From an uncultured Porphyromonadaceae bacterium (GTDB taxonomy: Bacteria; Bacteroidota; Bacteroidia; Bacteroidales; Muribaculaceae), in the NCBI GenBank assembly GCA_947176585.1, contig CAMWRI010000002.1, positions 1 to 41,440 of the forward strand: a stretch of 41,440 bases of DNA. The letters are read 5' to 3'. Under the pieces are notes generated by a model that was not told the DNA's origin, did not search any database, and saw only the letters and a program-made list of their open reading frames with translations. The position numbers and the translations under genes were made by a program. Positions 1-41,440 of this stretch are shown here, in pieces. The stretch's first letter is position 1. Each line of letters opens with the position of its first letter.

Positions 1-993
1 AGTGGGGGGAACTTCACCGGCTTCGCCCGAGAATGTCATTTTGCTAATCTGGGCATTGAAGTTGTTGGAAGTGGCGAGACGCAGAGCAGTGCCCTTTGCC
101 TGATAAGCTGCGGGGAGGTTGAAAGTGAAGTCGGCATCCTTAGCGTCGAGCTTGAGATCGCTTACGATGGCATCTCCATTAACAACAGACAGTGTAACGG
201 TTACGTTGGTAGAAGCATTGTTGCCGGTGTGAATAGTAATGGATTTGGTGTCGATAGGAAGTGTGAAATCCATATAGGCTTTGCCGGTGTAATTTTTACC
301 GCTAATCTGCAGGTATTTGCCTTGGTAGTTACCGGCCTTGCAGTTTACGAAAGTGAAATCCACACCATCGATGGTGGCATCAGTGGCGGTCTCAGATTCA
401 GTAGAAGGCAGAAGATCTGCATTGGCGTCGGTGGAGAAGTCTACTACTACACCATCTCCAACGGGATCGGGCGTGGGATCGGGCGTGGGATCGGGCGTGG
501 GATCAGGAGTGGGATCGGGGTCCTCGCCGGCTTCGCCGGTGGTGATTACCATGGAAGCCACGCGCAGCTGCTTGCCGGCACCATCGAAAGTGAGAGTGCT
601 CTGGGGGGTGGCTGCGGTGATGGTGAATTTACCTCCATCGAAAGCCGAAACGGTCCAGCCGTCGGAAGCGCTGGCCTCGGTGGCTTTGTTGCCGTTGGAG
701 TTGATAGTTACTTCTACCTTGCTGAAAGTCACGCCTTCAGGAGCGGTAATGTGGAGCTTAGCGCCTGCATAGATGCGGATGGAATACTGGTCGGGTTTAA
801 CGAGGGCTGTAGTCGAGCTGTTCTTTTCGAGTAGGAGCGAGTAGCCTTCCACGGTACCCTTGATATTGTCGCCGTCCTCGGTCCAGGTGTAGTTCTCCCA
901 AACCTTGTCGGCGCCAGGCAGGGTTACGCTTTCAGCGCTTGCAGCGGCGCAGATGCCGAGCACCATTGCCAAAGAGAGTAAAAATTTCTTCAT
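1..993 (-). CDS. Secreted/surface protein, 3' end cut by window edge; signal peptide MKKFLLSLAMVLGICAAASA, two beta-rich regions joined by a (PDPT)n linker
   Basis: Translated by hand on the minus strand from CAT at 991-993; open to base 1, so absent from the ORF track. Good signal peptide; a canonical -7 box lies upstream (1138-1145). Confidence 0.8.
   Translation of the reverse strand, partial: MKKFLLSLAMVLGICAAASAESVTLPGADKVWENYTWTEDGDNIKGTVEGYSLLLEKNSSTTALVKPDQYSIRIYAGAKLHITAPEGVTFSKVEVTINSNGNKATEASASDGWTVSAFDGGKFTITAATPQSTLTFDGAGKQLRVASMVITTGEAGEDPDPTPDPTPDPTPDPTPDPVGDGVVVDFSTDANADLLPSTESETATDATIDGVDFTFVNCKAGNYQGKYLQISGKNYTGKAYMDFTLPIDTKSITIHTGNNASTNVTVTLSVVNGDAIVSDLKLDAKDADFTFNLPAAYQAKGTALRLATSNNFNAQISKMTFSGEAGEVPPT
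463..520 (-). repeat. 12-bp in-frame tandem repeat (gggatcgggcgt)n encoding PDPT units
   Basis: Direct reading: gggatcgggcgt repeated three times, then the variants gggatcaggagt and gggatcgggg. Confidence 0.85.
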
Positions 994-1137
994 AGAAACG
1001 ATTAATTAATTGGTGTATATTGGTTTTGGTATTATCGCTAAAAATAAATACGCCCCGTATCGTCTCGGGTGGGGCCGAGAACCGATCGGAGCGGTGCGCC
1101 TGTGGCGTGGGTGGTAGAAAACGTTGTTTTCATGCCG

Positions 1138-1169
1138 CAAAGGTAGCACATATTTTCACGCTCTGCAAA
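1138..1169 (-). promoter_or_regulatory. Bacteroidales-type promoter: -33 TTTG (1166-1169), 20-bp spacer, -7 TACCTTTG (1138-1145) for the left-edge gene
   Basis: CAAAGGTA at 1138-1145 and CAAA at 1166-1169 on + strand; matches TTTG / TAnnTTTG consensus and spacing. Confidence 0.7.
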
Positions 1170-1171
1170 TA

Positions 1172-1207
1172 TTTTTTAGTTAAAAGTGGGGCGGAGTGTG
1201 AAATAAT
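1172..1207. repeat. 36-bp direct repeat copy 1 (ttttttagttaaaagtggggcggagtgtgaaataat)
   Basis: Matches 1435-1470 with one mismatch. Confidence 0.9.
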
Positions 1208-1221
1208 ATGATATAGATAGC

Positions 1222-1406
1222 GGGCCGGAGGCTCGCCCGTTTGTTAACCCCGTGCGGACGCGCGGGGTAGTAATGTCCCCGGTAAGCAGCCCCGGAGGGG
1301 GTGACTTTCTCGATCTCGCCGGTCACCCCCTCCGGGGCTGTAGCTTATTTTAGGCTTGTACCCCGTGCGTCCGCACGGGGTTAACAAGAGAAAGGGCCTC
1401 CGGCCC
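1222..1406. repeat. Triple-nested palindromic element, copy 1
   Basis: Outer arms 1222-1232/1396-1406 (11/11), middle arms 1241-1268/1360-1387 (27/28), inner arms 1288-1305/1322-1339 (18/18). Confidence 0.9.
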
Positions 1407-1434
1407 ATCAAGGAAATACAAATCGTTGCCGATT

Positions 1435-1470
1435 TTTTTTAGTTAAAAGTGGAGCGGAGTGTGAAATAAT
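1435..1470. repeat. 36-bp direct repeat copy 2
   Basis: ttttttagttaaaagtggagcggagtgtgaaataat; one mismatch to 1172-1207. Confidence 0.9.
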
Positions 1471-1474
1471 GTGG

Positions 1475-1482
1475 TAACTTTG
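1475..1482 (+). promoter_or_regulatory. -7 box TAACTTTG, only 7 nt before the acyltransferase ATG
   Basis: Exact TAnnTTTG match; no clear -33 TTTG at the expected spacing. Confidence 0.55.
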
Positions 1483-1489
1483 CTGCGCA

Positions 1490-2545
1490 ATGAAAACCAA
1501 CGCTGCAATATCAGGCGACGGCCGCATCCTGTGGATGGATGCAATGCGCGGTTTCAGTATCATTCTGGTGGTGCTGGGCCACGTGCTTCAGCGTATGGGT
1601 TTAGGTGATGAAAACACTGCGCTCAGTTCGCTGCTCATCACATTCAGGATGCCGCTTTTCTTCTTTGTGAGCGGATTTTTCTCGTTTCGCAGCCGTGACT
1701 GGTGGACTCGTTCGCGGCTGGCCGACATTCTGCGCCGCAAGTTCACGGCGCAGATTTTGGGGGCGATAATATTTTTCTGTATGTATGCCTATTTGACGCA
1801 GCCGCGCATCAATTTTTCAGATGGGCTTGCATGGTATTGGTTCACCGTAGCACTTTTTCAGATGTATTTGCTTTATGTTGCGGTGACGCTCGCATGCCGG
1901 CGGCTGCGCCCGGGTGTGAGTATAGTAGTGCTCGCGGTGTTGGCCTGTGTGTTATTGGCAGGCAAATTCGTGCTGCCGGTCAATACTCTTACCAAGGTTT
2001 GTGAATGGCATAAGGTGTCGTATTATATGCAATTCTTTGTGCTGGGGCTCGCTGCGGCACAATACCGCAAGCGTTTTTTTGCATTGATGGCGTCAAACGC
2101 TTTTGCCACCGTGGTGATTATTAGTCTGGTGGCGTCTATATTCATATGGCGTGCAATAGTGGGCGGTATTCCCCGTTATTACGATTCCATATGGTACATT
2201 CTTGTGAAAGGCGAGGCTATGCGCTACCTGGGTCTGGCAGTGGTGGTCATAATGTTCTACGGTATGGCGGATTACTGGAATCGCGACACGCGGCTCACGC
2301 GCCTGATGAACTACACGGGCCGCCGCACGCTCGATGTCTATTATATCCACTACTTTTTTCTGCCCAAGTTGCTGTTTATGAAGCGCGTGCTGCTGCCCGA
2401 CAACCGCTTTGTGCTGCAACTTCTCGTGGCGGGCATCATCACGGCAATGGTGGTGATGATGAGCCTGGTGGTGAGCGCCATACTGCGCCGCAGCCCCCTG
2501 CTGCGCACCTTCCTCTTCGGATTGCGGCCGGAGCGCGGAGCTTGA
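1490..2545 (+). CDS. Acyltransferase 3 family integral membrane protein
   Basis: 351 aa; N-terminal WMDAMRGFSIILVVLGHVLQ motif and multiple TM segments typical of Acyl_transf_3. Confidence 0.88.
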   Translation: MKTNAAISGDGRILWMDAMRGFSIILVVLGHVLQRMGLGDENTALSSLLITFRMPLFFFVSGFFSFRSRDWWTRSRLADILRRKFTAQILGAIIFFCMYAYLTQPRINFSDGLAWYWFTVALFQMYLLYVAVTLACRRLRPGVSIVVLAVLACVLLAGKFVLPVNTLTKVCEWHKVSYYMQFFVLGLAAAQYRKRFFALMASNAFATVVIISLVASIFIWRAIVGGIPRYYDSIWYILVKGEAMRYLGLAVVVIMFYGMADYWNRDTRLTRLMNYTGRRTLDVYYIHYFFLPKLLFMKRVLLPDNRFVLQLLVAGIITAMVVMMSLVVSAILRRSPLLRTFLFGLRPERGA

Positions 2546-2548
2546 ACC

Positions 2549-2734
2549 GGGCCGGAGGCCCGCACTATTGTTAACCCCGTGCGGACGCGCGGGGTATTTT
2601 GGTACATAGGCAAGCAGCCCCGGAGGGGGTGACTTTACCGATAGCACCGGGCACCCCCTCCGGGGCTGAATCCCAATTAAGGCTTGCACCCCGTGCACCC
2701 GCACGGGGTTAACAAGAGGATGGGCCTCTGGCCC
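2549..2734. repeat. Triple-nested palindromic element, copy 2
   Basis: Outer arms 2549-2559/2724-2734, middle 2568-2595/2688-2715, inner 2616-2633/2650-2667; same arm sequences and order as 1222-1406, with different spacers. Confidence 0.9.
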
Positions 2735-2789
2735 AAAGACCTGCCTAATTTTTTTGTGGAAAAGGGTACGATTGTCTTATATTTTTTTG

Positions 2790-2797
2790 TACCTTTG
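2790..2797 (+). promoter_or_regulatory. -7 box TACCTTTG upstream of alkaline phosphatase
   Basis: Exact TAnnTTTG match 22 nt before ATG 2819. Confidence 0.6.
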
Positions 2798-2818
2798 CTT
2801 CAATCCAACTTAAAGCGA

Positions 2819-4207
2819 ATGAAAATGTTCAAAAAACTCTTTGTGGCAGCCGCTCTCGGGCTGGCAGTGATGGCGGGACGCGCCGAGGCTCCCCGCTATG
2901 TGTTCTATTATATAGGCGACGGCATGGGCATGGGGCCCGTGATGGCCGCGCAGAACTACTACCGCACCGTGCTGGGCAGCGATGAGCCCCTCACGATGAT
3001 GCAGATGCCGGTGGTGGGCTGGTGCCAGACCTGGTCGGCCTCGAGTTCTACTACCGACAGCGCCGCCGCCGGCACCGCTATCGCCACGGGCAGCAAGACG
3101 CGCAACGGTATGCTGGGTATGGATGCCGACACCACAGCCGTGGCATCAATAGCCACCAAACTGCACGAGCAGGGCTGGGGCGTGGGCCTGGTGACGAGCG
3201 TTGCAGCCGACGATGCCACGCCGGGCGCCTATTACGCCCATGTGGCCAATCGCGCGATGCACCGCGACATCGACCTGCAATTTGCCCGGAGCGGCTTTGA
3301 ATTCCTTGGCGGCGCCGGCCTCTACGGGCTCAACGGCGACCATCACGACGAAATCGCGGAGGCTTTCGTGACCAACGGCGTGCAGCTGCTTTGCGGCCCA
3401 GAGAGCGTGGACCTGATGGACTCGCGACGCGTGTGCCTGCTCAACACCGAGAAGGGCCACGTGTGGAACCTGGGCTACACCGTCGACAGCATTCAGGACA
3501 ATATCGACCTGGTGCAGCTCACCACGCTGTGCCTTGGCCAGCTTGAGAAGTACACTCCGGAGCATTTCTTCATGATGGTGGAGGGCGGCAATATCGACCA
3601 TGCCCTGCACGGCAACGACGGCGGCGCAGCCGTGATGGAGATAATCCACTTCGACAAGGCGCTGGACATTGCTATGGAGTTCTACAGGCAGCACCCCGAC
3701 GAGACCCTCATAGTGGTGACCGCCGACCACGATACCGGCGGTCTGGCCATGGGCAATAACACGGTGAAGTATTCGTCGCACTTCGATTATCTTCAGCATC
3801 AGCGCAAGTCGAAGGAAATGTTCAGCGAAGAATGCAAGGCCATGCTGCGCGACCGCCGCGTGTACACCTGGGACGACATGCGCGCCAAGCTCGAAGAGGA
3901 TTTCGGCCTCTTCAAGGCCATTCCCGTGAGCGAGGCCGAGGAGCAGAAGCTCAAGGATATGTTTGTGAGCACCTTTGAGAAGCGCAACAGTGAGGACCAG
4001 AAGACGCTCTACGCCAATTTCGACGCATTCTCGGTGGCCGTGCTCAATCTCGTGAACGAGAAAGCCGGCTACGGATTCACCTCCACGAGCCACACCGGCA
4101 ACGTAGTGCCCCTCTTTGCCGTGGGCGTGGGCGCCGACCGTTTCAAGGGCCTGAACAACAACAACGAAATCACGCCCACCGTGCTTGATATCATCGCCGG
4201 AAAGTAG
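2819..4207 (+). CDS. Alkaline phosphatase
   Basis: Start trimmed from ORF 2684 (which begins in the repeat) to MKMFKKLFVAAALGLAVMAG signal peptide; YIGDGMG, SSSTTDSAAAGTAIATGSKT and TADHDTGG motifs. Confidence 0.93.
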   Translation: MKMFKKLFVAAALGLAVMAGRAEAPRYVFYYIGDGMGMGPVMAAQNYYRTVLGSDEPLTMMQMPVVGWCQTWSASSSTTDSAAAGTAIATGSKTRNGMLGMDADTTAVASIATKLHEQGWGVGLVTSVAADDATPGAYYAHVANRAMHRDIDLQFARSGFEFLGGAGLYGLNGDHHDEIAEAFVTNGVQLLCGPESVDLMDSRRVCLLNTEKGHVWNLGYTVDSIQDNIDLVQLTTLCLGQLEKYTPEHFFMMVEGGNIDHALHGNDGGAAVMEIIHFDKALDIAMEFYRQHPDETLIVVTADHDTGGLAMGNNTVKYSSHFDYLQHQRKSKEMFSEECKAMLRDRRVYTWDDMRAKLEEDFGLFKAIPVSEAEEQKLKDMFVSTFEKRNSEDQKTLYANFDAFSVAVLNLVNEKAGYGFTSTSHTGNVVPLFAVGVGADRFKGLNNNNEITPTVLDIIAGK

Positions 4208-4208
4208 C

Positions 4209-4565
4209 ATGCACAGCGAGCGCGACGGCGGCATAGGGCTGCGCGAGGCCCAGCGGATGGTGGACCGGTGGATCACCACCACGGGCGTGCGCTATTTCTC
4301 GCCTCTCACCAATATGGCCGTGCTGGCCGAGGAAGTGGGCGAGGTGGCCCGGATAATGGCTCGCCGCTTCGGCGACCAGAGCTTCAAGCCGGGCGAAGAC
4401 CCGGAGGCACTGGCGGGAGAACTGGCTGATGTGCTGTGGGTGGTGATGGCTATCGCCAACCAGACGGGCACCGACCTCTCCGAGGCTTTCGAGGCCACGC
4501 TGGCCAAGAAGACCGCACGCGACGCCACGCGCCACATCAACAATCCGAAATTAAGAAATCAATAA
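4209..4565 (+). CDS. MazG-like nucleotide pyrophosphohydrolase
   Basis: LAEEVGEVARIMARR...ELADVLWVVMAIANQ matches the EExxE..ExxD MazG pattern; start placed at 4209. Confidence 0.85.
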   Translation: MHSERDGGIGLREAQRMVDRWITTTGVRYFSPLTNMAVLAEEVGEVARIMARRFGDQSFKPGEDPEALAGELADVLWVVMAIANQTGTDLSEAFEATLAKKTARDATRHINNPKLRNQ

Positions 4566-4578
4566 TAATCATACAACT

Positions 4579-5463
4579 ATGAGCGACAAATACAACGATG
4601 CAATCGCTGCCAGCAGCGTAGTGACCGACGACGCAGCCGTAAAGGCCGCAGTGGAAAAGATCGTTAAAGACAATTTCGATGCGTGCAACACCACGGAAGT
4701 GCACAAATTCCTGCTCAATACCGTGGATCTCACCACTCTCAATTCCACCGATTCGCCCTCGAGCGTGGCACAGTTTGTGGAGCGCGTGAATGCCTTCGAC
4801 GAGGAGCATCCCGAGCTGCCCAACGTGGCTGCCATCTGCACCTATCCCAACTTTGCCCCCGTGGTGCGCACGGTGCTCGACGTGAGCAAAGTGGACGTAT
4901 GCTGCGTGACCGGCAATTTCCCCTCGTCGCAGACATTTATCGAGGTGAAGGTGGCCGAGACCGCACTGGCCGTGGATGCCGGCGCCGACGAAATCGACAT
5001 CGTGCTCAATCTGGGCAACTTCTTCGACGGCGACTATGAAGAGGTGTGCGACGAGATGATCGAGCAGAAGCAAGCCTGCCGCGACGCCCGCATGAAAGTG
5101 ATTCTCGAGACCGGCGCGCTCAAGACCGCCGAGAATATCAAGAAGGCATCCGTGCTCGCCCTCTACAGCGGCGCCGACTTCCTGAAGACCTCCACCGGCA
5201 AGGGCTATCCCGGCGCTTCGCTCGAGGCTGCATATGTGATGTGTCAGTGCATCCGCGAGTATTTCGAGAAGACCGGCACCATGGTGGGCTTCAAGGCTTC
5301 CGGCGGCGTGCGCACCACCGACGAGGCAGTGCAGTACTATTGCATCGTCAAGGAAGTGCTGGGCGAGAAGTGGCTCACCAACGAGTATTTCCGCATCGGT
5401 GCCAGCAGCCTGGCCAACAACCTGCTCACCAGCATCATGGGTGAGGAAACCAAGTGCTTCTGA
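4579..5463 (+). CDS. deoC: Deoxyribose-phosphate aldolase
   Basis: 294 aa; DLTTLNSTD, GADEIDIVLNLG, DFLKTSTGKG, GFKASGGVRT motifs of class I DeoC. Confidence 0.95.
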   Translation: MSDKYNDAIAASSVVTDDAAVKAAVEKIVKDNFDACNTTEVHKFLLNTVDLTTLNSTDSPSSVAQFVERVNAFDEEHPELPNVAAICTYPNFAPVVRTVLDVSKVDVCCVTGNFPSSQTFIEVKVAETALAVDAGADEIDIVLNLGNFFDGDYEEVCDEMIEQKQACRDARMKVILETGALKTAENIKKASVLALYSGADFLKTSTGKGYPGASLEAAYVMCQCIREYFEKTGTMVGFKASGGVRTTDEAVQYYCIVKEVLGEKWLTNEYFRIGASSLANNLLTSIMGEETKCF

Positions 5464-5465
5464 AA

Positions 5466-5984
5466 ATGAAAGTGTGGATTCACATCAACGGCGTGCAGCA
5501 GGGCCCCTACACCCTGGAGCAACTGGAGGCCATGCGCCTGCCGGCGGCCACGCCCGTGTGGTATGAGGGTCTGCCCCAGTGGGTGCCCGCTTGCCAGGCT
5601 CCGGCTCTCGCCGCGCTCTATGGCGGCGCGCCCGCCGCGCGGCCCGAAGCCGAGACCCGCGAGGTGGTGGAAGAAACCGTGGAGGTCGAGAGCCCCGTCG
5701 GTGAGGCATCCTATGCGGCCGCCTCGTATGCGCAGGCAGCCCCTGTGTCCGATATGCCCGCAAGGCCGGCCACGTTTCTGGTGTGGAGCATAGTGCTCAC
5801 GCTGTGCTGCTGCACACCCTTCAGCATCGCGGCCATCGTGTGCGGCGCCATCACCAACACCCGCTACAATCGCGGCGACTACGCTGGCGCGCGCCGCATG
5901 TCGCATGCCACCGAGTGGCTTGTGATCATATCCATCACACTGGGTATCGTGGGTCTGCCCATCAGCCTGCTCTCGATGCTGTGA
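5466..5984 (+). CDS. GYF_2 plus CD225/dispanin-like two-TM membrane protein
   Basis: N-terminal VWIHINGVQQGPYTLEQLEAM..TPVWYEGLPQWVPA (GYF_2); C-terminal LVWSIVLTLCCCTPFSIAAIVCGAITNTRYNRGDYAGARRMS (CD225). Confidence 0.85.
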   Translation: MKVWIHINGVQQGPYTLEQLEAMRLPAATPVWYEGLPQWVPACQAPALAALYGGAPAARPEAETREVVEETVEVESPVGEASYAAASYAQAAPVSDMPARPATFLVWSIVLTLCCCTPFSIAAIVCGAITNTRYNRGDYAGARRMSHATEWLVIISITLGIVGLPISLLSML

Positions 5985-6349
5985 TACCTCAGCGCCTCAA
6001 CCGCGGGGCGGCCGTTGCCATAGCTGTGGCACTGGCCGCCCTGTGTGTATATTATTATAATGTGGACCCGGCAGCCGGCGGTCCCGCTCCGCGCTGCCTG
6101 CTCCGCGCCCTCACGGGCTACGACTGCCCCGGCTGCGGCACCCAGCGCGCGCTCCATGCTCTGCTCCACGGCCATATATCCGCCGCTTGGCACTACAACG
6201 CCGCAATATTCTTTGCCGTGCCGCTTGCCGCCGCCTATGCCGCCGAAGACCATCTGCCCGCGCCCGTGGCTCGCGTGCTCCGCTCCCCCGCATTCATCCT
6301 CGCCATCGCCGCCTCCATCGTGGCCTGGTGGGTACTCCGCAACGTGTAG
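5981..6349 (+). CDS. DUF2752 family membrane protein (GTG start)
   Basis: C-terminal part of ORF 5783..6349; CLLRALTGYDCPGCGTQRALHALLHG is the DUF2752 signature; GTG at 5981 overlaps the previous stop. Confidence 0.8.
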   Translation: MIPQRLNRGAAVAIAVALAALCVYYYNVDPAAGGPAPRCLLRALTGYDCPGCGTQRALHALLHGHISAAWHYNAAIFFAVPLAAAYAAEDHLPAPVARVLRSPAFILAIAASIVAWWVLRNV

Positions 6350-6381
6350 CTGAAATTCAGGCGCGTCCCGTAATATTGGAT

Positions 6382-6399
6382 TTATAAGTCTTATAAAAT
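6382..6399. repeat. 9-bp repeat locus A: TTATAAGTC TTATAAAAT
   Basis: Two units between convergent genes. Confidence 0.5.
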
Positions 6400-6410
6400 A
6401 AAAATGATTT

Positions 6411-7766
6411 TTATTCCACCACCTGCGGCGGTGTGGCTGGAGCGTGGGTGCTCATGATGCGCCATGGCTGCGGATAGAGATTGTTGGCGCGGTTGCCCAG
6501 ATTCTTTACGAAGCCTAATGGGCGCCCGGCGTAGCGAAGCAGCACGATGCCGCGGGGGGCGCCGTCGAGAGTTATGGCCTCGCGGCGCAGATAAGTCAGG
6601 GCTGTGGCGTAGTCCACATCTGCGGCCGGAAACGCATCCGGGCGTAAGGCGGTGCTCATAGCCACTGCCTGCGTCGGAATCACGTCCCTGCCTTTGACCA
6701 TGGCCACCGGCAGGCCCTGTGCGTCGGGTACGAGGGCGGCGGCTTCGCGTGGCATAGCGTAGACGGTGCCGTCAGGCGCGGTGTGCAACCGATAGTCGCC
6801 TTCGAGCCAAGACTCCACGGCGGCAGCAATATTGCGGAGGGGTTTTTCCTCGCGCGGTGTGCGCAGTGATGCCGCGGGTGCGTCGCCGGGCTTGCGGAGC
6901 ACACAAAGGAAAAGTCCCTCGCCGCGCAGGCGGCCGGGCACGAAGCGGTAGCATGGCACGGGCGACTCAATGCCGCGCACCACCTCCGGGAGCTCCAGGG
7001 CGGGCACCTCCACGCCTGTGGCGCCGGATTCTTCTACAAGGCGTGCCACTATTTCTTCGTTTTCCAGGCGGTTGAAGGTGCAGGTGCTGTAGATGAAAGT
7101 GCCTCCGGGGCGCAGTGCATGCCACAGAGCCTCGACGATGCGCCACTGCGTGCGGGCACAGTCGACCACGAGAGCGGGGCTCCACTGAGCTGCTGCCTCG
7201 GCATCCTTGCGCATCATTCCCTCGCCAGAGCATGGCACATCAGCGCTCACCACGTCGAATGCGCCTGTTGCGCGGCTGAAGCGCGCAGCGTCGCCGCGCA
7301 CACACACCACGCGCGGATCGCCCCACTTGGCAGTGTTCTCCAGCAGCGAGCCGTAGCGGCGCGGGTCGAATTCGTTGGCCACCAGCAGGCTGCCGGGTGG
7401 CAGCGCCGAAGCTATCGCGGTGGTTTTGCCGCCGGGAGCGGCGCATGCGTCGAGCCATCGCAACGGTCTGCAGCTTTCGGCTGCCGTCACTTGGGCAGCT
7501 ACGGCTGCAAGTGCCATCGACGATGCGTCCTGCACGTAGTAGAGGCCCTGATGAAGCGCGGGATCGAATGTGAACGGCACGCGCGCCGGCAGGTAGAAGC
7601 CGCCGGGACACCACGCCACCGGCTCGAGGCCCTCAACGGGCCGCGCACCCTTAGCGGCATTGACGCGCACGCTCACCTCCGGCTCGCCCTCGAGCGCGGC
7701 GGGCAGATCTGCGTAGGCTTCGCCCAGCTCTGCGAGCGATGCCACAAACTCCGGCTTCAGCTTCAT
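6411..7766 (-). CDS. rsmF: NOL1/NOP2/Sun family rRNA (cytosine-C5) methyltransferase, RsmF-like
   Basis: YYVQDASSMA, DACAAPGGKTTAIAS, ADVPCSGEGMMRKD, YSTCTFNRLENE motifs; C-terminal RsmF-like region. Confidence 0.88.
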   Translation of the reverse strand: MKLKPEFVASLAELGEAYADLPAALEGEPEVSVRVNAAKGARPVEGLEPVAWCPGGFYLPARVPFTFDPALHQGLYYVQDASSMALAAVAAQVTAAESCRPLRWLDACAAPGGKTTAIASALPPGSLLVANEFDPRRYGSLLENTAKWGDPRVVCVRGDAARFSRATGAFDVVSADVPCSGEGMMRKDAEAAAQWSPALVVDCARTQWRIVEALWHALRPGGTFIYSTCTFNRLENEEIVARLVEESGATGVEVPALELPEVVRGIESPVPCYRFVPGRLRGEGLFLCVLRKPGDAPAASLRTPREEKPLRNIAAAVESWLEGDYRLHTAPDGTVYAMPREAAALVPDAQGLPVAMVKGRDVIPTQAVAMSTALRPDAFPAADVDYATALTYLRREAITLDGAPRGIVLLRYAGRPLGFVKNLGNRANNLYPQPWRIMSTHAPATPPQVVE

Positions 7767-7803
7767 AAATATATTATTTTAAACGTGTTCAAATGAAATG
7801 TAG

Positions 7804-7823
7804 GGACGCACCATGGTGCGTCC
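7804..7823. repeat. 20-bp perfect palindrome GGACGCACCATGGTGCGTCC
   Basis: Direct reading; intergenic. Confidence 0.85.
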
Positions 7824-7837
7824 TCCCTTCTCAGGCA

Positions 7838-9088
7838 TCACAGACCCGTCTCCTCCCAGCGGTAGAGGCGGTCGGCGGGGCGTATCTTGGCCGGAACGGG
7901 GATTGAGAAGGCATCGCCCTTTACGGCGCGGGGCACCGACTTGAGATCTACGCGGATGTCCTCGACCTTGAACACGAGTGCACCCGTGGTGGGGCCGGTC
8001 ACAACCACTTCGTCGCCCACGCACAGCTCGCCTGCTTCCATGAAGAACTCGCCCACGCCCAGGCGCGAATACCATTTCACGCCCTTTGCCACATAGCGCT
8101 TCACGCGCGAGGCCGAAGATCCGTATTTGCTTGACCATTCGCCCAGGCGCTGCCCCATGTAGTAGCCGTTCCAGAACCCGCGGTTGAAAATTTTACCCAG
8201 ACTCTCGCGCCAGGCGTCAATGCGCTCAGGCGTGTAGCTCGCTGGACCCTCGCACGCGGCCTCAAGAGCCTGCGAATAGGCCTCGACAGCCAGGCGCACA
8301 TACTCAGGGCCGCGCGCGCGCCCCTCGATTTTGAACACACTCACTCCAGCCTCTATCATGCGGTCGAGGAAATGGATGGTGCACAGGTCTTTGGGCGACA
8401 TTATATACTTATTCTCCACCTTCAGCTCGTCGCCAGTCTCAAGGTCGGTCACGCCGTAGCCGCGGCGGCATATCTGCGTGCAGCTGCCGCGGTTGGCGCT
8501 GCTGTTCATCTGGTGCAGGCTCAGGTAGCACTTGCCGCTTACGGCCATGCACAGCGCACCGTGGCAGAACATCTCCAGGCGCACGAGCTCACCCCGGGGA
8601 CCGCGGATATCCTGCTCCACAATAGCATCGTGAATGGTGCGCACCTGCTCCATGTTGAGCTCGCGGGCCAGCACCACCACATCGGCGTATGTGGCGTAGA
8701 AGCGCACGGCCTCGATGTTGCTGATGTTGCACTGTGTGGAAATGTGGACCTCCACGCCCTCGCTTCGGGCTATCGAGATAGCGGCAATATCTGATGCGAT
8801 CACCGCCGAGATGCCGGCCTCGCGGGCTGCACGGCATATGCGGCGGCAGGTGTCGAGCTCATTGTCGTAGATTATGGTGTTCACCGTGAGATAGGTCTTC
8901 ACCCCGGCGGCGTGGCAGGTGGCGGCGATATCGCGCAGGTCGTCGAGCGTGAAATTGGCGCTCGATTTCGAGCGCATGTTCAGGCCTTCCACGCCGAAGT
9001 ACACGGCATCTGCACCCGCATCGATAGCCGCGTGCAGCGACTCATAGCTACCCACGGGCGCCATCAGTTCGAGATCATTACGATTCAT
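7838..9088 (-). CDS. Peptidase U32 family protein (TrhP/YegQ-like)
   Basis: ELMAPVGSYESLHAAIDAGADAVYFG N-terminus and MFCHGALCMAVSGKCYLS motif. Confidence 0.92.
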   Translation of the reverse strand: MNRNDLELMAPVGSYESLHAAIDAGADAVYFGVEGLNMRSKSSANFTLDDLRDIAATCHAAGVKTYLTVNTIIYDNELDTCRRICRAAREAGISAVIASDIAAISIARSEGVEVHISTQCNISNIEAVRFYATYADVVVLARELNMEQVRTIHDAIVEQDIRGPRGELVRLEMFCHGALCMAVSGKCYLSLHQMNSSANRGSCTQICRRGYGVTDLETGDELKVENKYIMSPKDLCTIHFLDRMIEAGVSVFKIEGRARGPEYVRLAVEAYSQALEAACEGPASYTPERIDAWRESLGKIFNRGFWNGYYMGQRLGEWSSKYGSSASRVKRYVAKGVKWYSRLGVGEFFMEAGELCVGDEVVVTGPTTGALVFKVEDIRVDLKSVPRAVKGDAFSIPVPAKIRPADRLYRWEETGL

Positions 9089-9178
9089 GTTTCGTTGGTG
9101 TATGACAAACCGCGCCCGGGCATACTATCTATGCCCGCACGCGGCCGGTAATGCAAAAAATCGGTAGCAGCTCCTTTC

Positions 9179-9532
9179 TTATTCTGCCACAGGAGCCTCG
9201 GCGGGTGCGGCTACGGGAGCGGCAGCGGGAGCCTGAGTGTCGAACTGGTTGGCAGCGGGCAGCTGAGTGGCGGCGGGAGCTACAGTGCGCACCTCTGCAC
9301 CGGCGTGGGTCTTGGGCATGGTGTAGGCCGATGCCACGGAGAGCACCAGGATGCAGCCTGCAAGAGTCCAGGTAGCCTTTTCCAGAAAATCGTTAGTCTG
9401 GCGCACGCCCATGACGTTGCCGGCACCGCCGAACTGCGACGACAGGCCGCCGCCTTTGGATTTCTGGATGAGCACGATGCCGATGAGAAGCACGGCCACG
9501 ATTACTGTGAGTACAATGATTGCTACGTACAT
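9179..9532 (-). CDS. secG: Preprotein translocase subunit SecG
   Basis: IVLIQKSKGGGLSSQFGGAGNVMGVRQTNDFLEKATW is the SecG signature. Confidence 0.93.
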   Translation of the reverse strand: MYVAIIVLTVIVAVLLIGIVLIQKSKGGGLSSQFGGAGNVMGVRQTNDFLEKATWTLAGCILVLSVASAYTMPKTHAGAEVRTVAPAATQLPAANQFDTQAPAAAPVAAPAEAPVAE

Positions 9533-9770
9533 ATCTGTGTATTAGTATTATTAACAGCATTTTCAAGCTCAGCAAGCGCTTTCCGCACTCGCCGGCCCAT
9601 ATTTCGAGTTGCAAAGTAAGCACATTTTGCCCACATTTCCAAACAAATGCCCATTTTTGTGCGAAACTCTCTTCTTAGGGTGCATGTTTGCGACAGAGGG
9701 ACAATGAGCAATGAACAATTTGGGCGGGCGGCGGTTATAATGGTAAAATCTCCTCAAACACAATCACATT

Positions 9771-11003
9771 ATGGATAACTTCACCTTTTACGCTCCCACT
9801 TTGTATGAATTCGGACGAGGCTCCGAGGAAAAAACCGGTATGCTGGCTTTTCTCACCGGCTCCCGCCGTGTAATGATTGTCTACGGACAGAAATATGTCA
9901 AGACCAATGGCCTGCTGGACCGTCTGCGCATGTCGCTTGACGCTATCGGTATCGAGGTGGTTGAGCTGGGCGGAGTTCAGCCCAATCCTGTGGATTCTCT
10001 GGTGTATAAGGGTATAGAATTGGGACGCAACCGTAATATCGACGGTCTGATCGCCGTGGGCGGCGGATCTGTGATAGACACGGCCAAGGCTATTGCGATG
10101 GGTATTCCTTATAAGGGCGATTTCTGGGATTTCTTCTCCGGAAAAGCTATGCCGAAGGAGGCTTTGCCTGTGGGCGTGGTACTCACGGTGCCCGGTGCCG
10201 GCAGCGAAGGCAGCGGTAGCTCGGTGATCACCCGGGAGGAAACGCAGCAGAAACTGAGCGTACGCACCGACAGCCTTCTGCGTCCGCGTTTCGCGGTGCT
10301 CGATCCGGAGCTTACGTTCACTCTCACGGCGTGGCAGACTTCCTGCGGCATCGTGGACATGATGAGCCATATTCTTGAAAGATATTTTTCCACCACACGT
10401 GGCGTGGAGGTTACGGACAGGCTTGCCGAGGGCTTGCTGATGAGCCTTGTGGACCTGGCTCCGCAGGTGCTGGCTGATCCCACGGATTATAATGCCCGCG
10501 CAAATGTGGAATGGGTTTCGACGCTGGCGCATAACGGCCTTGTGGGCTGTGGGCGCAAGGAGGACTGGAGCAGTCATGCTATGGAGCATGAACTGAGCGC
10601 GCTGTATGGCGTGACACATGGCGCCGGTCTGGCAGTGGTGATTCCTGCGTGGATGGCGTTCATGGCCCATCACAAGCCTTCGAAGGTGGCGCAGCTTGGT
10701 CGGCGCGTGTTCGGCGTGGATGCGCCCGACGACCGCAGTGCGGCTATCGAGGCGGTGGCGCAGATCCGCGCGTTCTTCAGTGCCGTGCTGCGCATGCCGC
10801 TCACGCTGAAGGCTCTGGGCGTGGAACGTCCGGATATTGACGAGCTTGTGGGCCGCCTGCATGCCCATAAGGGTGATGAGCTGGGCAGCTATTACCGGCT
10901 TACTCCGGCCGATACGCGGCAGATCTATGAACTGATGCTGGACGAGTCGCAGCGCGCGGAGCTTACCGAGAAGGAAGCGGCCACGGGCCAGATGAGTGCC
11001 TGA
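9771..11003 (+). CDS. Iron-containing alcohol dehydrogenase (butanol dehydrogenase-like)
   Basis: 410 aa; IAVGGGSVIDTAKAIA and HAMEHELSALYGVTHGAGLAVVIPAWM motifs. Confidence 0.93.
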   Translation: MDNFTFYAPTLYEFGRGSEEKTGMLAFLTGSRRVMIVYGQKYVKTNGLLDRLRMSLDAIGIEVVELGGVQPNPVDSLVYKGIELGRNRNIDGLIAVGGGSVIDTAKAIAMGIPYKGDFWDFFSGKAMPKEALPVGVVLTVPGAGSEGSGSSVITREETQQKLSVRTDSLLRPRFAVLDPELTFTLTAWQTSCGIVDMMSHILERYFSTTRGVEVTDRLAEGLLMSLVDLAPQVLADPTDYNARANVEWVSTLAHNGLVGCGRKEDWSSHAMEHELSALYGVTHGAGLAVVIPAWMAFMAHHKPSKVAQLGRRVFGVDAPDDRSAAIEAVAQIRAFFSAVLRMPLTLKALGVERPDIDELVGRLHAHKGDELGSYYRLTPADTRQIYELMLDESQRAELTEKEAATGQMSA

Positions 11004-11034
11004 AGAAAAGAATTTGAGATTAGTGTTTGACCCC

Positions 11035-11073
11035 CGGGGAGTGTCGAGTGAGAACGGCGCTCCCCGATTTTTT
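11035..11073 (+). terminator. Intrinsic terminator downstream of the alcohol dehydrogenase
   Basis: CGGGGAG (11035-11041) / CTCCCCG (11060-11066) followed by a T6 run. Confidence 0.65.
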
Positions 11074-11100
11074 ACACCCGGAGACAAACCTTTATCGCCT

Positions 11101-11586
11101 TCATGCGAGGGAGAGGAGCACTGTGGCCTGGGCGGCGATGCCTTCCGCGCGGCCGGTGAAACCGAGGCGTTCGGTGGTGGTGGCTTTGACGGAGGCGCAG
11201 TCGAGGGGTATGGCGAGGTCGGCGGCCACGTTGGCGCGCATGGCTTCTATGTGGGGGAGCATGCGGGGTTCCTGGGCGATGATTGTGATGTCGGCGTTGG
11301 CCACGCGATAGCCTTGCGCGGCGGCCATTTCTACTACGGCGCGCAGCAGGCGGCGGGAGTCGGCACCGCTCCAGCGTGGATCAGTGTCGGGGAAGTGGTA
11401 GCCGATGTCGCGCAGGGCGAGTGCTCCGAGGATTGCATCGGCGAGTGCGTGCAGGGCCACGTCGGCGTCGCTGTGGCCCAGGAGTCCGCGGGTGTGGGGG
11501 ATGTCTACGCCGCAGATAATGCAGCGGCGGCCTTCGACAAGGCGGTGCACGTCGTAGCCGTTGCCTATGCGGAATGGTGGTTTCAT
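11101..11586 (-). CDS. ispF: 2-C-methyl-D-erythritol 2,4-cyclodiphosphate synthase
   Basis: Start trimmed to [34 protein letters not shown] motif; 4-bp overlap with porV. Confidence 0.94.
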
Positions 11587-12788
11587 CGGCGTCCGAAAAT
11601 GTCTTTGAGGCCTTCCATGTCGAAGGTGAGGGAGAAGCGGAGCGTCTGGTCGAGGGGCGAGTTCTGGGCGGTGGCCATCATATAGGAGGCGTCGAGGCGT
11701 AGCACGTTGAGTGCGAAGCCGGCGCCCACGGCGAAGTATTTGCGTCCTCCCTTGAATTCGTTCTCGTAGTAGTAGCCGGCGCGGGCGAAGAACTGGTTGT
11801 TGTAGCTGTACTCGGCGCCGAGCGACCAACTGATTTCGCGCAGCTCTTCCTTCATGCCGCCCGGGGCGTCGCTGAAGCTCTTGAAGATGCCCTTTATGCT
11901 TGACATGTCGCGCCAGTCCTGCATGGCGTCGAGGTATTCCTGCTGGCCCTGGGTGGTGTTCATATCGTAGTCGCTCTCGCGCGGACGTGTGGGCACGAGC
12001 AACTTGTTGAGGTCGAGGCCCAGGGTGAGGTTATGGTAGTCGGCCAGCGGGAATGTGAAGGCCGTGCCTATCTTGAGATTGGTGGGGAGGAAGGCAGGGT
12101 TTTCGCCGTTCTGGAGGTTGACTTTGGTACCTACGTTGCTGATGTTCCATCCCCATGACCACTGGCATTCGTTGCGCCCGATGATGGGGTAGGTGGTGAA
12201 ATAGCCCGAGATGTCGGCCGAGAATGCCGAGGCTCCGGTGTTGTTGTCGCCTGCATAGGAGTCGGAGAAGCCCAGGTCGGTGTAGCTGTAGCGGAATACT
12301 ACGCCCATGGAGTATTTTTCGCTGAGCTTGCGGGAGTAGCCTATGTCGAATGCCATCTCGTAGGGGTTCATGCTCTGGGCGGCTCCGCCGGTGATGGGGT
12401 CGTTGCTCACCACTTCGCCCAGGGAGAAGTAGCGCAGCGACGCGCTCAGGGCCTGGTTGTCGCCGCCACCCACTTTCCAATAGCCGGCGAGGTCGGCCAG
12501 GAAAATATCGTTCACGAGTTTGCGCAGCCACGGTGTGTAGCTGAGCGATACGGCGGCGGTGCTGTAGGCGAACGCGTATTTCGAGGGGTTCCAATATTGC
12601 GAGTAGGCGTCAGGCTCGGTGGCGGCACCGAGGTCGCCCATGGCGGCGCCTCGGGCGTCGGGGGCTATGTTGAGTGAGGTGACGCCCGTCTGCACGGGGT
12701 TGAACTCGTTTTTCTGGGCCGTGAGGGCGGGAGAGGCCGCGAGGATGGCGGCGACGGCCACAAGTATGCAGCGTAGAAGGGATTTCAT
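11583..12788 (-). CDS. porV: Type IX secretion system outer membrane protein PorV
   Basis: Start trimmed to [63 protein letters not shown] is typical PorV. Confidence 0.92.
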
Positions 12789-12832
12789 CTGGTTGGGAAA
12801 GTTTACGCTATAATAACGAGGGCAGGAGCGTT

Positions 12833-15800
12833 TTATTGCATGACCACCACTTGCACGGGTGCTGTGTGGCAACTCTGAAGGGCGGAGCGAACGAGGGCCC
12901 AGGCGGTGTAGATGCCCTGCGGCACGGGGTTGCCTTGGCTGTCGAGGAGGTTCCACACTGTGGTGCCGTGCAGCGTGCGCACGGTGGCGCCTGTGGCGTC
13001 GCAGATGATAATCGTGGTTTCTCCGCCGTCGATATTGTGGTCGATGGAGAAAGTGGCTGCTGTGCGCGCCGGCATTTCTTCCACGGCCAGAGAGGCTGCC
13101 GAGGAGGGGGTGCACACGGTGAAGTCGAGCGAGGCGGTGGAGAGGGTGCCGGCGTTGCTGAACATCTCGATGTCAATGGTGTGGCGACCGCCTGCGATTC
13201 CTGCGAATGGCATCGATAGGAGCATCCGGCCGCTGCCGTCGGCCGCCGGGGACAGGTGGCCGAGCACAGGGGTGGAGCTCAGCCCGTCGAGCACCACGCG
13301 CGATGTGGCCGCAAATGGCGCGTCGCTTACGGCCAGGCCTGTCGGGGGCACTTCGATGCATGCGTGCAGGCTGAATGCGGGCGACACCGCGTCGCCGTCC
13401 GCGAAGTCGGGAGTGTCGATATAGGCTTCGGTTATGGCCGGGGCGGTATCGGATGCGGGGGCCTGAGCCGTGGTGGCGAGCGTGGCCACTCCGCGGTGCG
13501 TGAGGTGGGCGGATCGCGGATTGACGGAGATTTCGGTGGCGTGGGCTTCTATAGTGATATTTCCTCCCGGTTCGGAGGGAGCGGGAATGTAGACCGCGGA
13601 TTGCCAGCAGCCTGCGCTTACGGTGGCGTTGGCGGTGGCCAGCAGGTCGTATTCAAGCGTGATTTGCGGTTGCTCGAAGTCCACCTTCTCGCTGTTCATC
13701 ACGGTGCCGGGACGCGGGGTGTCGTAGATGCGTATTTCCACGGTGCCGTCGAAACTGTCGTCGGTATGGCCGTCGCTGTCAAGCACGATGCCCTCGATAT
13801 TGACAGTGGAGCAGCCGGCCACTGGTTCGGCCGTAGCCGGTTCGGCGCCGTTTATTGACTTAAGGGTCATGACGGCAGCAGCCAGGGGCAGACGCACGGC
13901 AGGGTCGCCGGCCAGATTGAAGCATTTGGTGTTGATAGTCAGCTTATTCTGGTCGCTCTCGCTCATCATGCTGTTGTGGGCGTTCATGAACAGGAGTCCC
14001 GTGGTGGTGCCGGGTGCCGCAGTGGCATATTGCCGGGCAAACTCCTTGCCGAGCACGCGGTTCTCGGATCCGTAGACTTTTCGCGAAGCGGCAACCACGG
14101 CGATGGCTCCCCCTTCAGCATGGGCGAGCATGGCCGGCGCGAGAGTGTTTAGGTTGAGGTCAATACCGAAAGCCTCGCAGGTGCCCAGAAATGCCACGGG
14201 CGGAATGCTGTAGGAGCGGCTTTCCACCTCGGCCACGGAGTAGAATCCGTCGCTAAGGAAGTTGCCGCCAATGGAGTGGCCGAAGAAGGCAAACAGGCCT
14301 CGACCGGCGTCGAGATTCGCGCGCAGGCGGCGGTTTGCTTCCTCGTGGCGAGTGCCGTTTTTGGGATAAGCTATCAGGGGCAGGCGATGCACGAAAATGC
14401 TGCTGTTGCATGAGTCGAGAGCCTCGCAGGCATCTTCGGCGGCCAGATGGTGGTCGTATTGATCACCTTCGGCTCCAGCCATCACGGCGTGGTAGTAGGA
14501 TGATGCCACGGGGGGATTCTCCATGTAGCGGATGGTGCGCTCGACGGCAGCCGCGGCCTTGGCGGGAGTGGCGGCGGGGATGCGTCCTACGGCCACGGTG
14601 AGCGGCGCGCGGTGCATGTCGATATAGTCGTAGTCGTCGCAGAGAGCGCCTGCATAAGCATCTGTGGCATAGGCTGTGGGCTCGGCTGCGCATAGCTGCG
14701 GCGCTCGGTTTTCGTAGATGGCGAGACGCTCTACGGATGGCATTCCGTAGAGTCCGCGGTGATCCCAATGGGAGGGACCCAGCAGGAGCAGATAGGTGAA
14801 GCGCGAGGCATCTCGCTCATGGAGCATGGCCGCAAAACGGCGGTAGGCTGCCGGCGAGGCTCCGCCCGACGAAAATTCATTGTAAAGCTCGCGGCTGCGG
14901 TAGACGCCCACTTTTATTCCGTCGATGCGCTCGTGGGCCTCGGCCAGCTCGCGGGCGTAGGGCTCGAGCTCGTCGGTGGTGATGATGGCCATGTGGGGTA
15001 CCTCGGTGGCGTGCACGTTCTGGCATGCCACAGTGCCTGCGAAAGCCGGAGTGTGGTGCGTGGCCTCGGTGTCGAAGAGGATGAGGCGACCCGGACGCTT
15101 GGCATTGAATGTGGCGGGCATGGATGCCAGCGCTGTGCCATCGGGCTGCGGAGCGAGCTCTACGAACGAAACGGCCGCGGGATCGCTCACATCCCACAGC
15201 TGCAGGCCCGCACGAGCGTCGGATATTATGATGGGGCGCCCTGCGCGGGTGTTATGGTATTGCATCACCAGTTGCGCGTCACCAGCCGGCAGGCGGTTGA
15301 GGCGGGCGTAAATCAGCGAATAGCAGTCGAATCCCAGATTTTCCGATCCCGTGGCGGCGAGGTTTACGGCGCCTGCGGCGGAAACGGTGCTGCCGGCCGG
15401 CGCAGATTTGAGTTGCATGGTGCCCTGCACGTAGGGCCACTCGGCTTCGTTTGTGGAGGAAACGGGAGTGGTGCGCGAGTAGGTGATGAGCGGAGCGATG
15501 TCGCCAGTGGCCGTGGCGCTTGGTGCCGGCACGGAGGGCTCGTTCTCCTCCGGACGCCGTGCGCAATATGTGAACGTGAGCTGTGGCTTGCGTGGCAGGC
15601 CTCCTGTGTCGAGCTCGCTATTGACCTGATCGACAATTGATACCGGGATGATATAGGGCTCAGATGCCGAGAACTCGCGCTCGATGAAATATGAACCCAT
15701 CCTCAGGGGAGATATGGCGTCGATGTTGCGTGCGTCCACGTGGAAGTGGCCTATGTAGGATGGCACTTCAGGTGCGTCCGGTGCGGCAACGGTAGTGAAC

Positions 15801-16246
15801 TCGGCATCTATGGGATTGTCGCTCAGGAAATAATAGCCGGCGGTGTCGTAGATGTTTGTGCGCCAAAGAGTTTCCTGCTCGCTTCCGGGCATTGCGCGCT
15901 CCTGCACGTCGCGCAGGTCGAAGCGCACGGTGGCGTCGCCGTAGAAAAGCAGGCGCCCGTCGGGCGTGTGCAGCCAGGGTGTGGGCAGGAGATCTGAGGG
16001 GGCTGCTCCTATGCGGTCGAGCGCGAGTGCTGTGCCGCCGTAGCCGTAGACCGCTACACTTTCAGGGTTGTCGAATCCCCATTCGCGCAACAGGTCGTGG
16101 GTGATCTGCTGGATGCCTTCGGTGCTGACCTTGACTTTTACCCAGCGACCGGTGGCAAGGCGCGAGTCTTCGGCTCCGGCGCGGGCCGGCAGTAGGGCGG
16201 TCAAGCTGAGAAATATAATGAGTAATGTATTGCGGGAGAGAGTCAT
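12833..16246 (-). CDS. porU: Type IX secretion system sortase PorU (C25 peptidase)
   Basis: 1137 aa with signal peptide; C25 region with FFGHSIG and FLGTCEAF catalytic motifs; adjacent to porV. Confidence 0.9.
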   Translation of the reverse strand: MTLSRNTLLIIFLSLTALLPARAGAEDSRLATGRWVKVKVSTEGIQQITHDLLREWGFDNPESVAVYGYGGTALALDRIGAAPSDLLPTPWLHTPDGRLLFYGDATVRFDLRDVQERAMPGSEQETLWRTNIYDTAGYYFLSDNPIDAEFTTVAAPDAPEVPSYIGHFHVDARNIDAISPLRMGSYFIEREFSASEPYIIPVSIVDQVNSELDTGGLPRKPQLTFTYCARRPEENEPSVPAPSATATGDIAPLITYSRTTPVSSTNEAEWPYVQGTMQLKSAPAGSTVSAAGAVNLAATGSENLGFDCYSLIYARLNRLPAGDAQLVMQYHNTRAGRPIIISDARAGLQLWDVSDPAAVSFVELAPQPDGTALASMPATFNAKRPGRLILFDTEATHHTPAFAGTVACQNVHATEVPHMAIITTDELEPYARELAEAHERIDGIKVGVYRSRELYNEFSSGGASPAAYRRFAAMLHERDASRFTYLLLLGPSHWDHRGLYGMPSVERLAIYENRAPQLCAAEPTAYATDAYAGALCDDYDYIDMHRAPLTVAVGRIPAATPAKAAAAVERTIRYMENPPVASSYYHAVMAGAEGDQYDHHLAAEDACEALDSCNSSIFVHRLPLIAYPKNGTRHEEANRRLRANLDAGRGLFAFFGHSIGGNFLSDGFYSVAEVESRSYSIPPVAFLGTCEAFGIDLNLNTLAPAMLAHAEGGAIAVVAASRKVYGSENRVLGKEFARQYATAAPGTTTGLLFMNAHNSMMSESDQNKLTINTKCFNLAGDPAVRLPLAAAVMTLKSINGAEPATAEPVAGCSTVNIEGIVLDSDGHTDDSFDGTVEIRIYDTPRPGTVMNSEKVDFEQPQITLEYDLLATANATVSAGCWQSAVYIPAPSEPGGNITIEAHATEISVNPRSAHLTHRGVATLATTAQAPASDTAPAITEAYIDTPDFADGDAVSPAFSLHACIEVPPTGLAVSDAPFAATSRVVLDGLSSTPVLGHLSPAADGSGRMLLSMPFAGIAGGRHTIDIEMFSNAGTLSTASLDFTVCTPSSAASLAVEEMPARTAATFSIDHNIDGGETTIIICDATGATVRTLHGTTVWNLLDSQGNPVPQGIYTAWALVRSALQSCHTAPVQVVVMQ

Positions 16247-16258
16247 ATGCCAACAGTA

Positions 16259-16804
16259 TTATACCACCTTGAAGTCAAGTGCGCCGAGTCCTTGCAGCGT
16301 GCAGGCGGCGTGGCGGCCTGGACTCACTTCGATGCGCAGATGCTTGCGCGGAGGAAGCACGATTATGTCGCCGGTCTTGATAGTGGAACGCTCCGTCACG
16401 GCTTCGATCGCCTGCTCGAAAGCGCCGGCCATATCAAGCGTGAGACTATGGCTGCCGCTTTCGATTACCCACAGAGGCTGCTGAGGTACGGGCTGCCAAT
16501 TGCCAGTGATCAGGGCATTGTCGGCCACGAGGAGGGTGTCGGGCAGAGGCAACCGTGCATCCGGCGACGGAAGATTGAGGGCTACTATCGTGGCCGCATC
16601 GAAGTAGCGCGGCGCAAAGCGACGCGACACACCCAGGCCCAGGCGGCTGATCCTCACTGCAGGCATCAGCTCGAGCCACGCGGTATCGCGGTCGTCACGC
16701 AAAAACAGCGGTCGTCCGCCCGTGAGCAGTGCCGAGTCCGGAACCTGGCTTATGGCGTCGAGGCCTTCGCCCGATGGGTTGAGTGTCACTATGAGCGTCT
16801 TCAT
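16259..16804 (-). CDS. Diverged fumarylacetoacetate hydrolase (FAH)-like protein
   Basis: Start trimmed to MKTLIVTLNP; AVRISRLGLGVSRRFAPRYFDAATI resembles Bacteroidales FAH proteins; otherwise weak. Confidence 0.5.
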   Translation of the reverse strand: MKTLIVTLNPSGEGLDAISQVPDSALLTGGRPLFLRDDRDTAWLELMPAVRISRLGLGVSRRFAPRYFDAATIVALNLPSPDARLPLPDTLLVADNALITGNWQPVPQQPLWVIESGSHSLTLDMAGAFEQAIEAVTERSTIKTGDIIVLPPRKHLRIEVSPGRHAACTLQGLGALDFKVV

Positions 16805-17460
16805 TGAGTGGCACTGTCGAGGCGGTTGTACATAACCGCAAGATGAGAGTAAATGGATGTGTTTGTTACCACAATTCCCGGGCGCACACGCAGGCGATAA
16901 GGTGTGAAATTCCATATCGCGCGGATTCCGGCATCCATTAGTCTGTCGGCAGCATTCTGTGCTTCCCGTGCGGGCACGGTGATGATGCCGATGGTGATAT
17001 CCTGCTCGTTCACCAGGCGCTGAAGAGATTCGTAGCCCACGATCACTATACCGCCGGCGCGGGTGCCCACAAGGTCGGGATTGGTGTCGATGCCGGCCAC
17101 TATGTTCAGGCCGTAGCGCTGGAGACCGCGGTCCTGGATAAGGGCGTTGCCCAGGCTTCCCACGCCCGTGATCACGGCATTGTGGCCCGTGTTGAATCCA
17201 AGGAAGCCGCGCAGCTCACGCTCGAGGGCGGCCACTTCGTAGCCTATGCGGGTTTTGCCGCGCACTCCCAGGTGCGAGAGGTCCTTGGCTATCTGTGAGG
17301 CATCTACGCCTATGGCATCGGCGATGCCGCGGCTCGACACATGCTCCACGCCGTCGTGGCGCAGCATGGTCACATAGGCCAGATACCACGGCAGGCGTCT
17401 CAGCGTGGGTTCCGGCAGCCAGTCGTGCTGTGGCTGTTGTATTTGCTCCTGTGCATTCAT
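16801..17460 (-). CDS. rex: Redox-sensing transcriptional repressor Rex
   Basis: LSRGIAD/DASQIAKDLSHLG winged helix and ITGVGSLGNALIQ Rossmann motif; start at MNAQEQ. Confidence 0.92.
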   Translation of the reverse strand: MNAQEQIQQPQHDWLPEPTLRRLPWYLAYVTMLRHDGVEHVSSRGIADAIGVDASQIAKDLSHLGVRGKTRIGYEVAALERELRGFLGFNTGHNAVITGVGSLGNALIQDRGLQRYGLNIVAGIDTNPDLVGTRAGGIVIVGYESLQRLVNEQDITIGIITVPAREAQNAADRLMDAGIRAIWNFTPYRLRVRPGIVVTNTSIYSHLAVMYNRLDSATQ

Positions 17461-17473
17461 GTGTCTACGGCTG

Positions 17474-17481
17474 CAAAGATA
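17474..17481 (-). promoter_or_regulatory. -7 box TATCTTTG for rex
   Basis: CAAAGATA on + strand, 13 nt upstream of the rex ATG. Confidence 0.55.
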
Positions 17482-17570
17482 GCGTTTTTCCGCCATATAG
17501 CGGCCTTTTTCAGATTCTTTAGCATAGCCGCAATATAAATCTAATATATATTTAAGCCATATCTATGACG

Positions 17571-17600
17571 AAAAACAGGCCCGGCGGATTGCCGAGCCTG
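17571..17600 (-). terminator. Intrinsic terminator of the OmpA-family gene
   Basis: On minus strand: CAGGCTCGGCAATCCGCCGGGCCTG followed by TTTTT. Confidence 0.7.
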
Positions 17601-17633
17601 TCTTGTAAAAGTTGTGGCTTGTGAAGCTTTCGC

Positions 17634-18818
17634 TTAGCGCTCGATGATGACAGCGCAACGGTCGAGGCTTACGAGAGCGGCGTTGTCGCCGTGGAGGTTG
17701 CCCTGAACGGGAACAGCCTTAACCTGCTCGCTCTTCACACCCTTGCTGACGAGCTGCTTAACAACGTTGTCGGCGCGCTGCTGGCGGAGACGGTTGTTGA
17801 TAGCGTCGGTACCGGTGTAGGTGTCGGCATAGCCCTTAACGTCGTACTTCTTGGAAGCGTCGGCCTTGAGGACGTCGGCAACGGCGTTAACGATGTTCTT
17901 GTCTTCCTTGGTGAGACGGCTAACACCGATGGGGAAGTAGATGGTGGCGAGAGCTTCGGGCTCGGATTCCTTGATGACTTCGGGCTTGCGGTTGAGGCAG
18001 TCCTGGAGCTGACGCTCGAGGTCGGCTACGCGAGCTTCGGCAGCAGCGAGGCGAGCGCGGAGAGCGTCGCAGTTTTCTGCGGGAGGACAAACGGGAACAA
18101 CGGGAGCGTTCCAGTTGGTCTTGCCGAGGTTGAAGGTGAGGCCGAGGAAAGCGTTGAGCTGGCCGTGGAGGCTTTCTTCCATGCTTGCATAAACGTCCTT
18201 GTGACCACCGAAGAAGCTGTAGCGGATGTCGAGCGACAGAGCTACGCGACGGCTCAGGTTGAAGCTGTTGATAAGACCAACGCGACCGAAGAGGTTGGTG
18301 TCGTGGAGGTTATCGAAATGCTTGTTGATGGTGAAGAAGCCACCGGCACCAACGTAGAGGATACCGTTGTAAACACGGTTGGGCTTGTAGCCGCACCACC
18401 AGTTGGTGAGGTTGAACATTACGTCGAAGGACGGGCCGAGCTGGTTGTAGATGGTCTTGTTGTAGCCCTTGTAGAGCTCACCGTTGTTGCCGATAACCGG
18501 GCCCTTGGCGAGACCCTTGCTGCGGAGGTAGCTTGCGCCGCCACGAACAGCCACTACGGGCGAGAACCACTTGCCGATGAAGAGGTCGGCAGCAGGAGCG
18601 AAACGATCCGTGAGCTTACGCTGGGAGTCGAACTCGGAGAAGTAAACGCCTACACCGCCATCAACGGTGATGAACCAGTTGCTGTTGAAGCTGTTGAGGA
18701 GCACGCCCTGAGTAGCGTCTTCTACAACTACAACTTCTTCTGCAACGACTTCCTGGGCGTTGACGGCCTGAGCCATGAACAGGGCGCAGGCGCATGCAAA
18801 GAAAGTAGTTTTTTTCAT
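17634..18818 (-). CDS. OmpA-family outer membrane protein
   Basis: Signal peptide, beta-barrel-like N-terminus, C-terminal OmpA domain (TIYFPIGVSRLTKED...VKGYADTYTGTDAINNRLRQQRADNV). Confidence 0.92.
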   Translation of the reverse strand: MKKTTFFACACALFMAQAVNAQEVVAEEVVVVEDATQGVLLNSFNSNWFITVDGGVGVYFSEFDSQRKLTDRFAPAADLFIGKWFSPVVAVRGGASYLRSKGLAKGPVIGNNGELYKGYNKTIYNQLGPSFDVMFNLTNWWCGYKPNRVYNGILYVGAGGFFTINKHFDNLHDTNLFGRVGLINSFNLSRRVALSLDIRYSFFGGHKDVYASMEESLHGQLNAFLGLTFNLGKTNWNAPVVPVCPPAENCDALRARLAAAEARVADLERQLQDCLNRKPEVIKESEPEALATIYFPIGVSRLTKEDKNIVNAVADVLKADASKKYDVKGYADTYTGTDAINNRLRQQRADNVVKQLVSKGVKSEQVKAVPVQGNLHGDNAALVSLDRCAVIIER

Positions 18819-18880
18819 AAATAACTAATATTAGTGTGTTTGAAGTTGAATTATCACTTATTAGGCACTATTTTGTCCCG

Positions 18881-18888
18881 CAAAATTA
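18881..18888 (-). promoter_or_regulatory. -7 box TAATTTTG for the OmpA-family gene
   Basis: CAAAATTA on + strand, 63 nt upstream of start. Confidence 0.5.
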
Positions 18889-18990
18889 GTACTTTTTTTT
18901 AAAACAGCGAATTTTTGTGAAAAGTTTTTTATTATATTCGCACAAATGTCGCATTTTTTGGAGAAAAGTGCTTAATTTGTTAATTATTTT

Positions 18991-19031
18991 GTGCCGCGCG
19001 GTGTTGAATGATGCCGCGCGGCACATTTTTT
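18991..19031 (+). terminator. Strong hairpin with T-tract on the + strand, no + gene upstream
   Basis: GTGCCGCGCGG (18991-19001) / CCGCGCGGCAC (19014-19024), then ATTTTTT. Confidence 0.5.
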
Positions 19032-19051
19032 GGCGGGATTGGGCCCGATGA

Positions 19052-21106
19052 TCAATGGGGCAGGTTGGGCACGTCCTTACCGATATACTCACACACGCAT
19101 GCGAGGATATTGTGGACGGTGAAGCCGAACTGCTCGTCGAGCACTTTGTACGGGGCGGAAGCGCCGAAGCGCTCGAGGCCGAACACCTTGCCGTCGAAGC
19201 CCTCGATCATGCGCAGGCTCACGGGCAGGCCGGCTGTGAGACCGAACTGCTTGACGCCGGCGGGGAGCACGGTGGCGCGGTAGTCGGTGGGCTGGGTGTT
19301 GAACAGGCCCACGCTGGGCATCGACACCACGTTGGCCTTGATCCCCTCGGCCTCAAGCAGCACAGCCACTTCGCAGAGGAGGCTCACCTCGGAACCGTTG
19401 GCCACGAGCACCACGTCGGGCTTGTGGGTGTCGATCACGGTGTAGCCGCCCTTGAGGGCACCCAGCGCTGCAGTGTAGCGGTCCTCGCCTTCGGGAGCGG
19501 GCAGGTCGGGTATGTCCTGGCGCGAGAGGATGAGGGCGGTGGGGGTGTGGTGGTTGTCCATGGCCATCTTCCATGCCACGCTGGTTTCTGCTGCGTCGGC
19601 GGGGCGGAGAGCCAGCAGGGAGGGCTTGCCGCTGAAGTTGCGGATCTGCTCCATGAGGCGGATCTGGGCTTCCTGCTCCACGGGCTCGTGGGTGGGGCCG
19701 TCTTCGCCCACACGGAAGGCGTCGTGGGTCCAGATATACTTGACGGGGAGCTCCATGAGGGCGGCCATGCGCACTGCGGGCTTCATGTAGTCACTGAACA
19801 CGAAGAACGTGCCGCATGCTTCCTCGAGGCCGCCGTGAAGGGCGATACCGTTCATAATGGATGCGAGTGTGAGCTCGGCCACGCCTGCCTGAAGGAAAGC
19901 GCCTCCGAAGTCGCCGGCTGTGAGGGCGCGTGTCTTCTTGAGGAATCCGTCGGTCTTGTCGCTGTTGGCGAGGTCGGCGGAGCCCACGATCATGTTGCGC
20001 ACTTCCTGTGCGAGCACGCTCAGCACGTCGGCAGATGCCTGACGGGTGGAGATGCCGGGCTTGTGGGCGATAGCCTTGTAGTCGATTTCGGGCAGGCGGC
20101 CTGCGAGGTAGCCTTCGAGTTCGGCTGCGAGGATGGGGTTCTGCGCTTTCCATGCCTCATAGTCCTGACGGCGGATAGCTACGAGGCGGCGCAGCTCGTC
20201 GGCACGCTTGGCGTAGAGCTCGGCCACGTCGGCAAACACCTCGAAGGGTTCCTCGGGGTTGCCGCCCAGATTGGCGATGGTGGCGTTGAAGTCGGCACCG
20301 CTCTTGCTCAGAGGCTGACCATGGGTGCTGCACTGGCCTTCGAAGTTGGCGCCTTCGGCGGTCACGGCGCCTTTGCCCATGGCTGTGTGGCCGATGATGA
20401 GGGTGGGGCGCTGGGTCTCGTTGTAGGCTTTCTCGAGGGCTTCGCTGATGGCTGCGGGGTTGTTGCCCTCACATTCCAGCACGTTCCAGCCCCAGGCGCG
20501 GTACTTGGCGGCCACGTCCTCGCGGTCCACTGCGTCCACTTTGGTGGAGAGCTGCACACCGTTGCTGTCGTAGAACATTATGAGGTTCGACAGGCCCAGA
20601 TAGCCTGCGATGCGGCCGGCGCCCTGCGATATTTCTTCCTGCACGCCGCCGTCGCTGATGAAAGCGTAGGTCTTGTGGGCAACGACGTCGCCGAAGCGGG
20701 CCTCGAGGAATTCCTCGGCGATGGCTGCGCCCACGGCCATGGTGTGGCCCTGGCCCAGCGGGCCGGAGGTGTTCTCGATGCCGCGCATCACGTCCACCTC
20801 GGGGTGGCCGGGTGTGGGGCTGCCCCACTGGCGGAACTGCTTGAGCTCGTCCATGGTGAACTTGCCGGTGAGTGCAAGCACGGCGTAGAGCATGGGCGAC
20901 ATGTGGCCGGGATCGAGGAAGAAGCGGTCGCGGAAGGGCCATGAGGGATTGTCCGGATCGGTCACGAGATATTTAGCATAGAGCACAGCGGCGAAGTCGG
21001 CACCGCCCATGGCGCCTCCCGGGTGGCCTGATTTGGCCTTTTCCACCATGGAGGCCGCGAGGATGCGGACGTTGTCGGCCGCACGCGTCAATAGTTTATT
21101 ATCCAT
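19052..21106 (-). CDS. tkt: Transketolase
   Basis: 684 aa; KSGHPGGAMGGADF, GHMSPMLYAV, GPLGQG, EDGPTHEPVEQ motifs. Confidence 0.96.
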   Translation of the reverse strand: MDNKLLTRAADNVRILAASMVEKAKSGHPGGAMGGADFAAVLYAKYLVTDPDNPSWPFRDRFFLDPGHMSPMLYAVLALTGKFTMDELKQFRQWGSPTPGHPEVDVMRGIENTSGPLGQGHTMAVGAAIAEEFLEARFGDVVAHKTYAFISDGGVQEEISQGAGRIAGYLGLSNLIMFYDSNGVQLSTKVDAVDREDVAAKYRAWGWNVLECEGNNPAAISEALEKAYNETQRPTLIIGHTAMGKGAVTAEGANFEGQCSTHGQPLSKSGADFNATIANLGGNPEEPFEVFADVAELYAKRADELRRLVAIRRQDYEAWKAQNPILAAELEGYLAGRLPEIDYKAIAHKPGISTRQASADVLSVLAQEVRNMIVGSADLANSDKTDGFLKKTRALTAGDFGGAFLQAGVAELTLASIMNGIALHGGLEEACGTFFVFSDYMKPAVRMAALMELPVKYIWTHDAFRVGEDGPTHEPVEQEAQIRLMEQIRNFSGKPSLLALRPADAAETSVAWKMAMDNHHTPTALILSRQDIPDLPAPEGEDRYTAALGALKGGYTVIDTHKPDVVLVANGSEVSLLCEVAVLLEAEGIKANVVSMPSVGLFNTQPTDYRATVLPAGVKQFGLTAGLPVSLRMIEGFDGKVFGLERFGASAPYKVLDEQFGFTVHNILACVCEYIGKDVPNLPH

Positions 21107-21141
21107 TAATTATAGGTGTATAAATTATAGGTATAGGAGTG

Positions 21142-22491
21142 TTAGAGATTGCGGGGGTCGGCTTCCTCGTCCACGGGGATGTCGGTGTTGACGTTCTTGC
21201 TGCCCACAAGGCCGTAGAAGAGGAGGTAGGCCAGCATTGCCACTACAAGCCAGTAGGAGGTCATGTAGGTGGTGGCGTTGGCTATCGCGTTCTGTATCAC
21301 GGGCATCACACCGCCGCCCACGACCATCATCATGAAGATGCCGCTGGCCTGCGCGGTGTACTTGCCCAGGCCTTCGACGGCCAGGTTGAAGATGCCGCCC
21401 CACATCACCGATGTGCACAGGCCGCAGAGCACGAAGAGCAGGGCCTTCATGGGCACTTCGGCCATGGTGAAGCCCTCGGTGGCGCTATAGCCGGGCATCG
21501 ACACGCGGATGCTGTCGGGCAGGAAGATGGCGGCCACGATAAGCAGGATACCCACGGAGCTCACCACAATCAGCTGCACGCGGCTGCTCACGGCTCCGGA
21601 AATGGCGCTGGAGAGCAGGCGGCCCACCAGCATCAGCAGCCAGTAGATTGCCACCACGGCACCGGCGATAGCGCTGGCGTTCACCATGATACCGCTGGCC
21701 GAGCTGTCGGCGAGGTAGAAGTTGAGCATGCCGGGAATACCGATTTCGATACCCACATAGAAGAAGATACCGATCACGCCCAGCACAGTGTGGCGGAAGC
21801 ACCAGGGGCTGTGGGAGTATTTCACCTTCTTGCCGCCCTTGTTCATGTGAGGCTCGGGGATGGCCACGAAGCTGATCACGATGAAGGCGAAGGCAAACAC
21901 GCCCATGGCGATCCACAGCAGGGGAGCCACGTCGGCCATCGAGGTCTGTGCGGTGACCATGCCGATGAGCGCGCCCACGAAGAGGGGCGTCATGGTGCCG
22001 CTCAGTGAGTTGAGGGCGCCGCCGGTCTGGATCAGCTGGTTGCCTTTGTTGCCGCCGCCGCCCAGAAGGTTGAGCATGGGGTTCACCACGGTGTTGAGCA
22101 TGCACACGCAGAAGCCGCACACGAATGCGCCCAGCAGATAGATGAGGAAGTTGAGGGTCACGGCGTCGGCGCCCACGTTGAATACGGCGGTCTCAGCGCC
22201 CACCACGCTTGAGAGATACTGGAGCATGAGGCCGACGATGCCTATCACCATTGCCCAGAGGGCGGTTTTCTTATATCCGATTTTCACGAGGAGGTTGCCG
22301 GCGGGGATGCCCATGAAGAGGTAGGCGAGGAAGTTCATGAGGTTGCCGAGCATGCCGCTCCACTCATAGTTGTTTTTCCAGATGGTGCCGATGGGGGCAG
22401 CCAGGTTGGTTACGAATGAAATCATGGCGAAGAGGAAGAACATCGCGATAATGGCGATGACGTTGCTCTTCTGTTGCTGTTTGTTAGCCAT
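21142..22491 (-). CDS. MFS sugar transporter (fucose permease-like)
   Basis: Start trimmed to MANKQQQKSN; 12-TM-like, FFLFAMISFVTNLAAPIG and MGIPAGNLLVKIGYKKTAL patterns. Confidence 0.85.
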   Translation of the reverse strand: MANKQQQKSNVIAIIAMFFLFAMISFVTNLAAPIGTIWKNNYEWSGMLGNLMNFLAYLFMGIPAGNLLVKIGYKKTALWAMVIGIVGLMLQYLSSVVGAETAVFNVGADAVTLNFLIYLLGAFVCGFCVCMLNTVVNPMLNLLGGGGNKGNQLIQTGGALNSLSGTMTPLFVGALIGMVTAQTSMADVAPLLWIAMGVFAFAFIVISFVAIPEPHMNKGGKKVKYSHSPWCFRHTVLGVIGIFFYVGIEIGIPGMLNFYLADSSASGIMVNASAIAGAVVAIYWLLMLVGRLLSSAISGAVSSRVQLIVVSSVGILLIVAAIFLPDSIRVSMPGYSATEGFTMAEVPMKALLFVLCGLCTSVMWGGIFNLAVEGLGKYTAQASGIFMMMVVGGGVMPVIQNAIANATTYMTSYWLVVAMLAYLLFYGLVGSKNVNTDIPVDEEADPRNL

Positions 22492-22555
22492 AGGGGTGCT
22501 TATGAAATGGTATTTAAGATAGTTGGCGTGTGGGGGCGCAGTGCGCACTTCTGCG

Positions 22556-22563
22556 CAAAGTTA
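22556..22563 (-). promoter_or_regulatory. -7 box TAACTTTG for the MFS gene
   Basis: CAAAGTTA on + strand, 65 nt upstream of start. Confidence 0.55.
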
Positions 22564-22578
22564 CGCATTTTTTTGATA

Positions 22579-22623
22579 TTATAAGATTTGTAAGTCTTAT
22601 AAGTCTTATAAATTTTACGAATT
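22579..22623. repeat. 9-bp repeat locus B, five units: TTATAAGAT TTGTAAGTC TTATAAGTC TTATAAATT TTACGAATT
   Basis: Unit-by-unit reading in one 9-bp register. Confidence 0.8.
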
Positions 22624-22628
22624 TTTTT

Positions 22629-23296
<668 letters not shown>

Positions 23297-23300
<4 letters not shown>

Positions 23301-23761
23301 TCGCCCTTGGCTTTTTCGGTGCCGGCCATTGGTGCCACCTTGTACACGTCCATGATGGGTGTCTCGGTGATGGCCTGAATCTCATAGTCGGCCATGGTGC
23401 CCTTCATGCCTTCGGTGAAGGTATCGAGGGCTTCCTTGAATCCGGCGGCCTGCACGAGCATGAGTGTGGAGGATTTCTTTTCCACACCGGTTTTTTCGTC
23501 GAGAGTGATGAAAGCCACCTTCACGGTGTAAAAGCGGTCGGCGGTATCGTCGTCGTTCCAGAAAATCTCGGCGATTTTCGTACGCTTCACGGCGCTCACG
23601 CTGAAGTCGCCGCTGATGTAGGGCGTGCGTTCCTCGATGATGCGTGCCTCGGCTTCCGTGAAGCTCAGGGCATCCACCAGGTAGGGTTCGTTCACTTTCT
23701 TCACGGCGCCGTTTTCCATCATCTTGTCGTAGCGCACCTTGCATTCAAACCAGTTTGCCAT
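23297..23761 (-). CDS. DUF4494 domain-containing protein
   Basis: WFECKVRYDKMMENGAVKKVNEPYLVDALSFTEAEARI is the DUF4494 signature; 4-bp overlap with yggS. Confidence 0.85.
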
Positions 23762-24013
23762 ATCTCTTGATTGCTATTATATATATTAATGTGTAGCGTG
23801 CCGCTCAGGGTGGGCGGCGGATGCAAAATTAGTGATTTTGCCCGACACGCGCAATATCAATCTCGTGCCGTAAAAATCCCGTCAAATTTAAATCTTTGAT
23901 TTTCAAAGAAAAAGCTATTTGGCGGCTACAATCTGCAAGCCAGCGGGCATGGCAAAGTGCCAAATTGAAAGAAAAAATCATGCAAAAATGTAAAGATTAT
24001 TAAAAATTTTTCT

Positions 24014-24021
24014 TACCTTTG
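24014..24021 (+). promoter_or_regulatory. -7 box TACCTTTG upstream of susC-like gene
   Basis: Exact TAnnTTTG match, about 105 nt upstream of ATG 24127. Confidence 0.6.
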
Positions 24022-24126
24022 CGCACTCGTGTACATTTGAAAGAGTGTCGCCAATAGGGAAGGCTGCGGCCTTCGGTTCGTTAAGTAAGTATAAACCAAT
24101 AAAATATGTCTAATTTCTAATTAAGT

Positions 24127-27100
24127 ATGAAAAAGCTGTTTCTATTACTTCTCGCAGTATTAGCGATGGCCGTATGTGCGTCGGCGCAGACGCGCACGGT
24201 CACGGGTACTGTCGTGGACGCCGACAACGATGAGCCCATCATCGGAGCCAGCGTATCGGCCGGCCACGGTGTAGGAGTTGTTACCGATGTGGACGGCAAC
24301 TTTACCATCCAGGTGGCAGCTAACACTACCAAACTCTCCATTTCTTACGTGGGCTACACAACCCAGAACGTAGAAATCGGCAACGGTAAACTTTTTGTTA
24401 AACTTTCCCCCTCGACCACCACGCTGAACGACGTGATTGTGGTGGCCTACGGCACAGTCAAGCGCTCGGAATATACAGGTTCGGCCGGCGTTGTGGCTGC
24501 CGACCAGCTCGAGAACGCCCAGGTGAGCAACGTCACCAAGGCCCTCAGCGGTAAGATGGCCGGTGTGCAGATCACCAGCAGCAACGGTCAGCCTGGTACC
24601 AGCGCCAACGTGTACATCCGCGGCACAGGCTCCATCAACGCCAGCACTCAGCCGCTGTACGTTGTGGACGGTATGCCCTACGACGGTGAAATCAGCAACA
24701 TAGCCGCCAGCGACATCGAGCAGATGACCGTGATGAAGGACGCCGCCTCCACCGCCCTCTACGGTGCGCGCGGTGCCAACGGTGTGATCATGATCACCAC
24801 CAAGCGCGGCGGTGAAGGCAACGCCAAGGTCACCCTCGACGCTTCGTGGGGTTCCAACGGCCGCGCACTTCCCACCTACGATATCATCACCAGCCCCGAG
24901 CAGTATCTCGAAACTCTCTATCAGGCTCTCTACATGCAGCAGATCGGCACAGGCTCATCGCCCGCTGCCGCAAACCAGTATGCCAACGAAAACCTCTGGC
25001 TGGGCGCCATGCAGACCTTCAGCGTGCCCGCCGGACAGACCTTCATCGGCATGAACGGCAAGCTCAACCCCGCAGCCACCCGCGGCTACAGCGACGGCAA
25101 CTACTACTACACCCCCGACAACTGGGTGGACGACACTTTCCGTCACGGCCTGCGTCAGGAATACAACCTCACCGTCACCGGCGGCACACAGAAGCTCAAC
25201 TACTACGTGAGCGGCAGCTACCTCAACGACGAAGGTATCCTCGAAGGCTCGCACTTCAACCGCTTCAGCTCGCGCGTGAACGTCGACTACCAGGCCAAGC
25301 CCTGGCTGAAAGTCACCACCAGCAACACATATGTATATACCAACAGCGGCTACCCCTCCGGCCAGACCTCGAGCAGCAGCAACTCCACCACCAACGCCTT
25401 CGCGGTGGCATATCAGATAGCTCCCATCTATCCTATCTTCGCCCGCGGCGCCAACGGTGAACTCCTGCGCGACAAGGCCACCGGCCTGCCCATCTACGAC
25501 TACGGTATGGGTCAGGACTTCGGCTACGGCAAGATGGCCGCCCGTCCCTCGGGCGCCTGGGCCACTGCCAACCCCGTGGGTAGCCTCCTCTACGACACCC
25601 GCGAGTTCATCGGCGACGTGCTCGACACCAAGTGGAGCGCCATCCTCACTCCCGTGAAGGGCCTCACCATCAGCGGCACCGCCGGTCTCTACCTCAACAA
25701 CCAGCGCTTCCACAACCTCGACAACAACCTCTACGGCCAGATGGCGGCCACCGGCGGCCAGGCCACTCAGCAGCACGCCCGCTACAGCACCCTCAACCTG
25801 CAGGGCCTCGCCAGCTACAACTTCCAGGTGAAGAACGACCACGACTTCGACGTGATGGTCGGTGTCGAGAGCCAGGACTACCAGACGGAATACGTGACCG
25901 GTACCGGCGGCTATCTCTACATGCCCGGCAACTTCTACCTCAGCAACACCATCAACAACTGGACCGTCGGCGGCGGTAAGGAAGCCCTCTCGCACCGAAG
26001 CGTGTTCGGCCGCTTCAAGTACAACTACGCCGGCCGCTACTACTTCATGGCATCCGTTCGTTCCGACGCCTCCTCGCGCTTCCACCCCGACCACCGTTGG
26101 GGCACCTTCTGGAGCGCAAGCTTCGGCTGGGACGTGAACAAGGAGAAATTCCTCCAGGACCAGACCTGGATCGACATCATCAAGTTCAAGGCATCCTTCG
26201 GCCAGAACGGTAACGACAACCTCGACAGCTCGATGCTCATCAACTACACCGACTTCTACACCATCAGCGGTGCCAACAGCGTGTGGTCCGACTCCGAGCT
26301 CGCCTATAAGGGTAACCCCGAAATCACCTGGGAGAAGAGCAACAACTTCAACGTGGGCTTCGACTTCAGCTTCTGGCAGGGCAAGCTCAGCGGCTCCGCC
26401 GAGTACTACCTGCGACAGACCTCCGACATGCTCTTCAACCTGCCCGTGGCTCCCTCGCTGGGCTACACCAGCATCCCCAAGAACGTGGGCTCCATGCGCA
26501 ACAGCGGCTTCGAGCTCTCGCTCAACTACCGTGCCCTCAGCACCAAGGACGTGACCCTCGAGGTATTTGCCAACGCCACCTTCCCCAAGAACCGCGTGGT
26601 CAAGCTCGACCCCTCCATCCTCAACGACGAAGGCGCATGGGAAGCAGCCAGCACCCGCCTCGTGATCCCCGGCGAGAGCTTCTATCAGCTGTGGCTCACC
26701 GAATTCGCCGGCCTCGACGAAAACGGTTCCGCACAGTACTGGGCTCGCCGCAACGTGCTCGACGACTTCGGTAAGCCCGTGGTAGTGGACGGCAAGGTGC
26801 AGACCGAGGAGTACCTCACCACCGACTGGACCACCGCCCGCTCCACCAACCGCAAGCTCACCGGCGACGTTCTTCCCAACGTGTATGGCGGTTTCGGCAT
26901 CAACCTGGAGGCCTTCAACTTCGACCTCTCCGTGGGCCTGAGCTATCAGCTGGGCGGCCGGATCATCGACTACGGCTATCAGAACTACGTGAACCCCGGT
27001 CTCACCGCCGAGCTCGGTAAGACATGGCACAAGGACATGCTCAACGCCTGGACTCCCGAGAACACCAATACCGACGTGCCCCGTATGGGTACCAGCGGCA

Positions 27101-27372
27101 TCCTCGTGGACAATGCAGCCCAGACCAGCACGCGCTTCCTCATCAGCAGCGACTACCTCTCGCTCAACAACATCACCTTCGGCTACAACGTGCCTGAAAG
27201 CGCCTATAAGAAGCTCGGCCTCAGCGGTCTCCGCGTCTACTTCGCAGCCGAGAACGTGTGCCTCGTGAGCGCCCGTCAGGGTCTCGACCCCCGTCAGGGC
27301 TTCGTGAGCTCCAACGACGCAACCTATTCGCCCATCCGCACCTTCACCGGTGGCCTGCGCGTTAGCTTCTAA
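24127..27372 (+). CDS. SusC/RagA-type TonB-dependent outer membrane protein
   Basis: 1081 aa; CarboxypepD_reg-like domain (VTGTVVDADNDEPIIGASV), plug motif YVVDGMPYDGEISNIAASDIEQMTVMKDAASTALYGARGANGVIMITTK. Confidence 0.97.
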   Translation: MKKLFLLLLAVLAMAVCASAQTRTVTGTVVDADNDEPIIGASVSAGHGVGVVTDVDGNFTIQVAANTTKLSISYVGYTTQNVEIGNGKLFVKLSPSTTTLNDVIVVAYGTVKRSEYTGSAGVVAADQLENAQVSNVTKALSGKMAGVQITSSNGQPGTSANVYIRGTGSINASTQPLYVVDGMPYDGEISNIAASDIEQMTVMKDAASTALYGARGANGVIMITTKRGGEGNAKVTLDASWGSNGRALPTYDIITSPEQYLETLYQALYMQQIGTGSSPAAANQYANENLWLGAMQTFSVPAGQTFIGMNGKLNPAATRGYSDGNYYYTPDNWVDDTFRHGLRQEYNLTVTGGTQKLNYYVSGSYLNDEGILEGSHFNRFSSRVNVDYQAKPWLKVTTSNTYVYTNSGYPSGQTSSSSNSTTNAFAVAYQIAPIYPIFARGANGELLRDKATGLPIYDYGMGQDFGYGKMAARPSGAWATANPVGSLLYDTREFIGDVLDTKWSAILTPVKGLTISGTAGLYLNNQRFHNLDNNLYGQMAATGGQATQQHARYSTLNLQGLASYNFQVKNDHDFDVMVGVESQDYQTEYVTGTGGYLYMPGNFYLSNTINNWTVGGGKEALSHRSVFGRFKYNYAGRYYFMASVRSDASSRFHPDHRWGTFWSASFGWDVNKEKFLQDQTWIDIIKFKASFGQNGNDNLDSSMLINYTDFYTISGANSVWSDSELAYKGNPEITWEKSNNFNVGFDFSFWQGKLSGSAEYYLRQTSDMLFNLPVAPSLGYTSIPKNVGSMRNSGFELSLNYRALSTKDVTLEVFANATFPKNRVVKLDPSILNDEGAWEAASTRLVIPGESFYQLWLTEFAGLDENGSAQYWARRNVLDDFGKPVVVDGKVQTEEYLTTDWTTARSTNRKLTGDVLPNVYGGFGINLEAFNFDLSVGLSYQLGGRIIDYGYQNYVNPGLTAELGKTWHKDMLNAWTPENTNTDVPRMGTSGILVDNAAQTSTRFLISSDYLSLNNITFGYNVPESAYKKLGLSGLRVYFAAENVCLVSARQGLDPRQGFVSSNDATYSPIRTFTGGLRVSF

Positions 27373-27407
27373 TCCTTTCTCCACTCTGTTTCAAAAATCG
27401 ACAAGAA

Positions 27408-29057
27408 ATGAAATTCACCAAAATACTTCTCGGAGCGTTGGCCACCACGGCCCTCGCATCCTGTGCCGATCTCGACACGGAGATCCTCGACGGCTACGTG
27501 TCGACCGAGCAGAAGCAGGAAGTGCTCGACCTCAACCCCGACATGGCCTCGGCCAGCGTGATGGGCGTGTTCTCGCAGTTCTTCAACATCTTCACCATAT
27601 CCAGCCAGCACCTCGACTTCGAGTATCCCGCCGTGATGCTGGGCATGGACTCGATGGGCACCGACCTTATCGGTAAAAACTCCGGCTACAACTGGTTCGC
27701 CTCCTACGAAGGCTATCAGGGCAACAGCCCCGACGGCTGGCGCGCCGCACAGCTCTGGCTCTATCAGTACGCCAAGATCAAGACGGCCAACAGCCTCGTG
27801 GCTTCCATCCCCGCCGACACCGATGAAGCCAAGCTCAAATTCTTCCGCGCCCAGGGCCTCGCAGCACGCGCCTTCGAGTACTGGACGCTCGCCCAGTGCT
27901 ACCAGTTCAACTACGTTGACCATCTCAACTCGCCCTGCGTTCCCCTCATCACCGACGAGAACGAGCTCGAAGTGGCCGAGAAGGGTGCCGGTCGTGCCAC
28001 AGTGGCCGCAGTGTACGAGCAGATTATGAAAGACATCAACGAGGCCATCGAGCTGCTCGCTGCCAGCGAGGTGAAGCCCGAGTCCATCATCGGCGAGAAG
28101 CCCAAGCGCATGATTTCCCTGGCCACCGCCTACGGCCTGCGCGCACGCTTCAACCTCACCATGGAGAAATGGGCCGACGCCGCTTCCGACGCCACCCAGG
28201 CCATCACCATCTTCAGCGGCAAGCCCTACAGCATCAAGGACGTGAGCAAGCCCGGCTTCACCAGCATCAACGACGAGCCCTGGATGTGGGGTATCGCCAT
28301 CAACGAGACCGACTACGGTATCGCCGGCGGCTCCATCGTGAACTGGCCCTCCATGGCCTGCTCTTTCAGCCACGGCTACACCGACCAGGGCGGCGCATGG
28401 CGCTGGTGCTCCAAGATTCTCTACGAATGGATTCCCTCTACCGACGTGCGCAAGGGCTGGTTCCTCGACGCCAACCGCAAGAGCGTGAACCTCAGCGAAG
28501 AGCAGCAGGAATACATCGACGGCTTCGTGCTGGGCGCTCCCACCTACGGCGACGACCAGTCCAAGAACATCATGCCCTACACCAACGTGAAGTTCAACTC
28601 CTATCAGGGCGTGCTCGGCCAGAGCCTCAACGCCTCGGATATCCCCATGATGCGTGTAGAGGAAATGTATCTGATCAAGGCCGAGGGTGAAGCCATGAGC
28701 GGCAACACCTCCGGCGCCAAGGAGACACTCAACGGCTTCGTGCGCACCTACCGCGACCCCGCCTACTCCTGCCTCTCCACCACGGCTGCCGACATTCAGA
28801 ACGACGTGTGGATGCAGCGCCGCGTAGAGCTCTGGGGCGAAGGCCTGAGCTTCTTCGACATCATGCGCCTGAAGAAGAATATCGACCGCCGCGGCCACAA
28901 GTTCCCCCGCGCGTTCGTCTTCAACATCGAGTACAACTCCGAGGGCGGCAATGTGCTTCTCTTCTGCATCCCCTACGACGAGATCGCTGCCAACCCCGCA
29001 CTCACCAAAGACGACAACAACAAGACGATGCCCACTCCCACCGTGGTGAGCGACTGA
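27408..29057 (+). CDS. SusD/RagB family outer membrane lipoprotein
   Basis: Lipobox LASC; RAFEYWTLAQCYQ and C-terminal RRVELWGEGLSFFDIMRLKKNIDR typical of SusD. Confidence 0.95.
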   Translation: MKFTKILLGALATTALASCADLDTEILDGYVSTEQKQEVLDLNPDMASASVMGVFSQFFNIFTISSQHLDFEYPAVMLGMDSMGTDLIGKNSGYNWFASYEGYQGNSPDGWRAAQLWLYQYAKIKTANSLVASIPADTDEAKLKFFRAQGLAARAFEYWTLAQCYQFNYVDHLNSPCVPLITDENELEVAEKGAGRATVAAVYEQIMKDINEAIELLAASEVKPESIIGEKPKRMISLATAYGLRARFNLTMEKWADAASDATQAITIFSGKPYSIKDVSKPGFTSINDEPWMWGIAINETDYGIAGGSIVNWPSMACSFSHGYTDQGGAWRWCSKILYEWIPSTDVRKGWFLDANRKSVNLSEEQQEYIDGFVLGAPTYGDDQSKNIMPYTNVKFNSYQGVLGQSLNASDIPMMRVEEMYLIKAEGEAMSGNTSGAKETLNGFVRTYRDPAYSCLSTTAADIQNDVWMQRRVELWGEGLSFFDIMRLKKNIDRRGHKFPRAFVFNIEYNSEGGNVLLFCIPYDEIAANPALTKDDNNKTMPTPTVVSD

Positions 29058-29106
29058 TTCTTGCACTCCTATCCAATCAACAACAATTTCTTAACAAACG
29101 CATAAT

Positions 29107-31176
29107 ATGAAACTGTTTAAATATAGCGTTCTCGCACTCGCACTCGCTGCAGGATTCGCATCCTGCTCCGACGAGGAGACGTACGTGGCCGGCGCTGCAT
29201 CGGACGGTGTGTACTTCCCCACCACCGACTCAGTGGATGTGGAGCTCGACCGCAAAGTGCCCACCTTCGATGTTGTGGTATCGCGTCTGGGCGAGACACA
29301 GGCCGCTACCTACGGCCTCACCGGTAGCGCCGACGACGAAGTGTTCACGCTTCCCACATCCGTGTCGTTCGCGCAGGGCGAAACCAGCGTAACGCTGAAA
29401 ATCCCCTATAACGCCGACAACATGGGCATGGACAAAGCCTATAAGGTGATTCTCGGCTTCGCCGAAGGCACCAAAATCAGCTCCTACGGCTACGAAAGCC
29501 TCGAGCTCTCCGTGGTGCTCCCCGCTCCCTGGACCACCGTTGCAAAGGGTACCTATCAGGACGGCTTCCTCACCTACAGCCTCTTCGATTTCGGCCTCGA
29601 CGGCAAAGCTCTGAACTATGAATGCGAGCTCCAGCGCAACGATATCGACACCACCCGCTATCGTTGGGTGAATCCCTATGGCGAAAACTTCGCAAAGGCA
29701 GTAGCAGCAGTAGATGAAGAGCTTGAGGATGACCAGTACGATAGCAAGAACAATCATTATATTGAGTTCTACTACTTCGAGAATCCCGACAAAACCCAGC
29801 CCGGCTATGCCGTGATTCCTCTCCAGCCTCTCGGCTTCTCGTGGAATGATTCTTACGGTGAGTTCTACGTGTGCAACGAGGCAGGTTACTTAGCCTACTC
29901 AAGCGATATACCCAACGCAGATATTCCTCTGTACAAGAACACATTCCTCGCGAATTACCCTGAGACGCTGAGCACTTTCGACTTCAAGAAGTTCACCACC
30001 GCCAAGGAGTGCGCCCTCGTGATGTTCGGTGCCACTCAAGGTTTCTACTATGGCAATAGCAACGCCGATATTGTCAACTGGTATGCCGAGGGTGTTGAGC
30101 TCAAGGATTACGCTCTCGATCTCCAGTATAGCGGTGTGCTCACCGATAGCGAAGGCGATATGTTCGCGCAGGTAAGCGTCGCATTGGGCGAAGACCTCAA
30201 GAACGCTCAGATTGCTCTTGTGGAAGGCGCTGATGAAGAAGGCGCTCTCGAAGCAGTGCTTGCCGGCGAGGTTTCCACCACCAAACTTGAAGAATCCGAC
30301 AAAGCATTCACTTTCCCCATCTACAAGAGCGGCGATTATGTGGTAGTAGCCGTGGGCTACAACGATGAAGACGAGCAGGTGTCCAGCGCTACGCTCACGT
30401 TCTTTGCCGTTACTGCAAATGAGCCGAAGGAATGGAAGAGTCTTGGTCAGGGTAAAATGATTGATGCTTGGGTTATACCTGCCTTTAATACCCAGGCCGG
30501 TCGTGCCGATCCCATGAATTACGCAATGAACGTCAAGATGGAGGAGAATATAGAGAATGCCGGAGTTTATCGCGTAGTAAAACCCTGGACTTCCGATAGC
30601 TATCCCGGTGCTTCGCTCAATTCCAATACTACCAACAAGGACTACAACCTCGTGATTGACGCCCGCAACCCCGATATGGTGAGCATTCTGCCCCAGTGTA
30701 CCGGCTTCCACAGCGCAGGCACAGATAGTAAAGGCCAGTCTTATTCTGAGGTTTACTGGGTTACATCTTTCGGTGATGTAATGGCAGCTATGGGATATAA
30801 CTACAACGACATCGTGGACGAAGGTGCCGACAACTTTGTTGAAAACGGCATGATCGTGATTCAGATACCTACGTTCGGAGTCACCACTAAGCTCAGCGAT
30901 GCTGCTCCTGATATCGACGATTGCGGCTATAGCTTCTATAACACCAATCCTTACAGCGACGAAGAACAGTATTGTCCGTCTCTCTTCCAACTTCCCGGAG
31001 CAGGCGCCTCCGCTCCTGCTATGGTTGCCATGAAGCGTCTCGAAAGCTGCGTGAAAGCGCAGATGTTCAATCCCGTCATGCACAAGGTTTCCAAGCATCT
31101 CGCCAAGAAAGCCGGAGGTGTTAAGAACGCCAAGACTCACCTTCGCGAGTACAAAAAACAGAATCGCGTCCTCTAA
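29107..31176 (+). CDS. Hypothetical surface lipoprotein of the SusCD locus with Calx-beta-like N-terminal region
   Basis: Signal peptide and lipobox FASC; position after SusD. Confidence 0.75.
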   Translation: MKLFKYSVLALALAAGFASCSDEETYVAGAASDGVYFPTTDSVDVELDRKVPTFDVVVSRLGETQAATYGLTGSADDEVFTLPTSVSFAQGETSVTLKIPYNADNMGMDKAYKVILGFAEGTKISSYGYESLELSVVLPAPWTTVAKGTYQDGFLTYSLFDFGLDGKALNYECELQRNDIDTTRYRWVNPYGENFAKAVAAVDEELEDDQYDSKNNHYIEFYYFENPDKTQPGYAVIPLQPLGFSWNDSYGEFYVCNEAGYLAYSSDIPNADIPLYKNTFLANYPETLSTFDFKKFTTAKECALVMFGATQGFYYGNSNADIVNWYAEGVELKDYALDLQYSGVLTDSEGDMFAQVSVALGEDLKNAQIALVEGADEEGALEAVLAGEVSTTKLEESDKAFTFPIYKSGDYVVVAVGYNDEDEQVSSATLTFFAVTANEPKEWKSLGQGKMIDAWVIPAFNTQAGRADPMNYAMNVKMEENIENAGVYRVVKPWTSDSYPGASLNSNTTNKDYNLVIDARNPDMVSILPQCTGFHSAGTDSKGQSYSEVYWVTSFGDVMAAMGYNYNDIVDEGADNFVENGMIVIQIPTFGVTTKLSDAAPDIDDCGYSFYNTNPYSDEEQYCPSLFQLPGAGASAPAMVAMKRLESCVKAQMFNPVMHKVSKHLAKKAGGVKNAKTHLREYKKQNRVL

Positions 31177-31208
31177 GCATATAATAGAATAGCTTCATAC
31201 TACCGTGT

Positions 31209-31244
31209 CGCGGCACCGATTGGTTCGGTGCCGCGATTTTTTTT
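31209..31244 (+). terminator. Intrinsic terminator of the SusCD-lipoprotein operon
   Basis: CGCGGCACCGA / TCGGTGCCGCG hairpin followed by a T8 run. Confidence 0.85.
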
Positions 31245-31280
31245 CGCGCAGCGCAGCAAAATCCGCGCCCTATCCCGGGG

Positions 31281-31416
31281 AAATCTCGCGCGGAGGCGCA
31301 GAGATTTTTATATTGATTATAAGATTTAGAGATCTTATAAGTCTTATAATTCTTATAAATCTTATATAATTTCTCTGCGGCTCTGCGCGAGATTTCCCTG
31401 AATATGCGCGAGATTT
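31281..31416. repeat. Composite repeat, locus C: GC-rich arm, six 9-bp units, inverted GC-rich arm
   Basis: Arms 31281-31304 / 31372-31395 (22/24 inverted match) flank 9-mers at 31317-31370; 31372-31416 is the exact reverse complement of 39911-39955. Confidence 0.85.
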
Positions 31417-31449
31417 GCTATGATACGCTTGCTTTTGGAAAATATTTGC

Positions 31450-31457
31450 TATCTTTG
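31450..31457 (+). promoter_or_regulatory. -7 box TATCTTTG upstream of the adhesin-like gene
   Basis: Exact TAnnTTTG match 29 nt before ATG 31487. Confidence 0.55.
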
Positions 31458-31486
31458 TGCTCGCTATCCAACCAATCATTTTATTT

Positions 31487-34400
31487 ATGAAAAAAGTAAT
31501 CTCTTTCGTGGGCTCAGCCGTTCTGGCGCTTGCCATGCTTCTTGCTCCGCAGGCGCAGGCTCAGAACTATCGCAAGCTCACAGAAAAAAGCACTGAAGAT
31601 TCCCACAGGGTAACGCCTGCAGCGCCGCGTGCCCTGAATGTGCCGGAGGCACGCAAGAGCCACCGCCCCGGCGCCACTCCGTCGCTGAAACAGGCTATAC
31701 GGGCCACCGGTCTCAGAAAGGCCCCGCGGGGGCTGCGTGCAGCAGCGGGAGCTGAATTCCCCGAGCTGCGCGGCAGCGTGACCTATTCCTACGACGACGA
31801 TACGTCCCTTGGCCTCTACAGCATAGCCGAGGATGCATCGATCTCGCTGCTCGAGCGCGGCGTGCTCGCCCGTGCCGGCGGTGCGGCTCTCAACGGCGTG
31901 TATTACTGCATCGATGTGTTCACGCTCTTCGGCATGGATATCGTCACGGTGTATCTCTACGACGTGGAGACGGGCGAGGAAATCAACCATTTCAGCGGCG
32001 ATGAAGACAATATCTATCTCGACATGGCCGGCGACCCCACCAGCGGCATCATCTACGCTCTGGGCATCAACGAGGCCGGTACGTCGGTGCAGCTGCTCAA
32101 GGTGGCCATCACCGAGACGAGCATAACCAACACTGTGGTCGGCGACCTGCCCGGCTACTGGAGTGGCCTGGCCTGCGACGCGCAGGGTCAGCTCTACGCC
32201 GTGGACCAATACAGCGGCGACGACCTGGCCGAGCCCGGCAATCTCTATAAACTGAACAAGCTCACGGCCGAGCCCACGCTGGTGGGCAGCACGGGCATGT
32301 ATCCCTACTACAGCGGTTCCGCCACGATCGACACCCGCTCCGGCCGCATGTTCTGGACGGTGTGCCCGCTGGCTCCCGCCGGCCGGGAGGAGGAGACACA
32401 CCTGTGTGAGGTGAACCTCGCCACCGGCGCAGCCACGCTGCTGGGCACCTTCCCCGGCGAGGAGCAGGTGCAGGGCCTGTTCGTGAAGCTGCCTCTGGCC
32501 GAGCCCGGCGCGCCCGACACTGCCACCGACCTTACCGCTACCTTCGCTTCCGGCTCCTTCAGCGGCACGCTGCAGTTCACGGCTCCCGCCACCACCTTCG
32601 ACGGTACTCCCGGCACGGGAGCGCTGAGCTATGAGGTGGGCATCGAGGGCATGACCATCCGCAGCGGTTCGGCCTCGTGGGGCGAGACCCTCACCGTGCC
32701 CGTGACTCTTGCCGCCAGCGGCGAGTACACCTTCAGCGTGGTGATGAGCAACGCCGCCGGCGCAGGGCCGGCGGCCAAGACCACGACCTACGTGGGCATG
32801 GGCGTGCCCGTGACCACCGTGGCCACCCTTAGCTATTTCAACGGGCAGATGCAGCTGAGCTGGACGCCCGTGGCCGCCACCGTGGGCGGTATCGGCCATA
32901 TCGACCCGGCAGCCGTGACCTATACCGTGACGCGCTTCCCCGACGACGAAGTGGTATATGAAGGCTCAGCCACCACCTTCAGCGAGGCAGTGGAGGAACC
33001 CGCCACGCTCACGCAGTACTACTACACCGTGGTGGCCCACTGCGGCGACCTGAGCAGCGCGGCAGCCACATCAAACGCCATCGCTCTGGGATCCATCCGT
33101 CCGCCCTACAGCAACAGCTTCGACAATGCAGCCTCGCTCGAGGGCTTCACCATCATCGACGGCAACGGCGACGGAACGGTGTGGGATGTGGACGGCGGCC
33201 ATGCACGCATGAAGTACAATTCCTACGTGGACATGGACGACTGGATGATCACTCCCGGCATACGCATGGAGGCAGGCAAGTCGTATAAGGTGACCTTCGA
33301 GGCCTCGACCAATCTCTACGACGAGCGCGTGGAGGCCAAGTGGGGCATGCAGCCCACCGTGGCCGGCATGACCGAGACCCTGGTGCCGCCCACCGACCTG
33401 GAAGGCGCGACCTATGCATATACCTCGCTGGAGCTGGGCGACTATATCACCCCCGCCATCACCGGCACCTACTACATAGGCATCCACGGCATGAGCGATG
33501 CCGACAGCTATTGGCTCTATATCGACAACCTTAGCATCGCGGCCGCCGTGAGCGGCGCCGCCCCCGGCCTCGTGACCGATTTCAAGGCCCTCACCGACCC
33601 CGACGGCGCCTTCAAGACCACGGTGAGCTTCAAGGCTCCCACCGTGACCCAGGACGGCGATCCCCTCTCGTCGATCACCGAGATCGAGGTTATGCGCGGC
33701 GGCGAGACCGTGAAGACCTTCACCACCGTGCAGCCCGGCCAGGAGTGCAGCTTCGTGGACGAAGTGGGCGAGAGCGGCACCGTGACCTACACCGCCGTGG
33801 CCTCCAACGAAGAAGGCGCAGGCAGCCCCGAAACCACGAGCACCTTCGTGGGTATCGACACTCCCGCCGCTCCCACCGGCCTGAAGATCACGGAATCCGC
33901 CGCTGAGCCCGGTGTGATCACCGTGAGCTGGGATGCCGTGACCACCGACCGCAACGGGCAGCCCATCAATCCCGCGCTGGTGACCTATCGCCTGGCACAA
34001 TATGAGGACGACTACGGCTGGGTGGACTTCAAGACCGACCTCACCGAAACTTCCGTGACCTTCCGCGCCGTGGAAGAGGGTGATCAGGAGTTCGTGCAGT
34101 ATGCCGTCTACTCCGACACCAAGGGCGGTACCAACGGCGCCGCCACCGAGATAGCCGCCGTGGGCACCCCCTATCCGGGTCTCGACGAAAGCTTCGAGGC
34201 CGGCAGTCCCTCCTATGTGTGGGGCGTGAACTATGCCACGGCCAATGCCCGGTGGACCATCTACACCGATGCAAGCATCAGCGGCATGACATCGTTTGAC
34301 TCCGACGGCGGCTACGCAGGCATGCAGTGCTACGTGGAGAACGGTACCTCCAGCCTCATCTCGGGCAAAATCTCGCTCGAAGGCTGCACAAATCCCGGCT

Positions 34401-36007
34401 TCTCGTTCTATACCTACGGCGACCTCGACCAGGACAACAACACTATCGAAGTCTATGCCTGCGAGGCCGGGTCCGACGACTGGCAGAAAGTGGCCGCCAC
34501 GGCAGTGGCCGACGTAGCGCCCAAGAACGAATGGGGCCTCGTTGTGGTTCCCCTCGATCAGTATGCCGGCAAGACCGTGCAGCTGCGCATCGCAGCCACC
34601 ACCGTGTCGAGCTACTACACGTTCGTCGACCGCCTGCACGCAGGTTCGCTGCTCGACTTCGACCTCTCGGCAGGTGTCATCACCGCTCCTGAATACGTGA
34701 ATGCCGGTGCTGCCTACACCGCCTCCGTCAAGGTGACGAACGAAGGCGTCAAGGCCGTGGAATCCTACACCGTGGAGATGCTCGTGGACGGCACCGCCGC
34801 AGCCACCCGCACCATGAGCGGCCTGCAGGCCGGACACTCGGCAGTTGTGAGCTTCGACATCACCATGAGCCCCATAGCCACCGAAGCCGTGGAACTCACC
34901 GCAGTGGTGAAATACAGCGGCGACCAGAACGCCGATAATGACGAGACCGCCGAGGGCGCCACGGTGAAGCCCCGCGTGAGCACGCTGCCGCGCGTGACCG
35001 ACCTCTCCGGCGAGAGCGGCGCCGATGGTGTGGAACTCAGCTGGACCGAGCCCGATCTCACTGCCTCCGGTACACCCGTGACCGTTGACTTCGAGGATGG
35101 CGATTCCTGGGCACAGGAATATGAAGGCTGGACTTTCGTCGACCTCGACCAGAGCGCCGTGGGCGGCTTCCAGAACGGTAATATCCCCGGCATCACGCCC
35201 GGAAGCAGCCTGGCTTCGTTCTTCGTGTGGGATTCCTCGGACTACAACGAGAAATTCGAGGCCCACAGCGGCCATAAGTATCTCGTGGCCATGTATCGCA
35301 ACGACGACGAAACTACCGACGACTGGGCCATCTCGCCCGAGCTCTCCGGCCACGCCCAGACGGTGACTTTCTGGGCCAAGAGCTATCAGCCCGCATATCC
35401 CGAGAAAATCGAGCTGTACTACAGCACCGGCGGCGTTGATCCAGCCGACTTCATCAAGGTGGGCGAGACCGTGGAGGCCGTGCCCGGCGAATGGACCGAA
35501 TACAGCATCGAGGTGCCTGAAGGCGGCCGCCGCTTCGCCGTGCGCAGCTGCGCCACCGGATCGTTCCTGCTGATGATGGACGACTTCACCTTCGTGCCCG
35601 GAATCTCGGCAAGCCTGAGCATCGCCGGCTACGACGTGTATCGCGACGGCGAGAAGATCACCGAGGAGCCCGTGGGCGAGTGTGAGTACACCGACACCGA
35701 AGCTACCGACGGCGAGCACAGCTACGTTGTAGTGACTGTCTACAGCATCGGCAGCTCCGCTCCCTCCAACGCAGTGACCATAGAATACGACGGCATAACC
35801 GACGCTACCGCGGCCGGCATCGCCATCACCGCAGGCAAGGGCACCATCACCGTGACGGGCGCCGAGGGCAAGCTCCTCACCGTGGCCGCCGCCGACGGCA
35901 AGCTCTACTTCAACGGTGCAGCAGCCGCCACGCAGACCATCGCCGCTCCCGCCGGCATCTACGTGGTGAAGGCCGGACAGAAGATCGCCAAGGTGGCTGT
36001 GAAATAA
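31487..36007 (+). CDS. Large secreted multi-domain protein: Fn3 repeats, choice-of-anchor-J/cleaved-adhesin-like domains, T9SS C-terminal domain
   Basis: Start trimmed to MKKVISFVGSAVLALAMLLAPQAQA; YDVYRDGEKI..HSYVVVTVY resembles gingipain adhesin; ends PAGIYVVKAGQKIAKVAVK, typical T9SS CTD. Confidence 0.88.
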   Translation: MKKVISFVGSAVLALAMLLAPQAQAQNYRKLTEKSTEDSHRVTPAAPRALNVPEARKSHRPGATPSLKQAIRATGLRKAPRGLRAAAGAEFPELRGSVTYSYDDDTSLGLYSIAEDASISLLERGVLARAGGAALNGVYYCIDVFTLFGMDIVTVYLYDVETGEEINHFSGDEDNIYLDMAGDPTSGIIYALGINEAGTSVQLLKVAITETSITNTVVGDLPGYWSGLACDAQGQLYAVDQYSGDDLAEPGNLYKLNKLTAEPTLVGSTGMYPYYSGSATIDTRSGRMFWTVCPLAPAGREEETHLCEVNLATGAATLLGTFPGEEQVQGLFVKLPLAEPGAPDTATDLTATFASGSFSGTLQFTAPATTFDGTPGTGALSYEVGIEGMTIRSGSASWGETLTVPVTLAASGEYTFSVVMSNAAGAGPAAKTTTYVGMGVPVTTVATLSYFNGQMQLSWTPVAATVGGIGHIDPAAVTYTVTRFPDDEVVYEGSATTFSEAVEEPATLTQYYYTVVAHCGDLSSAAATSNAIALGSIRPPYSNSFDNAASLEGFTIIDGNGDGTVWDVDGGHARMKYNSYVDMDDWMITPGIRMEAGKSYKVTFEASTNLYDERVEAKWGMQPTVAGMTETLVPPTDLEGATYAYTSLELGDYITPAITGTYYIGIHGMSDADSYWLYIDNLSIAAAVSGAAPGLVTDFKALTDPDGAFKTTVSFKAPTVTQDGDPLSSITEIEVMRGGETVKTFTTVQPGQECSFVDEVGESGTVTYTAVASNEEGAGSPETTSTFVGIDTPAAPTGLKITESAAEPGVITVSWDAVTTDRNGQPINPALVTYRLAQYEDDYGWVDFKTDLTETSVTFRAVEEGDQEFVQYAVYSDTKGGTNGAATEIAAVGTPYPGLDESFEAGSPSYVWGVNYATANARWTIYTDASISGMTSFDSDGGYAGMQCYVENGTSSLISGKISLEGCTNPGFSFYTYGDLDQDNNTIEVYACEAGSDDWQKVAATAVADVAPKNEWGLVVVPLDQYAGKTVQLRIAATTVSSYYTFVDRLHAGSLLDFDLSAGVITAPEYVNAGAAYTASVKVTNEGVKAVESYTVEMLVDGTAAATRTMSGLQAGHSAVVSFDITMSPIATEAVELTAVVKYSGDQNADNDETAEGATVKPRVSTLPRVTDLSGESGADGVELSWTEPDLTASGTPVTVDFEDGDSWAQEYEGWTFVDLDQSAVGGFQNGNIPGITPGSSLASFFVWDSSDYNEKFEAHSGHKYLVAMYRNDDETTDDWAISPELSGHAQTVTFWAKSYQPAYPEKIELYYSTGGVDPADFIKVGETVEAVPGEWTEYSIEVPEGGRRFAVRSCATGSFLLMMDDFTFVPGISASLSIAGYDVYRDGEKITEEPVGECEYTDTEATDGEHSYVVVTVYSIGSSAPSNAVTIEYDGITDATAAGIAITAGKGTITVTGAEGKLLTVAAADGKLYFNGAAAATQTIAAPAGIYVVKAGQKIAKVAVK

Positions 36008-36030
36008 TCCACGCCACATCCCTATAGAAA

Positions 36031-36065
36031 CCTCCCCCGGCTTCGTGCCGAGGGAGGTTTTTTTT
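36031..36065 (+). terminator. Intrinsic terminator of the adhesin-like gene
   Basis: CCTCCCCCGGC TTCGT GCCGAGGGAGG followed by T8. Confidence 0.8.
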
Positions 36066-36108
36066 ATAAGTCTTATAAGTCTTATAAGTTTTATAAATCT
36101 TATAAATT
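36064..36108. repeat. 9-bp repeat locus D, five units: TTATAAGTC x2, TTATAAGTT, TTATAAATC, TTATAAATT
   Basis: Direct reading; begins in the terminator T-run and enters the 3' end of the CDS at 36100. Confidence 0.9.
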
Positions 36109-37065
36109 TTCTCGGTGCTCCGGCTCTATTTCCAGCCGGTAGGCTTGGGTGATGGTGCAGCGGCCGCCCGCCTGGGCCTTGTGCACGTCGAGGCTGTCGT
36201 TGAGCACGCGGCCGCCCTGCTCGGTGGATATGCCGAAGTCGAAATAGCGGGCGCCGCTGTGGGAGGCCTCGGTGATCACGTGGTGGTATAGCGCGGGCAG
36301 CAGGCGCTCGCGGCGGGCTTCGTCGCCGGCGGCGATGTACTGCGAGTGCACCACGCGGCCCGTGTCGTACACCACCATGCCTGCCAGCATGCGCCCGTCG
36401 CGGGTGGCGGCGTATAGGCGGATGTTGCCGGGGAAGCGGTGCCGCAGCAGCTCCATTTCCTGAAGGGAGTGCACGGGGGCCACGTCGTGGCGCGCGGCCA
36501 GCACGGCTGTGAGCAGCTGCCAGAACTCGTCCCAGGCCTCGGAGGGGCCGAATTGCACATCGCTGCGTGCCGCGCGGTTGATCACGTTGTGGCTGTTTCG
36601 GTCGAGCAGCGGGGGTGCCTGCAGGTCGATCGTGGAGGATGCTCCCGTGGCACACACGGCTGCTCCCATGCGCCACAGGGCGTACAGGTCTTCCTCGGCG
36701 GGCTGGCGGTGGTAGATGTGGGGCACGGGGCGGTAGATGAGTTCGGTGAGTCCTTCGCCGCGCATGTGTTCGGCGAGGAGGCCGAAAATTTCGAGCATCA
36801 CGGCAGCCGTGACACGGCGCTGCGCCATGAGCCAGCCGCCGTAGCTCAGGCCGTTGTGGCTGGCCAGCACTGTGCCGGAGGTGTGGGCCGGAAGCACGGC
36901 CAGCAGGCGCCCGGCATGATCGCTGGCCATCAGGGAATGGTCCGCGAAGCGGTGGGCGTGGTAGTCCATGTAGGCGCGGCGATGCAGGAAGGTGCCGTTG
37001 CGGGAGGCGTCCACGAAGGCGTCCCACTCGGCGGCGCGGGCCGGTGTGTAGCGCTCTATGGTCAT
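36100..37065 (-). CDS. FemAB-like / GNAT-fold acyltransferase
   Basis: GTFLHRRAYMDYHAHRFADHSLM, NGLSYGGW, ARYFDFGISTEQGG motifs. Confidence 0.78.
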   Translation of the reverse strand: MTIERYTPARAAEWDAFVDASRNGTFLHRRAYMDYHAHRFADHSLMASDHAGRLLAVLPAHTSGTVLASHNGLSYGGWLMAQRRVTAAVMLEIFGLLAEHMRGEGLTELIYRPVPHIYHRQPAEEDLYALWRMGAAVCATGASSTIDLQAPPLLDRNSHNVINRAARSDVQFGPSEAWDEFWQLLTAVLAARHDVAPVHSLQEMELLRHRFPGNIRLYAATRDGRMLAGMVVYDTGRVVHSQYIAAGDEARRERLLPALYHHVITEASHSGARYFDFGISTEQGGRVLNDSLDVHKAQAGGRCTITQAYRLEIEPEHRENL

Positions 37066-37670
37066 CCCTCGAATTCTATGGGGCCATCGCGCAGCACCTC
37101 CGGGGAGGAGCTGTCGCTGAGGTCGATTATGGCCGTGCCCTGCGCGGCGCCCGTGCCGCCGTCGATCAGCAGCTGCGCGTCGTTGGCGTAGTGCATGGCT
37201 ATGCTTTCAGGCTCGGCGGCTTCCTCGGGGTCGGAGAGCGCCACCGAGGTACACATCAGCGGATTTCCAAGTCCCTCGGCCAGAGCGCGGGCTATTGGGC
37301 TGCCGGGCACTCGCAGGCCTATGGTCTTGCGTCCCTTGAATATGCGTGGCAGGCGCAAGGCTGCGGGCAGCAGGAATGTGAAAGGCCCCGGCAGATAGTG
37401 GCGCAGGGTGCGGAATGCGGTGTTGTCGATGCGCACGTAGTCCGCGGCCTGGCTCAGATCGGCGCACACGAGCGATAGCGGGTGCTTCCCCGGCTCTATC
37501 CCCTTGATGCCGCACATGCGCTCGATAGCGCGGTGGTTGAGGGCGTCGCATCCCAGGGCGTATAGCGTGCCCGTGGGGAAGATTATCACGCCGCCGTCGC
37601 GCAGCGTGTCCACGGCCTCGGAGATGTAGCGGCCGTCGGGATTGTCGGAATATATGCGCAGAATTTTCAT
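37062..37670 (-). CDS. L-threonylcarbamoyladenylate synthase (Sua5/YrdC family)
   Basis: GGVIIFPTGTLYALGCDA, KGIEPGKHPLSLVCADLS, GLRVPGSPIARAL motifs. Confidence 0.93.
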   Translation of the reverse strand: MKILRIYSDNPDGRYISEAVDTLRDGGVIIFPTGTLYALGCDALNHRAIERMCGIKGIEPGKHPLSLVCADLSQAADYVRIDNTAFRTLRHYLPGPFTFLLPAALRLPRIFKGRKTIGLRVPGSPIARALAEGLGNPLMCTSVALSDPEEAAEPESIAMHYANDAQLLIDGGTGAAQGTAIIDLSDSSSPEVLRDGPIEFEG

Positions 37671-38338
37671 CGAGAGGGGCTGTGGGTGGTGATTTTTATA
37701 TCAGTGGCGCCGGCATATTGCTCCAGCAGGCGGCGCATCTCGGCCTCGAAAGCATCATCGCCGGCTTCGGAGGTGCCGTAGATGTTCACGGTCATGAGCA
37801 GGCGCGATGTGGCGGGGCTCATCTTGGTGCGCTCGTTGTCGCTCGTGGGCGTGCCGAATCCTCCCGTGGCATCGCGCCACACGGGCAGGCCGTCGATATT
37901 GAGCTCGCCGCGGCCTATGGCGGCGTAGGGCTCGCCGGCGCGTCCGCGTCCCAGCTCTATGGCATCGCCGTCCACAGCGTCGGCATCGAAGCCGCCTATG
38001 CTGTGGCCGGAACGTAGCGAGAGCAGATTGATGAGGTCGACGAGCGCCGTGGTGCGGTACAGCTCCATTCCCTTGACGGCGCGTCGGGCGAGTGCCTCTG
38101 CCGAGGGACGGTAGCGGTTGGGATCCTTGCCCAGGGCCTTATACGCCGCGCGTGTGGCTGCGATGGCAGGGCGCTTGTTCACGGCCTCCATGGGAGTGCC
38201 CTCGAGCGCGGCGCACGCGGCGGTGATTTCCTGCCACAAGGCATCGGATGTGGGGCCGTTGTGCACGGCGGCTTCCACCACCATCACCCGCATCTGCGGT
38301 GCGGCGGCAGCGATTTCGGGAGAAAAACTTATCTTCAT
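37667..38338 (-). CDS. Standalone B3/B4 (tRNA-synthetase editing-like) domain protein
   Basis: RAAYKALGKDPNRYRPSAEAL, LVDLINLLSLRSGHSIGGFDAD are the B3/4 domain pattern. Confidence 0.9.
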   Translation of the reverse strand: MKISFSPEIAAAAPQMRVMVVEAAVHNGPTSDALWQEITAACAALEGTPMEAVNKRPAIAATRAAYKALGKDPNRYRPSAEALARRAVKGMELYRTTALVDLINLLSLRSGHSIGGFDADAVDGDAIELGRGRAGEPYAAIGRGELNIDGLPVWRDATGGFGTPTSDNERTKMSPATSRLLMTVNIYGTSEAGDDAFEAEMRRLLEQYAGATDIKITTHSPSR

Positions 38339-39246
38339 GATCGGGCTCTAAGAATTTCAATGGTACGGAGCCGGTCGGCCTCGAGTTGCGCGCGCAGCTC
38401 GTCGGTGGAGCCGAATCTGCGTTCCGGGCGCAGGCGCTGCACGAAGCCCAGCTCCAGACGGTGGCCGTAGAGATCGGCATCGGGAGCGTCTATCAGATGC
38501 GCCTCCACGCTCAGGGCCGGCGCGGCGGAAGTGTCCACCGTGGGGCGCACGCCTATGTTGACCATGGCCGGCACGCCCGCGGCACCGTCCACGGATGCCA
38601 GGGCGGCATACACGCCCTGCGCGGGGAGCAGGCGGCAGGCGGGCGGCAGCACGTTGGCCGTGGGGAAGCCCAGGGTGTGGCCCAGGCGGCGTCCGTGCAC
38701 CACCGGTCCCCCTATGCTGTAGCTGCGCCCCAGCATGGCTGCGGCGCGGTCCACGCTGCCTTCGGCTATAAGCTCGCGCACGTGGGAGCTCGATGCCGTC
38801 ACGCCGTCGATGAGGCGCGGTGCCACGTGCACCACGCGCATCCCTGCCTCGCGGCCCAGTTCGTCGTAGGCCCCGCGTTCGCGTGGGCCGTCGCAACCGA
38901 AGCGGTTGTCGTAGCCCATCACCATAGTGGCCACTCCGTGGCGGTCGCGCAGGCGGCGCAGGAATTCGGCGGCGGGCACGCCGCGCATCTCGGCGAAGTC
39001 GAGCATGCACACTGTGGCGTCGGGCATATATTCGCGGATCAGAGCCTCTTTTTCTTCGGCGGTGGTGAGCAGCGCCGGGGCGTCGGCGGGGCGCAGGACC
39101 GACACGGGATGGTTCCTGAAGGTGAAGATCACGGGGCGGCCGCCGGTGCGGGCTGCCTCACGGCGCACGGCGTCCATGATGTCGCGGTGGCCGCGGTGCA
39201 CGCCGTCAAACATTCCCACTGCCGCTGCATTCATCTGCTTCATCAC
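38335..39246 (-). CDS. ribF: Bifunctional riboflavin kinase / FAD synthetase
   Basis: GMFDGVHRGHRDIM, SSHVRELIAEGSVDRAAAMLGRSYSIGGPVVHGRRLGHTLGFPTANV motifs. Confidence 0.95.
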   Translation of the reverse strand: MMKQMNAAAVGMFDGVHRGHRDIMDAVRREAARTGGRPVIFTFRNHPVSVLRPADAPALLTTAEEKEALIREYMPDATVCMLDFAEMRGVPAAEFLRRLRDRHGVATMVMGYDNRFGCDGPRERGAYDELGREAGMRVVHVAPRLIDGVTASSSHVRELIAEGSVDRAAAMLGRSYSIGGPVVHGRRLGHTLGFPTANVLPPACRLLPAQGVYAALASVDGAAGVPAMVNIGVRPTVDTSAAPALSVEAHLIDAPDADLYGHRLELGFVQRLRPERRFGSTDELRAQLEADRLRTIEILRARS

Positions 39247-39866
39247 AGGCCGTTTTCCTTAAGAATGTCGGTGAATTCGCGTCCCGGAGCCACGTGCAGG
39301 CCTCCGAATCCCAGGGCACGGGCGGCGGCCACGTTGGCCTCGCTATCGTCGAGAAAGGTTGTCTCCTCCGGATTGATTCCCAGGTGCTCAGCAGCGTAGC
39401 GGAAGATTTCGGGCGACGGCTTCAGCGATTTGGCCTCGAACGACGTTACGATGCCGTCGAAGTAGGCCGTGATGTCGAGGCCCTCGGCGCGGAAAGCGCG
39501 GTCGATGCGGTCGCGCCACATTATTTCGTTGGTGTTGCTGAGCAGGTAGATTCCGTAGCGGCGCCGAAGCTCGCGCAGTGCGCGCAGGCGTTCCACGGGG
39601 ATGCCCACCAGGAAGGCGTTGAAAGCGCGGTCGATGCGTCCGTCGTCGGCTCCGCCGGGAATCAGGCCGCTTACGATCTCATGAAACGCATCCGCATCGA
39701 TGCGTCCCGCCTCTATATCGCCGAAAGGGCCTTGCTGGCCATAGTCGCCCAGAAATTCGGCAGCCTTTTCGAATCCCAGGCGCCGGAAGGAACGCACGCA
39801 GCGCTCGCGGTCGATGTCCATAATGACGCCGCCCAGGTCGAAAAGCAGGTTCTTGCAGTGTGTCAT
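39243..39866 (-). CDS. HAD family hydrolase
   Basis: Start trimmed to MTHCKNLLFDLGGVIMDID; LLSNTNEIM, SLKPSPEIF, FLDDSEANVAAA motifs. Confidence 0.92.
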   Translation of the reverse strand: MTHCKNLLFDLGGVIMDIDRERCVRSFRRLGFEKAAEFLGDYGQQGPFGDIEAGRIDADAFHEIVSGLIPGGADDGRIDRAFNAFLVGIPVERLRALRELRRRYGIYLLSNTNEIMWRDRIDRAFRAEGLDITAYFDGIVTSFEAKSLKPSPEIFRYAAEHLGINPEETTFLDDSEANVAAARALGFGGLHVAPGREFTDILKENGL

Positions 39867-39880
39867 AGACAATTTTGACG

Positions 39881-39888
39881 CAAAGTTA
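39881..39888 (-). promoter_or_regulatory. -7 box TAACTTTG for the HAD-ribF operon
   Basis: CAAAGTTA on + strand, 15 nt upstream of start. Confidence 0.6.
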
Positions 39889-39910
39889 CAAAAAATAAAT
39901 CTTATATAAG

Positions 39911-40004
39911 AAATCTCGCGCATATTCAGGGAAATCTCGCGCAGAGCCGCAGAGATTTTTTTTGATTATCAGGTTTATAAATCTTATAAGTCTTATAAAT
40001 CTTA
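39911..40004. repeat. Composite repeat, locus E: GC-rich module plus 9-bp units, cut by the IS
   Basis: AAATCTCGCGC at 39911 and 39932; 9-mers TTATCAGGT TTATAAATC TTATAAGTC TTATAAATC from 39966 to 40001; the next unit runs into the IS end. Confidence 0.8.
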
Positions 40005-40048
40005 TATTGCTGTCCGATAAAAATCCTATCAACTCATAAAGCAAGGCT

Positions 40049-40086
40049 CGAACACTGAATTTATGGTGCTCGAGTTTGTTTTTTCG
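40049..40086 (+). terminator. Hairpin plus T-tract just inside the left IS end
   Basis: CTCGAACAC / GTGCTCGAG (one mismatch) then TTTGTTTTTT. Confidence 0.5.
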
Positions 40087-40100
40087 ATTTATAAGCCCCC

Positions 40101-41330
40101 TCAGTCAAAAAGAGATGGGATCGGAGGGGCTCCTGATGCTTCGGAAAGTATAATTTCCCACTCCTTTTCGGGGTTATTGAACAGACTGTAGAAGTCTACG
40201 TAGTACATGAGGGTGATTCTGACCATGGTTGCCAGTCCTGAGAAGCTCCACCGGCGTTTGAGCCCTTTCTGCATTACCATAAGCAGCAAGTTTGCTATGA
40301 GCGTCACCCAAATCTGTATCTTGATAGCGTTGGCACTCTCGCCGTAGAAGTATTTCAGCGGGAAGTTCTGTTTCATCTGCTTGAAAAGCAGTTCTATCTC
40401 CCACCGTTTACGGTATATCTCGATGATTTCGTCAGGGTCTGAGTCCATATCGTTGGTCAGCAAGGGGATCAGCTTGTGTTTTTCTACATTGACATGAGTG
40501 ATTATCCGAGCCTTGTGTCTGATGGTCTCACCTCCTTTTAGCTGTTTGGTAAACTCCACTACTTGTATTCTGACTTCCATAAGACCATCCTTGGTCTGGT
40601 ACATCATATCTTCCAAGACAGTGTATTTCAGGCTTTTCTTGAGCTTTGTAACATATATGACTCCACGCTCTGTAAGCTGCTGAAACTTTTCGTAGTCAAT
40701 ATACGCCCTGTCCATAGCCACGATGTCTCCTTTACAAAGGGTCGACGGTTTGAGCATGAAAGAATCGTTTGTAGCCGCCGAGGTGAACTTTATATCAGAC
40801 GGCACGCCCTCGTTGGCATGGATGACCGTGTGTACCTTGATGCCCCCTTTCTTTTTCCCTATTTTAGGATGGCGACCGACACCCTTGAAAAGCAGGTTGG
40901 AGAACAGGGTGATGGTCGTGGAGTCTATGATCTGGAGACGTTTCATCCATTTCGGGGTCTTGTCGCTCCTGCTGTCCGAGGAAAGAACATGGCGGTAAGT
41001 GCCGTATAAATCACGGTATATGGCCTCGAATATGGCTTCCGGACGCCTCTTGTTCGCATCGGCCAGTGTGCTGCGTCCGATTTTGAACGTGATACCCAGA
41101 TGTGCCAGTTTACGTGTCTCAGCAAGCAGACTGGATGTTATCTCCCGCAATGAGTCGAAGCGGAGGATAACAGCATATAGCATCACTACCAGGTGGATCC
41201 AGCAGTTGAAGCGTTTTGTGTATCTCTCTCCTCCATTTTCTCGGCTATAAGCGAGAATTTTTGACTTATCAAGCAATTTTATTACCTGACCATAGAGCGG
41301 CTGTCCGCTAAAATGACTATTTTTGCGCAT
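40101..41330 (-). CDS. IS4 family transposase (DUF4372-type N-terminus)
   Basis: IIDSTTITLF, VAMDRAYIDYEKF and YRKRWEIELLFKQMK (Y-x2-R-x3-E-x6-K signature). Confidence 0.95.
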   Translation of the reverse strand: MRKNSHFSGQPLYGQVIKLLDKSKILAYSRENGGERYTKRFNCWIHLVVMLYAVILRFDSLREITSSLLAETRKLAHLGITFKIGRSTLADANKRRPEAIFEAIYRDLYGTYRHVLSSDSRSDKTPKWMKRLQIIDSTTITLFSNLLFKGVGRHPKIGKKKGGIKVHTVIHANEGVPSDIKFTSAATNDSFMLKPSTLCKGDIVAMDRAYIDYEKFQQLTERGVIYVTKLKKSLKYTVLEDMMYQTKDGLMEVRIQVVEFTKQLKGGETIRHKARIITHVNVEKHKLIPLLTNDMDSDPDEIIEIYRKRWEIELLFKQMKQNFPLKYFYGESANAIKIQIWVTLIANLLLMVMQKGLKRRWSFSGLATMVRITLMYYVDFYSLFNNPEKEWEIILSEASGAPPIPSLFD

Positions 41331-41370
41331 AGTTTAGAATATGTTTTGGCGAACACAAACTAAACAAAAA

Positions 41371-41399
41371 GGGTCGAATCCTGCAAATGGATTCGACCC
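41371..41399. terminator. 11-bp perfect hairpin between right IR and transposase start; T-tracts on both sides
   Basis: GGGTCGAATCC / GGATTCGACCC; minus strand continues TTTTTG, plus strand continues TAATTTTT. Confidence 0.6.
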
Positions 41400-41440
41400 T
41401 AATTTTTCCCCTCCTCAAATATTTTTATCGGACAGCAATA

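Follow-up and report, generated by a model that had tools for sequence, protein, structure and literature searches.

The TnpA protein of IS200/IS605 elements is a Y1 dimer with specificity for single-stranded DNA hairpins, and it cleaves DNA by means of its tyrosine. A related organisation is found in REPINs, or BIMEs, and their RAYTs (TnpAREP, class 2 Y1 proteins with a Y---NP signature), where gene-less populations of inverted dimers of short extragenic palindromes, with one hairpin per half, coexist with a low-copy Y1 gene per type. In TIRtrons, or TIRYTs, the Y1 gene lies within long inverted repeats, which form dispersed families as well, and the description of these elements includes class 2 proteins and a GGGGWSAS motif (Di Nocera 2013, PMC3733652). 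According to a later study, the 26 described TIRYTs belong to subclasses 2.1 (20 elements) and 2.2 and 2.5 (6 elements), and none belongs to 1.2 (PMC6006769). Subclass 1.2 of TnpA-Y1 was described in 2018 as lying near IS200/IS605. It is defined by the signature Y---Q--HH and its members are said to be generally devoid of typical IS200 terminal structures, IS-type ends or IS properties (PMC6006769), which left their substrate unknown. Finally, BrickBuilt of Porphyromonas gingivalis is a species-restricted intergenic MITE with structure and inverted ends, made of tandem 23-nt repeats (PMC4596501). Here, we analysed a window (the whole stretch of DNA under study, 41,440 nt) from an uncultured Muribaculaceae bacterium, which belongs to the same phylum. 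It contains two 185-bp palindromes around an acyltransferase-like gene, and each of them is very probably a non-autonomous element in which two Y1/HUH transposon ends are joined head to head and have no transposase gene between them.

The palindromes lie at positions 1222-1406 (copy 1) and 2549-2734 (copy 2) and are 84% identical to each other in an alignment over 188 bp. A repeat finder gave inverted arms of 48 nt in copy 1 (1222-1269 and 1359-1406, 85%) and of 47 nt in copy 2 (2549-2595 and 2688-2734, 83%). The coordinates and arms of both copies, as well as the pairing of copy 1 (11/11, 27/28, and 18/18 by direct reading), are those reported in the initial annotation of this DNA. A covariance model built on the half-element (R1) extends the inverted dimers slightly, to 1219-1409 and 2546-2737, and splits each of them into two triple-hairpin halves. 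In copy 1, the left half (1219-1306, plus strand, 90.2 bits) has its hairpins, also seen in the DNA fold, at 1221-1235 (HP1), 1248-1267 (HP2), and 1290-1300 (HP3), and the right half (1321-1409, minus strand, 94.0 bits) has them in mirror order at 1327-1337 (HP3'), 1361-1380 (HP2'), and 1394-1406 (HP1'). The corresponding hairpins of copy 2 are at 2548-2562, 2575-2594, and 2618-2628 in the left half (2546-2634, plus strand, 92.0 bits; DNA fold), and at 2655-2665, 2689-2708, and 2722-2734 in the right half (2649-2737, minus strand, 88.6 bits).

Copy 1 sits between a minus-strand gene starting at about 993 and the ATG of the acyltransferase gene (1490), and copy 2, as the initial annotation had it, starts 3 bp past the stop codon TGA of the latter (2543-2545). 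This gene (1490-2545, plus strand) encodes a membrane protein of 351 aa, whose function we give as originally named, and it is a resident of the locus lying outside the elements. Among 49 genomes of the genus, its only close orthologue is that of G023; the other matches are 27-32% identical. Copy 1 is further flanked by a 50-nt direct repeat on the plus strand, identified by the repeat finder and by comparison with G023, whose left copy is at 1164-1213 and whose right copy (1427-1476) continues into TAACTTTGC, which looks like the promoter of the acyltransferase gene.

The half-element has about 89 nt and is a chain of three hairpins. HP1 (GGGCC-GGA-GGCCC) is followed by a linker ending in TTTTGTTAACC, by HP2 (CCCCGTGC-GGAC-GCACGGGG), by a spacer of about 25 nt, and by HP3 (CCCC-GGA-GGGG, in a longer form AGCCCC-GGA-GGGGTGTAC). 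We aligned 18 halves from the genome of the window (G000, a draft assembly of 2.4 Mb, split into 185 contigs and 90% complete) and found the three hairpins paired in 97.2% of the cells, with 25 double-change cells versus 7.7 in shuffles. This covariation signal dropped to near zero when the partners were slid by 1-3 columns. Two alternative folds had been proposed for the element, a chain of short hairpins and one long cruciform. The first is the conserved one: the three local hairpins covary and halves occur alone. The arms of the dimers show no co-evolution, and a model of the long cruciform was tested and not favoured. Furthermore, when left halves of different copies are compared, they agree at 95-100% of the stem positions, but a left half and its own right half agree at only 82-88%; hence, it is the chain of local hairpins that is conserved, and the long cruciform is a consequence of the inverted arrangement. 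In the dimers of contigs C176, C132, and C28, HP1 has stems of the CCGGG type at one end and of the CAGAG type at the other. The 18 halves have no conserved GTAG beside the hairpins, and we found neither a cleavage site nor a conserved flanking motif outside HP1.

These elements belong to a repeat family, in line with the structured repeat proposed initially, and the condition that would have spoken against that proposal, an element limited to the two window copies, does not hold. Model R1 identified 18 clear halves in G000 (84 to 104 bits), together with several degraded ones, and a DNA search of this genome with the window elements returned many partial matches. Complete or damaged inverted dimers are present in contigs C176, C132, C28, C18, and C168, in addition to the two of the window, and solo halves, which are about as common as dimers, in C13, C48, C75, C158, C32, and C177. 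The dimers are 185-230 bp long, and all copies of the family were found to be intergenic by inspection, the overlapping ORFs of the mechanical list looking spurious. Such dispersed intergenic inverted dimers of short palindromes have the organisation of REP and REPIN sequences. As the dimers are almost perfect inverted repeats, 185-230 bp long and intergenic, they could also represent a MITE that has long terminal inverted repeats and depends on a conventional DDE transposase for its movement. We regard this as quite unlikely, since solo halves are about as frequent as dimers, conservation acts on a covarying hairpin chain, no short target duplication was seen at site 2, and the gene found inside the elements of relatives (see below) encodes a Y1/HUH transposase.

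Several other repeats were observed. The islands L028, L030, L032, L036, and L039 of G000 are mosaics of several palindromic families, which include two further triple-hairpin families, and they also hold a GTAGGGACGC...GCGTCCGC module resembling a GTAG-tagged REP. In L038 (contig C168 of G000, 2447-2538), one end is chimeric, with an HP1 and linker of the G023 type joined to HP2 and HP3 of the window family, which suggests recombination between types of ends. The window itself contains a second repeat system (6371-6396, 22560-22626, 31278-31421, 36033-36120, and 39892-40022) where CTCGCGCAGAGGCGCAGAG arms, and their inverse, surround arrays of the 9-mer TTATAAGTC; these arms also frame many other palindromic islands in G000 and G023. 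At one orthologous site (L062 in G023 and L029 in contig C176 of G000), the outer arms CTCGCGCAGAG...AAAATAAGTTGTTGAAAA are common and the inner palindromes differ, as if the contents had been swapped inside a conserved frame.

The closest relative, G023 (71% complete), lacks the element at both window sites, which answers the question of empty orthologous loci in terms of presence and absence. The acyltransferase gene, with a protein 96% identical, and its two neighbours are all present there in unchanged order. Other sites of G000 are empty in G023 or occupied by other modules, e.g., those of C177, C28, C32, and C168. The 50-nt direct repeat around copy 1 (88% identity, promoter-like DNA) far exceeds a usual target duplication and is single in G023, and copy 1 may therefore have been lost there through recombination. 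At site 2, where no short target-site duplication was seen, G023 carries CCGGGACAGAGG and then GGGCTTAACA, resembling the outer parts of the element. This may be a deletion scar, so that the difference may reflect either gain in G000 or loss in G023.

The comparison with G023 bears on two other explanations. The initial annotation suggested that the pair of elements could delete or mobilise the acyltransferase gene, which is not supported. The first explanation is that the two elements and the gene form one mobile unit. The inverted repeats do bracket the gene (flank score of 121) and the latter is found at high identity in only two genomes of the genus. However, G023 has the gene in the same place, with conserved neighbours and no elements, which shows that the elements do not carry it, and we give next to no credence to such a unit, unless the possible scar at site 2 of G023 proves to be what is left of a formerly complete one. 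Integron attC sites and gene cassettes were also considered and rejected, as the core sites do not fit on reading and the gene stays put without the elements in G023. The second explanation is a non-mobile regulatory RNA of the host (a 3'-end stabiliser, an attenuator, or a bidirectional terminator) maintained by selection on RNA structure. Predicted RNA folds are indeed very stable, with -150.6 kcal/mol for copy 1 (z = -16.4 relative to dinucleotide shuffles) and -135.8 kcal/mol for copy 2 (z = -13.0), the copies are intergenic, their hairpins covary, and copy 2 directly follows a stop codon. T-G wobbles outnumber A-C mismatches by 8 to 2 on the top strand of the half, a weak indication from a hand count of independent events. 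Yet, the closest relative has no element at the same genes, the sequence family is private and sits in nested repeat islands, inverted copies surround transposase genes, and copy numbers differ among genomes. A dedicated regulatory RNA is thus improbable, although a secondary effect of the element on transcripts is possible.

By BLAST, the sequence family of the element is private to G000; its architecture recurs in sister species. BLAST searches in 60 relatives gave no match at 1e-4, Rfam returned only matches far below the gathering scores, and a literature search with the repeat sequences gave nothing relevant. Exact-pattern scans of genome contigs found three matches (two in named sphingomonads and one in an unidentified bacterium), the pattern being nearly absent from GTDB genomes, and those of viral contigs, phages, and plasmids found none. 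In contrast, a search of the remaining 48 genomes of the genus with the covariance model recovered this architecture, with other stem sequences, in 14 of them. The best score among relatives reached 66 bits (G015), and matches were numerous in G015 (20), G006 (26), and G069 (27), many of them forming inverted pairs with short spacers. Over 56 matches, 15 of the 20 pairs have double changes, in 198 cells versus 47.5 in shuffles, in an alignment that was itself fitted to the structure.

In these relatives, ends of this type surround Y1 transposase genes. The clearest locus is L134 in contig C28 of G015, where an end at 154-246 (plus strand) and an inverted end at 710-802 (minus strand) enclose an intact ORF (265-708) encoding a Y1 transposase of 147 aa (PF01797, E=4e-25). 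This protein scores 77.6 bits with the NCBIfam IS200 model, whose cut-off is 55. Y1 genes above the Pfam cut-off are present in 36 of the 49 genomes of the genus, and the Y1 profile matches TnpA of ISHp608, a protein of solved structure, such that the HUH and Y motifs of both are aligned. When Y---Q--HH genes of the genus were testable, their inverted flanks beat all 100 shuffles in 27 of 35 cases, and reading many of these loci revealed the plan HP1, AACC-HP2, HP3, gene, and mirror image. Around one-quarter of the testable Y1 genes of the genus lack detectable inverted flanks. Flank scores of at least 40 were obtained for 36 of 62 Y1 genes (samples of the genus and phylum) versus 1 of 314 control blocks from the same loci. 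Elsewhere in the phylum, 14 of 29 genes have inverted flanks, some with three clear hairpins in the DNA fold, e.g., in G121 and G192. The linked proteins of relatives have HUH and Y---Q--HH motifs, about 150 aa, and a low copy number, and we assign the Y---Q--HH proteins to subclass 1.2 of TnpA-Y1 by signature, length, and taxonomic setting rather than by a published subclass profile.

These proteins also bear on a further possibility, namely that the repeats are REPINs carrying GTAG-type tags and belonging to a classic RAYT (TnpAREP, class 2). The dispersed intergenic inverted dimers of short palindromes, and a low-copy Y1 gene per family in relatives, would be expected of it. The hairpins lack a conserved GTAG tag, the associated proteins carry Y---Q--HH and not Y---NP, and that of G015 scores 25 bits with the NCBIfam REP-transposase model, far below its cut-off of 80. 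A classic RAYT is therefore very improbable.

We searched the ends of nine Y1 genes across ten genomes. Among the matches listed, ends match only their own genome, except that the end of G023 is also found in G000. The number of copies in the own genome varies widely, from 75 in G069, 64 in G006, 58 in G016, and 29 in G026 to 14 in G064, 13 in G035, 12 in G015, 10 in G023, and 2 in G036. In other families of the phylum, the ends have 49 copies in G184 and 18 in G088, and G098 and G205 have one end each. Most genomes with such Y1 genes hence hold dispersed copies of their own type of end, and the scarce ends of G036, G098, and G205 count against our reading. The organisation typical of TIRtrons, a Y1 gene in long inverted repeats that also form a repeat family, is thus present in the relatives and not in G000, where neither PF01797 nor profile A2 detected a Y1 gene (in a genome 90% complete). 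The two further triple-hairpin families of the G000 islands match ends of Y1 genes in G023 and in G036. Together with the window family, G000 thus hosts three or more families that lack a gene, and their counterparts with a transposase are in sister species, the nearest for the window family being in G015.

Our conclusion is that a subclass 1.2 TnpA-Y1 transposon gave rise to the window elements, which are its REPIN/MITE-like, non-autonomous derivatives, and we infer their mobility by a Y1 enzyme. The initial suggestion of a structured non-autonomous mobile element is thereby supported by the covariation, by the ends around a Y1 gene in relatives, and by the dispersed ends. The transposase would bind the triple-hairpin ends on single-stranded DNA, e.g., on the lagging-strand template, and would cut and rejoin the DNA at these ends. 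Any pair of ends could then be moved, with or without a gene inside, and gene-less dimers would spread in trans, as proposed for REPINs and RAYTs, and come to outnumber the gene, as REPINs do. In this way, the two copies of the window would have come to lie on either side of a resident gene. For the window family, the cognate pair of enzyme and ends is extrapolated from the nearest relative, G015. In G000, the cognate transposase would have been lost or have fallen into an assembly gap. As no Y1 gene was found there, the elements of the window family may be fossils that no longer move. On the other hand, several contigs of G000 end at or near such repeats, and the assembly would be expected to miss precisely a copy that still has its gene.

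The repeats of the window thus led to a candidate substrate for subclass 1.2, inverted triple-hairpin ends, many of them in matched sets of enzyme and ends, which makes the function of this subclass directly testable. In the open-access literature, we found no paper in which subclass 1.2 is connected with arrays of inverted hairpins at the termini or with non-autonomous dimers. Triple-hairpin ends also account for some of the palindromic repeats at which assemblies of these genomes break, and they provide many natural stem variants to study DNA recognition by a Y1 enzyme.

The elements share features with each of the systems described above. Like BrickBuilt, they are species-restricted, structured, intergenic repeats with inverted ends, but they lack its tandem 23-nt repeats (PMC4596501). 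Like REPINs, they are inverted dimers of short extragenic palindromes forming gene-less populations, with a low-copy Y1 gene per type in relatives, but their halves (~89 nt) comprise three hairpins where REPINs have one, there is no GTAG tag, and the linked protein is IS200-like, its signature being Y---Q--HH and not Y---NP. Their relatives resemble TIRYTs in having a Y1 gene within long inverted repeats that also form dispersed families (PMC3733652), whereas TIRYT proteins are TnpAREP of subclasses 2.1, 2.2, and 2.5 and those of the relatives match the IS200 model and carry Y---Q--HH. With subclass 1.2 (PMC6006769), the Y1 systems of the relatives share Y---Q--HH, a short core, a low copy number, and an occurrence in Bacteroidetes; that subclass was presented as generally without IS ends, and here we find inverted composite hairpin ends and non-autonomous copies. 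Finally, IS200/IS605 elements such as IS608 and ISDra2 likewise have an HUH-Y1 TnpA (by sequence homology to the solved TnpA) and hairpins at their ends. Their classic subterminal hairpins are not inverted, whereas the ends described here are mutually inverted, composite, and found in many gene-less dimers, and no TnpB was noticed in the loci that were read. On balance, we favour the view that the Y---Q--HH (subclass 1.2) enzymes of this phylum form a third single-strand mobile system beside IS200/IS605 and RAYT-REPIN, the substrate of which would be an inverted pair of three-hairpin ends, with fast-changing stems, a conserved architecture, enzyme-specific ends, and gene-less dimers that build mosaic palindrome islands.
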